Assembly (NCBI RefSeq): GCF_016522505.1
Contig: NZ_JAEHOH010000011.1
Location: 62,001 to 126,000 of the forward strand
DNA from: Leucobacter chromiisoli
GTDB lineage: Bacteria; Actinomycetota; Actinomycetes; Actinomycetales; Microbacteriaceae
DNA: 64,000 bases
Direction of reading: 5' to 3'
The translations under genes were made by a program, and so were the position numbers. The notes under the pieces are model-generated. The model worked only from the letters and a program-made list of their open reading frames with translations, made no database searches and was not told the origin of the DNA. Position 1 is the first letter of the stretch, and each line of letters begins with the position of its first letter. Of this stretch, positions 1 to 64,000 are shown piece by piece.

Positions 1-652
1 CCTGAGCGCCCGGTGGCAGAACGGCTTCCTGCATCGCTGAGAATGTGACGGTCTTCGGAAGCGGTAGTCGTGGGCTTCCCTGGTCGTCTTCCTCGACAAA
101 CACTGCCTCGCTCGGCAGCCTTACGCGCGCGCTCGTACGTCCTTCATTGGTCAGGACGGCAAACCCTCGATACCAAATGAAGGTATCTCTATTCCGAGGC
201 CATGCGAGCATGCGGTCCCCGAGCGGCTGGGAGCGCTCGATCGATTGCGGATCCAATAGGCGAAGCTGGCCCGCATTCGGCATTCCGTCCCTGTGTCCAT
301 CGACAAGCGGGCCTATCGCGGGTGAGAAGTCAACGGTGACTCTCGGGGCGTCTTGATCAGCTCGTGCGCGGATAGCTTCCTGCTGCACCTCGAGCGCTAC
401 CTTGACGGAATCAGCAGAGTTCTTAGCCTGCGCTTCTGCGGTAGCGGCTTGGCGTTCGCCCAACTTGATGAGTCGTCTGTTGTCTCGAGCCTGACGGAAT
501 GCGAAGAAGGCGAGCGCGAGCGTTCCCAGTCCTGTCAACAGATTTATCAAGTTTCCGATATCCGTAGCGGTCAGGCTGCGAAGCCAGTCGCCAAGGCCTA
601 GCAAGAGAGATGCATGCAGAGCGTCGAGTGCTAGGGCAAACTGATTTTGCAT
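1..652 (-). CDS. Partial membrane-anchored hypothetical protein (3' end outside the window)
   Basis: I do not recognise the family. The minus-strand frame stays open for 217 codons from an ATG at 652 (start MQNQFALALD) and runs off the left edge, so the C-terminus is missing. A hydrophobic stretch at about residues 32-52 reads as one membrane segment. It is followed by a charged alanine- and glutamine-rich stretch (residues 55-110) likely to be helical, and then a mixed soluble region. Codon use is less GC-biased than in the core genes, as in the other three genes left of tRNA-Ala. The next gene (727-1536) is on the same strand and 74 bp upstream, so the two may be co-transcribed. Two plus-strand frames over the same bases look like antisense shadows. 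Confidence 0.7.
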   Translation of the reverse strand, partial: MQNQFALALDALHASLLLGLGDWLRSLTATDIGNLINLLTGLGTLALAFFAFRQARDNRRLIKLGERQAATAEAQAKNSADSVKVALEVQQEAIRARADQDAPRVTVDFSPAIGPLVDGHRDGMPNAGQLRLLDPQSIERSQPLGDRMLAWPRNRDTFIWYRGFAVLTNEGRTSARVRLPSEAVFVEEDDQGSPRLPLPKTVTFSAMQEAVLPPGAQ

Positions 653-726
653 GACTCCATCATGCCCTCTCGATGGCTACCACTTCGGACTCCTGTGACA
701 CTTCGAGGCCTGCTGCTGCGGTGTAT

Positions 727-1536
727 CTAGTTCCTGTTCAGCCCGTGCCTGCGAGTATCGAGCGCGGTCTTGAAGTGGCTCTCGGCAGCATCAATAACCG
801 AAGCCGGTGTCGCCGGGTCAAACACTCGTAGCAGCGAGAAGCGGAAGCTTGCCGGGTTGAGGCTTCGTAGTTCCACGTTCCCGCCGTGCCCATTTGCGGC
901 GTAGACGTTCCATCGTTGCCGAATGCTCTCCGCCCCGTCGGCCTTACCGACGTATTGGCGGCCATCGCGCGTATCCGTGATGAGATATACGCCCATGACC
1001 GAAGACAATGCGGTGCGCCATGAGGCGTAGCGGTGTTCGCGCATCACCGCTTGGAGCAGCGCATAGTCAAGGATGAGGTGATCGAACCCCGGGAAGGGTA
1101 CTGGTTCCGCGTCGGCGATGCCCATGACGGCGTAACTCGCCGCTGTCGCGGCCCGCATCCACCAACTGCGCGGCGAGCGCCACTCGATCACCAAGCGATG
1201 CTGGAGATCCTCCATGTGCTCCGATGCAACAAGATCGAAGACTCGTCGCTCGCCATCGTTAGTGACCTCTCCTCGGTTCTCAAGCACCGACCAGAGCCGC
1301 GCCTGGTCACCGCCCTCCTTGACGAAGACGACCCAGAAGCGCGGTGGCACCGAAGGGAACCGTTGGGGGTCCGCTGCCTGATTCCAGGTGTACTCGAGGA
1401 TCTCCTGGTCGGTCGAGTCTGCGTGGATGCCGGAGAAGCCATTTTCGTGCTGTTTCACGTACGCATGCCGAATGACAAGCGCGTCGGCTAGGTCGATACC
1501 CGCGTCGCTCAGAATCGGGCCAAACGTCAATGCCAT
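727..1536 (-). CDS. GIY-YIG nuclease-like domain protein
   Basis: This 269-residue protein has a C-terminal GIY-YIG-type module, a small catalytic domain of homing endonucleases, UvrC and some restriction enzymes. The visible landmarks are GVYLI at 182-186 (GIY position), QYVGK at 194-198 (YIG position), an arginine-rich helix near 206-208 and a glutamate at 252, where the family usually places its metal-binding acid. The first 180 residues contain no domain I know; they may recognise DNA or a partner. It lies in the low-GC segment beside tRNA-Ala, divergent from the triple-HTH gene. Nuclease activity is inferred from the motif only. A role in a mobile element, restriction or repair is possible. 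Confidence 0.75.
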   Translation of the reverse strand: MALTFGPILSDAGIDLADALVIRHAYVKQHENGFSGIHADSTDQEILEYTWNQAADPQRFPSVPPRFWVVFVKEGGDQARLWSVLENRGEVTNDGERRVFDLVASEHMEDLQHRLVIEWRSPRSWWMRAATAASYAVMGIADAEPVPFPGFDHLILDYALLQAVMREHRYASWRTALSSVMGVYLITDTRDGRQYVGKADGAESIRQRWNVYAANGHGGNVELRSLNPASFRFSLLRVFDPATPASVIDAAESHFKTALDTRRHGLNRN

Positions 1537-1669
1537 AGATGAGAGTTTCTTCCTGTCCGAGGCGCACCAGAGGTGTCATGTACCAGCTTGCCACGAGACG
1601 CAGACAGGCTTGCCAAGGCGGTACGGGAATGGATCCACGTCGAGGAAAACGGAGTGATGACTGTCACCC

Positions 1670-1698
1670 TTGACTTCTTTTGCCTCTTGGCGCATAGT
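1670..1698 (+). promoter_or_regulatory. Sigma-70-type promoter for the triple-HTH gene
   Basis: A -35 box TTGACT (1670-1675) and a -10 box CATAGT (1693-1698) are separated by 17 bp. The expected transcript start is near 1705, only about 7 nt before the ATG at 1712, so the mRNA would be nearly leaderless. No Shine-Dalgarno sequence lies in front of that ATG, which fits. Confidence 0.55.
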
Positions 1699-1711
1699 CA
1701 GACGCTGAAGT

Positions 1712-2616
1712 ATGACGGAACGCAATTCTCACCCCTCTACAACACCTCTCGACCAGAACAGGTCGTTCCCTTCTGGCGTCACGGTCCTGCGATTAGAAAT
1801 GCTCAACGGCGCCGACGGCATGGCCGAGTTCTATTCGCCGGCCCCTCAGAAGATCAAAGCGGTTCTCCCGCGGGCAGCGTTTCAGCAAGTCATGGAGAAG
1901 CTGCCAGAGGTCTTCGATGATGCGGCGTGGTTGGAAGTCACGCTACTCAAGGACGTCGGCGGGATCCTGGAACTAGCCGTGGAGGATCAGCTGAAGCATC
2001 GAGTGTTTGTGGCGGAGGGACTCTTCGACGATATGTCGGCATTCGTCTGGGACAACGCCCCCAGTTCCTGTTCGCAGCGCGACCCGTTGGCCGCTACAAG
2101 AACCCGTTTCCGGTACTAGAACACGATATTCGCTCTCGCGTAGCCCTTGATCCCCTGCGCCGCAAGATACGACGCCTCTACGAAGATGAGAAGCTCACCA
2201 TTGCGGAAGTAGGGAAACGAGTCGATCTCTCACATGATACCACCGCGAAATACCTCGGAGAAGTAGGCGGCCAACTTCGAGAGCCAGGCATTCCACGCGT
2301 GAACCTGGATCTCGAGGTTGCTCGACGCATGTACCTACAAGACAAGCTCTCGCTTGAGGCGATCGGGGAACGCTTCGGCACGACAGGAAGCACGATTTAC
2401 TGGAAATTCAAGAAAGCAGGCATTCCGATCCGTTCGCGTGCTCCGAGCTACGACAAGAACATCGCGAAGATACGCCACCTCTACGAAGTGGAGAAACGGT
2501 CCATGAATGAAGTGGCAAAGATCATGGGTCAGAAACCGGAAACGATCGCGAAATATCTCCGTCGAGCAGGCGTCGAGATACGGTTAGACGCACGACAGTT
2601 AAATCGTCGCAAGTAG
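1712..2616 (+). pseudogene. Triple helix-turn-helix protein, apparently split by a -1 frameshift
   Basis: The upstream frame (ATG 1712) encodes 117 residues of an unrecognised domain and then, past a run of five C (2058-2062), reads into unrelated residues and stops at 2119. Re-reading C2062 as the first base of CAG opens a frame to 2616, giving a joined product of about 301 residues. The downstream part holds three similar 40-45 residue units (about 2155-2280, 2305-2430, 2455-2590). Each has a basic helix with RxLY or RxMY, then an HTH-like EVGKRV, AIGERF or EVAKIM, and a closing RxAG-type turn. The downstream frame has no plausible start codon of its own between 2062 and the first HTH. Loss of one C, programmed slippage or an assembly error would all explain this. 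A DNA-binding regulator is likely if the gene is intact. Confidence 0.6.
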
Positions 2617-2660
2617 AAGACGAGACCCTTCTTGTTCTGTTATCCGCAGAAGCCTCGCCC

Positions 2661-3644
2661 TCAGAAGTGTTGACGAGCGGCATGGAAGCGCCCAGCTGTA
2701 CTGCCTGGATTTGCACCCCGGACGGTGACACACATCTGCCCCGAACTAGCGCTGCAGGTCGAGCAGGGTCTGCTGAGTGGGCCTTCACTCGGCTTGGCAC
2801 TCGAGGCAAGAAGCGCCTCCGGGCTCAAGCTCGAGGCGATCACAAGCAGAAATACGAAGACTCCGAAATCATCGGGGCGGTACTCTTCCACGTCTTCTGC
2901 GATGAGCCCAGCCCACACGAGCAAGGCGCTATATGCAACGACCACCAGGCGGCGAGCTACTCGATCTGACCACTCAGGAAACTTCTCTTGCACGCGGACA
3001 GCAACCTGAGCAGCGCGCACCCAAACCGACTCCAAGACAGGGTCAGCCCCTTCGAGCAGCTCACCTTCAATTGAGGCGATGTCCTCCTCTGCGAGGTTGT
3101 GGCCAAGGTGGTCCACAACCTCGAGGATGAGCTCATCCGAGACAGCAGCAGGTGATTCGACTGGAAGGGAAACCGACGCTACTTGCCTGATGAGCCTGTC
3201 TACGTTCAAAGCCTCTATTGAAGCAACTGCCTGCGCGAGTATGTTCTGCGTCACCGAGGTTGCATTCGCTGCCACCGCGAGCAGCCGCGCATCAGGAAGC
3301 ATCGCGTTAGTAGCGCGGGCAAGCTCCTGCCATCTGATGTTCTGGGCTGCTGACGCGTACGTCTTACTCATCTGCTCGGTCATGCGCGTCACCCGGACGG
3401 CGTCCGCAATGAGCTTGCTGCTGTCGAACGTCTGAAGGCGTGCTATCGCTTGTTGTGCGATCTCCCCGTAGGAGGAGCGCGCAAGGGCAGCCGCTGCCGA
3501 GGTAAGCGCATCATGATTGGTGACTTGCGCGGCCAACTTCGCCAGGTCGATCCCTGCAAATGCCGACAGTGTGGTGATCTCACGCGTGGCACCCATAGCG
3601 ATGGCGCTCTGCGCTAAGCTCCGGCGCGCCCGTGGTTCAGCCAT
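2661..3644 (-). CDS. Two-TM membrane protein with C-terminal CCCH zinc-finger-like motif
   Basis: The 327-residue product starts MAEPRARRSL. Residues 10-200 are alanine-rich and helical with no recognised domain. Two membrane segments follow at about 232-249 and 261-277. The tail carries C294, C297, C305, H321 and R324, spaced like the short zinc-binding motif (CxxC, GxxC, HxxR) seen in many actinobacterial phage and mobile-element proteins. That similarity is recalled from motif shape and was not searched. A helical cytoplasmic domain joined to a hairpin anchor and a possible nucleic-acid-binding tail is unusual. The gene converges on the HTH gene with 44 bp between them. Function unknown; sensing or immunity is a guess. 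Confidence 0.7.
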   Translation of the reverse strand: MAEPRARRSLAQSAIAMGATREITTLSAFAGIDLAKLAAQVTNHDALTSAAAALARSSYGEIAQQAIARLQTFDSSKLIADAVRVTRMTEQMSKTYASAAQNIRWQELARATNAMLPDARLLAVAANATSVTQNILAQAVASIEALNVDRLIRQVASVSLPVESPAAVSDELILEVVDHLGHNLAEEDIASIEGELLEGADPVLESVWVRAAQVAVRVQEKFPEWSDRVARRLVVVAYSALLVWAGLIAEDVEEYRPDDFGVFVFLLVIASSLSPEALLASSAKPSEGPLSRPCSTCSASSGQMCVTVRGANPGSTAGRFHAARQHF

Positions 3645-3793
3645 GCTTCCATCCTTTCAGGAGGCGCATTCATTTTCTAATGTGCCCCAGGGTGGTGAGG
3701 GAAGACGGACTGCAGTTCTCATGTAGCACCACTCCGAGAACGCTAAGAACGGGTGTACTGGCACTCTGTCGTAAACGTGTTGCGAAAGGAAAG

Positions 3794-3845
3794 CGGCGGT
3801 CGAGCCGGAGAGCACGAGATAGTGCTCATCCAGCCACGACCGCCG
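3794..3845. repeat. Nested hairpin between the accessory segment and tRNA-Ala
   Basis: Outer arms CGGCGGTCG (3794-3802) and CGACCGCCG (3837-3845) are perfectly complementary. Within them GAGCAC (3810-3815) and GTGCTC (3822-3827) form a second perfect stem with a 6-nt loop. There is no T-tract, so a simple intrinsic terminator is unlikely. It could be part of a small RNA or a recombination site. The rest of the 293-bp gap 3645-3937 shows nothing else I can name. Confidence 0.5.
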
Positions 3846-3937
3846 TGATAGAGAAGGACAGCGAAGCCCACTACAAAACCTATGGCTAGCCTTACCAAAC
3901 GGCGTTTACGAAGACACCGATTGCAGTAAGCCTCTTA

Positions 3938-4013
3938 TGGTGGATCTGAGGGGACTCGAACCCCTGACCCCCTGCATGCCATGCAGGTGCGCTACCAGCT
4001 GCGCCACAGACCC
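3938..4013 (-). tRNA. tRNA-Ala (anticodon GGC)
   Basis: The cloverleaf is complete on the minus strand. The acceptor GGGTCTG (5' end at 4013) pairs with CAGATCC (one G-T pair). The anticodon stem CCTGC/GCAGG holds the loop ATGGCAT with anticodon GGC, and the T-arm contains GGTTCGAGTCC. A 3' CCA is encoded at 3938-3940. The low-GC segment begins directly at its 3' end, the usual target of integrases. Confidence 0.95.
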
Positions 4014-4072
4014 GTGGAAGTCGGACGAATTCTCCCCCGACAACTCTTCTATTCTAAACCACCCGAGGGAGG

Positions 4073-4465
4073 CTATTGCAAATCGGCCGCACCCCCTGGC
4101 GTGTCAAGCACCGATGCGAGATTGATCGCCGGGCAGTCCTTCCACAGCCGCTCGAGCTGATAGAAGTCGCGCTCCTCCTGATGGAAGACGTGGACGATGA
4201 GATCGCCGAAATCGAGCAGGATCCAGCGGCCGCTCTCACGACCCTCGCGGCGCACCGTGCGCACGCCTGCGTCGTTCAGCGCGTCCTCGATCGCGTCCGA
4301 GATCGACTGGACGTTGCGCTCGACGCTGCCGCTCACGATCAGGAAGGCGTCGGCGAGGCCGAACTGCTCGGCCACGTCGAGCGCGACCGGCGCCGTAGCC
4401 CCCTTGTCGTCGGCGGCGCGCACCGCGAGCCCCAGGTCTCTCAGCACGTCACGGGATTCAGTCAC
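4073..4465 (-). CDS. rsfS: Ribosomal silencing factor RsfS
   Basis: RsfS binds ribosomal protein uL14 and blocks subunit joining in starvation. The 130-residue product has the family core with RESGRWILLDFGDLIVHVF and the following ExRxFYxLERLW segment, and is of usual length. The start is GTG at 4465. It is the last gene of a leftward series nadD, a membrane protein and rsfS, an arrangement common in bacteria for nadD and rsfS. 37 bp separate it from the preceding gene. The C-terminal tail after LERLW is short and variable. Confidence 0.95.
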   Translation of the reverse strand: MTESRDVLRDLGLAVRAADDKGATAPVALDVAEQFGLADAFLIVSGSVERNVQSISDAIEDALNDAGVRTVRREGRESGRWILLDFGDLIVHVFHQEERDFYQLERLWKDCPAINLASVLDTPGGAADLQ

Positions 4466-4503
4466 GGTTACCTTTCACACGCATCATCGTTCTCGGAGTC
4501 GGC

Positions 4504-6003
4504 TCAGCCGAACATCCCGTTGCTGGCGCCCCAGACCACCAGGGCGCCCACGCCGAGCAGGAGAGCCCCGCCGGTCAGCGAGAGCACGAGCGGGAGCTTG
4601 CTGCGCTCCTTCTTGGTCTCGCTCACCACGGGAACGCTGGAGGGCACCATCGCGCTGACCGCGCGTCGAGCGGCCACGGGCCCGGATCCCTGCTCCCTCG
4701 CCGCCTGGTGGTCGAACGCCGTATCCTCCGAGTCGACCTCCACGGACTCGTGCAGAGCCGCATGGCCGCCCGTCTCCCCCAGCGACCTCGGCAGATCGAT
4801 CGAGCCGGTGACGAAGAGCTCGCCCGTCTCGCCGATCGGCCCGGAGAGACGCCCGTCGTTGGGCATCGAGGGAAGGATCAGCGCGGAGGTCGACGAGCCG
4901 GTGCCGCCCTCCTGCGCGACGGCGCGCGAGATCAGGTCGTCGAAGTCGCCGCCCTGGCCGTTCGCCTGCTGCTCGGGCATCGGCGACGGCGTGACCCGCG
5001 TCTCGGGATCGTCGAACACCGACCGCCACTCCTCGGGAGGGACGATGTCGGGGAAGGAGTACCCCTTCGACTGCGAGGAGGCGCTCTTCGCGCCGGGCAC
5101 GGCGTCCGCTCCAGGCTCCGCGGCCTCCTCCCGGTCCTCAGGGAGCACCTCGGCCTCGGTCGCCGCCTCGGCCTCGGTGCCCGGCGCATCCTGGGGCGCG
5201 GGGTCCGGCTGCTGCTCAACGGCGTCCTCGAGCGCGGCCTCCGCGGCGGGCTGCGGTTCGGAGTTCCGGCGCCAGGGCATCCGCCTCCGCGGCTTCTGCT
5301 CGCCCGCAGCCGGCACCGCCTCATCCGAGGCCGCGGCTTCGTCCGGCTCGTGCGCCTCTGCGACATCCTCCGCGTCCACCGCCTGCGCCGAGTCCGAGGG
5401 GCGCTCCGCCTCCTGCAGATCGGCCACGGTGAACGGCTGGGTCGGCGCGAGCACATCATCGAACGCCAGCCCCCCGGCATCCTCGCCCGCGGCTTCCGCC
5501 TGCCGGGCCGCCCGCTCGGCCTCGGCGCGCTCCGCCTCGGCGCGCTCCGCCTCAGCGCGCTCCGTCTCGGCGCGCTCCGCAGCGAGACACCGCTCCTCCG
5601 CCAGTCGGGCGGCCTCCTGCTCGCGCGCAGCCTCGGCCAGGCGAGCTGCCTCAGCATCGGCCTCCCGGGCAGCGGCTTCCTCGGCCTCCCGCACCGCTGC
5701 CTCTTCGGCCCGCTGGGCCTCGGCCTCCCGCTCGCGCGCAGCCTCGGCGCGGAGCGCCTCGATCGCCTGCGCACGCAGCTCGCGCATCTCACGACGGCTG
5801 CGCGGGTTGCCGTTCTCATCGACCGGCGAGATCTCGATCTCGTCGACACCCTCGAGATCGCTGAGATCTATCGCCCCGGTGTCGTCTGCAGCAGGCGACT
5901 GCGGCGCCGGCGCCTCGGATTCGGGCGAAGACGATGCCTCGGCCATCTCCCGCAAGCGTCGCTCACGCCTGCTCAGCGGGCGGGGCTCCTCATGCTCACT
6001 CAT
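4504..6003 (-). CDS. Alanine/glutamate-rich coiled-coil protein with C-terminal membrane anchor
   Basis: This 499-residue protein is not of known function. I chose ATG 6003 ([16 protein letters not shown]) because it overlaps the end of nadD and the basic [10 protein letters not shown] start resembles other actinobacterial proteins at this locus; an ATG at 6093 would bury 90 bp in nadD. Residues 60-160 are an E/A/R-rich probable coiled coil with near-tandem [14 protein letters not shown] runs. Next comes a long disordered acidic part, then a single hydrophobic segment close to the C-terminus ([20 protein letters not shown]). It is probably a tail-anchored protein with a cytoplasmic N-terminus. 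Its position between nadD and rsfS suggests simple co-transcription. Confidence 0.8.
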
Positions 6004-6601
6004 CTGATCCGTCGCTTCCGTCGGTATACAACTTGTGCTTTGCGATGTACTGCACCACACCGTCCGGAACGAGATACCACACGGGGAACCCACGAGCGAC
6101 GCGGCTGCGGCAATCTGTCGATGAAATCGCCAGCGCAGGCACTTCCAATAAGCTTACGTGCTCGCCTGACAATCCAGAAAGCGACAGCTCGTGCCCGGGC
6201 CGTGAAACCGCGATGAAATGAGCCAGCTCCCAGAGTCGATCGACGTCCTTCCAACTCAGGATCTGCTCGACGGCGTCGGCCCCGGAGATGAAGAAGAGGT
6301 CCGCGTCGGGCAGCGCGGCCTTGAGCTCGCGCAGCGTGTCGACGGTATAGGTGAAGCCCTCGCGGTCGACGTCGACGCGGCTCACGGTGAATCGCGGGTT
6401 CGAGGCCGTCGCGATCACCGTCATCAGATAGCGGTGCTCGCTCTCGGTGACGTTGCTCTTCTGCCAGGGCTGCCCCGTGGGGACGAAGATCACCTCGTCG
6501 AGGTCGAAGCTCTGCGCGACCTCGCTGGCCGCCACCAGGTGCCCATGATGGATCGGATCGAAGGTGCCGCCCATCACCCCGATGCGGCGCTTAGCAGACA
6601 C
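5996..6601 (-). CDS. nadD: Nicotinate-nucleotide adenylyltransferase
   Basis: NadD joins nicotinate mononucleotide and ATP to give deamido-NAD, the penultimate step of NAD synthesis; nadE for the last step is at 54262-55137. The 201-residue product has the nucleotidyltransferase [12 protein letters not shown] motif near its start, [11 protein letters not shown], and [10 protein letters not shown] near the C-terminus corresponding to the family ISSTxxR motif. The start is GTG at 6601. The stop overlaps the next gene's ATG region by 8 bp, so translation is probably coupled. Confidence 0.96.
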
Positions 6602-6606
6602 GGCGA

Positions 6607-6819
6607 TCAGTGGTGCTGTGCGTCACCGTGCTCGCGGGCGTAGGCCTCGGCCTTCTCGGCGTGGCGATTGGCCACGTCGCGGAAGCTGAACGTGACCGCC
6701 GCCAGAGCGACGAACACGGTGAGGGCGATGGCACCGAAGAGGGGCGCCGGGAACGGCAGCTCGTTGACGATGTGGTGGCCGCCCTCTGCGGCGGCGGTGA
6801 TCGTGGCGAGAAGAGACAT
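6607..6819 (-). CDS. Small conserved single-TM protein
   Basis: I chose ATG 6819 ([17 protein letters not shown]) because GGGGA lies just upstream; a longer form from 6858 would add 13 residues without a better site. The 70-residue product has one hydrophobic segment ([19 protein letters not shown]) and a charged histidine- and alanine-rich tail. Proteins of this shape sit beside nadD or proA in many related actinobacteria, to my recollection. The function is unknown. It ends 5 bp before nadD and shares its strand. Confidence 0.75.
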
Positions 6820-6876
6820 TGTGATCCCCAGCATTCCTAACGGTCGATGAAACGTCACCCAGTCTAGCGGTATCGG

Positions 6877-8130
6877 CTAGCGAATCTGCCCGGAGCCGCG
6901 CACGAGCCACTTCGTGCTCGTGAGCTCCTGCAGACCCATCGGGCCCCGCGCGTGCAGCTTCTGCGTCGAGATGCCGACCTCCGCGCCGAAGCCGAACTCT
7001 CCGCCGTCGGTGAATCGGGTCGAGGCGTTCACCATCACCGCGGCGGAGTCCACCTCGGCCAGGAAGCGCTCGGCGTTCGCGTAGTCGCGGGTCACGATTG
7101 CCTCGGTGTGCCGCGTCGAGTACCGCTCGATGTGCTCGAGCGCCTCGTCGAGGGAGTCGACGACCCGCACGCCCATCTCGAGGGCGAGGTGCTCGGTGGA
7201 CCAGGTCTCCTCGCCCGCGGCCGAGATCTCCCCCGCGAGGGCGCGTGCCGCCTCGTCGCCGCTGAGCAGCACGCCCTCGCCGACGAGCTCGCTCGCGAGT
7301 CGCGGCAGCAGACGATCCGCGGCGTCGCGGTGCACGAGCAGCGTTTCGGCCGCGTTGCACACGCTCGGCCGGTGGGTCTTCGAGTTCTTCACGATCTCGA
7401 CGGCGGTCTCCTCGTCGGCGCTCGCGTCGACGAAGACGTGCACGATCCCCGACCCGGTCTCGATGACGGGCACCGTCGACTCCTGCACGACCGTCGAGAT
7501 GAGGCCGGCGCTCCCCCGCGGGATCAGCACGTCGACGTAGCCGCGCGCCCGCATCAGGCGCGAGGCTCCTTCCCGGCCGAACTCGTCGACGGTCTGGATC
7601 GCCTCGCCGTCGAGGCCGGCGCTGCCGACGGCGCGCTGGATGAGCGCCACGAGGACGGCGTTGGTGCGCTCCGCGGCGGTGCCGCCCCGCAGCACCGCGC
7701 CGTTGCCGCTCTTCAGGGCGAGGGCGGCGATATCGACCGTGACGTTGGGCCGCGCCTCGTAGATCGCCCCGATCACGCCGAAGGGGACGCGCACCTGGCT
7801 GATCGCGATCCCGTTCGCGAGGGTGCTGCCGCGCACGACCTGGCCGACGGGATCCGGCAGCGCGACGACCTCGCGCACCGCCCCGGCGAGGCCGCGGAGC
7901 CGCGCCTCGTCGAGCTTGAGGCGATCCAGCAGTCCCTCGCCGAGGCCCGACTCGCGCCCGCGCTCGAGATCCTGCGCGTTCGCCGCGACGATCTCGTCGA
8001 CGCCCTGCTCGATCGCCGCCGCGATCGCCTCGAGAGCGGCGTCCTTCTGCGTGGTCGTGGCGTTGGCGAGCTTCTTGGCGGCGAGGCGGGCATCGCCGAG
8101 CTTGGCGAGGAAGGGATCCTGAGCGTGCAT
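6877..8130 (-). CDS. proA: Glutamate-5-semialdehyde dehydrogenase (gamma-glutamyl phosphate reductase)
   Basis: ProA reduces gamma-glutamyl phosphate with NADPH in the second step of proline synthesis. The 417-residue product is of normal length and shows the aldehyde dehydrogenase-like fold, with the catalytic cysteine in SVCNAAE, the upstream LPDPVGQVVRGS region and a C-terminal FGFGAEVGISTQ segment. The start is ATG 8130. proB, for the first step, is 51 bp upstream on the same strand. Confidence 0.97.
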   Translation of the reverse strand: MHAQDPFLAKLGDARLAAKKLANATTTQKDAALEAIAAAIEQGVDEIVAANAQDLERGRESGLGEGLLDRLKLDEARLRGLAGAVREVVALPDPVGQVVRGSTLANGIAISQVRVPFGVIGAIYEARPNVTVDIAALALKSGNGAVLRGGTAAERTNAVLVALIQRAVGSAGLDGEAIQTVDEFGREGASRLMRARGYVDVLIPRGSAGLISTVVQESTVPVIETGSGIVHVFVDASADEETAVEIVKNSKTHRPSVCNAAETLLVHRDAADRLLPRLASELVGEGVLLSGDEAARALAGEISAAGEETWSTEHLALEMGVRVVDSLDEALEHIERYSTRHTEAIVTRDYANAERFLAEVDSAAVMVNASTRFTDGGEFGFGAEVGISTQKLHARGPMGLQELTSTKWLVRGSGQIR

Positions 8131-8181
8131 GCTCCCCAGTGTATCGGCGGCCGCCGGCCGGCCGCCGTCGACGACCGCCGG

Positions 8182-8955
8182 CTACCCGGCGGCGGCGAAG
8201 CGGGTGCCGTGGTCGGCCCCGTCGAGCACCGCGGGCAGCAGTCGCGTCTCGGTGAGCAGCACGGCCGTGCCGGCGTCGGTGGCGAGCCTCGCCGCCTCGA
8301 CCTTGGTCCGCGCCCCGCCGGTGCCCCACCCCGACTGCGCCTCGCCGATCTGGATCCCCTGCAGCTCATCGCCGTAGGGCACCCGCTCGATGCGCCTCGC
8401 CCCGACGGTGGTGGGCGGCGCGGTGTAGAGCGCGTCGACGTCGGAGAGCAGCACGAGCTGGTCGGCGCCGATGAGCCGCGCCACGAGCGCCGCGAGCCGA
8501 TCGTTGTCGCCGAAGCGGATCTCGTGCGTGGCGACCGTGTCGTTCTCGTTGATGATCGGCAGCGTGCCGAGCTGCAGCAGTCGCTCGAGCGCCCGACGCG
8601 CGTTGTCACGGTGAGTCGGGTTCTCCATGTCGTGAGCGGTCAGCAGCACCTGGCCGGCGATGATGTCGTGGCTGCTGAGCGCCCGCTGATACCGGTTCAC
8701 CAGGATGTTCTGACCGACCGCCGCCGCGGCCTGCTGGGTCGCGAGGTCGTCGGGCCGCTCCTCGAGCCTCAGGAACGGCACGCCGGTCGCGATCGCGCCG
8801 CTGGAGACGAGGATGACCTCCGCCCCCGCCGTGTAGAGCCTCGCGAGCGAACCGACCAGCGTGGCGATCTGGCCCGCGTTCTCCCCGCTCACCGATGAGG
8901 ATCCGACCTTGACGACGATGCGGCGGGCCGCCAGCAGTTCCTCTCCCGCGCTCAC
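8182..8955 (-). CDS. proB: Glutamate 5-kinase, short form without PUA domain
   Basis: ProB phosphorylates glutamate to start proline synthesis. The start is GTG 8955 ([20 protein letters not shown]), overlapping the obg stop in GTGA. The amino-acid kinase fold is evident from [43 protein letters not shown] and [12 protein letters not shown]. The product is 257 residues and ends soon after the kinase domain, whereas many family members carry a C-terminal PUA domain to about 370 residues. The kinase should be functional, but regulation or oligomer form may differ. Confidence 0.95.
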
Positions 8956-10460
8956 GATCCGTCCTCTTCCCAGAGACCGGCCTTCCGCTCGCGCTCGAGC
9001 TCGGCCCGGGCCTCCGCCTTGGCGTCCATCCGCTCGTGGTACTCGGAGCGGCGCTCCTTGTTGGTGCGGCGCTCGTTCTGCTCCACCCGCAGATCGGTGC
9101 CTCGCGCACCCATCTGCACCTCGGCGGCGCTCGTCACCGTCGGCTCCCAGTCGAACACCACGCCGGATCCCGGGCCGATCACCACCGTCGAGCCGGCGGT
9201 GGCGCCGGCCTTGACCAGCGCGTCCTCGACGCCGAGCTTCTGCAGGCGGTCCGCCAGGTACCCGACCGCCTCGTCGTTCGTGAAGTCGGTCTGGGCCACC
9301 CAGCGCTCGGGCTTGGCGCCGAGGATCCGGTAGACGGTCCCGTAGGTCCCGCCCTCCGTCACCACACGATAGCCGCCGTCGTTCACCGCCTTCGGCTGCA
9401 GGACGATGCGCGGCTGCTCCGCCGCCTCGGCGAGCTCCCGCTTCCGAGCCTCCTCGACGAGCTCGGCGAGGGCGAAGCTCAGCTCCCGCAGCCCCTCGTG
9501 CGCGACGGTGGAGATCTCGAAGACGCGGTAGCCGAGCGCCTCGAGTTCGGGGCGCACGAAGTCGGCGAGTTCCCTGGCCTCGGGCACGTCGATCTTGTTG
9601 AGCGCGACGAGCTGCGGGCGATCCAGCAGCGGGACCTGCCCCTCGGGGACCGGGTAGGCCGAGAGCTCGCGCTTGATGATCTCGAGGTCGGAGAGCGGAT
9701 CGCGGCCCGGTTCGAGCGTCGCGCAGTCGAGCACGTGCAGCAGCGCGCTGCAGCGCTCGACGTGCCGCAGGAAGTCGAGGCCGAGGCCCTTGCCCTCGCT
9801 CGCCCCCTCGATCAGGCCGGGGACATCCGCCACGGTGAACCGGTGATCCGCCACCTGGACCACGCCGAGGTTCGGGTGCAGCGTGGTGAACGGGTAGTCG
9901 GCGATCTTCGGCCTGGCGGCGCTCATCGCGGCGATGAGGCTCGACTTGCCCGCCGACGGGAAGCCGACGAGGGCGACGTCGGCGATCGTCTTCAGCTCGA
10001 GGGTGAGACTGCCGCTCCACCCTTCGGTGCCGAGCAGCGCGAAGCCCGGCGCCTTGCGCTTGGTGCTCGCGAGCGCCGCGTTCCCGAGGCCGCCGATCCC
10101 GCCCTTCGCCGCGACGAAGCGGGTGCCCGGCTCGGTCAGGTCCACGAGCGTCTCCCCCGCGGCATCCTTCACGACGGTGCCGACGGGCACCGAGAGGACC
10201 AGCTCGGCCCCGTTGGTGCCGTCCCGGTTGTCTCCGGCGCCGTACCCGCCGTTCTCGGCGCTGCGATGCGGGCGGCGATGGTAGTCGAGCAGCGTGGTCG
10301 CCTGGGGGTCGGCGAGCAGCACGACGTCGCCGCCGTGTCCGCCGTTGCCGCCGTCCGGGCCGGCGAGCGGCTTGAACTTCTCGCGCCTGATCGACACGCA
10401 GCCGTTTCCGCCTCGGCCAGCCTGCAGGTGCACCTGCACCCGGTCCACGAACGTCACCAT
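8952..10460 (-). CDS. obg: GTPase Obg (CgtA)
   Basis: Obg is a GTPase in late 50S subunit assembly and stress control. The 502-residue product has the glycine-rich Obg fold ([29 protein letters not shown]), then the G domain with P-loop [19 protein letters not shown] and STVAHEGL. The OCT domain follows (residues about 350-430) with a charged C-terminal extension. It follows rpmA and rplU in the usual order and overlaps proB by 4 bp. Confidence 0.97.
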
Positions 10461-10546
10461 GCGGCTGGTCTCCTTCTGTCGAGTCTGTCGGGCCGTCGCG
10501 GCCGAGCCCCCGCCGGGCGGGCAGCGCCGATACCTCTATATACGGC

Positions 10547-10573
10547 AAAAGGCGAGCCGAAGCCCGCCTCGCC
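10547..10573 (-). terminator. Hairpin plus T4 between rpmA and obg
   Basis: On the minus strand GGCGAG and CTCGCC (+ positions 10568-10573 and 10551-10556) form a stem, followed by TTTT (10550-10547). It lies 14 bp past the rpmA stop. A partial terminator here would lower obg expression relative to the ribosomal proteins. A TATATA-containing stretch before obg could be a secondary promoter. Confidence 0.5.
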
Positions 10574-10587
10574 GTGTGCTGCTGGCC

Positions 10588-10842
10588 CTATGCGGCAGCT
10601 ACGATGTTGACGACCTTGCGGCCGCCCTTCGCGCCGAACTCGACCGCGCCCGCCGCGAGAGCGAACAGGGTGTCGTCGCCGCCACGGCCGACGTTGACGC
10701 CGGGGTGGAAGTGGGTTCCGCGCTGACGGACGATGATCTCGCCGGCGTTCACCTGCTGGCCGCCGAAGCGCTTCACGCCGAGGCGCTGCGCGTTCGAGTC
10801 GCGGCCGTTGCGGGTCGAGCTAGCGCCCTTCTTATGTGCCAT
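10588..10842 (-). CDS. rpmA: 50S ribosomal protein L27
   Basis: bL27 lies at the peptidyl transferase centre. The 84-residue product begins [20 protein letters not shown], the typical processed-like N-terminus without the Firmicutes cleavage extension, and continues with [19 protein letters not shown], which matches the family. It follows rplU by 30 bp. Confidence 0.98.
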
Positions 10843-10872
10843 GGGTCTCTACTCCTCTGGTTGTTCCGCGGA

Positions 10873-11181
10873 TTACTTGATGCCGGTGACCTTGAGACGG
10901 GTCAGATCCTGGCGGTGGCCCTGGCGGGACTTGTAACCGGTCTTGTTCTTGTAGCGCTGGATCACGATCTTCGGGCCGCGGAGGTCGTTGAGCACCTCGG
11001 CCGAGACCGTGACCTTCGCGAGTGCCGCGGCGTCGGTGGTCACCTTGTCGCCGTCAACGAGCAGGACCGCGGGAAGCTCGAGCTTGCCCTCGGCGTCACC
11101 CGACACCCGGTTGACCGTGATGATCGAACCGACCTCAACCTTCTCCTGCCGGCCGCCGGCGCGCACTACTGCGTAAACCAC
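10873..11181 (-). CDS. rplU: 50S ribosomal protein L21
   Basis: bL21 binds 23S rRNA. The 102-residue product starts [18 protein letters not shown] and ends in the basic [14 protein letters not shown] and LKVTGI segments typical of the family. It opens the rplU-rpmA-obg-proB-proA series and has a leader of about 125 nt from the promoter at 11313-11340. Confidence 0.98.
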
Positions 11182-11281
11182 TTGTCACCCTTTTCTTAGA
11201 GGATCGTCTTGTGTGTCGAACGGCGACACGCGCCGCGTCCGATGTCTGTGGGCGGGCGACGTGACGTCTCTCCGCCGGAAC

Positions 11282-11299
11282 GCCACCCGTGGGGGTGGC
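11282..11299 (-). promoter_or_regulatory. Hairpin at the 5' end of the rplU leader
   Basis: GCCACCC (11282-11288) and GGGTGGC (11293-11299) form a perfect 7-bp stem with a 4-nt loop. It starts about 7 nt after the predicted transcript start and lies roughly 100 nt before rplU. It may be an autoregulatory site, an RNA stabiliser or the upstream rne terminator. Confidence 0.45.
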
Positions 11300-11312
11300 A
11301 CCAACGCTCAAT

Positions 11313-11340
11313 ATTATCGCGAAGGGGCGCCTTCGGTCAA
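11313..11340 (-). promoter_or_regulatory. Promoter of the rplU-rpmA-obg operon
   Basis: On the minus strand TTGACC (11340-11335) and GATAAT (11318-11313) are 16 bp apart, matching the sigma-70 consensus at 5 of 6 in each box. The expected start is near 11306. It lies between the rne stop (11358) and rplU (11181). Confidence 0.65.
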
Positions 11341-11357
11341 ATAGCGCGCGCCGCGTG

Positions 11358-13721
11358 TCACTGCTCCTCGGCGCGCTTCGCCGTCGCCGTCGCGTCGAGC
11401 GCCTGGGCGAGGGCCAGCCGGGCCGCCTGGGCGTCGTCGGCCACGGCCCCCGAGCCTCCCCGCACGGGCGGGGTGGTCACCCGTCGGCTCTTCGCACGCC
11501 CCCTGCCCGCGGGCGGAGCGTCCGGCAACGCGTCCAGCACCGACCCGAGCAGGTCGTCGGCGCGGCTCGCAGGCGCGCTCGAGGGCGCCTCCGGCGTCTG
11601 GGCCGGAGCGTGGGCCGGCGTCTGGGCCCGCTCCGAGGTCGCCTCCGGTCGCTGGTGGTCGGCCTCGGCCTCGGCGGGCTTCGCTCCGCCGATCGTCGAG
11701 GCCGCCACCTGGGCGAGCATGTTCTTGGCCCCGTCCGAGATGGCGTGGGTCTGGCTGGGCGCGTGCTGCGGGGCGGCCTGCTGCTGCGAACCGCCCTTGC
11801 CGCCCCGCTTGCCGCGGGATCCGCCGCCCTCGCTGCGGTGCTTCGAGACCGGCTCGTGGTGCACGATGAGACCGCGGCCGGCGCAGACGTCGCAGGGCTC
11901 GCTGAAGGATTCGAGGAGGCCGAGGCCCAGCTTCTTCCGGGTCATCTGCACGAGACCCAGCGAGGTCACCTCGGCCACCTGGTGCTTGGTGCGGTCCCGA
12001 CTCAGGCACTCGACCAGACGGCGCAGCACGAGATCGCGGTTCGACTCGAGGACCATGTCGATGAAGTCGACCACGATGATGCCGCCGATGTCGCGCAGCC
12101 GCAGCTGGCGCACGATCTCCTCCGCGGCCTCGAGGTTGTTCTTGGTCACCGTCTCCTCGAGATTGCCGCCCGAGCCCACGAACTTGCCCGTGTTCACGTC
12201 GATGACGGTCATCGCCTCCGTGCGGTCGATCACGAGCGATCCGCCGGACGGCAGCCAGACCTTGCGGTCGAGCGCCTTCGCGATCTGCTCGGTGACCCGG
12301 TACTCGTCGAAGACGTCGCGGTCGTTCTCGTAGCGCTCGACGCGCTGCAGCAGGTCGGGGGCCACCTGCGAGAGGTAGTCCTCGATCACGCGGTAGGTCT
12401 CGGAGCCCGAGATCACGAGCTTGTGGAAGTCCTCGTTGAAGACGTCGCGGATGATCTTGATCAGCATGTCGGGCTCGGAGTGCAGCAGCACCGGACCGCC
12501 GCCCTTCTGGGTGCGCTTCTGGATCGACTCCCACTGGCGCGTGAGGCGCTGCACGTCGTGCGTCAGCTGCTCCTCGGTGGCCCCCTCCGCCGCGGTGCGC
12601 ACGATGACGCCGGCGCCGGTCGGCAGCACCTCCTTGAGGATCTTCTTCAGGCGCGCCCGCTCGGTGTCGGGCAGCTTGCGGGAGATGCCGTTCATGGCGC
12701 CGCCCGGCACGTAGACGAGGAAGCGCCCCGGCAGGGAGATCTGGCTCGTGAGACGGGCGCCCTTATGGCCCACGGGATCCTTCGTGACCTGCACGAGCAC
12801 GGGATCCCCCGGCTTCAGGGCGTTCTCGATCTTGCGCGCGGTGTTGCCGCCCTCGAACTCCGACCAGTCGACCTCGCCCGAGTAGAGCACGGCGTTGCGG
12901 CCGCGGCCGATGTCGACGAACGCCGCCTCCATGCTCGGCAGCACGTTCTGGACGCGCCCGAGGTAGACGTTGCCGATCAGCGAGGTCTCGCTGGAGCGGG
13001 CGACGTAGTGCTCCACGAGCACCTTGTCCTCGAGCACGCCGATCTGGATCCGGTCGGCCGTGGTGCGCACGACCATCTCGCGGTCGACGGACTCGCGGCG
13101 CGCCAGGAACTCCGACTCGGTGATGACCATGCGGCGGCGACCGGCGTCCCGGCCGTCCCGACGGCGCTGCTTCTTCGCCTCGAGCCGCGTCGAGCCCTTG
13201 ACCTTCTGCGGCTCGGTGATCACGGGGGCGGTGCGCTGGCGGCGCGCCGGCTCCTCCTCGGGCTGCTCGCCGCCCGAGCGCCGCCGGCTCCGACGGCGGC
13301 TGGAACCCGATTCCCGGTCTTCGCTCTCGTCGCGGGAGAACTGCTGATCGAGCAGGTCGTCGAGCTGCCGCAGCTCGCCCCGGCGCGGTCGCGGCTGGAC
13401 GGGGGGCACGTCGGGGGCGAGGAAGATCAGGCGGGTCGTCGCGCGGAACCGCTCTTCGGGGCTCATCTCGGAGAGCGGGAGCACGAGGGGCGGCTCGGAA
13501 GTCTCGTCCTTCGCAGCGGCCTCCGCACCCTCCGACGACTCACCGATGCCGGTCTCCGCCGCTTCCGCGGTCGACGGGAGCTCATCGCTCGCCGCCTGCT
13601 GCTCCGCCTCGACCTGCGGCGCATCGGGCCGCGATTCCTGCGGAGCGGATGCGGCTCCGGGCTGCAGCTCCCCCTCCGGGTTCGATTCGGTGGTCTCGTC
13701 GTGATTCTCTCGATTCACCAT
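11358..13721 (-). CDS. rne: Ribonuclease E/G family protein
   Basis: This endoribonuclease initiates mRNA decay and processes rRNA. The start is ATG 13721 (MVNRENHDETTES) with AGGAG about 10 nt upstream; ATG 13739 would add six residues. The 787-residue product has a long disordered acidic N-terminus (1-200), an S1-type RNA-binding region (about 230-350) and the catalytic core with metal-binding acids in TVIDVNTGKFVG and IVVDFIDM. CDVCAGRG is the zinc-link position, and an alanine- and proline-rich tail follows. The central catalytic core with extensions on both sides is the actinobacterial layout. Confidence 0.95.
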   Translation of the reverse strand: MVNRENHDETTESNPEGELQPGAASAPQESRPDAPQVEAEQQAASDELPSTAEAAETGIGESSEGAEAAAKDETSEPPLVLPLSEMSPEERFRATTRLIFLAPDVPPVQPRPRRGELRQLDDLLDQQFSRDESEDRESGSSRRRSRRRSGGEQPEEEPARRQRTAPVITEPQKVKGSTRLEAKKQRRRDGRDAGRRRMVITESEFLARRESVDREMVVRTTADRIQIGVLEDKVLVEHYVARSSETSLIGNVYLGRVQNVLPSMEAAFVDIGRGRNAVLYSGEVDWSEFEGGNTARKIENALKPGDPVLVQVTKDPVGHKGARLTSQISLPGRFLVYVPGGAMNGISRKLPDTERARLKKILKEVLPTGAGVIVRTAAEGATEEQLTHDVQRLTRQWESIQKRTQKGGGPVLLHSEPDMLIKIIRDVFNEDFHKLVISGSETYRVIEDYLSQVAPDLLQRVERYENDRDVFDEYRVTEQIAKALDRKVWLPSGGSLVIDRTEAMTVIDVNTGKFVGSGGNLEETVTKNNLEAAEEIVRQLRLRDIGGIIVVDFIDMVLESNRDLVLRRLVECLSRDRTKHQVAEVTSLGLVQMTRKKLGLGLLESFSEPCDVCAGRGLIVHHEPVSKHRSEGGGSRGKRGGKGGSQQQAAPQHAPSQTHAISDGAKNMLAQVAASTIGGAKPAEAEADHQRPEATSERAQTPAHAPAQTPEAPSSAPASRADDLLGSVLDALPDAPPAGRGRAKSRRVTTPPVRGGSGAVADDAQAARLALAQALDATATAKRAEEQ

Positions 13722-13957
13722 TCCTGGTGTGCTCCTCATACCCGGGAGATACTGGCCCTCACCGGAAAACTATTCGTGCGGCGACGTCCGCGCCGCAACT
13801 CCCAATTTCCGCGGAGTGACTGCTCCGCGCTCGGTCGTTCTTCGACCTGCGGCCGCCTCTCGGCAGCCAGAAGACTGTACGTGCGCTGCGTCTCTTCGAC
13901 GCGATGCAGTGCCCCTATTATGGCACGACGGCCCATCGGACGCGCAGCAAGGCGCAC

Positions 13958-13963
13958 TAGTAT
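13958..13963 (+). promoter_or_regulatory. TAGTAT -10 box implying a leaderless VKOR mRNA
   Basis: TAGTAT fits the actinobacterial TANNNT -10 pattern and lies 7 nt before the ATG at 13971. There is no ribosome binding site, so the mRNA probably starts at or within a base or two of the start codon. Confidence 0.5.
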
Positions 13964-13970
13964 CTGCCCT

Positions 13971-14582
13971 ATGCACTCCGGATCACGGGTCTCGCCCCGC
14001 ACCATCGGTTTCGCCGTGGCCACCATGGTGCTGGGCGCCGGCGGATGGTTCGCCTCCTTCGAGCTGCTCACCGAGTACATCAAGACGCTGAACGACGGCG
14101 ACTACGTTCCGAACTGCGCGATCAGCGTGCTCGTGACCTGCGGACCGAACATGGGTTCGTGGCAGGGCTCCCTCTTCGGGTTCAGCAACACGATCGTCGG
14201 TGTGAGCGCCTTCATCGCGCCGATCGCGGTGGGCGTGTCGCTGCTCGCCGGCGCTCGCTTCAGGGCCTGGTTCTGGGCGCTGTACCAGTTCGGCCTCCTC
14301 GGGGGCTTCGTGTTCATCTGCTGGCTCGCCGCGCAGAGCATCTTCGTGCTCGGCACGCTCTGCCCCTGGTGCATGGTCGTCTGGACGGTGATGATCCCGC
14401 TGTGGTGGACGACCGCTTTCCGGCCCTACGCGAACGGGGACGTCCCCCTGGGCGCAGCCGCCCGTCGCCTCTTCCAGACGCTGCATTCGTGGAGCTGGGT
14501 CTTCATCCTCGTCAGCTACCTCGTCATCGCGGCGATCGCCCAGTTCCAGCTCGACTGGTTCGCCGAGTTCTCCCGCGCCTAG
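13971..14582 (+). CDS. Vitamin K epoxide reductase (VKOR) family protein
   Basis: Bacterial VKORs reoxidise disulfide-bond-forming proteins using membrane quinone. The 203-residue protein has four or five membrane segments. The redox pair is CPWC in GTLCPWCMVVW, and the loop cysteines are NCAISVLVTCG. Both cysteine pairs are present, as needed for electron relay. No DsbA-like partner gene lies beside it. It is divergent from rne. Confidence 0.9.
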   Translation: MHSGSRVSPRTIGFAVATMVLGAGGWFASFELLTEYIKTLNDGDYVPNCAISVLVTCGPNMGSWQGSLFGFSNTIVGVSAFIAPIAVGVSLLAGARFRAWFWALYQFGLLGGFVFICWLAAQSIFVLGTLCPWCMVVWTVMIPLWWTTAFRPYANGDVPLGAAARRLFQTLHSWSWVFILVSYLVIAAIAQFQLDWFAEFSRA

Positions 14583-14633
14583 CCTCGCGCTTCGTTTCAC
14601 CGGCTCGGCTCTCGACGGCGTCTCGAGGAGCCC

Positions 14634-14652
14634 GGCGCGCGTTCAGCGCGCC
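14634..14652. terminator. Hairpin between VKOR and coaE
   Basis: GGCGCGC (14634-14640) pairs with GCGCGCC (14646-14652) around a 5-nt loop. It overlaps the last codons of coaE and lies 51 bp past the VKOR stop. There is no T-tract. It may serve both convergent genes. Confidence 0.4.
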
Positions 14653-15242
14653 GTGAGGCGCTTCCAGAGGGCGTCCACCTGCTCGATGGTGCGAGCCTCG
14701 TCGCCGCTCGTGTCGATGACCACATCGGCCGCCGCCCGGCGCTCCTCGTCGCTCGCCTGGCTGGCCACGCGGCGTCGGGCATCCCCCTCGTCGAGACCCC
14801 GGAGCTCGACCTGGCGGCGCACGCGCGTCTCAGCCGGCGCGTCGGCCACCACCACGAGATCCCAGTCCATATCGGCGCCCGATTCGACGAGCAGCGGCAC
14901 CTCGTAGACGATGATCGCGTCGGGATCCGCGGCCCGCGCCTCGGCTACGCGTCGTTCTGCGAGCCGCCGCACCTCCGGGTGCACGATCGCGTTGAGGTCG
15001 GCCAGGGCCTCCGGATCGCCGAAGACCCTCTCGCCGAGCGCGGCGCGGTCGAGGCTGCCGTCGTCGCGGATGATCTCCTCGCCGAAGCGCTCCACGACGA
15101 GGCGCAGCCCGCGACTGCCCGGCTCGACCGCCTCCCGCGCCAGTCGATCGGCGTCGATCCGCACCGAGCCGAGGGCCTCGAGCCGACGGCCGATGGTGGA
15201 TTTCCCCGAGGCGATGCCGCCCGTCAGTCCGATGAGTGCCAC
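14643..15242 (-). CDS. coaE: Dephospho-CoA kinase
   Basis: CoaE phosphorylates dephospho-CoA in the last step of CoA synthesis. The 199-residue product has the P-loop GLTGGIASGKSTIGR, the DADRLAREA motif and the EVPLLVESG lid region. It is of normal length, lacks the C-terminal extension seen in mycobacteria, and converges with the VKOR gene. Confidence 0.96.
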   Translation of the reverse strand: MALIGLTGGIASGKSTIGRRLEALGSVRIDADRLAREAVEPGSRGLRLVVERFGEEIIRDDGSLDRAALGERVFGDPEALADLNAIVHPEVRRLAERRVAEARAADPDAIIVYEVPLLVESGADMDWDLVVVADAPAETRVRRQVELRGLDEGDARRRVASQASDEERRAAADVVIDTSGDEARTIEQVDALWKRLTAR

Positions 15243-15339
15243 GTCCGCAGTCTAGGGCACGGAAGACTCGCCCGACGTAGACTGGGGGCGCGGAGGCCGG
15301 AGGCGACCGTCTCCGATGGACGCGAGAGGACGTGGTCGC

Positions 15340-15954
15340 ATGCTCGAGATGATCACCGGCGGCGTCCTCGCGTCGGCCGCCGGGCTCAACGCGTACATCC
15401 CGCTGCTCGGCGTCGGCCTGCTCTCGCGCTACACCGAGCTCGTGCACCTGCCGAGCGGCTGGGCGTGGCTCGAGAACGGATGGGTCCTCGGGATCCTCGG
15501 CGTGCTGCTGCTCGTCGAGATCGTCGTCGACAAGTTCCCCGTGCTCGACACCGTGAACGACGTCCTGCAGACCGTGGTCCGGCCCGCGTCGGGCGGCCTC
15601 GTCTTCTCGGCCGGCTCCTCGAGCGAGACCGTGGCCGTCACGGATCCGGCCGCCTTCGTCGCGTCCGAGCAGGTGTGGCCGTTCCTCGCAGGCATCGCCA
15701 TCGCGCTCGTCCCGCACCTGTTGAAGGCGCTCGCGCGCCCCTTCCTCAATCTGCTCACCGCCGGAGCGGGCGCGGCCGTGATGAGCTTCTTCGAGGATGT
15801 CGGCGCAGCCGCGCTCACCCTGCTCGCGGTCCTCGCCCCCATCCTGGCGCTGGTCCTCATGGTGGTCATCGTCGTCCTGCTGGCGCGGCGCCTGCGCCGC
15901 GCGCTGGCCGCCCGCCGCGAGGCGCGGCGGCAGCCGGTAGCCGCGAGGAGCTGA
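15340..15954 (+). CDS. DUF4126-like membrane protein
   Basis: I chose ATG 15340 (MLEMITGGVLASAAGLNAY) because AGAGGA lies about 10 nt upstream; an ATG at 15316 is in frame but has no such site. The 204-residue product has about five hydrophobic segments with LNAYIPLLGVGL, KFPVLDTVNDVLQTVVRP and a glycine-rich hairpin, which I associate with DUF4126. The function is unknown. A TAGACT -10-like element lies upstream. Confidence 0.75.
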   Translation: MLEMITGGVLASAAGLNAYIPLLGVGLLSRYTELVHLPSGWAWLENGWVLGILGVLLLVEIVVDKFPVLDTVNDVLQTVVRPASGGLVFSAGSSSETVAVTDPAAFVASEQVWPFLAGIAIALVPHLLKALARPFLNLLTAGAGAAVMSFFEDVGAAALTLLAVLAPILALVLMVVIVVLLARRLRRALAARREARRQPVAARS

Positions 15955-16005
15955 TCGGCCTGCGGCCTCCGCCGACCGGGCGACGGGCGATGCCCGACGC
16001 AACGG

Positions 16006-16043
16006 CCGAGGGCCCGGCCTCCATGCGGAGACCGGGCCCTCGG
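16006..16043. terminator. Strong hairpin between DUF4126 gene and rpsA
   Basis: A perfect 12-bp stem (16006-16017 with 16032-16043) extends inward through CTCC/GGAG around ATGC, forming a long GC-rich hairpin. It lies 17 bp past the rpsA stop and 52 bp past the DUF4126 stop. There is no T-tract. It is probably a shared terminator. Confidence 0.6.
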
Positions 16044-16059
16044 TGCGTCGAGTCGGAGG

Positions 16060-17514
16060 CTAGTTGCCCTCGAGCTGCGCCTTCAGCGCCGCGAGTGCGG
16101 CGTCGTCGGCCAGCGCACCGGCCGAGGCCGAGTCGCTCGAGAAGTTCGACGACGCGGGAGCCGCAGCGGCGGGAGCCGTCGAGGCCTCGGCGAGCGAAGC
16201 GGCGACCTGCTTCTTGTGGGCCTCCCAGCGATCCTGGGCTGCAGCGTACTCCTGCTCCCACTTCTCGCGCTGAGACTCGAAGCCTTCCTTCCACTCCTGG
16301 GTCTCGGGATCGAAGCCCTCGGGGTACTTGTACTCGCCGTTCTCGTCGTACTCCGTGGTCATGCCGTACAGAGCCGGGTCGAACTCGGTGCCCTCGGGAT
16401 CCACGCCCTCGTTGGCCTGCTTGAGGCTGAGCGAGATGCGACGGCGGTCGAGATCGATGTCGATGATCTTGACGAAGACCTCCTGGCCCGCCTGCACGAC
16501 CTGCTCGGCGAGCTCGACGTGCTGGCCCGACAGCTCGGAGATGTGCACGAGGCCCTCGATGCCATCGGCCACGCGGACGAACGCGCCGAAGGGGACGAGC
16601 TTGGTGACGACGCCCGGGGCGATCTGGCCGATCGCGTGCGTGCGGGCGAAGACCTGCCAGGGATCCTCCTGGGTCGCCTTCAGCGAGAGCGACACGCGCT
16701 CGCGATCCAGCTCGACCGAGAGCACCTCGACGGTGACCTCCTGGCCGACCTCGACCACGTCGGAGGCGTGCTCGATGTGCTTCCAGCTGAGCTCGGAGAC
16801 GTGCACGAGACCGTCGACGCCGCCGAGGTCCACGAACGCGCCGAAGTTGACGATCGAGGAGATGACGCCCTTGCGCACCTGGCCGGGCTTGAGCTCCGCG
16901 AGGAACGACGAGCGGGTCGCCGACTGGGTCTCCTCGAGCAGCGCACGGCGCGAAAGGACCACGTTGTTGCGGTTCTTGTCGAGCTCCAGGATCTTCGCCT
17001 CGAGCTCCTGGCCCAGGTACGGGGTGAGATCGCGCACGCGGCGCAGCTCGATGAGCGAGGCCGGGAGGAAGCCGCGGAGGCCGATGTCGACGATGAGGCC
17101 GCCCTTGACGACCTCGATGACGGTGCCGGTGACGACGCCCTCGTTCTCCTTGATCTTCTCCACGTCGCCCCACGCGCGCTCGTACTGCGCACGCTTCTTC
17201 GACAGGATCAGACGGCCTTCCTTGTCCTCCTTCTGGAGCACGAGCGCCTCGACGGGATCGCCGACCTGAACGACCTCGTCGGGGTTCACGTCGTGCTTGA
17301 TGGACAGCTCGCGGGAGGGGATCACACCCTCTGTCTTGTAGCCCACGTCGAGGAGCACCTCGTCGCGGTCGATCTTCACCACGGTGCCCTCGATGAGGTC
17401 GCCGTCGTTGAAGAACTTCAGAGTCTTCTCGACCGCTGCAAGGAAGTCGTCGGCCGAGCCGATGTCGTTGATCGCGACCTGCTTGCTTGCTTTTTCGGTC
17501 GTTGCGTTCGTCAT
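16060..17514 (-). CDS. rpsA: 30S ribosomal protein S1
   Basis: S1 delivers mRNA to the 30S subunit. The start is ATG 17514 (MTNATTEKASKQVAIN). The 484-residue product has four S1 repeats (about residues 30-110, 120-200, 205-290 and 290-375), each with the FVD-type strand and hydrophobic core, for example GAFVDLGGVDGLVHVSEL. The tail is acidic and alanine-rich. Actinobacterial S1 proteins usually have four such repeats rather than the six of E. coli. Confidence 0.97.
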   Translation of the reverse strand: MTNATTEKASKQVAINDIGSADDFLAAVEKTLKFFNDGDLIEGTVVKIDRDEVLLDVGYKTEGVIPSRELSIKHDVNPDEVVQVGDPVEALVLQKEDKEGRLILSKKRAQYERAWGDVEKIKENEGVVTGTVIEVVKGGLIVDIGLRGFLPASLIELRRVRDLTPYLGQELEAKILELDKNRNNVVLSRRALLEETQSATRSSFLAELKPGQVRKGVISSIVNFGAFVDLGGVDGLVHVSELSWKHIEHASDVVEVGQEVTVEVLSVELDRERVSLSLKATQEDPWQVFARTHAIGQIAPGVVTKLVPFGAFVRVADGIEGLVHISELSGQHVELAEQVVQAGQEVFVKIIDIDLDRRRISLSLKQANEGVDPEGTEFDPALYGMTTEYDENGEYKYPEGFDPETQEWKEGFESQREKWEQEYAAAQDRWEAHKKQVAASLAEASTAPAAAAPASSNFSSDSASAGALADDAALAALKAQLEGN

Positions 17515-17746
17515 GTAATTGGTCTCCAGAATGGACAGGGAGTCAGGCGGATGCGGCCCGGGCGGTTGCCCCAGTTCCGCGCCCGCATATGGACAGGGTT
17601 GAGCCGCCACAAATGTGACACCTCAGCCTACCCCGGAACCACCCCTGGAATCAAGCGCATGTCGAGGCGACACGCCCGGCCCCCATCCCGGCATTCGGTG
17701 GTCGCGAATGGCCGCACAACAGGGCGACGACCTGCGCGACCCCGGT

Positions 17747-20392
17747 CTAGTGCGCGGCCGCGTTCCAGTTCGGGCCGTGCCCGACCTGCACCTCGAGCGG
17801 CACGGAGAGGGAGGCCGCACCTGCCATCTCCTCGCGCACGATCGTCTCGAGACGGTCCCACTCCCCCTCCGAGACCTCGAACATGAGTTCGTCGTGGATC
17901 TGCAGGAGCATGCGCGAAGTCAGTCCGGCCTCGCGCATGCGGCGCTCCACCTGGATCATGGCGCGCTTGATGATGTCGGCGGCCGATCCCTGGATCGGCG
18001 CGTTCAGCGCGGCGCGCTCCGCGTTCTCGCGCAGGATCCGGTTGGGGCTTGCAAGATCGGGGAACGGGCGGCGCCGGCCGAAGATCGTCTCGGTGTAGGT
18101 GTCCTTCTTGGCCTGCTCGACGACCGAGCGGAGGTAGTCGCGCACGCCGCCGAAGCGCTCGAAGTAGTCGGTCATCAGCTGCTTCGCCTCGGCGGCGCTG
18201 ATACCCAGCTGCTTCGACAGCCCGAAGGCGGAGAGCCCGTAGGCGAGGCCGTAGGACATGGCCTTCACCTTGGAGCGCATCTCGTTCGTGACCTCCTCGG
18301 GCGCGACGCCGAAGATGCGGGCGCCCACGAAGCGGTGCAGGTCCTCCCCCTGCCGGAACGCCTCGATCAGCCCCTCGTCGCCCGAGAGGTGCGCCATGAT
18401 GCGCATCTCGATCTGCGAGTAGTCGGCCGTCATGAGCGTCTCGTACTCGGAGGAGTGGATGAAGCCCTCGCGAATGCGGCGCCCCTCCTCCGAGCGCACC
18501 GGGATGTTCTGGAGGTTCGGGTCGGTGGAGGCGAGACGGCCGGTGCTCGCGCCGATCTGCACGAGAGTGGTGTGGATGCGGCCGTCGGATCGCACCGCCT
18601 TGACGAGGGTCTCGATGATCTGCCGCAGCTTGTTGGCGTCGCGATGCGCGAGGAGCGCGTCGAGGAACGGGTGGGGGTGCTTCGCCTGCAGGTCGGCCAG
18701 CGCTGCGGCGTCGGTCGTGTAGCCGCTCTTCGTCTTCCGGGTCTTCGGCATGTCGAGCTCCTCGAAGAGCACCTGCTGCAGCTGCTTCGGCGACGAGAGG
18801 TTCACCTCGCGGCCGATCGCGTCGAACGCCCGCTGCTCCAGGGCGGCCACGCGCGCCTTCAGCTCCCCCTCGTGGGCCTGCAGCAGCGGCAGGTCGATCT
18901 CGACGCCGCGGTGCTCGAGCGCCGCGAGCACCGGCACGAGCGGCAGCTCGATGTCGGCGTAGATCTCGCCCGTGCGGGCCTGGAAGCGCTCGAGGATCGC
19001 GGCGTGCACGCGCACGACGTACCACGCGAGCTCCGCCTGATCCGCGATGCTGCCCTCTTCGGGGACGAGCTGGTTCGGGTCGCCCTCGGGCACCTGCTCG
19101 CCCAGGTAGCGGAACACCGCCTCGGCGATCGTCTTCTCGGGCGCCGTGGGGCGCACGAGCCAGGCCGCGAGCAGCGCGTCGCCGGCGATGCCGCCGAGTT
19201 CGACGCCCGCCTCGGCGACGAGCGTGAGCTGCGCCTTCGCGTCGAAGAGGATCTTGGGCGCGTCGGATGCGAGCCAGCGCTCGAAGAGCGCGTAGTCGCG
19301 GCCGCCCGGCCGCCAGTGCAGCGTGACCGAGGAGTCCGGGGTGGCGAGGCCCACGTCGTAGCCGTCGCCCGCCCGGGAGATCAGGACCGCCGGGGAATCG
19401 GCTTTGTCGAGCCAGTCGCCGAGTTCCTCGTCGATGAGGTTCTTCGGCTCCGGCTTCTCGGGCGCGAGCTGCACGGCGGCCGCGCCGGCGACCGGCACCT
19501 CCGCCCCCGCGAGCTTGCCGACGCGCTGCAGCAGCGTGCGGAACTCGAGCTTCGCGAAGACCTGCTGCACCGCCGTCATGTCGATGTCGCCGCGCGCCAG
19601 ATCGTCGAGCGCCACGTCGAGGTCGACGTCGCGCACGAGCCGGTTCAGCCGGCGATTGCGCTCCGCGAGGTGCGCGTTCTCGCGCAGGCTCTCGCCCACC
19701 TTGCCGCCGATCTCGTCCTGGCGTCGCAGGATCTCCTCGAGCGAACCGAACTGGGTGATCCACTTCACGGCGGTCTTCTCGCCCACCCGGGGAATGCCCG
19801 GCAGGTTGTCGCTCGTCTCTCCCACGAGCGCGGCGATCTCGGGGTACTGCTCGGGCCGGATGCCGTAGCGATCCATCACCTTCTCGGCGTCGTAGCGGGT
19901 CAGCTCGCTCACGCCCTGCTTCGAGGGGTAGAGCAGCGTGATCCGGTCGTCCACCAGCTGGATCGTGTCGCGATCGCCGCTCACGACGAGCACGCGATAG
20001 CCGGCCTCGGCGCCGCGGGTCGCCAGCGTGGCGAGGATGTCGTCGGCCTCGTAGTTCTCCTTCTCGAGGGTGCGGATGCCCATCGCGTGGAGCGCCTCCT
20101 GCAGCAGCGGCACCTGCCCCTTGAACTCGGGCGGGGTCTCGCCGCGCGTGCCCTTGTACTCGGGGTACTCCTCGGTGCGGAACGAGTGCCTCGAGATGTC
20201 GAAGGCGACCGCCAGCGCGTCGGGCTGCTCGTTGCCGAGCAGGTTGATGAGCATCGCGATGAAGCCGTGGATCGCGTTCGTGTGCTGCCCGGTCTGCGTC
20301 TGGAAACTATCGACGGGCAGCGCGTAGAACGCGCGGAAGGCCAGCGAATGGCCGTCGATGATCATGAGGGTAGGCTGAGGCGTATTCGACAC
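17747..20392 (-). CDS. polA: DNA polymerase I
   Basis: PolA fills gaps and removes RNA primers. The start is GTG 20392 (SNTPQPTLMIIDGHSLAFR). The 881-residue product has the 5'-3' nuclease domain (about 1-310), a middle domain, and a polymerase domain with motif A DYSQIEMRI, the O-helix RSKVKAMSYGLAYG and motif C QIHDELMFEV. The middle domain lacks the exonuclease acids of E. coli (no DTET-like motif; SPAVLISRAGD stands there), so it is probably not proofreading, as in mycobacteria. Confidence 0.97.
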   Translation of the reverse strand: MSNTPQPTLMIIDGHSLAFRAFYALPVDSFQTQTGQHTNAIHGFIAMLINLLGNEQPDALAVAFDISRHSFRTEEYPEYKGTRGETPPEFKGQVPLLQEALHAMGIRTLEKENYEADDILATLATRGAEAGYRVLVVSGDRDTIQLVDDRITLLYPSKQGVSELTRYDAEKVMDRYGIRPEQYPEIAALVGETSDNLPGIPRVGEKTAVKWITQFGSLEEILRRQDEIGGKVGESLRENAHLAERNRRLNRLVRDVDLDVALDDLARGDIDMTAVQQVFAKLEFRTLLQRVGKLAGAEVPVAGAAAVQLAPEKPEPKNLIDEELGDWLDKADSPAVLISRAGDGYDVGLATPDSSVTLHWRPGGRDYALFERWLASDAPKILFDAKAQLTLVAEAGVELGGIAGDALLAAWLVRPTAPEKTIAEAVFRYLGEQVPEGDPNQLVPEEGSIADQAELAWYVVRVHAAILERFQARTGEIYADIELPLVPVLAALEHRGVEIDLPLLQAHEGELKARVAALEQRAFDAIGREVNLSSPKQLQQVLFEELDMPKTRKTKSGYTTDAAALADLQAKHPHPFLDALLAHRDANKLRQIIETLVKAVRSDGRIHTTLVQIGASTGRLASTDPNLQNIPVRSEEGRRIREGFIHSSEYETLMTADYSQIEMRIMAHLSGDEGLIEAFRQGEDLHRFVGARIFGVAPEEVTNEMRSKVKAMSYGLAYGLSAFGLSKQLGISAAEAKQLMTDYFERFGGVRDYLRSVVEQAKKDTYTETIFGRRRPFPDLASPNRILRENAERAALNAPIQGSAADIIKRAMIQVERRMREAGLTSRMLLQIHDELMFEVSEGEWDRLETIVREEMAGAASLSVPLEVQVGHGPNWNAAAH

Positions 20393-20488
20393 GTCAGACA
20401 GCCTACAAGCCGCCACCGACATTCGGGCGGCTGCGCGCCTCGCCGGATCTCGGACCGTGCGGTCGCGAGGCGCTGAAGAGAGGACACC

Positions 20489-20929
20489 GTGACCGACGCT
20501 TCCCCGCTGCAGGCATCCTCGGGCGAGGACGGCGCCTCCTACATCGAGCAGCGCACCCTCGGGGCGCTCGCCGAGCGCATGGGCATCGAGATGATCGAGT
20601 TCACCCGGGAGCGAGCGGTCGCGACGATGCCGGTCGAGGGCAACACGCAGCCGATCATGCTGCTGCACGGCGGGGCGTACGTGGTGCTCGGGGAGACGCT
20701 CGGCTCGATGCACGCCAACTACGTCGCACCCGAGGGCTTCGTCGCCGTCGGCGTCGACATCAACGCCACCCACACGAGCTCCGCGACCTCCGGGAGCGTC
20801 GTCGGGGTCTGCACCCCCGTGCATCTGGGGCGCTCGATGACCGTGCACGAGATCGTCGTCTCCGACGAGCAGGGGCGCCGCTGCTCGACGGTCAGGATCA
20901 CGAACTACTACCGACCCTGGCAGCGCTGA
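20489..20929 (+). CDS. Hotdog-fold thioesterase
   Basis: The start is GTG 20489 with AGAGGA upstream. The 146-residue single hotdog domain contains the family signature LLHGGAYVVLGETLGSMHANYV with the catalytic-type glutamate, and VGVDINATHTSS. It resembles PaaI or MenI-type acyl-CoA thioesterases, so it may hydrolyse a small aromatic acyl-CoA such as a menaquinone intermediate. The substrate is uncertain. It is divergent from polA. Confidence 0.88.
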   Translation: MTDASPLQASSGEDGASYIEQRTLGALAERMGIEMIEFTRERAVATMPVEGNTQPIMLLHGGAYVVLGETLGSMHANYVAPEGFVAVGVDINATHTSSATSGSVVGVCTPVHLGRSMTVHEIVVSDEQGRRCSTVRITNYYRPWQR

Positions 20930-20990
20930 GGGCCGCACCGGGGCGGAGGTGCGAGGCGGACGCGCAAGGCGCGGTGGAGCCCGCGCGATA

Positions 20991-21034
20991 CGCGAAGCCC
21001 GCGCGGGATCGGAAGATCCCGCGCGGGCTTCGCG
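20991..21034. terminator. Perfect 20-bp hairpin between convergent genes
   Basis: Positions 20991-21010 pair perfectly with 21015-21034 around a GGAA tetraloop (GNRA type when read on the plus strand). It lies 61 bp past the thioesterase stop and 14 bp past the pdtaR stop. There is no T-tract. It is a likely bidirectional terminator. Confidence 0.65.
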
Positions 21035-21047
21035 GCGTCGGTCGGCG

Positions 21048-21656
21048 TCAGTCCTTCTTCGCCCCGAGCTGGTCGATGATGGTCTTCGCGACGTCCTGCA
21101 TCGTCAGACGGCGATCCATCGAGGCCTTCTGGATCCAGCGGAACGCCTCGGGCTCGGTGAGCCCCATCTTGTCGTTCAGAATGCCCTTCGCGCGGTCGAC
21201 GAGCTTGCGCGTCTCGAAGCGCTCGGCGAGATCCGCGACCTCGCTCTCCAGCGCGACGATCTGCTGGAAGCGGGAGAGCGCGATCTCGATCGCGGGCAGC
21301 AGGTCGGCCGGGGTGAAGGGCTTGACCACGTAGGCCAGGGCGCCCGCCTCGCTCGCGCGCTCCACCAGCTCGCGCTGACTGAAGGCGGTGAGCAGCACGA
21401 CCGGCGCGATGTGATCCTTGTTGATCTGCTCGGCCGCCGAGATGCCGTCGAGCTTCGGCATCTTGACGTCCATGACGACGAGATCGGGGCGCAGTTCCTC
21501 TACGAGGCGCACTGCCTCCTCGCCGTCTCCGGCTTCGCCGACCACGTCGAAGCCGTTGTCGCGCAGGGTCTCGACGATGTCGAGGCGGATCAGGGACTCG
21601 TCCTCCGCGACCACTACGCGGCGGGCGGCGCTTGAAGTACTGGTTTGGTCATTCAC
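21048..21656 (-). CDS. pdtaR: ANTAR-domain response regulator, PdtaR-like
   Basis: ANTAR proteins bind tandem hairpins in RNA and act by antitermination. The 202-residue product has a receiver domain (about 10-125) with the phosphoacceptor aspartate in DLVVMDVKMPKLDG, and LLTAF and VVKPFT. An ANTAR domain follows (about 145-198) with RAKGILNDKMGLTEPEAFRW. The order receiver then ANTAR matches M. tuberculosis PdtaR (Rv1626). The partner kinase (PdtaS) is not in this window. Targets cannot be judged here. Confidence 0.92.
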   Translation of the reverse strand: MNDQTSTSSAARRVVVAEDESLIRLDIVETLRDNGFDVVGEAGDGEEAVRLVEELRPDLVVMDVKMPKLDGISAAEQINKDHIAPVVLLTAFSQRELVERASEAGALAYVVKPFTPADLLPAIEIALSRFQQIVALESEVADLAERFETRKLVDRAKGILNDKMGLTEPEAFRWIQKASMDRRLTMQDVAKTIIDQLGAKKD

Positions 21657-21702
21657 CCCTCCAGCCTACGGTATTCTGAGTCGAGCCAGCTGAACCCGAC
21701 GA

Positions 21703-21784
21703 GCCGGATTGGCGGAATTGGCAGACGCGGAGCACTCAAAATGCTTTGTCGAAAGACGTGCGGGTTCGAGTCCCGCATCCGGCA
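21703..21784 (+). tRNA. tRNA-Leu (anticodon CAA)
   Basis: The acceptor GCCGGAT (21703-21709) pairs with ATCCGGC (21777-21783), with discriminator A21784. The AGCA/TGCT anticodon stem holds CTCAAAA with anticodon CAA. The long variable arm is the class II form for leucine. CCA is not encoded. A helicase fossil starts 74 bp downstream of its 3' end. Confidence 0.94.
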
Positions 21785-21857
21785 CGCCTGTGCGAGGCCC
21801 CGACACCCCTGGAAAACACCGGGCAGTCGGGGCCTGCTTCGTTCCTTGACACTGCCA

Positions 21858-21956
21858 GTGCACGAGATGGTCGGCGAGATCGCCCGCCAGCTCAAGACCC
21901 TCGCGAGGGAGCCGAACTGCCCGGTGATCATGCTCTCCCAGCGGCAGTCGGTGAAC
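21858..21956 (+). pseudogene. Fossil fragment of a DnaB-like replicative helicase
   Basis: About 29 residues starting VHEMVGEIARQLKTLARE and ending PVIMLSQR match the conserved DnaB segment of the form EVxEISRxLKxLAKExxxPVxxLSQ, which holds a Walker-B-adjacent region. There is no start codon, Walker A or downstream domain, and the frame turns into unrelated sequence after LSQ. It is probably the remnant of a prophage or element once inserted at tRNA-Leu. The assignment is by eye. Confidence 0.55.
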
Positions 21957-22026
21957 ACCACGCGACGGCCACAGGAAACCGCCTCCCCCGCCCGAAGGCC
22001 AAGAGAGACGCGAGCCGCAGACGGTT

Positions 22027-22284
22027 CTACCGTGTGCGCCAGTCGATCGAGGTGCCGTAGTATCCATCGACCTCCTTGCAGGTGTACCGCACCTTGATCG
22101 AGATCGGCTTCTGCCGCTTGATCGACGCCACCTTCTTCGCGGTCTGGATCTGGCAGGTCGCCTTGGCACCCCAGATCGGGCTCCAGCTGTGACTGGCGGC
22201 GTATGCCGGGGTAGCTGCGAACACCCCGCCGAGTACGAGTGCGGCGGTGGCGCCAGTGGCGGCGAGTTTCCTACGAATCGACAT
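22027..22284 (-). CDS. Small secreted protein with signal peptide
   Basis: ATG 22284 is preceded by AGAGGAA. The 85-residue product has a signal peptide MSIRRKLAATGATAALVLGG with likely cleavage after TPAYA, leaving a mature chain of about 60 residues with two cysteines (positions in ATCQIQ and RYTCKEV) that may form a disulfide. The mature chain is basic and tryptophan-containing. I do not recognise it. It sits in the accessory zone after tRNA-Leu. Confidence 0.7.
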   Translation of the reverse strand: MSIRRKLAATGATAALVLGGVFAATPAYAASHSWSPIWGAKATCQIQTAKKVASIKRQKPISIKVRYTCKEVDGYYGTSIDWRTR

Positions 22285-22384
22285 CTGAGGTTCCTCTCGT
22301 TGGATGCGGTCGACGCGCTCCACGCTACGGCTGGTCTCGGTGGGCGTCCACTCTTCCGACGTTCGGGGGCGGCGGGACCGAACC

Positions 22385-22585
22385 TTACTTCCCGGACTTC
22401 CGCGCCGTCTCATACACCACGCCTCCGAGGATGCCCATCGAGGACCCGAGTGCGATCCACAACCCCAGGTTGTCGGTGATCATCCCGATGACGACGCCGG
22501 CCATAATTCCGAAGGGGATGCTCATCGCGATCGACATCGCGAGACGGTCATCGGACTCCTTCTCGTCCTCGGGTTCTTCGCTCAT
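22385..22585 (-). CDS. Small two-TM glycine-rich membrane protein
   Basis: The start is ATG 22585 (MSEEPEDEKESDDR). The 66-residue product has an acidic head and two hydrophobic segments with glycine spacing (GIMAGVVIGMI, GSSMGILGGVV), like glycine-zipper small membrane proteins. The function is unknown. It is followed by a 100-bp gap and then the small secreted protein on the same strand. Confidence 0.7.
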   Translation of the reverse strand: MSEEPEDEKESDDRLAMSIAMSIPFGIMAGVVIGMITDNLGLWIALGSSMGILGGVVYETARKSGK

Positions 22586-22923
22586 GGCCTCAACGCTACC
22601 CGCGCGGCGCGTGGTGATGTTCGCCGTGCTTCCGGTGCTGCGAGGTTTTGCCCCCGCCTTCACCGGGGTCGCCACCTCGTCCCGGGGCGAAGGGACGACG
22701 CGGACGGCTCTCGCTCAGGGCGCGGTTCCGGACGCCCCGAGCCGCACCGAGCTGAGGAGGCCGACGGCCGCCGTCGAGACGGCGGGCGTCGGCGGCGCTG
22801 CCTGGACGCCTCGCTCTTAGAGGAAACCGGTCGATCTGCGCAACCCCCTGAGCAGGAGCCGTCCGAACTGCGAGGGTGTACGTGTACAGGGTGTACGTGT
22901 AACCGACAGCGAAGGAGGCACTC
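22586..22923. other. 338-bp gap with a direct repeat before csbD
   Basis: No convincing gene was seen. The last 50 bp carry a tandem 13-bp repeat (22874-22901), listed separately. The GC-rich remainder yields only antisense-type reading frames. Confidence 0.5.
22874..22901. repeat. Two direct copies of GGGTGTACGTGTA upstream of csbD
   Basis: The 13-bp motif occurs at 22874-22886 and 22889-22901, a 15-bp period. It lies 22 bp before the csbD-like gene, close to where a promoter or operator would be. GTACGTGTAC is near-palindromic, so a repressor or alternative sigma factor site is possible. Confidence 0.6.
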
Positions 22924-23109
22924 ATGAGCGCATCGGACAAGGTTTCGGCCGGCATGGACAAGCTGAAGGGCAACGCCAAGGAGGCCGCCGGAAAGGTCAC
23001 CGACAACGAGAGGCTGGTCGCCGAGGGCAAGGCCGATCAGGTCAAGGGCGAGCTCAAGGACGCCAAGGAGCAGGCGAAGGACGGCGTCAAGGACGCGCTC
23101 GACGACTGA
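22924..23109 (+). CDS. CsbD-family stress protein
   Basis: The 61-residue, charged, helical product has the family pattern: KVSAGMDKLKGNAKEAAGKV, then GKADQVKGELKDAKEQ and KDGVKDALDD. CsbD-like proteins rise in general stress; their molecular role is unclear. GAAGGAGG gives a good ribosome binding site. A strong terminator follows at 23128-23157, so the gene is probably monocistronic. Confidence 0.9.
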   Translation: MSASDKVSAGMDKLKGNAKEAAGKVTDNERLVAEGKADQVKGELKDAKEQAKDGVKDALDD

Positions 23110-23127
23110 TCCTCCCCGGAAGAGACC

Positions 23128-23157
23128 GAGCCCCCGCCGCATATGCGGCGGGGGCTC
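23128..23157. terminator. 30-bp perfect palindrome, csbD terminator
   Basis: The sequence 23128-23157 is its own reverse complement. On RNA it folds into a long GC-rich stem ending at GCATATGC, followed by TCTCT. It lies 18 bp past the csbD stop and can serve the convergent small membrane gene (23181-23381) too. Confidence 0.75.
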
Positions 23158-23180
23158 TCTGCGTGCGGGGCGCCCTCGCG

Positions 23181-23381
23181 CTAGCGGTCGCCCCGGTCCG
23201 AACCCTCACGGGGCACCGCGAGGATGAACCCGACGATCGCGCCGATGCTCAGACCGATGCCGGCTCCCGCCCCGATGGTGCCGAGCGGAGCGCCGATCGC
23301 TCCGCCGAGGAGCGCGCCGAGGGCGACGCCGATGCAGATCCAGAGCGCGGGGCGCCTCGCAGGGCGATTCTTCTCGGGCAT
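23181..23381 (-). CDS. Small glycine-zipper membrane protein
   Basis: The 66-residue product starts MPEKNRPARRPALWICIGVA and has two hydrophobic segments rich in small residues (GALLGGAIGAPLGTIGAG, then GLSIGAIVGFILAV) with a basic head. No enzyme motif is present. It resembles the 66-residue protein at 22385 in build but not in sequence. Confidence 0.65.
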   Translation of the reverse strand: MPEKNRPARRPALWICIGVALGALLGGAIGAPLGTIGAGAGIGLSIGAIVGFILAVPREGSDRGDR

Positions 23382-23580
23382 GCCTCCAGCCTAGATCCCG
23401 TTCTCCGCCAGAACGGCCCGTCCGCAATCGCCGCCTCCGGGAGGTGCCGCCGGGGAGCAGACGCGGAGAACGGAGCGCGGGCCCCGATACCAGCCCGCGA
23501 TCCCGGGCACCACCCCCCTGTCCCGGCGCACGGACTCGGAGTAGTCTCGACGGCATCAGGCCTCGAGGAGGGAGAGGAAC

Positions 23581-23958
23581 ATGCAGGATCAGCAGAAGCC
23601 TCGCGCCGATCAGGATGAGATCCGCGCGGAGCAGGATCGGGCCGGCGCCGAGCAGGATCGGGATTCGGCGGGCACCGAGGAGCGGCCGGACCGCTTCGTG
23701 GAGGAGCATCCCGCCGACGGGTACCTCACGGATATCGGCGTGCCGCACGAGGCGACGAGGTTCCAGGCCAGCAACGGCGCGGGGACGGTGTCGGGTCCGC
23801 CGCCCGGTGAGACGCAGGACCGCCCGATCCTCGATGGATCGACGGAGGACGAGGCGGAGCGCCACGTGGAGAATCCCCGCCGGGGGATGGAGAACCCGGA
23901 GCTCATCCGGCACCCCGAGACCGGCGAGGAGACGCCGACCCCCGACGAGGAGAGCTGA
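23581..23958 (+). CDS. Acidic disordered hypothetical protein
   Basis: This 125-residue protein has a strong GGAGAGGAAC site before ATG 23581. It is rich in D, E, P, Q and R and shows an internal repeat AEQDRAGAEQDR. There is no signal peptide or membrane segment. The central part (about 40-70) contains VPHEATRFQASNGAG. Such low-complexity proteins are common in stress-gene neighbourhoods of this order, but I cannot assign a role. Confidence 0.65.
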   Translation: MQDQQKPRADQDEIRAEQDRAGAEQDRDSAGTEERPDRFVEEHPADGYLTDIGVPHEATRFQASNGAGTVSGPPPGETQDRPILDGSTEDEAERHVENPRRGMENPELIRHPETGEETPTPDEES

Positions 23959-24086
23959 GGCGAGATCGACGCGGCCGGGGCTCCGCGGAGACCGACGCCG
24001 CTCGCAGGCCGCCGCGCGAGAGCATCGCGCGGCGGCCTGCGTCGCGCCTCGATCGGAATCGCGCAGGAGCCGGAACGGCCATGGGA

Positions 24087-24260
24087 TCAGAGCATCCTCA
24101 CGAAGGCTCGCTTCTTGATGAAGTAGGCCGCTCGCTCGATCTCGCCCGCGGCGTACTGCGCGTCGAGTTCGTCGATGGCGTCGAGCACGGACGCCTGGGC
24201 GGCCTCCTGCTCGGGGGCCGGGGCCCACGCCTGGAGAACGGTGATCTCGCGTATTCTCAT
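24087..24260 (-). CDS. Small SHOCT-like protein
   Basis: A 57-codon frame runs from ATG 24260 to TGA 24087, with GGAGGAG 5 nt before the ATG. The tail, starting VLDAIDELDAQYAAGEIERA and continuing AYFIKKRAFVRML, has the short SHOCT-like pattern (L-x2-L-x5-G-x-I-x2-A-x-Y/F-x2-K). SHOCT modules often close bacterial membrane or regulatory proteins; here the domain stands almost alone. The assignment is by pattern only. Confidence 0.65.
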   Translation of the reverse strand: MRIREITVLQAWAPAPEQEAAQASVLDAIDELDAQYAAGEIERAAYFIKKRAFVRML

Positions 24261-24369
24261 GTGCTCCTCCGAGTGGCCGGGATGGTTCGCTTCGGAGGAT
24301 AACCTCCACCGCCGACAGGCTGGTGCTCCCGCGCTCGACGGGGCGGATGATGGACGCCGATCCGCTGCC

Positions 24370-24388
24370 CCGCGCCACCCCGGCGCGG
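24370..24388 (-). terminator. Hairpin after the copper ATPase gene
   Basis: CCGCGCC (24370-24376) pairs with GGCGCGG (24382-24388) around a 5-nt loop. It lies 14 bp past the stop at 24403. No T-run follows. Confidence 0.45.
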
Positions 24389-24402
24389 AGTGCCGGCCCG
24401 GC

Positions 24403-26580
24403 TCACACGCCCGGGTCGGGTCGCAGATCCAGGCGCCTGAGCAGCTGGGCGTTGAGCGCCACGACGACCGTCGAGAGCGACATCAGCACGGCCCCCACCG
24501 ACATCGGCAGCACGAACCCCACGGGAGCGAGCACGCCGGCGGCGAGCGGCACCGACAGGAGGTTGTATCCCGCAGCCCACCACAGGTTCTGCTTCATCTT
24601 GCGGTACGCGGCCTTCGAGAGGTCGATCACCGACAGCACCGAGCGCGGGTCGTCGCTCGCCAGGATCACGCCGGCCGAGGCGATCGCGACGTCCGTCCCC
24701 GCCCCGATCGCGATCCCGACGTCGGCCTGCGCGAGCGCCGGCGCGTCGTTGACCCCGTCCCCCACCATCGCGACGGTGCGCCCCTCGCGCTGCAGTTCCT
24801 CGACCTTCGACGCCTTGTCCTCGGGGCGCACCCCGGCGAAGACGCGATCGATGGCGAGCTCCGCGGCGACCGACTGCGCGACCGCCTCGGCGTCGCCCGT
24901 GATCATGACGACCTGCGCACCGCGCTCGTGGAGCGCTCGCACGGCGTCGTAGGACTCGGGCCTGATCTCATCCGACAGCCGCAGAGCTCCGACGACCCGC
25001 CCGTCGACCAGAACATGCAGGATCGTCGCGCCCTGCCTCCTCCACTCGGCGGCGATCGGGAGCTCCCGCGCGCCCTCCTGCTCGAGCAGGTACGGGCCGC
25101 CCACCTGCACGATGCGCCCCTCGACGGTGGCGCGCACGCCGACGGCAGGCGACGAGATGAACCCTTCCGAGGCCGGCACCGGGAGGTCGCGGTTCCGAGC
25201 CTCGTCCCTGATGGCCCTCGCCAGCGGATGCTCCGAATCCGCCTCCGCCGCGGCGGCGAGGCCGAGCACCTCCTCGGCCGAACGGTCTCCAGCGGGCTCG
25301 ACCGCCCCGACGGTCGGGGCTCCTCGCGTGAGCGTGCCGGTCTTGTCGAAGAGCACCGCGTCGACCGTCCGCATGCTCTCGAGCGAGAGGCGATCCTTCA
25401 CGAGCACGCCTCCGCGGGCGGCCCGCTCCGTGGCGATGGAGACGACGAGCGGGATCGCGAGGCCGAGCGCGTGCGGGCACGCGATGACGAGCACGGTGAT
25501 GGTGCGAACGACGGCCTCGTCGGGCGCGCCCACGAGCCACCACACCAGCGCCGTGAGCGCCGCGGAGCCGAGGGCGAACCAGAAGAGCCACCCGGCCGCC
25601 GCATCGGCGATCCGCTGCGCGCGCGACGAGGACCCCTGCGCCTCCGAGACGAGCCGCTGGATGCCGGCGAGCGCCGTGTCGGCGCCCACCGCGTCCACGC
25701 GGATCCGCAATCCCGAGTCCGTCGCGACCGTCCCGGCGACCACGCGGTCGCCCTCGCCGCGCCTGACCGTTCGCGACTCGCCCGTGATCATCGACTCGTC
25801 GACGCTCGCGGACCCCTCCGCCACCGTCCCGTCGGCGGGAACCCTCGCGCCCGGTCGCACGACGACCACGTCGCCCACCCGCAGATCCGCCGGGGCGACC
25901 TTCACCGTCTCCTCCCCGGCGACGCGCTCCGCCTCGTCGGGCAGAAGCGCGGCGAGGGAGTCGAGCGCCGAAGTGGTCTGCGCGAGGGATCGCATCTCGA
26001 TCCAGTGGCCGAGCAGCATGATGACGACGAGCAGGGCGAGCTCCCACCAGAACTCGAGCTGGTGGTCGAGGATCCCGAGGCTCGCACCCCAGGAGGCGAG
26101 GAACGCGACGGTGATCGCGAGCCCGATGAGGAGCATCATGCCGGGCTTTCCCGACCGGATCTCCGCTACCGAGCCGGAGAGGAACGGCTGCCCGCCCCAG
26201 ACGTACATGACGGTGCCGAGCACGGGAGCCACCCAGGCGACGGCCGAGGGCACCTCGTATCCGAGGATCATTCCGAACATCGGCGAGAAGCCGACGACCG
26301 GGATCGCGACGACGAGCATCACCCAGAAGAGCGTGCGGAAGCGGGCCACGTGACCCGCGTGCCCGGAATGGTCTCCGCCGCTGTGGTCGGTGTGGCCTCC
26401 AGCGCCGTGGCCGCCGCGGCCCGAATGGTCGGAATGGTCCGAATGGCCTGAATGGCCGGCGTGACCCGAATGATCCGAATGACCGGCGGGACCCGAATGG
26501 TCTTCGCTGAGGCGGTCTTCACGGCTGCGGCGATCACGCTCCTGGCGTTCGGCCTGAGAAGCTTCGTGAGCCTCGTGCAT
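24403..26580 (-). CDS. copB: CopB-type P1B heavy-metal ATPase (CPH motif)
   Basis: This 725-residue ATP-driven transporter probably exports copper or silver. ATG 26580 has GGGGAGA 8 nt upstream. Residues about 25-75 are a histidine-rich low-complexity region (repeated HSGH and HSDH). About seven or eight membrane segments follow. The metal-binding motif is ACPHALGLA, so CPH rather than CPC, which places it in the P1B-3 (CopB) group. Later motifs are FDKTGTLTRG, SEHPLARAI and VGDGVNDAPALAQAD. No N-terminal CxxC domain is present. A CsoR-like box lies upstream (26647-26663). No csoR gene is in the window. Confidence 0.93.
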   Translation of the reverse strand: MHEAHEASQAERQERDRRSREDRLSEDHSGPAGHSDHSGHAGHSGHSDHSDHSGRGGHGAGGHTDHSGGDHSGHAGHVARFRTLFWVMLVVAIPVVGFSPMFGMILGYEVPSAVAWVAPVLGTVMYVWGGQPFLSGSVAEIRSGKPGMMLLIGLAITVAFLASWGASLGILDHQLEFWWELALLVVIMLLGHWIEMRSLAQTTSALDSLAALLPDEAERVAGEETVKVAPADLRVGDVVVVRPGARVPADGTVAEGSASVDESMITGESRTVRRGEGDRVVAGTVATDSGLRIRVDAVGADTALAGIQRLVSEAQGSSSRAQRIADAAAGWLFWFALGSAALTALVWWLVGAPDEAVVRTITVLVIACPHALGLAIPLVVSIATERAARGGVLVKDRLSLESMRTVDAVLFDKTGTLTRGAPTVGAVEPAGDRSAEEVLGLAAAAEADSEHPLARAIRDEARNRDLPVPASEGFISSPAVGVRATVEGRIVQVGGPYLLEQEGARELPIAAEWRRQGATILHVLVDGRVVGALRLSDEIRPESYDAVRALHERGAQVVMITGDAEAVAQSVAAELAIDRVFAGVRPEDKASKVEELQREGRTVAMVGDGVNDAPALAQADVGIAIGAGTDVAIASAGVILASDDPRSVLSVIDLSKAAYRKMKQNLWWAAGYNLLSVPLAAGVLAPVGFVLPMSVGAVLMSLSTVVVALNAQLLRRLDLRPDPGV

Positions 26581-26646
26581 CGCGGTGTCTCCCCTCGGTC
26601 TCCCGGTGCGTCGGCCGCCGGAAGCGCCGGCCACCACTTCCACCAT

Positions 26647-26663
26647 ATACCCCTCTAGGGTAT
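26647..26663. promoter_or_regulatory. CsoR-type operator of the copper ATPase gene
   Basis: ATACCC (26647-26652), a 5-nt spacer CTCTA and GGGTAT (26658-26663) form the ATACCC-N5-GGGTAT palindrome that I recall for copper-sensing CsoR repressors in Streptomyces. It lies about 70 bp upstream of the ATPase start. The match is by eye; no matrix search was run. Confidence 0.65.
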
Positions 26664-26714
26664 TTGCACAGGGCGCGTCCGAAGGTGCGCACAGCCGCGA
26701 CCGGACGGCGTTCC

Positions 26715-26804
26715 CGCGAGTGGATGCCCGGTTCGCGTCGAACCGGGCATCCATTCGCGAAAGAACCATCCACTCGCGAAAGAACCATCCGCTCGCGAAG
26801 AGTC
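26715..26804. repeat. Inverted repeat followed by three 19-bp tandem copies
   Basis: Arms 26715-26735 and 26739-26759 are complementary over 21 bp with one mismatch, around a 3-nt loop. The right arm runs into three tandem 19-bp units: CATCCATTCGCGAAAGAAC (26748-26766), CATCCACTCGCGAAAGAAC (26767-26785) and a more diverged third (26786-26804). No spacers are present, so this is not CRISPR. Confidence 0.7.
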
Positions 26805-27139
26805 CGGCAGTCGGCGCGCCCGGGGGAAAGCGGAAGACGGCGAAACGAAGCCGGAACGAGCACCGAACCTCAAGGGGACGTCGAGAGATGGGCGGTCTCC
26901 GCCGACGCCGTTGTCACCGGGACCACGTGGTCCACGCTACCCCCGACCCGCGCCGGTTACGACCCCCGAATGCAACAACGCGATAACGACTGCGGGGCGA
27001 CCCGGCCGAAACCATAGCCGTCCCACAGCGCACGCGGCGTATAGCGCACCCGGCGTCGGGCCCCGTCCCGATGCCGGCGATCCCGAGCCGGGCCGGCGAT
27101 GACCCCGAGCGCGACGCGCCGACCAGTGCGCACCGCACC

Positions 27140-27240
27140 GACCCGGCCAGACAGACCCGCACCGACCCGGCCAGACCGAGCCGCACCGCGCCGGCCAGAC
27201 CGAGCCCCACCGCACCGACCCGGCCAGACCGAGCCGCACC
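27140..27240. repeat. GC-rich minisatellite, about four units of 24 bp
   Basis: Units at 27140-27163, 27164-27187, 27188-27216 (29 bp, with insertion) and 27217-27240 share GGCCAGAC and GCACC blocks. The array lies about 55 bp from the pyk 3' end. It may vary in copy number between strains. Confidence 0.75.
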
Positions 27241-27294
27241 GCGCCGAGCGACCCCCCGCGGCGAACCCGCCGACGGAACTCCGGCCGCGCCGCG

Positions 27295-28755
27295 TCACTC
27301 CTCGACGAGGTGCTTCCGGGGCCCCGCCTCGGGCAGCTGGCCCGTCGCCTCGCCCATGCGGTGCACCCGCAGGGTGTTCGTGGTGCCCACGACCCCGGGG
27401 GGCGACCCGGCGATGATCAGCACCTTGTCGCCGATCTCGGCGCGGCCCTTGCGCAGCAGCACTTCGTCCACCTGCGCGAACATCTCGTCAGTGCTCTCGA
27501 CGCGGGCGACCTCATAGCTCTTCGCCCCCCAGGTGAGCTCCATGCGGCGCCGGGTCGCGTGACTGGGCGTGAACCCGAGGATCGGGATCGGCCGACGCAG
27601 GCGCGACATGCGGCGCACCGTGTCGCCGGACTCGGTGAAGACGCAGATGTAGCGCACCCCGATGAAGTCGGCGACCTCGGACGCCGCGAGCGTCAGAGCG
27701 CCGCCCTGCGTGTGCGGCTTCGTCCCCAGGGGCTCGATGCGGTCGAGGGCGTGGTCCTCCGTCGCCTCGATGATCCGGGCCATCGTCTGCACGGCCTCCT
27801 TGGGATACGCGCCGACGCTCGTCTCACCGGAGAGCATGACGGCGTCCGCGCCGTCGAGGATCGCGTTGGCGCAGTCCGAGGCCTCCGCACGGGTGGGGCG
27901 GGGGTTCTCGATCATCGACTCGAGCACCTGGGTCGCGACGATCACGGGCTTGGCGTTGCGGCGGGCGAGGGCGACCGCCTCCGTCTGCACGAGCGGCACG
28001 CGCTCGAGCGGCAGCTCGACGCCGAGGTCGCCGCGGGCGACCATGATCCCGTCGAAGGCGGCGACGATGCCCTCGAGGTTCTCGACCGCCTGGGGCTTCT
28101 CGATCTTGGCGATGACGGGGAGCTTCACGCCCTCCTCGGCCATGATCTCGTGCACGCGGGTGATGTCGGCGGCGTCTCGCACGAACGACAGCGCGATGTA
28201 GTCGACGCCGAGCTTCAGCGCCCAGCGCAGGTCGTCCTCGTCCTTCTCGGAGAGCGCCGGCACGTTGACCGCGACGCCGGGCAGGTTGATGCCCTTGTTG
28301 TTCGAGACCGTGCCCGGGATCTCGACGACGGTGTGCACCGTATCCTCGGTCACGCGCACCGCTCGGAGGCCGACCTTGCCGTCGTCGATCAGCAGCGGGT
28401 CGCCCGGCTTCACGTCGCCGGGCAGCCCCTTGTGCGTGGTGCCGCAGATGGTGCGGTCCCCCGGCACGTCGCGGGTGGTGATCGCGAACTCGTCGCCCTC
28501 CGCCAGCTCGTGCGGCCCGTCGGCGAACGTCGCCAGGCGGATCTTCGGACCCTGCAGGTCGGCGAGCACGGCGATGGGACGTCCGACCTCGGCCTCCGCC
28601 CGGCGGATGTTGCGGTACACGCCCTCGTGCACGTTGTAGGTGCCGTGCGACATGTTGAGCCGAGCGACGTTGACGCCCGCCTGGATGAGGCTGAGCGTGT
28701 GGTCGTAGCTCGACACCGCCGGCCCCCAGGTGGCGACGATCTTTGCGTGGCGCAT
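27295..28755 (-). CDS. pyk: Pyruvate kinase
   Basis: Pyk converts phosphoenolpyruvate and ADP into pyruvate and ATP. I chose ATG 28755 (MRHAKIVATWGPAV) because AAGGAG lies 7 nt upstream. The 486-residue product has the metal and substrate motifs NMSHG, DLQGPKIRLA, IAKIEKPQAVEN and MVARGDLGVELP, and the C-terminal domain with TESGDTVRRMS. It is of usual length and probably forms the normal tetramer. Confidence 0.97.
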   Translation of the reverse strand: MRHAKIVATWGPAVSSYDHTLSLIQAGVNVARLNMSHGTYNVHEGVYRNIRRAEAEVGRPIAVLADLQGPKIRLATFADGPHELAEGDEFAITTRDVPGDRTICGTTHKGLPGDVKPGDPLLIDDGKVGLRAVRVTEDTVHTVVEIPGTVSNNKGINLPGVAVNVPALSEKDEDDLRWALKLGVDYIALSFVRDAADITRVHEIMAEEGVKLPVIAKIEKPQAVENLEGIVAAFDGIMVARGDLGVELPLERVPLVQTEAVALARRNAKPVIVATQVLESMIENPRPTRAEASDCANAILDGADAVMLSGETSVGAYPKEAVQTMARIIEATEDHALDRIEPLGTKPHTQGGALTLAASEVADFIGVRYICVFTESGDTVRRMSRLRRPIPILGFTPSHATRRRMELTWGAKSYEVARVESTDEMFAQVDEVLLRKGRAEIGDKVLIIAGSPPGVVGTTNTLRVHRMGEATGQLPEAGPRKHLVEE

Positions 28756-28854
28756 GCCTACTCCTTCATCGATGGCCGGCACCCCGGCCCGTGTGGTGTT
28801 CGGTTGTGATCGTTCGGCCGCGGGCCGCCGGAGCGCGACCCGGCCGGGATGGGC

Positions 28855-29883
28855 TCAGCGTCGGGCGTCCGCGGACTCGGGGCTCCCGGCCTCCTCGACC
28901 GGAGCCTCCGCCGTGTCGGCGGCCTCCGTGTCGCCGGCCGCACTCGTGGCGCCCCGCTCCCCGTGGTCGAGCACGTGGAAGTACTCCTCGGGATCGGCGG
29001 TCTCCTCGAGCACCGCGTCCTCGGGGTTCCGGCGCCCGGGCAGGTAGACGGTGTTCTCGATGCCGACGTGCCTGCGGCGCTGCACGAGGATGATGACGAT
29101 GCCCAGCAGGATCGCGAGCAGCGCGGTCAGCACGTTCGTGCGCATGCCCAGGAAGAGCAGGCTCGGGTCGACGCGGAGCGACTCGATCATGGCGCGGCCG
29201 ATGCCGTACCAGATGAGGTACATGCCGAAGAACTCGCCCCATCGCGGCTTCACCCGGCGCTCGATCGCGAGCAGCACGAGGATGCCCAGCAGGTTCCAGA
29301 GGATCTCGTAGAGGAAGGTCGGGTGGAACAGCGTGCCCGCCGGCAGGCCGATCGGGAACGCGGCGTTGCCCGACTCGATCTCGAGGCCCCACGGCAGCGT
29401 GGTCGGTCCGCCGAACAGCTCGTGGTTGAACCAGTTGCCCACGCGGCCGAACGCCTGGGCCAGCAGCATGCCGGGCACGAGCGCGTCGGCGAAGGACCAG
29501 AACCGGATCCCGGTGATGCGCGACGCGATCAGCACGCCGATCGCACCGCCGATGAGCGCGCCGAAGATCGCGATGCCGCCCTTCCAGATGGCGAAGATGT
29601 CGAGCGGATTGGTTCCGGGCCCGAAGTAGTCGCCCCAGTGGGTGAGCACGTGGTACAGGCGCGCGCCGACGATGCCGAGCACCAGCGCCCACATCACGAA
29701 GTCGAACACCGCCCCGCGCTCGCCGCCCCGCTTGCCGATGCGGCGCGAGGTCCAGATCCAGGCGGCGATCACACCGGCGATGATGCACAGCGCGTAGAAA
29801 TAGATCCGGAGCGGCCCGATCTGGAGGAACTGCATCTCGGGGCTCGGAATACTGAATGGCAGGATCATCCACTCCTCTTTCAT
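28855..29883 (-). CDS. lgt: Prolipoprotein diacylglyceryl transferase
   Basis: Lgt adds diacylglycerol to the lipobox cysteine of prelipoproteins. The 342-residue protein has about seven membrane segments, the central signature GRVGNWFNHELFGGPT and the GIRFWSFADALVPGMLLAQ region. The last 70 residues are an acidic disordered extension (ending ESADARR) typical of actinobacteria. lspA (61965-62696) encodes the next lipoprotein step. Confidence 0.97.
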   Translation of the reverse strand: MKEEWMILPFSIPSPEMQFLQIGPLRIYFYALCIIAGVIAAWIWTSRRIGKRGGERGAVFDFVMWALVLGIVGARLYHVLTHWGDYFGPGTNPLDIFAIWKGGIAIFGALIGGAIGVLIASRITGIRFWSFADALVPGMLLAQAFGRVGNWFNHELFGGPTTLPWGLEIESGNAAFPIGLPAGTLFHPTFLYEILWNLLGILVLLAIERRVKPRWGEFFGMYLIWYGIGRAMIESLRVDPSLLFLGMRTNVLTALLAILLGIVIILVQRRRHVGIENTVYLPGRRNPEDAVLEETADPEEYFHVLDHGERGATSAAGDTEAADTAEAPVEEAGSPESADARR

Positions 29884-29979
29884 GGGCTGTCTGCTCGGCT
29901 ACGGCGTGCACCGCAGGTCTCGGCGCCTGTACGGCGAACGCATCAATCCTAGCGCGCCGCGGTGACGCCTGCGCCGCGT

Positions 29980-30000
29980 GCCGCGGCCACCCGCCGCGGC
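29980..30000. terminator. Hairpin between trpA and lgt
   Basis: GCCGCGGC (29980-29987) pairs with GCCGCGGC (29993-30000) around CACCC. It is 44 bp past the trpA stop and 97 bp before lgt, with no T-tract. It may partly insulate lgt from the trp genes. Confidence 0.4.
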
Positions 30001-30044
30001 GCCGCGCATCGGGAGCCCGTGCGGGGGCGCCGCTGCACGGCCGC

Positions 30045-30835
30045 TCAGCGCTTCGTGCCCTCGGCGATCTCGCGCACGGTCTCGGCGAGCCTCGGCACTC
30101 CCCCGTCGCGCAGGGCGCGCACGAAGGCCGTGCCGACGATCGCGCCGTCGGCGTAGTCGAGCGCGGAGGCGACCTGCTCGGCTGTGGAGATGCCGATGCC
30201 GACGCACGCCGTCTCGGCGCCGTGGGCGCGCAGCCGCTCGGTGAGCCCCCTCGCCGCGGCGTCGAGTTCTGCACGCTCGCCCGTGATGCCCATGGTGGAG
30301 ACCGTGTAGACGAAGCCCGTGGTGCTGCGGGCCACGAGTTCGAGCCGCTCCTCGCTGGAGGTGGGCGCCGCGAGGAACACGCGGTCGAGGCCGAAGCGGT
30401 CGCTCACCTCGATCCACTCGGCGGCGGAGTCGGGAGTGATGTCGGGGGTGATGAGCCCCGCACCGCCGGCGGCCGCGAGCTGCTCCGCGAAGCGCTCGAC
30501 GCCGTACTGCAGCACCGGGTTCCAGTAGGTCATGACGAGGACGGGCACGTCGACGGCCTCGCGCACCCGGCGCACGGCCTCGAAGACCTGCGCGACCCGG
30601 AATCCGGCTCTGAGGGCCTGCTGGGTCGCCTCCTGGATCACGACGCCGTCCATCACGGGGTCGGAGTACGGCAGGCCGAGCTCGAGCACGTCGGCGCCGC
30701 TCCGCGCCATCGCGATCGCCGCCTCGACACTCGTGTCGAGGTCGGGGAACCCGACGGGCAGGTACCCGACCAGGGCGCCTCTGCGCTCGCGCTTCGCCGC
30801 GCGGACGGCGGCCTCCACCTGCGATTCCCGCACGC

Positions 30836-30839
<4 letters not shown>
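30045..30839 (-). CDS. trpA: Tryptophan synthase alpha chain
   Basis: TrpA cleaves indole-3-glycerol phosphate to indole, which passes to TrpB. The 264-residue barrel has [17 protein letters not shown] with the catalytic acids, and the C-terminal phosphate-binding segment GIGISTAEQ and [12 protein letters not shown] 30839 overlaps the trpB stop as ATGA, indicating translational coupling. Confidence 0.97.
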
Positions 30840-32077
<1,238 letters not shown>

Positions 32078-32194
32078 GGGTGCGCCCCTACGGGTTCGGG
32101 ATCCGGAAGCCTCGCCCCGGATCGGGATCGAACGACGGCCGAGGCCGGCGCTGCATGGACTCGGACGCCGCACTCGTTCGGCGTCGCATGGGCA

Positions 32195-32965
32195 TCAGAC
32201 GCTCAGGTACGAGGAGAGCGTCGCGATGGGGTCGTTGGTGACGAGCGCCTCGCCCACGAGCACGGCGTCGGCGCCGGCCGCGCGGTAGCGCTCGACGTCG
32301 CTGACGTCGAGGACGGCCGACTCCGCCACGCGGATGACCCCGGCGGGGATCTGGTCGGCGACGCGGCCGAAGAGGTCGCGGTCGAGCTCGAAGGTGGACA
32401 GGTCGCGCGCGTTGACCCCGATGAGCTGGGCTCCGAGATCCACCGAGCGGGCGACCTCGTCGGCGGAGTGCGCCTCCACGAGCGGGGTCATGCCGAGCTC
32501 GCGGATCAGGGTGTGCAGCCGCTGCAGCGTCTCCTGCGGCAGGGCCGCGACGATGAGCAGCACGAGGTCCGCGCCCGAGGCCCTGGCCTCGAGCACCTGG
32601 TACTCGTCGCCGATGAAGTCCTTGCGCAGGATCGGGATGCTCACGGCCTTGCGCACCGCCTCGAGATCCGCCAGCGACCCCTTGAACTTCCGCTCCTCGG
32701 TGAGCACGCTCACCACGCTCGCCCCGCCCGACTCGTACTGGGCGGCGAGGGCCTGCGGCTCGGGGATGTCGGCGAGGTCGCCCCGCGACGGGCTCGCGCG
32801 CTTCACCTCGGCGATCACCTTGATGTGGTCGGCGGGCGCCAGCGCCTCGAGCGCGTCGAGGGCGGCCGGTCGCGCCAGCGCCTCCGCCTCGAGCCGGGCG
32901 TACGGCTTCAGTTCTCGGCGGGCCCGCGCGTCCTCCAGCGAGCCGGCGAGCAGTTCCTGCAGCAC
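32195..32965 (-). CDS. trpC: Indole-3-glycerol phosphate synthase
   Basis: TrpC closes the indole ring. The 256-residue barrel has VIAEVKRASPSRGDL, SVLTEERKFKGS, ILRKDFIGDEYQVLEAR and VAESAVLD, with the catalytic lysine and glutamates present. The start is GTG 32965, 1 bp after the small membrane gene. 117 bp separate it from trpB. Confidence 0.97.
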   Translation of the reverse strand: MLQELLAGSLEDARARRELKPYARLEAEALARPAALDALEALAPADHIKVIAEVKRASPSRGDLADIPEPQALAAQYESGGASVVSVLTEERKFKGSLADLEAVRKAVSIPILRKDFIGDEYQVLEARASGADLVLLIVAALPQETLQRLHTLIRELGMTPLVEAHSADEVARSVDLGAQLIGVNARDLSTFELDRDLFGRVADQIPAGVIRVAESAVLDVSDVERYRAAGADAVLVGEALVTNDPIATLSSYLSV

Positions 32966-32966
32966 G

Positions 32967-33200
32967 TCAGTCGTGGACCTTGGGGGCGAACTTCGGGCCG
33001 TTCACGCCGAAGCCGGCCTTCGAGAGGATCCAGCCCAGCAGCCAGCCCACGACGACGACGCCGGCGCAGACCCAGACCATCGTCGGCATGTGCAGGAAGA
33101 AGAAGACGGTGCCCGCCGCGATGCCGATCAGCATCACGACCACCGCCGTCCATGCAGCGGGCGAATCGCCGTGGCCGGGGTCTCCGTGCTGGGTACTCAT
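32967..33200 (-). CDS. HGxxPAAW-family small membrane protein of the trp operon
   Basis: The 77-residue product has an N-terminal HGDSPAAWTAVVVMLIG motif and two membrane segments. Proteins with this motif sit between trpE and trpC in many actinobacteria; their function is unknown. The gene ends 1 bp before trpC, so it is surely co-transcribed. Confidence 0.85.
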   Translation of the reverse strand: MSTQHGDPGHGDSPAAWTAVVVMLIGIAAGTVFFFLHMPTMVWVCAGVVVVGWLLGWILSKAGFGVNGPKFAPKVHD

Positions 33201-33277
33201 GAATCTCCTCTTGAACGAACGCGGATACCTTCAGCCTAGCGGATTTCGCGAAGTGACGGAGGATCCCCGCCGGTACG

Positions 33278-33988
33278 TCAGCGGCCCGGATCGCCCCCGG
33301 TTTCGTCCCGTTCGCGACCGTCTCCCTCGGCATCGCGGATGTCGCGCGCATCGTCGGCGCGCGCACCGTCGGCGCGCGCACCGTCGGCATCGTCGTCCGC
33401 GCCCTCGCCCGCCGAGGTCGGGTCGCCGCCCTCGCTCAGGGCGTCCCAGTCGGAGATGCGGTCGGGGCCCGCCGCACGAGGCGCGCGGGCCGATCCCGCT
33501 TCGTACTTGCGGCCCGCGGCGGCCCAGCGCCCGCCGAGCACGAGCACGAGCACGCCGAGCAGCGCGGCCAGCACGCCGAGCGCCGCGTTCGCGGCCGCCC
33601 AGGGGCTCAGCTGGCTGGAGACGACGAGGCCGGCCTGCGCGCCCCCGGACAGGCCGGTGAGCTCGGTGATGCGCCCGGACGCGGCGTCGAGCGGCGAGGC
33701 CAGCACGCCGGCGGTGAGCGCCACGATGCCCGCGCCCAGCAGCGCGACGAGCCCCCCGAGCACGCGGCGGAAGACGGGTCCCGCGATCGTGAGGGCCACG
33801 GCGCAGGCGACCAGTGCGAGGGCGACCGGCACGAGGGCCGGGTTCAGCTCCTGGCCCCCGACGGCGACCTCGGTCTGCGCCGCTGCCGAGCTGTCGAGCG
33901 AGAAGGAGAGCCAGGTCTGGGTCGCCGCGAGCAGGGACAGCGCCCCCGAGAGGGCGATCCCGAGCAGCAGCAGCGGCTTAGCGCGCAT
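33278..33988 (-). CDS. Trp biosynthesis-associated membrane protein (TIGR02234 type)
   Basis: The 236-residue protein has four membrane segments (about 5-23, 50-70, 78-98 and 130-155) and a long acidic disordered tail with ADGARADGARADDA-type repeats. The first loop contains TQTWLSFSL, a region conserved in the family as I recall it. It overlaps trpE by 11 bp, supporting coupled translation. The molecular role is unknown. Confidence 0.85.
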   Translation of the reverse strand: MRAKPLLLLGIALSGALSLLAATQTWLSFSLDSSAAAQTEVAVGGQELNPALVPVALALVACAVALTIAGPVFRRVLGGLVALLGAGIVALTAGVLASPLDAASGRITELTGLSGGAQAGLVVSSQLSPWAAANAALGVLAALLGVLVLVLGGRWAAAGRKYEAGSARAPRAAGPDRISDWDALSEGGDPTSAGEGADDDADGARADGARADDARDIRDAEGDGRERDETGGDPGR

Positions 33989-35606
33989 CCGGGCTCCCGA
34001 CCCCGCGCAGGGTGTTCGCGATCGCGACGGCGCGCAGCGGCGCCGCGGCCTTGCTGCGGCACTCCCGGTCCTCCGAGAGCGGCACCGAGTCGGCCACCAC
34101 GCCCCCGCCCGCCTGCACCATCGCGACGCCGTCCCGGATGGTCGCGGTGCGGATCGCGATCGCGAGGTCCGCGGCCCCGCCGAGGCCGAAGTAGCCCACG
34201 ACGCCGCCGTAGACGCCGCGCTGCACGGGCTCGAGCTCGTCGATGATCTGGAGGGCCCGGGGCTTCGGGGCGCCCGAGAGGGTGCCCGCGGGGAAGGTCG
34301 CGCGCAGCACGTCGATCGGGTTGCCGGCGTCGCGCACCTGCCCCTCGACCGTCGAGACGATGTGCATGATGTGGCTGAAGCGCTCGATCCGCATGAACTC
34401 GGTCACCTCCACCGACCCCGCCTCGCAGACCTTCAGCAGATCGTTGCGGGCGAGATCGACGAGCATGAGGTGCTCGGCGCGCTCCTTCTCGTCGGCGAGC
34501 AGCTCGCGCTCGTTCTGCTGGTCCTCGTCGACCGTCTCGCCGCGGGGGCGGGATCCCGCGATCGGGTGCGTCATGACGTGCCCCGTGTCCTGCACGGTGA
34601 CGAGGGCCTCGGGACTCGAGCCGACGACGGCGAAGGGCCTCCCGTCGGCGTCCTCGAGGCTCAGGAGGTAGAGATAGGGGCTCGGGTTCAGGTGGCGCAG
34701 CACGCGGTAGACGTCGAGCGGGTCGGCCGTGCACTCCTGGTCGAACCGCTGCGAGGGCACCACCTGGAAGATGTCGCCGTCCACGATGTACCGCTTCGCC
34801 CGCTCGACCGACGCGAGGTACACCTCCTGCGGGGTGAGGCGGCGGGGCTCCGCGACGGCCTCGCGGTCGAGCTCGCCGAGCGGCGACGCGATCGGGGCCG
34901 CGAGCGCCGCCTGCAGCGCGTCGAGCCTGCGCTGCGCGTCGGCCCACTGCGCGGCGGCGGCCTGCTCGGCGCCGGCCGCGCCGTCCGACCCGGGATCCTC
35001 GAGGGCGCCGTCGTTCAGGACGTTGGCGAGCAGCACGACGCTGCCCTCCCGGTGATCGATCACCACGAGCTCGGAGACGAAGCTCAGCCCCTGGGAGGGC
35101 AGGCCCGGCCCGTCGACCGGGCCGTGCTCCAGCCGCTCGAACTGGCGCACCGTCTCCCAACCGAGATAGCCGACGAAGCCGCTCGCGAGCGGCGGCAGGC
35201 CCGGCGCCTGCGCCGACTTCCAGCGCTCGTAGACCGCGCGCAGCGCCTCCACCGGAGCGAGGCCGGAGACGCCTCCGGGCAGCAGCCGCTCCTCGGAGAC
35301 GCCGGGACCCGCTGCTGCCTCCGTCCCGGGGCCCGTGCCCGACGCGCCTCCCGCGGGAGTCCACAGCGCGCGGCCGTCGCGTTCTCCGAGCACGCCGAAG
35401 CTGCCGGCGCCGACGAAGCTGAACCTCGTCCAGACGCCGCCCTGCTCCGCCGACTCCAGCAGGAAGGTCCCGGGGCGCGAGGCCGCCACCTTGCGGTAGA
35501 TGCTCACCGGCGTATCCGCATCGGCGAACACCTCCCTGCAGACGGGGATCACGGCGTGGGAGGCGCGCGCGGCGTCGAACGCGGCGCGGGTCGTCGTCAG
35601 TGTCAC
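33978..35606 (-). CDS. trpE: Anthranilate synthase component I
   Basis: TrpE makes anthranilate from chorismate with ammonia supplied by TrpG. The start is GTG 35606. The 542-residue product carries TFLLESAEQGGVWTRFSFVG, part of the feedback tryptophan site, and the chorismate-binding signatures GSRPRGETVDED, LSGAPKPRALQIIDELEP and GVYGGVVGYFG. The amidotransferase gene trpG is not in the window. It lies 38 bp after hisI. Confidence 0.97.
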   Translation of the reverse strand: MTLTTTRAAFDAARASHAVIPVCREVFADADTPVSIYRKVAASRPGTFLLESAEQGGVWTRFSFVGAGSFGVLGERDGRALWTPAGGASGTGPGTEAAAGPGVSEERLLPGGVSGLAPVEALRAVYERWKSAQAPGLPPLASGFVGYLGWETVRQFERLEHGPVDGPGLPSQGLSFVSELVVIDHREGSVVLLANVLNDGALEDPGSDGAAGAEQAAAAQWADAQRRLDALQAALAAPIASPLGELDREAVAEPRRLTPQEVYLASVERAKRYIVDGDIFQVVPSQRFDQECTADPLDVYRVLRHLNPSPYLYLLSLEDADGRPFAVVGSSPEALVTVQDTGHVMTHPIAGSRPRGETVDEDQQNERELLADEKERAEHLMLVDLARNDLLKVCEAGSVEVTEFMRIERFSHIMHIVSTVEGQVRDAGNPIDVLRATFPAGTLSGAPKPRALQIIDELEPVQRGVYGGVVGYFGLGGAADLAIAIRTATIRDGVAMVQAGGGVVADSVPLSEDRECRSKAAAPLRAVAIANTLRGVGSPDAR

Positions 35607-35644
35607 CGTCTCAGCCTACAGCGCCGGGTGGGAGGCGGATCCCG

Positions 35645-36028
35645 TCAGGCGTCCTGCTCGGGATCCCCGACGGCGGCCGGCAGCTCGCGACCCGTGAAGC
35701 AGGTGCGCGTGCCCGTGTGGCAGGCGGCGCCGATCTGGACGACGCGGACGAGCAGCGTGTCGCCGTCGCAGTCCATCGCGACCCCGCGCACGTACTGGCG
35801 GTGTCCCGAGGTGTCGCCCTTGCGCCAGTACTCCTGCCGGGACCGCGACCAGAAGGTGACCCGCCCGGTGGTCAGGGTGCGCCGCACCGCCTCGCGGTCC
35901 ATCCAGGCGAGCATCAGCACCTCGCCCGACTCGTCGTCCTGGACGATCGCCGGCAGCAGGCCCTCGTGGGCGAAGACGAGTGCGTCGAGAACGGCGTCGG
36001 AGCCGCTCGCGCCCGTGGCGTCGTTCAT
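35645..36028 (-). CDS. hisI: Phosphoribosyl-AMP cyclohydrolase
   Basis: HisI opens the ring of phosphoribosyl-AMP. The 127-residue product is the stand-alone form without a HisE domain. Conserved features are [39 protein letters not shown] and the metal-binding [12 protein letters not shown] 36028 overlaps the hisF stop (ATGA). Confidence 0.96.
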
Positions 36029-36810
36029 TCCGCTCCCGCCCCGCCGGCGAACCGGACCGGATGACCCGCGTCCGCGAGCGCCCGCTTGACCTGGCCGACC
36101 GTGAAGGTGCCGTCGTGGAACACCGACGCCGCGAGCACCGCGTCGGCTCCGGCCTCGACGGCCGGCGCGAAGTGCTCCAGCGCCCCCGCCCCGCCCGAGG
36201 CGATCACCGGGACCTGCGAGAGCGCCCGCACCTCGCGGGTGAGCTCGAGGTCGAAGCCCGCGAGCGTGCCGTCCGCGTCCATGGAGTTGACGAGCAGCTC
36301 GCCGGCGCCCCGGTCCACGGCTTCGCGGCACCACTCGAGCGCGTCGAGATCGGTCTCGCGCTTGCCCCCGTGCGTGGTCACGACGAAGCCGCTCGGCATG
36401 CGGTCGCTGCGCTTCACGTCGAGCGACAGCACGAGCACCTGGGAGCCGAAGCGGTCGGCGATCTCGCCGATCACCCCGGGCCGCGCGATGGCGCCGCTGT
36501 TGATGCCCACCTTGTCGGCGCCGACGCCGAGAAGCCTCGCCACGTCCTCGGCGCCCCGGACTCCCCCGCCGACGGTCAGGGGGATGAAGACCTGCTCCGC
36601 CGTCCGCTGCACGACGTCGTAGGTCGTCGAGCGGTCGTCGACCGTCGCCGTGACGTCGAGGAAGGTCAACTCGTCGGCCCCCTGCTCGGCGTAGCGGGCG
36701 GCGAGCTCGACGGGATCCCCCGCGTCTCGCAGGTTCAGGAAGTTGACGCCCTTCACGACGCGGCCGGCGGCGACGTCGAGGCACGGGATCACCCGCACGC
36801 TGATGGACAC
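36025..36810 (-). CDS. hisF: Imidazole glycerol phosphate synthase cyclase subunit
   Basis: HisF closes the imidazole ring, receiving ammonia from HisH, whose gene is not in the window. The start is GTG 36810 ([20 protein letters not shown]). The 261-residue barrel has the catalytic aspartates in PCLDVAAGR and [11 protein letters not shown], and phosphate loops PLTVGGGVR and [10 protein letters not shown]. Confidence 0.97.
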
Positions 36811-36821
36811 GGCGCCCCTCC

Positions 36822-37661
36822 CTACAGCCGCGCGGCGTGGATCGCCGTGACGAGGATCGCCCGGGCGCCCAGCTCGTACAGCCGGTCCATGATGTCGTTC
36901 GCCTCGTTCGCGGGCACCATGACCCGCACGGCCACCCAGGTCTCGTCCTTCAGGGGAGACACCGTCGGGGACTCGATCCCGCCCGCGACCGCCGTCGCGG
37001 CCTCCAGCTGCGCGACCGGCAGATCGTAGTCCATGATCACGTACTTGCGGGCGACGAGCACCCCGCGCAGGCGGCGCAGCAGCCGCTCGATGTCGGCGTG
37101 CTCGCTCGGGCCCCCGATGAGCACGGCCGTCGACTCGAGGATGACCGGCCCGAAGATGTCGAGGCCGGCGGCTCTCAGGGTGGCGCCCGTCGAGACGACG
37201 TCGGCCACGGCGTCGGCGACCCCCAGGCGCACCGCCGACTCGACCGCGCCGTCGAGCTTCACGAGCTCGGCCTCGACGCCGCGCGCGCGCAGGAAGTCGT
37301 CGACGAGCTTCGGGTAGCTCGTCGCGACGCGCTTGCCGGCGAGCTGCGAGATGTCCGTGATCGTGTCGGCCGGAGCGGCGAAGCGGAACGTGGAGTCGCC
37401 GAAGTCGAGCTCCGCGATCTCGCGTGCGCGCGAGCCGGAGTCGAGCAGCAGGTCGCGGCCCGTGATGCCGACGTCGAGGGCGCCCGAGCCGACATAGGTC
37501 GCGATGTCGCGCGGGCGGAGGTAGAAGAACTCGACGCCGTTGCGGGCGTCCGTGTGCACGAGCTGGCGACCGTCGCGCCGACCGGAGTAGCCGGCCTCGG
37601 CGAGCATCTGCGCCGCGACCTCTGAGAGCGAGCCCTTGTTGGGCACCGCGATGCGAAGCAT
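36822..37661 (-). CDS. hisG: ATP phosphoribosyltransferase, long form
   Basis: HisG starts histidine synthesis. The 279-residue product has a two-lobed catalytic part with [14 protein letters not shown] and a C-terminal ACT-like regulatory domain (about 205-279), the feedback-inhibited long form. I chose ATG 37661 ([14 protein letters not shown]), as the frame upstream to 37757 is not conserved in character. It ends 11 bp before hisF. Confidence 0.96.
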
Positions 37662-37794
37662 GGTGGGTGGAGTCCTTCCGTGTGGCGCCGACGCGATGTC
37701 GGCCGAGATGAGGGGATCCGGCGCCGTGAGGCACGTCGCCGTGTGCAGCGGTCGCACCGGGCGGCGCGGCGACGGGGCGTCGGCCGGCCCGGCG

Positions 37795-38058
37795 CTACAG
37801 ATGGGAGTAGACGTCCTCCAGTGTCAGGCCCTTGGCGAGCATCAGCACCTGCAGGTGGTAGAGCAGCTGGCTGATCTCCTCGGCGCAGGCCGCGTCCGAC
37901 TCGTACTCGGCGGCCATCCACACCTCGGCGGCCTCCTCGACGACCTTCTTGCCGATCGAGTGGACGCCGGCGTCCAGGCGCGCGACGGTGTCGCTGCCCT
38001 CGGGGCGGGATGCGGCCTTCTCGCTGAGCTCGGCGAACAGCGCTTCGAACGATTTCAC
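37795..38058 (-). CDS. hisE: Phosphoribosyl-ATP diphosphatase
   Basis: HisE removes diphosphate from phosphoribosyl-ATP. The 87-residue helical product has [13 protein letters not shown], with the metal-binding ExxE pattern, and [15 protein letters not shown]. It is a separate gene from hisI, as in other actinobacteria, and lies 133 bp before hisG. Confidence 0.96.
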
Positions 38059-38134
38059 CCGTCTAGCGTATCCTGTCTCGTCCGAGGGGCGTGCACGGTC
38101 GTCGCCGCACGGCGGACCGGTTCCCGGGTTCGGG

Positions 38135-38797
38135 TCAGTGCCGGTGCCGGGCGGCCGCCGCTCGCAGCTCGGCGATCCGGTCCTCGGGCACGCCGCCGTA
38201 CACCGCCGACCCGGCGACGAACGTGTCGGCCCCCGCCTCCGCCGCGATCCCGATCGTGTCGACCGAGATGCCGCCGTCCACCTGCAGCCACACGTCGAGG
38301 CCGTCCGCAGCCTTCGCCTCGGCGAAGCGGCGCAGCTTCGGCATCATGTCGTGCATGAACGACTGGCCGCCGAACCCCGGCTCGACCGTCATGACGAGCA
38401 CCTGATCGAACTCCGGCAGCAGCTCGAGGTAGGGCTCCGGTTCCGTGCCGGGCTTGAGCGCGATGCCCGCACGGGCGCCGATCTCGCGCAGACGGCGGGC
38501 GAGCGCCACCGGGTCCTCGGTCGCCTCCGCGTGGAAGGTGACGGAGGAGGCCCCGAGCTCGGCGTAGCCGGGAGCCCAGCGGTCCGCGTCGGAGATCATG
38601 AGGTGCACGTCGAGCGGGATCGGTGACACCGCCTGGATGCGCTCGACGACCGGCGGACCCATGGTGAGGTTCGGCACGAAGTGGTTGTCCATGACGTCGA
38701 CGTGCACGAGATCGGCGGTGGCGATGCGTTCCAGTTCGGCCTGCAGATTGACGAAGTCGGCGGACAGGATGCTCGGATTGATGCGCTGCTCGGTCAC
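38135..38797 (-). CDS. rpe: Ribulose-phosphate 3-epimerase
   Basis: Rpe interconverts ribulose-5-phosphate and xylulose-5-phosphate in the pentose phosphate pathway. The 220-residue barrel has [10 protein letters not shown], the metal-binding [13 protein letters not shown] and DVHLMI, and [10 protein letters not shown]. It precedes hisE by 76 bp and may share its transcript, coupling ribose supply to histidine and tryptophan synthesis. Confidence 0.96.
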
Positions 38798-38834
38798 GGC
38801 ATCAGCATAGCGGGGCGTCAGCGGTGAGCGGCGC

Positions 38835-38840
38835 TAGTCT
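38835..38840 (+). promoter_or_regulatory. TAGTCT -10 box implying a leaderless mRNA
   Basis: TAGTCT (TANNNT pattern) lies 7 nt before ATG 38848, the same spacing as at the VKOR gene. No ribosome binding site is present. It is divergent from rpe. Confidence 0.45.
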
Positions 38841-38847
38841 GTTGCAC

Positions 38848-40332
38848 ATGGAGAGCATGCCCGGCACCGTCGATCCGGCAGACGGTGCGGACGATGCCGA
38901 CGGCGCGCCTGGCACGGACGGTGCAGCCGATGCGGCCGGTGCGGTAGCGGCGGGTCCGGCGTCGCCGGCGGTACCCGCGTCGCCGGATCGGGACGGGTTC
39001 TCCCTCGGGCTTCCGAGCAGCGCACCTCCGCGGGGGCTGAGCCCCTCGCCGGGGCTGCAGCCCTCGCCGGGGCTCCCGAAGCCGGCGGACCTCGGCTTCC
39101 CCGCAGGCGGGTTCGGCCGGGAGGCCGGGGCCGCACCGAAGCCTCCCGCGGCACCGGCGCTGCCGGAGATGCCCGCACTGCCCGAGACGCCGGCACTGCC
39201 CGAGGCGCTCCCGCTGCCCGAGACCCCGGCGCCTGCCGCGGCGGGATCCCCGAGCGGGGCCGTCAGCGCAGCACCGACCGCAGCACCGACGCCGGCACGG
39301 GTCCGCCGTGCCGGCGTCGGTGCCGGGGTCGGTCGGGCGGCCGGCGAGGCGGGGCGACGGTCCCTGATCAGGGGGCTGGCGGTGGCGGGCGGGTTCGTCG
39401 TCCTCGGGATCCTGGCCCTGTCAGGAGCGGTCGGCTCGCTGTTCGGCGGCGGTGGCGGCGGGGCCGCCGGCCCCGAGGAGACCGTCGAGGCGTATCTGAC
39501 GGCGCTCTCCGAGGGCGACGCGGGCGCCGCGCTCGCGGGCATCGAGGCGGAGGCCCGCGGTCCGCTGCTCACCGACGAGGCGCTGGCGGAGTCCGCGAGA
39601 CTGGCGCCCCTCGAATCCGTCGAGGTTCGGGAGGGCGCGGACGGCGACGGCCCCACGCGCACCGTCTCCGCGAGCTTCGCCCTCGGCGACCGGCGGGTGT
39701 TCCGCGACTTCACGGTGCGGGAGCACGAGGAGGGCTGGCGCGTGGTGGACGGCCTCGTCGAGGTGCCCCTCGACGCGCTCGCCCCGTACGCGCCCTCCCT
39801 CAACGGGATCCCGGTGGGCGGCGACACCGCGCTCCTCTTCCCGGGCGGGTACGAGCTCGCCCTGGGCGTCGAGGAATTCGCCGTTCCCGAGGGCGAGGGC
39901 CTCATCGTCGCGGGCGACATCCTCGAGGTGCCGGACGCGCAGTGGATCTCCCCCGTCCTCACTCCCGAAGGGGAGGAGCGCTTCCGGGAGATGGTGCGCG
40001 AGTCGCTCGAGTCGTGCCTCGCCGAGACCTCCATCACGACGGAGTGCGGCATGAACGTCGACGAGACCGTGGACGACGGATATCGCGTGATCGACGGAGC
40101 GGTGCAGCGCAGCCTCACCGAGACCGGCGAAGCGGCGCTCGACGCCCTGGCGCCCGTCGCGGACTCCGGGGAGCCGGGCTCCGTCACCGCCTACGACTAC
40201 CTCGACATCGAGATCCGGCTGGAGGTCGAACGCGACGGCGAGCGACGCACCGGCACCCTCATGGCTCCGGAGGGCGTGCTGACTCCCGTCGTGGACTTCA
40301 CGGCGAGCGATCCCCGGGTGACCTGGGAGTAG
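38848..40332 (+). CDS. Single-TM protein with proline/alanine-rich head and extracellular domain
   Basis: The 494-residue product (ATG 38848, MESMPGTVDPADG) has a disordered cytoplasmic head of about 170 residues rich in A, P, G and D with LPETPALPE-type repeats. One membrane segment follows (about 180-200, IRGLAVAGGFVVLGILALSG), then a soluble C-terminal part of 280 residues, probably outside the cell, beginning with a helical EETVEAYLTALSEGDAGAAL stretch of the kind seen in NTF2-like folds. I do not recognise the family. Its end overlaps the convergent MFS gene by 35 bp. Confidence 0.75.
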   Translation: MESMPGTVDPADGADDADGAPGTDGAADAAGAVAAGPASPAVPASPDRDGFSLGLPSSAPPRGLSPSPGLQPSPGLPKPADLGFPAGGFGREAGAAPKPPAAPALPEMPALPETPALPEALPLPETPAPAAAGSPSGAVSAAPTAAPTPARVRRAGVGAGVGRAAGEAGRRSLIRGLAVAGGFVVLGILALSGAVGSLFGGGGGGAAGPEETVEAYLTALSEGDAGAALAGIEAEARGPLLTDEALAESARLAPLESVEVREGADGDGPTRTVSASFALGDRRVFRDFTVREHEEGWRVVDGLVEVPLDALAPYAPSLNGIPVGGDTALLFPGGYELALGVEEFAVPEGEGLIVAGDILEVPDAQWISPVLTPEGEERFREMVRESLESCLAETSITTECGMNVDETVDDGYRVIDGAVQRSLTETGEAALDALAPVADSGEPGSVTAYDYLDIEIRLEVERDGERRTGTLMAPEGVLTPVVDFTASDPRVTWE

Positions 40333-41692
40333 CGGACCCGGCGGCGCCTCCACCGCCCTCGCCGGCGCCGCCGTCCTCGCTCTCCCGCGCCGGTCTCGAG
40401 GGGGCGCTCGTCGCGTAGCTGCGCGACATCACCCGGTAGGAGCGGGTCAGGGAGGCGCCCACCGCGAGCAGGATCGACACGACGCCGGCCCACAGGAAGA
40501 TCAGCGCGATGCCGCGCGCCTCGCCCTGCCCGAGCAGCCAGCCCCAGCGCTGCTCGCCGGCGGACGAGTCCATGTAGGGCACCACCCAGAACTCCGCGAC
40601 CGGCGCGATGAGGAACGAGGTGATGGGCGCCGTCGCCGCCTCGAAGGTCATCGCGAATCCGAAGACCCGCCCCTGCTTCTCGAAGGGGACGACGCGCTGG
40701 ATCACCGTCTGCTCCGCGGCCTCGATCGCGGGCATCAGGATCATGAACAGCCAGATGCCGACCACGAAGATCCAGCCCCACTCGCGCACGGTGAACAGCG
40801 CTCCGATGACCCCGGTCGCCGCGACGAGGAAGAGCATGGTCCGGATGGGATTGCGGCCGAGGCCCCACTTGGCGACGACCGCGCCGCCGATGACGAAGCC
40901 CGTCGAGGCCACGCCGAACACGATGCCCCAGATCTCGACGGGGAACAGGGTCAGGCCGTAGGGGTCGAGCAGCGCCATGAACACCCCGCCCGTGAGATTG
41001 TTGAACGTCGTGAAGACGATGAGCGCGAGCAGCCCGGGCACCGCGAGGACCGCGAGGAAGCCGCCGCGGAAGTCGACCGCCCGTCGTTCGGGATCGCTCA
41101 CCGCCTCGGGCTCGGAGACGCGGATCGCGTGGAGGTGGACCAGCGGCAGCGCCGTGCACACCGTGGCGATCACGATCGTCGGCCCCATGCCGAGCTGACC
41201 GACCGAGAGCCCGCTGAACACGCTCGTCGCGATGAACGCGAGGCCCTGCACGGTTCCGACGAGGCCGTTGGCGTTGGCGTGCCGCTCGGGCTCGACGAGC
41301 AGCGTGACCGTCGTGGAGAGCGCCAGGTTGCGCAGCAGCTCGACGACGCAGCCCACGAGCAGTATCACGGCGAACGCCCAGAACCACGGACCCGAGATCT
41401 GCAGCAGCGTGTCGGGCGTCAGCAGGAAGTACATGGCGCACGCGATCGCGAAGGCGATGAGCGAGATCCAGGCCGACAGCCGCATGACGCTCAGCTTGCG
41501 GAATCGGTCGACCAGACTGCCGAAGTACATCGAGCACAGCGCGATGATGAGCATGTAGGCGCCGCCCAGGATGCCGGTGGCGAGGATGCTCCTGGTCTCG
41601 AGGTAGACCCAGAACACCAGCGCGAACCACAGGAAGTTCGTGGTCAGGTTCGCGATCGCCGTGTTCGCGAGCAGGTGCAGGAAGGTGCGCAT
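40298..41692 (-). CDS. MFS transporter
   Basis: The 464-residue protein has about 12 hydrophobic segments with the MFS loop motif GSLVDRFRKLSVM between the second and third. The central loop and the alternating pattern fit the group of multidrug-type or macrolide-like exporters, but the substrate cannot be told. The C-terminus is glycine- and acid-rich and overlaps the preceding convergent gene by 35 bp. Confidence 0.9.
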   Translation of the reverse strand: MRTFLHLLANTAIANLTTNFLWFALVFWVYLETRSILATGILGGAYMLIIALCSMYFGSLVDRFRKLSVMRLSAWISLIAFAIACAMYFLLTPDTLLQISGPWFWAFAVILLVGCVVELLRNLALSTTVTLLVEPERHANANGLVGTVQGLAFIATSVFSGLSVGQLGMGPTIVIATVCTALPLVHLHAIRVSEPEAVSDPERRAVDFRGGFLAVLAVPGLLALIVFTTFNNLTGGVFMALLDPYGLTLFPVEIWGIVFGVASTGFVIGGAVVAKWGLGRNPIRTMLFLVAATGVIGALFTVREWGWIFVVGIWLFMILMPAIEAAEQTVIQRVVPFEKQGRVFGFAMTFEAATAPITSFLIAPVAEFWVVPYMDSSAGEQRWGWLLGQGEARGIALIFLWAGVVSILLAVGASLTRSYRVMSRSYATSAPSRPARESEDGGAGEGGGGAAGSATPRSPGDRSP

Positions 41693-41746
41693 GGGTTCAG
41701 GGTAGACCCGGGCACCGGCATCGCGGCAGCCCCGCGACGCCGCATC

Positions 41747-43192
41747 TCAGGCGGGCCGCTCGACCAGCGCGATGAACATCGCGTCGGTGCCGTGCCGGTG
41801 GGGCCACAGCTGGGCGCTCGGCGCGTCGCCCGCGAGGTCGAGTCCGCCGGCGACGCCCCGCGCGATCCCGCCCACGACCGCGCGCGCGTCCAGCTCGCGG
41901 AGATGCGGATGCCGCCGCAGCGCACCCTCGAGCACCACGCGCGTCTCGGCGAGGTGGGGCGAGCACGTCACGTAGGCGAGCACGCCGCCCGGGGCCAGGT
42001 GATCCATCGCGGCGTCCAGCAGCTGCCCCTGCAGCGCCGTCAGTCCGGGCAGGTCCGCCGGGGCCTTCCGCCACCTGGCCTCGGGCCGACGGCGCAGCGC
42101 GCCGAGCCCCGAGCACGGCGCATCCACCAGGATCCGGTCGAAGAGCTCCGGCCCTCGCCCGTCGCCGTAGGCCTCGGGATCCCGCCCGTCGTGCGAGACG
42201 ACCTCGACGGCGTCCGCCACCGCCGCGGTCGAACGCCGCACCAGTTCCGCTCGGTGCTCCGAGACCTCGTTGGCGCGGACGCTCGCGCCCCCGAGGCGCG
42301 CCTCGGCCCCCAGCACCGCGGTCTTGCCGCCGGGGCCCGCGCAGAGATCGAGCCAGCGCTCTCCCGCGCGCACGGGGCGGAGGCGCGCCAGCGCGAGCGC
42401 CGCGAGCTGGGACCCCTGATCCTGCACCCGCGCGTACCCGTCGGGGACGTCGAGCGACCGCACGGCGCGGGCGGGATCGCCGCCATCGAGCTCCAGGCCG
42501 ATCGGCGACGGGCCCGTCGCGACGAGGCCGGCCTCACCGCCGAGGGCCTCCGCGGTGTCGAGGTCGATGCCGCTGCCGGGAAGGAGCGCGAGGCTGACCC
42601 GGGGCGGCTCGTTGTCCGCGGCGAGCAGGCGCTCGAGCTCGTCGGCGCGCCCCTCCGCGCGCAGAGCATCGCGCAGGGCGCGGAGCACCCAGGTCGGATG
42701 CGACGTGCGCTCCGCAAGCGACGCGTCCGCCGTGGGCGCCGCGGCGTCGATCCGCTCGTCCCACTGCTCGTCCGTCGTCCGGCCGACGGTGCGCAGCACG
42801 CCGTTCACGAAGCCGGCGCCCGCAGGGTTCGCCACGAGGCGCTGCAGCTCGACGCTCTCGTTGACCGCCGCGTGGGAGGCCGTCCGCATCGCGAGCAGTT
42901 GGTGGGCGCCGAGGCGGAGCACGTTGAGCGTGCGGGCGTCGATGGCGGAGGCGGGGCGCTTCGCCGCGAGCGCGATGATGCGGTCGTAGCGACCCCGACC
43001 GCGCAGCGACCCCGAGACGAGCTCCGTCGCCAGGGCGGCGTCGCGACCGTCGAGACCCGCCTCGCGGATCCGCGCGGGCAGCGCGAGGTTGGCGTAGGCG
43101 TCGCGATCGGCGACGTCGCGCAGCACATCGTAGGCGACGACCCTCGCGGGCGAGACGCGGGGCCGCCGCCGGCCGCCCCCGTTCGCGCTCAC
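41747..43192 (-). CDS. rsmB: 16S rRNA m5C967 methyltransferase RsmB
   Basis: RsmB methylates 16S rRNA C967 with SAM. The 481-residue product starts with a NusB-like domain (about 10-150). The Rossmann methyltransferase follows with LDLCAGPGGKTAVLG, VDAPCSGLGALRRRPEARW and the catalytic YVTCSPHLAET. The GTG 43192 start overlaps the fmt stop (GTGA). 54 bp separate it from the MFS gene. Confidence 0.94.
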   Translation of the reverse strand: MSANGGGRRRPRVSPARVVAYDVLRDVADRDAYANLALPARIREAGLDGRDAALATELVSGSLRGRGRYDRIIALAAKRPASAIDARTLNVLRLGAHQLLAMRTASHAAVNESVELQRLVANPAGAGFVNGVLRTVGRTTDEQWDERIDAAAPTADASLAERTSHPTWVLRALRDALRAEGRADELERLLAADNEPPRVSLALLPGSGIDLDTAEALGGEAGLVATGPSPIGLELDGGDPARAVRSLDVPDGYARVQDQGSQLAALALARLRPVRAGERWLDLCAGPGGKTAVLGAEARLGGASVRANEVSEHRAELVRRSTAAVADAVEVVSHDGRDPEAYGDGRGPELFDRILVDAPCSGLGALRRRPEARWRKAPADLPGLTALQGQLLDAAMDHLAPGGVLAYVTCSPHLAETRVVLEGALRRHPHLRELDARAVVGGIARGVAGGLDLAGDAPSAQLWPHRHGTDAMFIALVERPA

Positions 43193-44133
43193 GAGAGCAC
43201 CGCCGCGCCGCCGCGGCCGCGCAGCCAGGCTGCGCCGTCCATCGCGGGCTTGCCGGCCGGCTGCACACGCGCCAGTTCGAGGGCGCCGTCGGCGAGGTGC
43301 AGGATCGCGCTGCCGCCCTCGAGGGTCACAGTTCCCCGCTCCGGCTCCGCGGCAGCCGGCTGGTCGACGCCGGCTCCGGCGCCGACGGTCGTCACCCGCA
43401 GCTCGTGCAGCTTGAGGGGGGCGCCCTCGTGCATCGCGAACGCCCCCGGCTCGGGCGTGACGCCGGCCCAGTGCGCGAGCACCCGGTCCGCCGGAGCGGA
43501 CAGGTCGATGCGGCCGTCCTCGCGCGTCAGCTTGTGCGCGTAACTCGCCTCCCCCGCCTGCGGGTCGCCCGAATCGGGATCTGCGGCGATCGCAGCGACC
43601 GCCGCGAGCAGCGCGCCGGTGCCGAAGTCCGCGAGCTCGGCGAGGGCCTCACCGGCGCTGGTGCCGGGGCCGAACTCGCGCTCGTCGCGGGTGAGCACAT
43701 CGCCGGCGTCGAGCGCCTCGACCAGGCGGAACACGGTCACGCCGAGGCGCCGCTCCCCCGCCATGAGCGCCCGCTGCACGGGCGCGGCACCCCGCCAGCG
43801 GGGCAGCTCGGAGAAGTGCAGGTTGATCCAGCCGTGCTCGGGCAGGCTCAGCAGCGGCTCCCGCACGAGACCGCCGTAGGCGACGATCACGCCGAGCTCC
43901 GCCCCGAGCTCCGACGCCCATGCAGCGGCGTCGTCGCCCAACCGGTTGGCCTTGAGCGTCGGGATCCCGAGATCCGCCGCGAGCCGGGCCACGGGAGACG
44001 GCGTGAGCACGCGCTTGCGCCCGAGCGGGGCGTCCTCCCGCGTGATCACGCCGGCCACGTCGTGACCCGCGTCGACGAGGGACCGCAGGCTGGGCACGGC
44101 GAACTCGGGGGTGCCGGCAAAAACTATCCGCAT
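43189..44133 (-). CDS. fmt: Methionyl-tRNA formyltransferase
   Basis: Fmt formylates initiator Met-tRNA using formyl-tetrahydrofolate. The 314-residue product has FAGTPEFAVPSLR, VVAYGGLV (active-site region), NLHFSELPRWRGAAPVQRA and the C-terminal OB-like domain. It is the usual length, 84 bp downstream of priA on the same strand. Confidence 0.96.
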   Translation of the reverse strand: MRIVFAGTPEFAVPSLRSLVDAGHDVAGVITREDAPLGRKRVLTPSPVARLAADLGIPTLKANRLGDDAAAWASELGAELGVIVAYGGLVREPLLSLPEHGWINLHFSELPRWRGAAPVQRALMAGERRLGVTVFRLVEALDAGDVLTRDEREFGPGTSAGEALAELADFGTGALLAAVAAIAADPDSGDPQAGEASYAHKLTREDGRIDLSAPADRVLAHWAGVTPEPGAFAMHEGAPLKLHELRVTTVGAGAGVDQPAAAEPERGTVTLEGGSAILHLADGALELARVQPAGKPAMDGAAWLRGRGGAAVLS

Positions 44134-44217
44134 CCCCCCATTCTCTCAGCTCCGGGCCGCGGCCGGCGCCGGACCGGGACGGCGCGACGGAGATCGGCGC
44201 GCGGTCGGCGCCGTCGA

Positions 44218-46215
44218 CTACGAGTCGAACACCCCGCGGTCGTCGAAGCGCAGCCGCAGCGCCTCCGGCCTCGCGCGGCCGGGCTGCTTGCCGCGGGTGC
44301 GCGACGAGGATCCCGCGGCGTCGGCGACGAGGGCGCCTCGGAGGCGTCGTGCGACCTCGGCTCCGTGGCCGTAATCGAAGCGCACGATGGCCCGCACGAG
44401 ACCGGGGGGCGTGCCCGCGCGTCCGCCGGGCGGCAGCGGCGCCGGACCGAGGTGATCGACGCCGGGGAGGCCGTCGAGGGTCGCGAGCGCCCGCTCCACC
44501 TCGACGGGCCCGCCGGTGACGCTCGCCACGCGCACGGACGGCGGATACCGCAGCGCGTGGCGATCCCGCAGCTCGCTCCGCAGCCACTCGTCGGCGCGGC
44601 CCGTCGCGAACGCCCGCACCACCGGCCCGCCCCCGGAGGCGATCACGCAGACGCCGTCGGGAGCCGCGAGGGCCGCGGCGTTCTCCCACCAGCGCAGGCA
44701 GTCCTCGCCGGCGCGCAGCGTCTCGATCCCGAGCAGCCGCTCGACGTCGAGCAGCACGACCGTCCGGTACCCGCCGGCCGCGAGCGGCTCGGCGCCCCGG
44801 GTCGCGACCACGAGGGCGGGGCGGGCGTCGACGCGCTCACGAGGGTGCTCGCCGTCGCTGAGCAGCACCCGCGTCCCGGCGAACTGGCGCTCGAACTGCT
44901 CGGCCGTGCGCTCCGATCCCGTGCCCCGCTGCTCCAGATGACGGCCGCCGCAGGTGGGGCACCGCCAATCGGTCGCGAACTCGCCGCACCACCGGCAGGC
45001 CCCGCGCGCAGCGGTGCGGAACCCGATCGGGCCCGCGCAGGCGCCGCACCGCGCGAGGTCGCCGCACTCGCCGCAGACGGCCACGGGGGCGTAGCCGGGC
45101 GTCGCGACCTGCACCAGCACCGGTCCGTGCCGCAGGCCCTCGCGGATCGCGCGGGCGGCGAACTCGGGCACTCGACCCGCGAATGCGTCGGGCACGACCG
45201 ACGCGTCGGCGTGCAGCACTCGCGTGCGCCGGGGCGGATTGACCTGCGCCTTGACGTAGCCGAGCATCACGAGGCGCTCGACCTCGGCGCTCCGGGAGTG
45301 CGCGGAGAAGAGGAGCCCGGCGCCCGACTGCTCGGCGCGCACGAGCGCCGCATCCCGCGCGTGGACGTAGGGCGTGAGCGGTTCGGCCAGCACGGGGTCA
45401 CCGTCGTCCCACATCAGGATCGCGCCGAGCCGGTGCGCCGGCGCGTAGACGGCCGAGCGGTTGCCGAGCACGATGCGCGGCACCGGGTCGAGCGCGCGGA
45501 GGAAGCCCGCGTAGCGCTCGGCGTTCGACTGGCGCGAGTCGACACGGACGATGCCCGCGTGGCCGCGGGCGGCGAGGGCGTCGCGCACCTGATCGAGGTC
45601 GCGGTAGTCGGGAACCACGACGATGGCGCTGCGCCCGCCCGCGTGCACGGCGAGTGCGGCCCGCGCGAGCTGCTCGGCCCAGGAGCCGACCCACTCCCCC
45701 GTCTCGAGGCGGATCGGGCCGTGGGAGGCGGTGAGGGCGAGACGCTCCCCCTCGGCCAGCAGCTCGGCGAGCCGGGCCTCCTCCTGCGCAGGCGCGTAGG
45801 GACGGTCGTGGGCCCCGGGGTCGTCGGCGGTGCCCGCCGCGTGCTGCTTCTCGATTCTGACCTGCCGGGTGGGGATCGCGAGTCGGAGGATGTCGCCCGC
45901 GGAGCCCCCCGCACGGTCGGCGACGGCCCGCGCGAGCCGCCAGACCTCCGGCGTGAGCTGGGGCACCGGTGTCACGATGTCGGCGACGGGGGCGAGCTCT
46001 CCCCCGAAATCGCTGTGCTCGGCGAACCCGATGACGTAGCCGAAGCTCTTCCGGTCGCGCGAGCGGAACGGTACGCGCACGCGCTGCCCGACGCGCAGCT
46101 CGCCGGCGAGCTCGCCGGGCACGGCGTAGTCGAAGAGGTGGTCGAGCTGCGGCAGCGCGGAGTCGAGCAGCACCCGGGCGACCGGGCGCCCGTTCGCCGC
46201 CTCCGCCTCGCCCAT
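44218..46215 (-). CDS. priA: PriA-like primosomal protein N', helicase motifs degenerate
   Basis: The 665-residue product (ATG 46215, MGEAEAANGRPVARVLLD) has the PriA 3'BD N-terminus (LFDYAVPGELAGELRVGQRVRVPF), helicase lobes and the zinc-binding insert (CGECGDLARCGACAG, CRWCGEFATDWRCPTCGG). The Walker A GxxGSGKT is absent where expected, and MWDDGDP stands in place of the usual DExH (helicase motif II). This suggests loss of ATP hydrolysis, which I recall for other actinobacterial PriA proteins. It may keep fork or loader binding as a scaffold. Confidence 0.88.
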   Translation of the reverse strand: MGEAEAANGRPVARVLLDSALPQLDHLFDYAVPGELAGELRVGQRVRVPFRSRDRKSFGYVIGFAEHSDFGGELAPVADIVTPVPQLTPEVWRLARAVADRAGGSAGDILRLAIPTRQVRIEKQHAAGTADDPGAHDRPYAPAQEEARLAELLAEGERLALTASHGPIRLETGEWVGSWAEQLARAALAVHAGGRSAIVVVPDYRDLDQVRDALAARGHAGIVRVDSRQSNAERYAGFLRALDPVPRIVLGNRSAVYAPAHRLGAILMWDDGDPVLAEPLTPYVHARDAALVRAEQSGAGLLFSAHSRSAEVERLVMLGYVKAQVNPPRRTRVLHADASVVPDAFAGRVPEFAARAIREGLRHGPVLVQVATPGYAPVAVCGECGDLARCGACAGPIGFRTAARGACRWCGEFATDWRCPTCGGRHLEQRGTGSERTAEQFERQFAGTRVLLSDGEHPRERVDARPALVVATRGAEPLAAGGYRTVVLLDVERLLGIETLRAGEDCLRWWENAAALAAPDGVCVIASGGGPVVRAFATGRADEWLRSELRDRHALRYPPSVRVASVTGGPVEVERALATLDGLPGVDHLGPAPLPPGGRAGTPPGLVRAIVRFDYGHGAEVARRLRGALVADAAGSSSRTRGKQPGRARPEALRLRFDDRGVFDS

Positions 46216-46238
46216 CGTCGTTCCCGAAAGCCGGGGCG

Positions 46239-47429
46239 CTAGGCGCCCGCGGCGGCGCGCAGCTCGGCGACGCGCGGCGTCGCCTCCCAGGTGAACTCCG
46301 GGAGCTCGCGGCCGAAGTGACCGTAGGCGCTCGTCTTCCCGTAGATCGGGCGGAGGAGCTGCAGGTCGCGGATGATCGCGAGCGGCCGCAGGTCGAAGAC
46401 CTCGCGCACCGCGGCCTCGATGCGCTCGCGCGGCACCGTCTCGGTGCCGAAGGTCTCGACGTAGAGGCCCACCGGGTGGGCGCGACCGATCGCGTAGGCC
46501 ACCTGGAGCTCGGCGCGCGTCGCGAGGCCCGCGCGCACGACGTGCTTGGCGACCCAGCGCATGGCGTAGGCGGCCGAGCGGTCCACCTTCGAGGGGTCCT
46601 TGCCGCTGAACGCGCCGCCTCCGTGCCGCGATGCGCCCCCGTAGGTGTCGATGATGATCTTGCGGCCGGTCAGCCCCGCGTCGCCCATCGGCCCCCCGAT
46701 GACGAACGGTCCGGCCGGGTTGATGAAGAGCTCGGCGCCCTCGCTCGACAGCGCCACCCGGTCGAGGACGGGGCGCACCACCTCGCGCTCCACGGCCTCG
46801 CGCAGCGCCGGCTGCGAGATGTCGGCGCTGTGCTGCGTCGAGACGACGACCGCCTCGATCGTGGCGGCCCGCTCGCCGTCGTAGCCGATGGTCACCTGCG
46901 TCTTGCCGTCGGGGCGCAGCTCGGGCAGCAGGCCCGACTTGCGCACCTCGGTGAGGCGCTCGGCGAGCCGATGCGCGATCCAGCTCGGCAGCGGGTGCAG
47001 CTCGGGGGTCTCGTCGGTGGCGAAGCCGAACATGATGCCCTGATCGCCCGCGCCCTGGCGGCTGAGGCTGTCGTCGAGATCGCCGCTGCGCTGCTCGAGC
47101 GAGACGTCGACGCCGCTCGCGATGTCGGGCGACTGCTGCCCGATCGACACCGACACGCCGCACGAGGAGGCATCGAATCCCATCTCCGAGCTCGTGTAGC
47201 CGATCTCGCGGATCGTCTGGCGCACGAGCTGCGGGATCTCGACGTAGCCCGACGTCGAGACCTCTCCGGCGACGTGGACGAGGCCCGTCGTCACGAGCGT
47301 CTCGACCGCAACGCGCGCGCCCGGATCCTGCTCGAGCATCGCGTCGAGGATCGAGTCGGAGATGCGATCGCAGATCTTGTCGGGGTGCCCCTCGGTCACG
47401 GACTCGGAGGTGAACTGACGCAGAGACAC
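46239..47429 (-). CDS. metK: S-adenosylmethionine synthetase
   Basis: MetK makes SAM from methionine and ATP. I chose GTG 47429 ([18 protein letters not shown]) because GAGGAG lies 9 nt upstream. The 396-residue product has [30 protein letters not shown] and [18 protein letters not shown]. An in-frame ATG at 47531 with its own -10-like box could give a longer form; see findings. The gene precedes priA by 23 bp. Confidence 0.97.
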
Positions 47430-47592
47430 GGTGCTGCTCCTCGGGATTGCTCGGATGGGGTCGGTGATGGGGGCGCGGGGCGTCCGTCGGGGCCGTGGCC
47501 GCCGGCTGCAGACGAAGACGGCGCCGGACATGCGCGCAGGCTATCCGACGCCGCCGACACAGCCGCGAGGGCTGCGGAAGATGACGTGAAGC

Positions 47593-47612
47593 GCGCGCCG
47601 CGTGCGGCGCGC
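47593..47612 (-). terminator. Hairpin after rpoZ
   Basis: GCGCGCCGC (47593-47601) is complementary to GCGGCGCGC (47604-47612); allowing a 4-nt loop, eight pairs form. It lies 14 bp past the rpoZ stop at 47627. No T-tract follows. Confidence 0.45.
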
Positions 47613-47626
47613 CTCCGGGCGGCGCG

Positions 47627-47881
47627 CTACTCGGCGCGCCGCTTCATCGTGAGCTTGCCCTCGACGATCTCGTGCAGCGCGATCGACAGCGGCTTGTCGT
47701 CGACCGACGAGTCGACCAGCGGGCCGACGTTGTCGAACAGGTTGCCGTCGTGCAGATCCGTGTAGTAGTCGTTGATCTGACGAGCCCGCTGCGCGGCGAA
47801 GGTCACGAGAGCGTACTTCGAATCCACCTTCTCGAGCAGGTCGTCGATGGGCGGGTCGATGATGCCGTTGACATTGGCCAT
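47627..47881 (-). CDS. rpoZ: RNA polymerase omega subunit
   Basis: Omega aids assembly of RNA polymerase. The 84-residue product has [31 protein letters not shown] and [12 protein letters not shown], all family features. The gmk gene often found beside rpoZ is not directly upstream here; an unrecognised gene is. Confidence 0.96.
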
Positions 47882-47959
47882 GAAAACACTCCTCCGGTTG
47901 ACCGTCCCATCCTAGCCCAGGTTCAGGATCCTCGCTGAGAGGGGCCGGACCGCGCGCCG

Positions 47960-48604
47960 CTACCCGAGCAGGGCGCGCACGACGACGTGGCCGCGGTCGC
48001 TCGAGAGCCGGGTCCAGGTGAGCGATCGGGCGAGCCGCACCGGGGCCGAGTCGAGGAAGCCGAGCGCCTCGGCGGCGAAGGCCGCCGCGGCCGGCACGCC
48101 GGGCGCGATCTCGCTCCCCCAGACCGAGGAGCGGACCCGGTGCACCACGGCCTCGCCGGGATCGGCAGGCAGCAGGTCCGAGACCCGGGCGATCCCCTCC
48201 TCGGCCACCCGTCTCAGCGAAGCCGCGTCGAGGGATCCCTCGGCCCGCCACCCCGAGACCGGCGGCAGCACCCCGGCCCACGCCGCCATCGCCGGCATGT
48301 CGGGCACGTCGAGCTCGGTTCCCGCGATCCCGAGCCGCGCGATGCGGTCGAGCAGCGCCCGTCCCGTCACGGTCGCGTCGGCCGGGGCGGAGGGCTCCTC
48401 GGACAGAGAGTAGGCCCGCATCGCCAGCACCACCGGCACGGCGTCCGTGATGCCCCTCGGGGCCTGCGTGCACCCGTACACCGCGAGCGTGCGGCCCCGC
48501 GTGACCATGCGCACCTCGGGCTGACCGACCCGCTGGAGCCGTTCGAGGAACGTGCGCAGATCGTCGCGGGACGCCGGATCGGCGAGAGACAGCGTTTCGT
48601 TCAT
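47960..48604 (-). CDS. Conserved hypothetical protein
   Basis: The 214-residue product starts MNETLSLADPASRDD (ATG 48604). It is soluble, with no signal peptide or membrane segment. Visible landmarks are LAVYGCTQAPRGITDAVPVVLAMRA and a C-terminal RLARSLTWTRLSSDRGHVVV. I do not recognise a fold. It is divergent from the thioesterase gene at 48670 and lies 78 bp upstream of rpoZ. Confidence 0.75.
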   Translation of the reverse strand: MNETLSLADPASRDDLRTFLERLQRVGQPEVRMVTRGRTLAVYGCTQAPRGITDAVPVVLAMRAYSLSEEPSAPADATVTGRALLDRIARLGIAGTELDVPDMPAMAAWAGVLPPVSGWRAEGSLDAASLRRVAEEGIARVSDLLPADPGEAVVHRVRSSVWGSEIAPGVPAAAAFAAEALGFLDSAPVRLARSLTWTRLSSDRGHVVVRALLG

Positions 48605-48669
48605 CCCCTCCAGCCTAGCTAGGCTGGGACCAGCCCGCTCCGCAGCCGGGCCCGCATGAGGGAGGACAC

Positions 48670-49539
48670 ATGACCGCCACACCGGATCTCGTCGACATGC
48701 TCTCCGTCGTCGACGCCGGCGCCCGCACGAGCGACGACATCCTCACCGGCCGCGGCCTCGCCTCCCCCACGGGGCGCGCGTTCGGCGGGCAGGTGCTCGG
48801 CCAGTCGATCGCGGCCGCCGGCACCACGCTTCCGCCGGGCCGCGAGATCCACTCCATGCACGGCTACTTCCTCCGCCCCGGCGACGGCGAGAAGCGCATG
48901 ACCTTCGAGGTGGCGCGGCTGCACGACGGCCGCTCCTTCTCGACCCGCCGCACCCAGGCCTATCAGGGCGGTGAGGTGCTGATGTCGATGATCGCCTCGT
49001 TCCAGGACCCTGACGAGGGCCTCGACCACCAGGTCGACATCGACCTCTCGGCGGTGCCGTCGCCCGAGAACCTGCCGAGCGTCTGGGAGACGTACGGGCA
49101 CCTGGCGGGGAGCGGACGGGCCTCCTGGGTGCTCAACCGCCCGTTCGACTTCCGGCACGTCGAGTCGGACATCATCCTCGACGTGGCCGAGCGCAGCGAC
49201 CGGCAGCGGGTGTGGATGCGCACCCGCGACTCCATGCCCGACGGGCGCACGCTGCACTGCGCCGCGCTCGCGTTCGCGAGCGACTACCTGCTGCTCGAAC
49301 CGGTGCTGCGCCGGCACGGCATCCCGTGGGCCACGCCCGGCATGCGCGGCGCGAGCCTCGACCACGCGATGTGGTTCCACCGCCCGTTCCGCGTCGACGA
49401 GTGGCTGCTCTACGAGCTCGAGTCGCCAACGGCTCAGGGCGGCCGCGGGCTCGCCACCGGGCGCTTCTACGACCGCGGCGGGGCGCTCGTCGCGAGCGTC
49501 GCCCAGGAGAGCATGATCCGGATCCCCGGCCGCGAGTAG
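48670..49539 (+). CDS. tesB: Acyl-CoA thioesterase II
   Basis: TesB hydrolyses medium- to long-chain acyl-CoA. The 289-residue double-hotdog product has GRAFGGQVLGQSIAAAGTTL, the HSMHGYFLRPGD segment and the second-half ASLDHAMWFHRPF, each in family order. The start is ATG 48670. It is divergent from the hypothetical gene and convergent with a smaller thioesterase. Confidence 0.93.
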   Translation: MTATPDLVDMLSVVDAGARTSDDILTGRGLASPTGRAFGGQVLGQSIAAAGTTLPPGREIHSMHGYFLRPGDGEKRMTFEVARLHDGRSFSTRRTQAYQGGEVLMSMIASFQDPDEGLDHQVDIDLSAVPSPENLPSVWETYGHLAGSGRASWVLNRPFDFRHVESDIILDVAERSDRQRVWMRTRDSMPDGRTLHCAALAFASDYLLLEPVLRRHGIPWATPGMRGASLDHAMWFHRPFRVDEWLLYELESPTAQGGRGLATGRFYDRGGALVASVAQESMIRIPGRE

Positions 49540-49607
49540 CTGGCGGTCGCGGCCGCCCGCGGTCGCGAGACGCGAGCGGGAGACGCGGTCGCGAGATGCC
49601 ACGGGGA

Positions 49608-50075
49608 TCAGCCGCGGCGCATCGGCACCGGCTCGTCGGTCCAGGGCTCGATCGAGGCACGCGCGCCGGGGGTGAGCTTCGTGGGGCGCAGGGTGAGCCC
49701 GTCCACCGTCACGATGGTCGTGATCGCTCGGGCGACGACGCGACGGTCACCCGCCGCCCCGTCGACCACCTCGTAGTGCAGCTCGAGGCTCGAGCCGCCG
49801 AGCTTGCCGACCCACATCTCGATCGTGATCGGCCGCTCACTGTACTCGAGCACCCCGAGGAACTCGATCCGCTGGCTCGCGACCAGCATCTTGAGCCCCT
49901 CCGGGCCCTCTCCGCGGAAGTACCCCTCCATGCCGGTGCGCTCTCTGGCGGCGCCCGTCTGGAAGACTCGCACGCGCGTCTCCTCCAGATACCGCGCGTA
50001 GGCCACGTTGTTGATGTGGCCATACGCGTCCTGGTCGCCCCAGCGCAGTTCCATGTCGACGCGCGCTCGTGCCAT
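49608..50075 (-). CDS. 4HBT-type acyl-CoA thioesterase
   Basis: The 155-residue hotdog product has WGDQDAYGHINNVAYARYLEE, the canonical YbgC-like active-site motif with aspartate and glutamate. The substrate is unknown. It converges with tesB, 68 bp apart, and lies downstream of the ettA terminator. Confidence 0.9.
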   Translation of the reverse strand: MARARVDMELRWGDQDAYGHINNVAYARYLEETRVRVFQTGAARERTGMEGYFRGEGPEGLKMLVASQRIEFLGVLEYSERPITIEMWVGKLGGSSLELHYEVVDGAAGDRRVVARAITTIVTVDGLTLRPTKLTPGARASIEPWTDEPVPMRRG

Positions 50076-50150
50076 TCGCTTCCCTCCCGGTCGATCCTGA
50101 GCGGGTTCGCCGCGGCAGCGTCACCCCGCCCCGTCCCGCATCCTCACCAC

Positions 50151-50212
50151 CGCCGAGAGGCGGGTTCTCGCCCTGGATCCCGTGATCCGGAGCGAGAACC
50201 CGCCTCTCGGCG
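50151..50212 (-). terminator. Strong hairpin after ettA
   Basis: 21-bp arms (50151-50171 and 50192-50212) are perfectly complementary around a 20-nt loop that itself contains a GGATC/GATCC pair. It starts 5 bp after the ettA stop. No T-tract. It isolates ettA from the thioesterase gene on the same strand. Confidence 0.7.
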
Positions 50213-50217
50213 TACCG

Positions 50218-51900
<1,683 letters not shown>

Positions 51901-52097
51901 AATCTCTTCACTTCGGCGCCCGGCGCCGGGAACTCCCTGCTGTCAGAGGATGAACGGTAACCGCCCTCTACCCTACCCGCGGGGCGCCGGCTCCGGGCGA
52001 GGGTCCGCTCAGGATCGGCGATCCAGTGCGAGCTCGGCGCCGAATCCGGGCCGCGCCCCGAACGAGCATCACGGGCCCCTCACCGGGCCGCGGCCCC

Positions 52098-52622
52098 TCA
52101 CCAGTCGATGGGCCTGGTCTCGCCGATCAGGCAGACGTTCTGCTCCGGGCCCACGGCGGGCATCGCCTCCGCGGTGAAGCTCCGGTCCTCGGGAACCAGC
52201 TGACCGATGAGGCAGTCGCTCTCGATCCTCACCGCCACGAAGATGCTGTCGGCCGGCAGCCCCGTCCTCGACTGATCGAAGCTGACCTGCATCGTCGTCC
52301 GGTCGAATCCGGCGGCGGCGACGGCGTCGACGACGGGCTGTCCCTGGATGGCCCCCTCGCCGGCGGCGTACGCGCGGAGCGTCTCCGTGAAGAAGGGCAG
52401 GTTCTCCTCGGCCGACCCTCCCGGCACGAGCTCGGGTGCGACCTCGGGTTCGGCCGGCGTCTCGCGCGGCGGCGTCTCGGGAGTGGGCCCCTCGAGCAGG
52501 AAGCACCCGGCGAGCAGCGGCGCGGCGGCGAGGAGCGCAGCGGCGGCGAGCGCCGCACGGCCTCCCCGAGTCCGTGCCGGCGCGCGGCGGAGCGTCGGGG
52601 CGGAGGGGCTGGGAGACTTCAC
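52098..52622 (-). CDS. Lipoprotein with DUF6993-like domain
   Basis: The 174-residue product has an n-region rich in R, a hydrophobic stretch and the lipobox LLAGC (Cys about 39), so it should be acylated by Lgt and LspA encoded nearby in this genome. The C-terminal part contains FTETLRAYAAGEG, DSIFVAVRIESDCLIGQ and C-terminal cysteine-containing VCLIGETR. I recall this as DUF6993 in Microbacteriaceae; no search was run. The function is unknown. Confidence 0.8.
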   Translation of the reverse strand: MKSPSPSAPTLRRAPARTRGGRAALAAAALLAAAPLLAGCFLLEGPTPETPPRETPAEPEVAPELVPGGSAEENLPFFTETLRAYAAGEGAIQGQPVVDAVAAAGFDRTTMQVSFDQSRTGLPADSIFVAVRIESDCLIGQLVPEDRSFTAEAMPAVGPEQNVCLIGETRPIDW

Positions 52623-52995
52623 GAGCCCAGCTTACGGGCCTCCACCTGTGGTCGCGCTCAAGGCTTCTCCCTGCCATTCGGTCGCCCAGCCGTTCGTTGC
52701 TCAGCCGCCGCGTCTTCCAGCCGTCACGTCCCTCCAGCCGGCACGTCGTCACGTCGTCACGTCGCCCAGCCGCCACGTCCCGCGCCGTGCGTCGCCTCGC
52801 CCAGCCGCCGAGTCGCCCACAGACGGCGTCGCCGCCCGTTCGGGGGCCTTCTCTCCACAGTTGTCCGCTTCCGCCTGCCCGCTCGCGCCGATCCGCCCAT
52901 GCTGGATGCCGAGGGGCCCGGCGCATCGAGGCACGGCGCGTCGGGCGCCCTCGCCAGCGGCGGCCGCCCGGTCGCCCCGAGAGACGGAGGAAGTC
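52623..52995. repeat. Repeat-like noncoding stretch upstream of ssb
   Basis: The 373-bp gap between the lipoprotein gene and ssb contains, from about 52680 to 52825, repeated short blocks of CAGCCG and CACGTC in degenerate array, including three CGTCACGT-type copies in a row. The remainder shows no gene. Confidence 0.5.
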
Positions 52996-53649
52996 ATGAA
53001 TACCCCAGTGAGCATCGTCGGCATCGTCGCCACGGATCCACGGCTCGTGCAGACCGGGAGCAGCATCCCGCTGTGCTCCTTCCGGGTGGCGAGCAGCGAC
53101 CGGCGCTACGACCGCGAGCGTCAGGAGTGGGTGCCCGGGGAGACCAACTGGTTCACCGTGAGCGCCTTCCGCACGCTCGCCGCCCACGCCCACCAGTCCT
53201 TCGCCAAGGGCGACCGGGTGATCGTCAGCGGCAGGCTGCGCGTGCGCCGCTGGGAGGCGAACGAGAAGTCGGGGATCTCCGTGGAGATCGACGCCGATGC
53301 GCTCGGCCACGACCTCCGCTGGGGCGTCTCGCGATTCACCAAGCGGCACGGCTCCGTTGAGGACGACGGTCCCGGTCGTGGCGGCCCCGAAGGAGGCTCC
53401 GGCACGGAGCATCGCGGCGGAGGTGCCGACACGGGGGCGGATGATCGACCGAGCGGCGCCCAGATGAGCGACGGCACGGGCGGCGGCGAGGTGCACGGCG
53501 CTGAGCTGCGCGGGGCCGAGCTGCGCGGGGCCGAGCTGCGCGGGGCCGAGCTGCACGGCGGCAGCACCGAACCGCGCGACGAGGGGCCAGCGCGGCGCGG
53601 TGCCGGCCCGGAGCAGCGCAGCGACGGCTTCCTCCCGGCGGCGGTCTGA
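52996..53649 (+). CDS. ssb: Single-stranded DNA-binding protein paralogue with repeat tail
   Basis: The 217-residue product has an OB fold in the first 115 residues (MNTPVSIVGIVATDPRL, PLCSFRVASS, NWFTVSAF, KGDRVIVSGRLRVRRWE). ATG 52996 has GGAGGAAG upstream. The tail is long and low in complexity, with four LRGAE-type repeats encoded by a 15-bp array at 53503-53562. It ends DGFLPAAV rather than with the acidic DDDIPF-type tip that recruits SSB partners. It may therefore be the accessory SSB paralogue rather than the replication one. Confidence 0.9.
   Translation: MNTPVSIVGIVATDPRLVQTGSSIPLCSFRVASSDRRYDRERQEWVPGETNWFTVSAFRTLAAHAHQSFAKGDRVIVSGRLRVRRWEANEKSGISVEIDADALGHDLRWGVSRFTKRHGSVEDDGPGRGGPEGGSGTEHRGGGADTGADDRPSGAQMSDGTGGGEVHGAELRGAELRGAELRGAELHGGSTEPRDEGPARRGAGPEQRSDGFLPAAV
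53503..53562 (+). repeat. 15-bp tandem repeat within ssb
   Basis: Three identical GAGCTGCGCGGGGCC copies (53503-53547) and one diverged copy (53548-53562) encode the LRGAE repeats in frame, so copy number changes would not shift the frame. Confidence 0.8.
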
Positions 53650-53662
53650 GCAGGGTTCCGCG

Positions 53663-53692
53663 GCTCTACGACTCCGCAGCTCTACGACTCCG
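53663..53692. repeat. Two 14-bp copies of GCTCTACGACTCCG
   Basis: Copies at 53663-53676 and 53679-53692 (16-bp period) lie between ssb and msrA. They form no gene and no obvious promoter. Confidence 0.55.
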
Positions 53693-53719
53693 AGGCTTCG
53701 CGTCTCCGCGACTTCGCGG

Positions 53720-54259
53720 CTACGACAGGTACTCGGCGAAGGAGGCGCGCACCTTGTTCACCTTCGGCACCGCGACGGCGAGGCAGTAGCCCTGGGTCGG
53801 GTTCTTGGCAAAGAAGTCCTGGTGGTACTCCTCCGCCGGGAAGACCTCACCGAGCGGCTCGATCTGCGTGACGATCTCCTCGGGGCGGTCCTCGCTCGTC
53901 CACCAGGCGGCGGCGCGGAGCTTGGCGGCCTCGAAGAGCTGGCGCTGATCCTCATCGACGTAGAACATCGCCGAGCGGTACTGCGTGCCGACGTCGGCGC
54001 CCTGGCGGTTGAGCTGCGTCGGGTCGTGCATCGTGAAGAAGGCGTCGAGCACGATCTCCGGCGGCAGCACGGTCTCGTCGAAGGTGACCGCCACCGCCTC
54101 CGCGTGGCCGGTCGCCCCGGTGCAGACCTGCTCGTAGCTGGGGTTCGGCGTCGCACCCCCCGTGTAGCACGACACGACGCTCTCCACCCCCCGCAGGGCC
54201 CGGTACGCGGCGTCGAGGCACCAGAAGCAGCCGCCCGCGAGCACGAAGGTCGTCGACAT
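53720..54259 (-). CDS. msrA: Peptide methionine sulfoxide reductase A
   Basis: MsrA repairs S-form methionine sulfoxide in proteins. I chose ATG 54259 (MSTTFVLAGGCFWCLDAAY). The 179-residue product has the catalytic cysteine in GGCFWCLD, GYCLAVA and the EVFPAEEYHQDFF segment. It is 2 bp after nadE, so probably co-transcribed, though functionally unrelated. Confidence 0.95.
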   Translation of the reverse strand: MSTTFVLAGGCFWCLDAAYRALRGVESVVSCYTGGATPNPSYEQVCTGATGHAEAVAVTFDETVLPPEIVLDAFFTMHDPTQLNRQGADVGTQYRSAMFYVDEDQRQLFEAAKLRAAAWWTSEDRPEEIVTQIEPLGEVFPAEEYHQDFFAKNPTQGYCLAVAVPKVNKVRASFAEYLS

Positions 54260-54261
54260 CG

Positions 54262-55137
54262 TTATCCCTCTTCCTTCCGGCGGTCCCCGGGATCGTCCTC
54301 GCTCCGTTCCGCGCCCGTCCACCACGTGTCCTCGGGCGTCGCGGGCAGATGACGCTTGTGCGCCGAGGTGAGGTAGCGTCGCTCGAGGTTCGCCGCGGCC
54401 GCCGCAGCGACCTCCTCGCCGCGCAGATACGCGTCGATCTCGGCGTAGCTCACCCCCAGACTCGCTTCGTCGGTCTGCCCGGGGTCGCTGTCGAGCAGGT
54501 CGGCGGTCGGCACCTTCTTCCAGAGGCGCTCCTCGGCGCCGAGGTGGCGCAGCATCGCGGCCCCCTGCCCCTTCGTGAGGCCGGCGAGCGGCAGCACGTC
54601 GGCAGCGCCGTCCCCGAACTTCGTGAAGAAGCCGGTGATGGCCTCGGCGGCGTGATCCGTTCCGATGACGAGCAGGCCGCGATCCCCCGCGATCGTGTAC
54701 TGGGCGATCATCCGCATGCGGGCCTTCACGTTGCCCTTGGTGAAATCGGTGACGGGCGTACCCAGGGCCTCGCCCACCTCCGCGGTGATCGCGTCCACGC
54801 CCGAGGCGATGTTCACGGAGACCTGGGCGTCGGGGCGGATGAAGGACAGGGCGAGTTGAGCGTCGTCCTCGTCGTGCTGCACGGCGTAGGGCAGTCGCAC
54901 CGCCACGAACTCGGCCTCCCGCCCCTCGGCGCGCAGCCGCTCTGCGGCCAGCTGGGCGAGTCTGCCGGCCAGCGTGGAGTCCTGGCCGCCCGAGATGCCG
55001 AGAACGAAGCCGCGGACGCCGGGCGAGGCGCGCACGTAGTCGACGAGGAACCCGACTCGACGCTCGACCTCCGCGGCCGCGTCGACCTCGGGTCTGGCTC
55101 CCAGGTCGCGAATGATCCGTCGTTGCATGTCGCTCAT
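54262..55137 (-). CDS. nadE: NAD+ synthase (ammonia-dependent)
   Basis: NadE amidates deamido-NAD to NAD. The 291-residue product is the short form without an N-terminal glutaminase domain, so it uses free ammonia. It shows the ATP pyrophosphatase P-loop [25 protein letters not shown] and GTDHAAEA, and KVPTADL. The nadD gene for the preceding step is at 5996-6601. Confidence 0.95.
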
Positions 55138-55190
55138 GGGCCCAGCCTACTCCGCTCGTGTTACGGGGAGACTACTTCGAGGGGCGGGGT

Positions 55191-56873
55191 TCACACCGCG
55201 CGGTGGGCGTGGTAATAGGCGAGCAGCGCCCGGGTGGAGGGGTCCTGGGCCTCGGCTGCCGCCTCGTCGCCCTCGACGGCGGGGGCGATCTGCAGCGCCA
55301 GCTGCTTCCCGAGCTCGACGCCCCACTGGTCGAAGGAGTTGACGCCCCACACGGCGCCCTGCGTGAAGGTGATGTGCTCGTAGAGGGCGATCAGCTGTCC
55401 GAGCACCGCGGGCGTCAACGACGGCGCGAAGATCGAGGTGGTCGGCCGGTTCCCCGCGAAGGTGCGCGCGGCGACGAGCGGTCCGGTGGTGCCCTCCGCC
55501 TCCACCTCGGCGGCGGTCTTGCCGAAGGCCAGCGCCTTGGTCTGGGCGAGGAAATTCGCGAGGAACAGCCCGTGCACGTCGCGATCGCCGTCCCGCAGGG
55601 GGTAGGCGGGGTTCGCGAATGCGATGAAGTCGGCGGGGATCAGCCGGGTGCCCTGGTGGATCAGCTGGTAGAACGCGTGCTGGCCGTTCGTGCCGGGCTC
55701 GCCCCAGAAGACCTCGCCGGTGTCCGTGCTGACCGGCGCCCCGTCCCACCGCACCGATTTCCCGTTGGACTCCATGGTCAGCTGCTGCAGATAGGCCGGG
55801 AAACGGTGCAGCTGCTGCGCGTACGGCAGCACGGCGTGCGACTGCGCACCGAGGAAGTTCACGTACCAGACGTTGAGGAGACCCATCATCACCGGCACGT
55901 TGCGCTCGAGCGGCTCGGTGCGCACGTGCTCGTCGACGGCGTGGAAGCCGGCGAGCATCTCGCGGAACCGCTCGGGGCCGAGGGTGATCGCGAGCGGCAG
56001 CCCGATGGCCGAGTCGACCGAGTAGCGTCCGCCCACCCAATCCCAGAACCCGAAGGCGTTGTCGGGGTCGATCCCGAACTCCGCGACCCGGTCGAGGGCC
56101 GTCGAGACGGCGACGAAGTGGTGGGCGACGGCACCCGTGCGGCTCGCGTCGTCCTGGCCGATCGCACCGGCCGCTGCGAGCCCCTCCCAGAGCCAGGCCC
56201 GGGCGAGGCGGGCGTTGGTGAGCGTCTCGAGAGTGGTGAAGGTCTTGGAGGCCACGATGAACAGCGTGGTCGCGGGATCGAGGTCCGCGGTCTTCTGGGC
56301 GAGATCGGTCGGATCGATGTTCGAGACGAAGCGGGCTTCGATGCCGGCGTCCGCGTAGGGTGCGAGCGCCTCGGAGACCATGACCGGGCCGAGGTCGGAG
56401 CCGCCGATGCCGATGTTCACGACGTGCGTGACGCGCTTGCCGGTGACGCCGAGCCACTCGCCGGAGCGGACGCGCTCCGCGAAGGCGGAGAGCGACTCGA
56501 GCACCGACTGCACGTCGGCGTCGACCTGCTGGCCGTCGACGACCAGGGCCGGCGAAGCCCCGGCGGGTCGCCGCAGCGCCGTGTGCAGCACGGCGCGATC
56601 CTCGGTCGTGTTGATGTGCTCGCCCGCGAGCATCGCCGCGTAGCGCTCGGCGACCCCCGTCTGCTCGGCCAGACGCACGAGAGCCGACGCGATCTCGTCG
56701 GTGACCAGGTTCTTCGACAGGTCGACGTGCAGATCGGCGAGCGGGAGCGCGAATCGCTCGGCCCGATCCGGATCCTCGGCGAACCAGGAGCGCAGATCTG
56801 GCGCGAACGTCTCTCGGAGCGCGGAGAGCTCGGCCCAGGCCGAGGTAGCTGTGGGATCGATCGAAGCGGTCAT
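55191..56873 (-). CDS. pgi: Glucose-6-phosphate isomerase
   Basis: Pgi interconverts glucose-6- and fructose-6-phosphate. I chose ATG 56873 ([16 protein letters not shown]). The 560-residue product has [29 protein letters not shown] and the C-terminal signature [13 protein letters not shown]. It follows dnaE by 48 bp. Confidence 0.97.
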
Positions 56874-56921
56874 GCCTCCCAGAGTAGACCGAGCGCGTCG
56901 TCCGCACACCGGCGCCGCGCC

Positions 56922-59900
56922 TCAGCCGGTGAGGCAGCGGGGGCCGAGCAGTCCCTTGAGCTCACCGTAGAGGTCGGCGGTCACGCGCACCGGGAAGGGC
57001 AGCTCGAACACGCGAACCCCCAGCTGGGTGATCAGGTGCAGTCGCACCTCGCTCTCGCCGCGGTGGCGTCGCAGAGTCTCCTTGAGGTCCTCCATCAGGG
57101 GTTCCGTCGCCCGGTGGTCCGCGAGCGAGATCGTCAGCGTCGCCGCGTCGTCCTGCACCGCGGCGTCGATCGGCTTCACCCCGTAGGCGTGCATCGACAT
57201 GCCGTCGTCTCGGGCGTTCATCTTGCCCCGCAGCGCCACGATCGTGTCGGGCTGGAGCATGCTGCCGAACTCCTGGTACGTCTTGCCCATGAAGAGCGCC
57301 TGGATCTCGCCCGTGAAGTCCTCGATCGAGACCATGCCGTAGAGGTTGCCCGACTTCGCGGTGCGGTGCTGCACGCTCGTGAGCAGCCCCGCGATGGTGA
57401 CGATCTCGCCGTCGTAGTTCGCATCGGGGTTCGTCACCTGCTCGACCGTGACCGAGGCCTCCTTCGCGAGCGCCGTCTCCAGTCCGCGCAGCGGGTGGTC
57501 GGAGACGTAGAGGCCCAGCATCTCGCGCTCGAAGGCGAGCTTGTCCTTCTTCGTCCACTCGGGGCGCTCGGGCACGCGCGAGACCGCGTCGGAGGATGCC
57601 CCCGTGTCCTCGGCCGCGGCGGCGAAGAGCGAGTCGAAGTCGAATCCGACGTTGCCGTTCTCGGCGTCGCGCTTGTCCTTCACCGCGCTCTCGACCGCCG
57701 ACTCGTGGATCTCGACGAGCGCCCGGCGGGTCGATCCCATCGTGTCGAACGCGCCGGCCTTGATGAGCGACTCGATGGTGCGCTTGTTGAGCACCTGCAT
57801 GGGCACGTGCTTCAGGAACTCGTGGAAGGTCTCGAAGTCGCCCTCGCGCTCGCGCGCCTGGCGGATCCCCTCGACGACGTGCGCGCCGACGTTGCGCACG
57901 GCGCCGAGGCCGAAGCGGATGTCCTCGCCGGTCGCGGCGAAGTTGACGAACGACTCGTTGACGTCGGGCGGCAGTACCCTGATGCCCATGCGGCGGCACT
58001 CGTTGAGGTAGAGCGCGAGCTTGTCCTTCGAGTCGCCGACGCTCGTGAGCAGCGCGGCCATGTACTCGGCGGGATAGTGGGCCTTGAGGTAGGCCGTCCA
58101 GAAGCTGACGACGCCGTAGGCCGCGGAGTGCGCCTTGTTGAACGCGTAGTCGGAGAACGGCAGCAGGATGTCCCACAGGGCCTTGATCGCGGCCTCCGAG
58201 TAGCCGCGCTCCTTCATGCCTCCGGAGAAGCCCTCGTACTGCTTGTCGAGCTCCGACTTCTTCTTCTTGCCCATGGCCCGGCGCAGGATGTCGGCCTGTC
58301 CGAGCGAGAACCCGGCCACCTTCTGCGCGATCGACATCACCTGCTCCTGGTAGATGATGAGGCCGTAGGTCGTGTCGAGGATGTCGCGCAGCGGTTCCTC
58401 GAGCTCGGGATGGATCGGGGTGATCTGCTGCAGGCCGTTCTTGCGCAGCGCGTAGTTGGTGTGCGAGTCGGCGCCCATGGGCCCCGGCCGGTAGAGCGCC
58501 AGCACGGCCGAGATGTCCTCGAAGTTGTCGGGCTTCATGAGGCGCAGCAGGCCGCGCATGGGGCCGCCGTCGAGCTGGAACACGCCGAGCGTGTCTCCTC
58601 TCGCCAGCAGCTCGTACGATGCGGCGTCGTCGAGGGCGAGCGTCTCGAGATCCAGCTCCTCGCCGCGGTTCAGCTTGATGTTCTCCAGCGCGTCGGAGAT
58701 GATCGTGAGGTTGCGGAGGCCGAGGAAGTCCATCTTGATCAGCCCCAGGCCCTCGCAGGTCGGGTAGTCGAACTGCGTGACGATCTGGCCGTCCTGCTCG
58801 CGCTTCTGCAGCGGGATGATGTCGATGAGGGGATCGCTCGACATGATCACGCCCGCCGCGTGCACGCCCCACTGGCGTTTCAGCCCCTCGAGGCCCAGCG
58901 CCGTGTCGTAGACGCGCTTCGCGTCGGGATCCTCCTGCAGCACGGCGCGGAACTCGGCCGCCTCCTTGTACCGCGGGTGCTGCGGGTCGGTGATCCCGGA
59001 CAGCGGGATGTCCTTCGCCATGACCGCCGGCGGCATCGCCTTCGTCAGCTTCTCGCCCATGCCGAACGGGAAGCCCAGCACGCGCGAGGCGTCCTTGAGC
59101 GCCTGCTTCGACTTGATCGTGCCGTAGGTGACGATCTGCGCCACGCGCTCGTCCCCGTACTTCTCGGTCACGTACTTGATGACCTCGCCGCGGCGGCGAT
59201 CATCGAAGTCGACGTCGAAGTCGGGCATCGAGACGCGGTCGGGGTTCAGGAAGCGCTCGAAGATGAGCCCGTGCTGCAGCGGGTCCAGGTCGGTGATCCT
59301 CATCGCGTAGGCGACCATCGAGCCCGCGCCCGAGCCCCGGCCGGGGCCCACGCGGATCCCGTTGTCCTTCGACCAGTTGATGAAATCGGCGACGACGAGG
59401 AAGTAGCCCGGGAACCCCATCTGGGTGATGACGCCGATCTCGTACTCGGCCTGCTTGCGCACGTCGTCGGGAATGCCGTTCGGGTAGCGGTAGTGCAGGC
59501 CCCGCTCGACCTCCTTCACGAACCAGCTGTCCTCGGTCTCGCCCTCGGGGACCGGGTAGCGGGGCATATAGTTGGCGGAGGTGTTGAACTCGACGCTGCA
59601 GCGCTCCGCGATGAGCAGGGTGTTGTCGCAGGCGTCGGGGTGGTCGCGGAAGAGGTGCCGCATCTCGGCGGCGGTCTTCAGGTAGTAGCCGGATCCGTTG
59701 AACTGGAAGCGGTTCGGATCGTCGAGCCGGGATCCCGACTGCACGCAGAGCAGCGCCGAGTGCGCCTCGGCGTCGGCCTCGTGGACGTAGTGCAGGTCGT
59801 TCGTCGCGACGAGCGGGATCGAGAGCTCCTTCGCGATCCTCAGGAGGTCGCCCTGCACCCGGCGCTCGATGTCGAGGCCGTGATCCATGAGCTCGCAGAA

Positions 59901-60458
59901 GAAGTTCTCCTTGCCGAAGATGTCCTGGAACTCGGCCGCGGCCTTGACCGCCTCGTCGTACTGGCCGAGGCGCAGACGCGTCTGGATCTCGCCCGACGGG
60001 CAGCCCGTCGTCGCGATGATGCCCTTGCCGTAGGTCTGCAGGAGCTCGCGGTCCATGCGCGGCTTGAAGTAGTACCCCTCCATGGACGAGTAGCTCGACA
60101 GCCGGAAGAGGTTGTGCATGCCCTCCGTCGTCTCGGAGAGCATCGTCATGTGGGTGTACGCGCCGGCGCCCGAGACGTCGTCGCCGGCACCGTCGCCCCA
60201 CTTCACGCGGGTGCGGTCCGAGCGATGCGTGCCCGGGGTCAGGTACGCCTCGATCCCGATGATCGGGTTCAACCCGCGATCCCGAGCCTGCTTCCAGAAG
60301 TCGAACGCGCCGAACGTGTTGCCGTGGTCGGTGACGGCGATCGCTGGCATGCCCTGCTCGACCACCGCGTCCATCAGCCCGCCCACGCGGGCCGCGCCGT
60401 CGAGCATCGAGTACTCGCTGTGCGTGTGCAGATGTACGAAGCTGTCCGTGCCGCCCAT
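56922..60458 (-). CDS. dnaE: DNA polymerase III alpha subunit
   Basis: DnaE is the replicative polymerase. I chose ATG 60458 (MGGTDSFVHLHTHSEY) with GGGAG upstream; an ATG at 60518 would add 20 residues. The 1178-residue product begins with a PHP domain (HLHTHSEYSMLDG, VTDHGNTFGAF), which in actinobacterial DnaE can proofread. The polymerase core has PDFDVDFDDRRRGEV, with the catalytic acids, then a helix-hairpin-helix and OB-fold tail. The length is typical of DnaE1. Confidence 0.97.
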   Translation of the reverse strand: MGGTDSFVHLHTHSEYSMLDGAARVGGLMDAVVEQGMPAIAVTDHGNTFGAFDFWKQARDRGLNPIIGIEAYLTPGTHRSDRTRVKWGDGAGDDVSGAGAYTHMTMLSETTEGMHNLFRLSSYSSMEGYYFKPRMDRELLQTYGKGIIATTGCPSGEIQTRLRLGQYDEAVKAAAEFQDIFGKENFFCELMDHGLDIERRVQGDLLRIAKELSIPLVATNDLHYVHEADAEAHSALLCVQSGSRLDDPNRFQFNGSGYYLKTAAEMRHLFRDHPDACDNTLLIAERCSVEFNTSANYMPRYPVPEGETEDSWFVKEVERGLHYRYPNGIPDDVRKQAEYEIGVITQMGFPGYFLVVADFINWSKDNGIRVGPGRGSGAGSMVAYAMRITDLDPLQHGLIFERFLNPDRVSMPDFDVDFDDRRRGEVIKYVTEKYGDERVAQIVTYGTIKSKQALKDASRVLGFPFGMGEKLTKAMPPAVMAKDIPLSGITDPQHPRYKEAAEFRAVLQEDPDAKRVYDTALGLEGLKRQWGVHAAGVIMSSDPLIDIIPLQKREQDGQIVTQFDYPTCEGLGLIKMDFLGLRNLTIISDALENIKLNRGEELDLETLALDDAASYELLARGDTLGVFQLDGGPMRGLLRLMKPDNFEDISAVLALYRPGPMGADSHTNYALRKNGLQQITPIHPELEEPLRDILDTTYGLIIYQEQVMSIAQKVAGFSLGQADILRRAMGKKKKSELDKQYEGFSGGMKERGYSEAAIKALWDILLPFSDYAFNKAHSAAYGVVSFWTAYLKAHYPAEYMAALLTSVGDSKDKLALYLNECRRMGIRVLPPDVNESFVNFAATGEDIRFGLGAVRNVGAHVVEGIRQAREREGDFETFHEFLKHVPMQVLNKRTIESLIKAGAFDTMGSTRRALVEIHESAVESAVKDKRDAENGNVGFDFDSLFAAAAEDTGASSDAVSRVPERPEWTKKDKLAFEREMLGLYVSDHPLRGLETALAKEASVTVEQVTNPDANYDGEIVTIAGLLTSVQHRTAKSGNLYGMVSIEDFTGEIQALFMGKTYQEFGSMLQPDTIVALRGKMNARDDGMSMHAYGVKPIDAAVQDDAATLTISLADHRATEPLMEDLKETLRRHRGESEVRLHLITQLGVRVFELPFPVRVTADLYGELKGLLGPRCLTG

Positions 60459-60590
60459 GCATGCTCCCTGCTCGCGGTGATCCGAGGCCCCGACCAGGGT
60501 ACCGCGCCCCGCTGACATCGGGTCGGGATCGGGGACCGGGATCCCGCTTCCCGGGCGCGTCCACCGATCCGCCCACCGTTCCCGGCCCGT

Positions 60591-60947
60591 CTACCGACCC
60601 AGCCGCTCCGCGCAGGGCACGCAGTGCTCGGCGAAGGGCCGCGCCTCGAGGCGGGCCTCCGGGATCGGCCGTCCGCAGGCGGCGCAGCGGCCGTACTCCC
60701 CCGCCTCCCATCGGTGCAGCGCGCCCTCCGCTCGCTGCAGTTCCGCGCGAGCGCGGCCGACCAGGCCGGCGAGCCGCGACCACTCGGACGAGAGGGTCAC
60801 GCCCTCGGGGTCGTGCTCGTCGTCGTCGTTCTCGCTCCGGCGAGCCCTGGTCAGCGCATCGAGGGCTTCGGCAACGGTCTCGAGCCGCTCCGCGGCGCGC
60901 TCGCGCAGCTCCAGCAGCAGCGTGCGCAGGGGTTCGTCCGAGGGCAT
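60591..60947 (-). CDS. DksA/TraR-family zinc-finger protein
   Basis: The 118-residue product is helical (about 1-75) and ends in a C4 zinc finger CAACGRPIPEARLEARPFAE followed by HCVPC. The fold matches DksA/TraR proteins, which bind RNA polymerase or act in unknown ways in actinobacteria. There is no DxxDxA-type tip that I can see, so polymerase action is uncertain. 100 bp separate it from the RluD-family gene. Confidence 0.88.
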   Translation of the reverse strand: MPSDEPLRTLLLELRERAAERLETVAEALDALTRARRSENDDDEHDPEGVTLSSEWSRLAGLVGRARAELQRAEGALHRWEAGEYGRCAACGRPIPEARLEARPFAEHCVPCAERLGR

Positions 60948-61047
60948 GCCCTCACCCTACCGAGGCGGCGCTCCGGACGGGGGCGCTCGCCCGGCCACCG
61001 ACGGGGGCGCCGCGAGGAGGGAGCGGCATCGCCGAACGGAGCGCCGG

Positions 61048-61965
61048 CTACCCCTCGAGCACGTCGAGGGCGTGCTGCAGGTCGGCCGGGTAGACGCTCT
61101 CGAACTCGACCGGCTCCCCCGTCGCGGGATGCCGGAAGCCGAGCCGCATCGCGTGCAGCCACTGGCGCGTCAGCCCGAGACGCTCCGACAGCGTCGGGTC
61201 GGCGCCGTACATCCCGTCGCCCACGCACGGGTGGCGCTGGGCGGCCATGTGCACGCGGATCTGGTGGGTGCGGCCGGTCTCGAGCCGCACCTCGAGCAGC
61301 GTCGCGTAGGGGAACGCCTCGAGCGTGTCGTAGTGGGTCACCGAGGGCTTGCCGTCGCGCGTGACCGCGAACTTCCACTCGTGGCCGGGGTGCCGACCGA
61401 TCGGCCCCTCGATGGTTCCCGAGAAGGGATCCGGATGCCCCTGCACCACCGTGTGGTAGATCTTGTCGACCTCGCGCTCCTTGAAGGCCCGCTTCAGCTC
61501 GCGGTACGCGTGCTCGCTCTTCGCGACCACCATGAGGCCGCTCGTGCCCGCGTCGAGGCGGTGCACCACGCCCTGCCGCTCGGCGGGACCGGAGGTCGCG
61601 ATCCGGTACCCGGCCCCCGCGAGAGCGCCGAGCACGGTCGGCCCCTGCCAGCCGAGCGACGGGTGCGCGGCGACGCCGGCGGGCTTGTCGACCACGACGA
61701 GGTCGTCGTCGTCGTGGACGATCCCGAGCTCGGGCAGATCGACCGGAACCACCTCGGGCCCCGTCTTCTCCTCCCAGCTCACCTCGAGCCAGCCGCCGGC
61801 GCTCAGCCGGTCCGACTTGCCGAGCGCGCGCCCGTCGAGCGACACGCCGCCCCCCTGCGCGATCTCGGCCGCGAAACTGCGCGAGAAGCCGAGCATCTTC
61901 GCGAGCGCGGCGTCCACCCGCTCACCGACCAGGCCGTCGGGCACGGGCAGGCTGCGGTGCTCCAT
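61048..61965 (-). CDS. RluD-family pseudouridine synthase
   Basis: The enzyme makes pseudouridine in rRNA. The 305-residue product has an N-terminal S4 domain (about 12-70) and the catalytic [20 protein letters not shown] with the active-site aspartate, then [19 protein letters not shown]. Its start overlaps the lspA stop (TGATG), giving coupled translation. The exact target base is not certain. Confidence 0.94.
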
Positions 61966-62696
61966 CAGCGATCCCCCGTCGATGCGCGCGGTTCGGGATC
62001 GGCGTCCGGTTCGGGATCGGATCCGGAACCGAGCCCGTCATCGCCCGCACGGCCCTCACGATCGGCGCGCGGTTCGGGATCGGCGCCCGGTTCCTCGCCG
62101 GTCTCCTCCTCTATCGCCTCCTCCATCGCGCGCCGCTCGGCCCGGGTGAGGCGCGGCGACCCGTCGGACGGCACGCCGAGCAGCGTGATCAGCACGAAGA
62201 GGCACATGCCGCCGACGATGCCGATGTCGGCGATGTTGTAGATGGCGGGGGTGAATCCGAGCCACATCCACGGCGTCAGGATGAAGTCGATGACGTGCCC
62301 CTCGGGGAAGCCCGGCGCGCGCGTCAGCCGATCGGTGAGGTTGCCGAGCACACCGCCGAGCAGCAGCCCGAGGAAGACGGCCCACGGCACCGAGCGCAGC
62401 CTGCGGATCTGCCACAGGATCACCCCGACGACGACGGTGGCGAGGATCGTGAAGATCCAGGTCGAGCCGCTCGCCATGGAGAAGGCGGCGCCGGGGTTCC
62501 TGACGAAGTGCCACTGCAGGACCTCGCCGAGCACCGGCACCGAGCGTCCCTCGGGGAGGTTCTCGACGACCCAGTTCTTCGACAGCTGGTCGGCTGCGTA
62601 CACGACGATCGCGACGCCGACCAGGAGCACAGGCACCAGGAGGCGTCGCGACGTCGAGGGTGTGGCGCCCCGCGCCACGACGGGTGCGTCGTTCAC
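61965..62696 (-). CDS. lspA: Lipoprotein signal peptidase
   Basis: LspA removes the signal peptide after Lgt acts. The 243-residue product starts at GTG 62696 and has four membrane segments. The catalytic aspartates are in [10 protein letters not shown] and [16 protein letters not shown] is the family signature. The tail after VLITLLG is a long acidic extension with repeat-like EPDADPEPR runs. Confidence 0.96.
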
Positions 62697-62705
62697 GCTC
62701 CCGGG

Positions 62706-63347
62706 TTACTGCAGGCCCTCGGGCGCACCGTTGGGCTCGGGCGATCCGTCCAGGCCTCGCAGCTGGGACTCGATGTAGGAGCGCAGGGTCGAACGGTACT
62801 CGCCCTCGAACTCGCGCAGCTCGCGGATCTTGCTGCGCAGGTCGATGCGCTCCTCGCCGAGGATCCGGAGCTCCTCCGCGCGCTGCTTCTGCGCCTCCTC
62901 GACCAGCTGCTTCGCGGTGCCCTCGGCATCCTGGATGAGCCGATCGCGCTTCGCCTCGCCCTCCTGCACGTGCTTGTCGTGCAGTTCGAGGGCGAGCTGC
63001 AGCATGGCGCTGGACTTGATCGCGTCGCCCTGATTCTGCGACATCGTGGTCTCGGCGACGGGGGCGGCCGGCTTCGGCGCGTCCACGACGATGGTGCGCT
63101 CGGCGGCGCTCTCCGACTCGGCGGGGACCGCGGCGCCCGCACCCGAAGCCGCCTTCGCCTCGGCCGCCTCGAGCTTGGCGGTGAGCTCCTCGATCTGCGA
63201 GCGCAGCTCTTCCTTCTCCTGCTCGTGCTGGCGCAACTCCTCGACGATCGTGTCCAGGAAGTCGTCGACCTGATCCAGGTCGTAGCCGTCGCGGAATTTG
63301 GTGATCGTGAACTTCTGATTCACGACGTCTTCAGGTGTCAGGGCCAT
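62706..63347 (-). CDS. divIVA: DivIVA-family polar growth protein (Wag31-like)
   Basis: DivIVA binds curved membrane at poles and directs growth or division. The 213-residue product begins with the membrane-binding domain MALTPEDVVNQKFTITKFRD. A long coiled coil follows (about 40-70 and 110-190). It lies 10 bp before lspA and 98 bp after yggT, in the usual dcw-cluster tail order. Confidence 0.95.
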   Translation of the reverse strand: MALTPEDVVNQKFTITKFRDGYDLDQVDDFLDTIVEELRQHEQEKEELRSQIEELTAKLEAAEAKAASGAGAAVPAESESAAERTIVVDAPKPAAPVAETTMSQNQGDAIKSSAMLQLALELHDKHVQEGEAKRDRLIQDAEGTAKQLVEEAQKQRAEELRILGEERIDLRSKIRELREFEGEYRSTLRSYIESQLRGLDGSPEPNGAPEGLQ

Positions 63348-63445
63348 TCGTGAGTCTCTTTCGCTTCGGGACCACTGACGTGGTCATGGTCAACGCTAGC
63401 AAACATTGCGGGGAACGCGCCTCCCGGATGTCCAGCTGTCCGCCG

Positions 63446-63745
63446 CTAGCGGATCAGGACGCCGAGCAGCCCGGAGACGATGATGCAGCTGATCAGGGTG
63501 AGCGGCCACCCCAGGTCGAGGGCGATCTGGCCGATCCGGATCGGAGGCAGGATCCTCCGGAACATGCGGATGGGCGGGTCGGTGACGGTGTACACAGCCT
63601 CGACCAGCACGAGCAGCGGACCGGTCGGTCTGAACCTGCGGTTCAGGACACGGATCCAGTCGAGGACGAACCGCCCCCACAGGATGAAGATGTAGATCTG
63701 GAGGAGGAGTCGCAGGATGATCGCGACGAGTGCGAGGAACCCCAC
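63446..63745 (-). CDS. yggT: YggT-family membrane protein
   Basis: The 99-residue product has two hydrophobic segments (about 2-20 and 75-97) and the conserved WGRFVLDWIRVLNRRF and DPPIRMFRRILPPIRIG. It is the usual neighbour of sepF and divIVA. Its role may be in division or osmotic response. It follows sepF by 3 bp. Confidence 0.93.
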   Translation of the reverse strand: MGFLALVAIILRLLLQIYIFILWGRFVLDWIRVLNRRFRPTGPLLVLVEAVYTVTDPPIRMFRRILPPIRIGQIALDLGWPLTLISCIIVSGLLGVLIR

Positions 63746-63748
63746 CGG

Positions 63749-64000
63749 CTACGCGGAGGGACTCACGAAGAAGGAGCCGCTCTCGTTCTTCTGCTGCTCC
63801 TCGCCGCTCACCGCGATGTTCTCGGGCGAGAGCAGGAAGACCTTGCTGGTGACGCGCTCGATGCGGCCGCGCAGGCCCATGGAGAGGCCGCTCGCGAAGT
63901 CGATCAGCCGCTTGGCGTCGGCCTCGTTCATCTGGGAGAGGTTCAGGATGACCGGGACGCCGTCGCGGAAGCTCTCCGCGATGAGGGTGGCGTCGCGGTA
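63749..64000 (-). CDS. sepF: Cell division protein SepF (C-terminal part; 5' end outside the window)
   Basis: SepF links FtsZ to the membrane. The visible 83 residues start [20 protein letters not shown] at the window edge and continue with [20 protein letters not shown] and [16 protein letters not shown], the SepF core. The N-terminal amphipathic helix is beyond the edge. It ends 3 bp before yggT, consistent with the dcw cluster continuing to the right. Confidence 0.94.

What the first reader, a model, noticed from the sequence alone, without database searches (positions are those of the whole stretch)
1..3937. Low-GC accessory cluster at the 3' end of tRNA-Ala(GGC)
Four genes of unlike codon use (membrane protein, GIY-YIG nuclease, triple-HTH protein, zinc-tailed membrane protein) fill the segment exactly up to the encoded CCA of tRNA-Ala, a common integration site. 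A nuclease, a regulator and two membrane proteins together resemble defence or mobile-element cargo. No second tRNA-end copy or integrase is inside the window.
Basis: partly seen in the sequence, partly recalled or inferred. Interest (0 to 1): 0.6.

Follow-up and report, generated by a model that had tools for sequence, protein, structure and literature searches.

The report
Decayed tRNA island with defence nuclease
A short foreign stretch of DNA beside a tRNA gene, at a spot where relatives of this bacterium also carry differing DNA, holds an intact copy of a known phage-defence nuclease (Uzume) among orphan and broken genes; it is a real but mostly ordinary genomic island.

Summary
The low-GC cluster is real. 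It is about 5 kb long, begins about 1 kb left of the window and ends at the encoded CCA of tRNA-Ala(GGC). The GIY-YIG gene (727-1536, -) is a full-length UzuA, the nuclease of the Uzume defence system (PADLOC E = 3e-91), with its family's invariant active-site residues kept. The two putative membrane proteins and the N-terminal half of a frame-split HTH gene have only weak relatives, or none but themselves, in 398 family genomes. Just left of the window lies a broken N-terminal piece of a tyrosine integrase; its intact relative in genome G051 sits at this same tRNA end, with a second identical copy 49 kb away. The relic's attachment arm matches up to the G051 tRNA junction but lies 4.8 kb from the tRNA here, so DNA was probably added later between them. 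No second tRNA-end copy was found for this segment. Relatives hold other DNA here. UzuA rides tRNA-bounded islands elsewhere too (3 of 18 loci have tRNA-end copies). Best reading: a decayed, layered tRNA island with Uzume as cargo; a new member of a known kind.

The parts
1..3937 (.). window part of the low-GC island; its left end lies outside, near -1000
1..652 (-). putative membrane protein, 337 aa; cut by the window edge, whole gene -361..652
   Evidence: weak family relatives and four Streptomyces plasmid relatives of residues 91-312, about 28-32% identity
727..1536 (-). uzuA, Uzume GIY-YIG nuclease, 269 aa, intact
   Evidence: PADLOC PDLC03973 3e-91 over the whole length; Pfam GIY-YIG 5.4e-6 at 181-260; invariant Y184, Y195-G197, R208, E252, N267
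1712..2119 (+). N-terminal part of the HTH gene (first frame), orphan
1927..2616 (+). second frame of the HTH gene; HTH matches fall from about 2146 onward; probably the rest of the same gene, frame broken
   Evidence: codon-position GC does not place the break
2661..3644 (-). orphan 327-aa putative membrane protein with C-terminal zinc-binding tail
   Evidence: PF24623 at residues 286-325; weak partial hits only, none
3794..3845 (.). very stable imperfect hairpin between the zinc-tailed gene and the tRNA
   Evidence: -47 kcal/mol, z -7.7, 0 of 200 shuffles as stable; found in this genome only, of 54
3938..4013 (-). tRNA-Ala(GGC), integration site

Best explanation
This is a layered, decayed genomic island at the 3' end of tRNA-Ala(GGC). 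An older element entered here by a tyrosine integrase of the kind still intact at the same tRNA in genome G051, and decayed to an integrase stub plus its attachment arm (about -1112 to -867). A later segment of about 4.8 kb lies between that arm and the tRNA, without an integrase or distal tRNA-end copy that I could find. Its one recognisable intact cargo gene is uzuA, the single-gene Uzume defence nuclease. UzuA most likely works as a stand-alone restriction nuclease: the N-terminal domain recognises some feature of incoming phage DNA and the C-terminal GIY-YIG domain cuts it. No methyltransferase was matched among the island's proteins, so a modification-dependent (type IV-like) mode is my favoured guess. 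Shown: the island, the tRNA site, the integrase relic, the variable site, UzuA membership and the conserved active-site residues. Inferred: the order of events and that this copy defends. Guess: what the N-terminal domain senses (about 0.4 that it is a base modification).
For: GC block ends at the tRNA. Integrase relic: DNA alignment with the tRNA-proximal end of the G051 element scores 112, best of 200 single-base shuffles 73, and ends at the TTTAAGAGTGG junction where the G051 tRNA begins; the relic frame finds itself, G051 twice (7e-5) and G022 once (8e-4) in 54 genomes. G051 has two copies identical over 1910 of 1910 aligned bases, each beginning in the tRNA 3' end, 49,065 bp apart. Site content differs: 12 of 39 scored loci, this one included, share less than 600 nt with any other locus. 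UzuA: full-length PADLOC match, invariant residues, I-TevI catalytic domain hit 5e-6. UzuA elsewhere: 6 of 18 loci within 2 kb of a tRNA gene, P = 2e-4, or 1e-3 with two orthologous loci counted once; tRNA 3'-end copies beyond UzuA in 3 of 18.
Against: No second copy of the tRNA-Ala 3' end was found for this segment, and the junction by the relic's arm is no more like the tRNA than shuffles (307 of 1000 reach its score). The relic is short and its protein match modest (45% over 40 residues); Pfam does not recognise it. 12 of 18 UzuA loci have no tRNA gene within 2 kb. Much of the named cargo at the site in relatives is metabolic rather than mobile or defence. Defence activity of this copy is untested.
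Confidence: 0.75

Rival explanations
1. The whole 5 kb is one degraded element of the G051 kind, rearranged internally (inversion or deletion moved the integrase end away from the tRNA), rather than two layers.
For: Only one integrase relic and one attachment arm are seen; no separate end of a second element was found.
Against: The relic's arm keeps the orientation and the junction bases expected next to the tRNA, and one relative carries two copies of such an element end at this tRNA, so addition at the tRNA end is the simpler path. Apart from the relic the 3 kb beside the tRNA in G051 shares nothing with this genome (162 nt).
Confidence: 0.15
2. UzuA here is a homing-type or otherwise selfish GIY-YIG nuclease and not a defence protein.
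For: Its catalytic domain matches the homing endonuclease I-TevI (5e-6); one of 14 family members also matches a PADLOC homing endonuclease model weakly (5e-4).
Against: It matches UzuA models over its whole length, and the family is counted among defence systems in papers of which I saw passages (PMC10482375, PMC10023795); no intron or homing target was noticed beside it, though none was searched for.
Confidence: 0.08
3. The block is a native, fast-drifting low-GC stretch and not acquired DNA.
For: No att repeat of its own.
Against: GC step at both ends, integrase relic with attachment arm, no shared content with the 50 relatives' loci beyond the relic and one weak HTH relative, UzuA in only 29 of 398 family genomes.
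Confidence: 0.02

Closest known systems
Uzume (UzuA) phage-defence system
   Same: Full-length match to both PADLOC UzuA models, C-terminal GIY-YIG domain, no constant partner gene.
   Different: Nothing in the protein; only its setting in a decayed tRNA-Ala island and its orphan neighbours are particular.
CMoRE / PD-T4-3 (abstract and passages of PMC12923530)
   Same: Single protein joining a GIY-YIG nuclease domain to a second domain, defence role.
   Different: CMoRE has the nuclease domain at the N terminus and a GIYxY-YIG motif; UzuA has it at the C terminus and reads GVYLI. What UzuA's other domain senses is unknown.
tRNA-anchored integrative elements / genomic islands
   Same: tRNA 3' end as site, integrase (here a stub) of a kind that lies beside the tRNA in G051, variable DNA between relatives, two copies of one element end in a relative.
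   Different: No intact integrase and no distal repeat found here, so it is a remnant and probably immobile.

Membership tests
Uzume (UzuA) | full-length match to the UzuA profiles | tested here: met
   PDLC03973 3e-91 (1-269 of 269), PDLC03974 1.7e-86
Uzume (UzuA) | GIY-YIG domain with its conserved residues intact | tested here: met
   Pfam 5.4e-6; Y184, Y195-G197, R208, E252, N267 invariant in 14 diverse members. That R208 is the catalytic arginine is inferred and recalled
Uzume (UzuA) | single-gene system without a constant partner | tested here: met
   3.5 kb either side compared at 21 loci: this locus shares only 291 nt, with L118. That Uzume is a one-gene system is recalled; the original paper is not held
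Uzume (UzuA) | protects against phage | not testable with these tools
   needs plaque assays
tRNA-anchored integrative element | abuts a tRNA 3' end that is a proven integration site | tested here: met
   G051 integrase end at the same tRNA
tRNA-anchored integrative element | integrase of its own | tested here: not met
   only a broken N-terminal relic at the left edge; no integrase among the island proteins
tRNA-anchored integrative element | copy of the tRNA 3' end at the far side | tested here: not met
   none beyond chance in this genome; met in L121, L131, L134 for other UzuA loci and in G051
CMoRE / PD-T4-3 | N-terminal GIY-YIG domain with GIYxY-YIG motif | tested here: not met
   GIY-YIG at 181-260 of 269, motif GVYLI; definition from PMC12923530 passages
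prophage | phage structural genes | tested here: not met
   no structural-protein match among the six island reading frames in PHROGs; two weak lysis-type matches (0.035 and 0.17) for the first membrane protein only

The most novel reading that the evidence does not exclude
The orphan zinc-tailed putative membrane protein and its neighbours are undescribed defence genes that travel with Uzume on this island, for example with the zinc tail sensing phage nucleic acid or protein and the membrane part disrupting the membrane of the infected cell.
Probability: 0.07. Interest if true: 0.5.

Novelty: new member of a known kind. Interest (0 to 1): 0.27.

Why it matters
It names the nuclease, shows that this tRNA-Ala end is a landing site for mobile DNA in the genus, with two copies of one element end in a relative, and shows that UzuA genes of this family lie near tRNA genes more often than expected. 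That gives a practical place to look for further defence genes in these bacteria. It opens no new mechanism by itself; Uzume's mechanism is listed as unknown in the papers I saw, and the conserved-residue map given here makes it easier to test.

Tried and rejected
Second tRNA-Ala 3' end: sought exactly and with up to 3 mismatches in the 20 kb to the left plus the window start, as exact matches of 13 or more and as best ungapped match against shuffles: none beyond chance. Is the junction by the relic's arm a worn tRNA end? No better than shuffles. Relatives of the zinc-tailed gene: 398 genomes, two weak partial hits; genome contigs, viral contigs, plasmids, phages: none. HTH N-terminal part: itself only of 398; viral and genome contigs, plasmids, phages: none. 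First membrane gene: two weak partial hits of 398, viral contigs none, four plasmids; it was not sought in phages or genome contigs. The small HTH gene and the HTH C-terminal part were not sought in those collections. These tools say they may leave out records of this genome or very near ones. UzuA in viral contigs: none, by single sequence or alignment. AlphaFold2 without an alignment gave unusable models of UzuA and the zinc-tailed protein (pLDDT 40 each), so no fold search was run. Codon-position GC did not place the frame change in the HTH gene. The ORF-length shuffle (2-mer shuffles) is rough: 22 of 200 shuffles reach 229 codons, so length alone does not prove the shorter frames. Promoter and terminator scans found no more than shuffles.

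Rows dropped or not looked at: of 52 genus genomes with rsfS, G041 (match near a contig end) was not fetched, leaving this genome and 50 relatives. Of 32 UzuA places, 20 stretches were fetched; L135 and L136, more distant matches, were left out of the alignment and the neighbour and tRNA counts after one search failed on L135, leaving 18. L124 holds only 1.6 kb left of UzuA. The proA row is out of frame. The cargo scan used 76 of 98 chosen ORFs from 17 low-GC genomes, and only 25 of 39 Pfam families were listed. For one search I chose 14 members to span the diversity. The integrase listing was cut, so integrases near the tRNA were sought by a recalled motif, which surely misses some.
Full report
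What is there. The window is contig C40:62001-126000 of a 42-contig, 3.35-Mb genome, so the DNA to its left could be read. The low-GC block begins about 1 kb left of the window: 200-bp GC falls from 0.68 (-1199..-1000) to 0.51 (-999..-800). It ends at the tRNA-Ala(GGC) 3' end: GC is 0.59 in 3001-4000 and 0.68 in 4001-5000. From left to right: an integrase relic (about -1112..-867, - strand); a 148-aa HTH gene whose open frame starts inside the relic's attachment arm (-870..-424, +); a 337-aa putative membrane protein (-361..652, -); uzuA (727-1536, -); an HTH gene split between two frames (1712-2119 and to 2616, +); a 327-aa orphan with a zinc tail (2661-3644, -); and 293 bp with a strong hairpin at 3794-3845.

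The nuclease. The GIY-YIG protein matches the PADLOC UzuA model over its whole length at 3e-91 and Pfam GIY-YIG at residues 181-260. In 14 members chosen to span the family (26-75% identity to this one) Y184, Y195, V196, G197, R208, E252 and N267 never vary, and all 14 match both UzuA models. A profile of these finds the I-TevI catalytic domain (1ln0, 5e-6; 1mk0, 2e-4) and more weakly UvrC (0.014) among solved structures; the alignment pairs the GIY, YIG, Glu and Asn positions. That R208 is the catalytic arginine is inferred from invariance and recalled GIY-YIG biology. The N-terminal part has conserved positions (Q53 and F148-P149-G150 invariant; R23, H24 and W119 in at least 90%) but no solved relative was found by sequence.

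Mechanism. Uzume's mechanism is given as unknown or poorly understood in the passages I saw (PMC10482375; PMC12926258; PMC10740426). The original report is not held, and my searches for more were. The nearest worked-out analogue that I found is CMoRE/PD-T4-3, a GIY-YIG protein with a second domain that senses modified cytosine and cuts phage DNA (abstract and passages of PMC12923530). UzuA has the reverse domain order and lacks the GIYxY motif, so it is not a CMoRE. By analogy, and because no methyltransferase was matched among the island proteins, I favour a stand-alone restriction nuclease whose N-terminal domain recognises incoming DNA. Against a uniform picture, one UzuA relative (L162) lies beside a DNA methyltransferase gene.

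The site. Of 54 genus genomes 52 have rsfS; the loci of this genome and 50 relatives were compared (G041 was not fetched). In 43 of 51 the same tRNA-Ala(GGC) lies beside rsfS in the same order and strand; in seven of the other eight it lies further off on the other strand, and in G025 none was found in the 5.4 kb held. The 3 kb next to the tRNA could be scored in 39 loci: in 17 its GC is below 0.65, and 12 share less than 600 nt by tblastx with any other locus; this genome is in both groups. G044, G008, G037, G027 and G040 share related DNA there. Among 76 proteins from 17 low-GC sites are one each matching tyrosine integrase, serine recombinase, DDE transposase, replication-relaxation protein and phage capsid protein, but metabolic enzymes are as frequent (AMP-binding 3, FAD-binding 2); the only PADLOC match is one CRISPR-linked regulator, Csa3. 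G013 has one and G019 two copies of 16-19 nt of the tRNA end within 220 bp, which may be old attachment scars or simple duplications. The stretch from tRNA-Leu(GAG) to this tRNA is 18.6 kb here and 9.8-13.4 kb in the ten relatives where both fell on the fetched DNA; longer ones could not show up in 15-kb stretches.

The integrase relic. In G051 an intact tyrosine integrase (PF00589 7e-22) starts beside the tRNA-Ala end. Here the matching start of such a gene, in the same orientation, lies 4.8 kb from the tRNA. It is broken by a frame change, an internal loss and truncation. The DNA alignment scores 112 against at most 73 in 200 single-base shuffles, and ends at the TTTAAGAGTGG junction at which the tRNA begins in G051; the protein match is 45% over 40 residues (E = 2e-4 with relaxed settings), and Pfam does not recognise the relic. 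Searching 54 genomes with the relic frame finds itself, G051 twice (7e-5) and G022 once (8e-4). The two G051 places are 49,065 bp apart and identical over 1910 of 1910 aligned bases, from within the tRNA end to the end of the held stretch. That is what a tandem pair of one element would look like; I did not read the DNA between. The simplest reading of the present locus is that an older element of this kind sat at the tRNA and the 4.8 kb came in later between its arm and the tRNA.

UzuA elsewhere. UzuA models match in 29 of 398 family genomes (this one included; 20 of 85 genera), four of them only weakly (1e-11 to 5e-5). G002, of the same genus, has it on another contig than its tRNA-Ala site. 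Of 18 loci read with flanks (not counting this one), six lie within 2 kb of a tRNA gene. With the tRNA spacing of this genome (48 tRNA hits) about 5% would be expected; P = 2e-4, or 1e-3 if the orthologous L131 and L134 count once. The other 12 have no tRNA gene within 2 kb. In L121 (45 bp; with an integrase-like frame by the tRNA, PF00589 2e-10), L131 (27 bp) and L134 (36 bp) a copy of the tRNA 3' end lies on the far side of UzuA. UzuA-like proteins also occur in 394 plasmid records, 391 of them under 60% identity, and in three phage records by the C-terminal part. PMC10023795 lists Uzume among defence systems of actinobacterial prophages (passage).

The other genes. The zinc-tailed protein has two weak partial hits besides itself in 398 genomes and none in genome contigs, viral contigs, plasmids or phages. 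The HTH N-terminal part matches only itself of 398. The first membrane protein has two weak partial hits and relatives on four Streptomyces plasmids. None of these has a PADLOC match; the HTH repeats have one weak one (mad1, 4e-4). Around UzuA this locus shares only 291 nt (an HTH stretch) with one of 20 other loci, L118. They are best treated as orphan cargo. The frame relation of the two HTH parts suggests a broken gene, but codon-position GC does not place the break.

Verdict. The locus is a remnant island with an Uzume nuclease: useful for mapping defence genes, not new in kind. No call names the organism; high GC and the gene order around rsfS suggest an actinobacterium (recalled).

Noticed in passing
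window 3794-3845: Very stable imperfect hairpin (-47 kcal/mol, z -7.7) downstream of tRNA-Ala and upstream of the zinc-tailed gene; found in this genome only, of 54. Terminator, regulator or an element end.
   Followed up: partly
L156 and L158 (genome G051, C1:3630726 and C1:3679791): Two identical integrase ends, each beginning in the tRNA-Ala 3' end, 49 kb apart: looks like a tandem pair of one integrative element. The DNA between was not read.
   Followed up: partly
loci of G005, G021, G033, G001, G050, G014, G026: tRNA-Ala(GGC) lies on the other strand, about 1.3-7 kb from rsfS, instead of beside it: a rearrangement at this site in part of the genus.
   Followed up: no
L131 and L134, between tRNA-Val(TAC) and its 3'-end copy: A UzuA island of about 3.6 kb with a tRNA-end repeat and, in L131, a frame that looks like the C-terminal end of an integrase (PF00589 only 0.05): a small, decayed counterpart at another tRNA.
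   Followed up: partly
L163:1357-3662 and L161:1498-2748: On an Ensifer plasmid an UzuA relative is followed by a hypothetical gene and a second GIY-YIG gene; on a Mesorhizobium plasmid an UzuA relative is fused to DUF6508. Possible Uzume variants.
   Followed up: no
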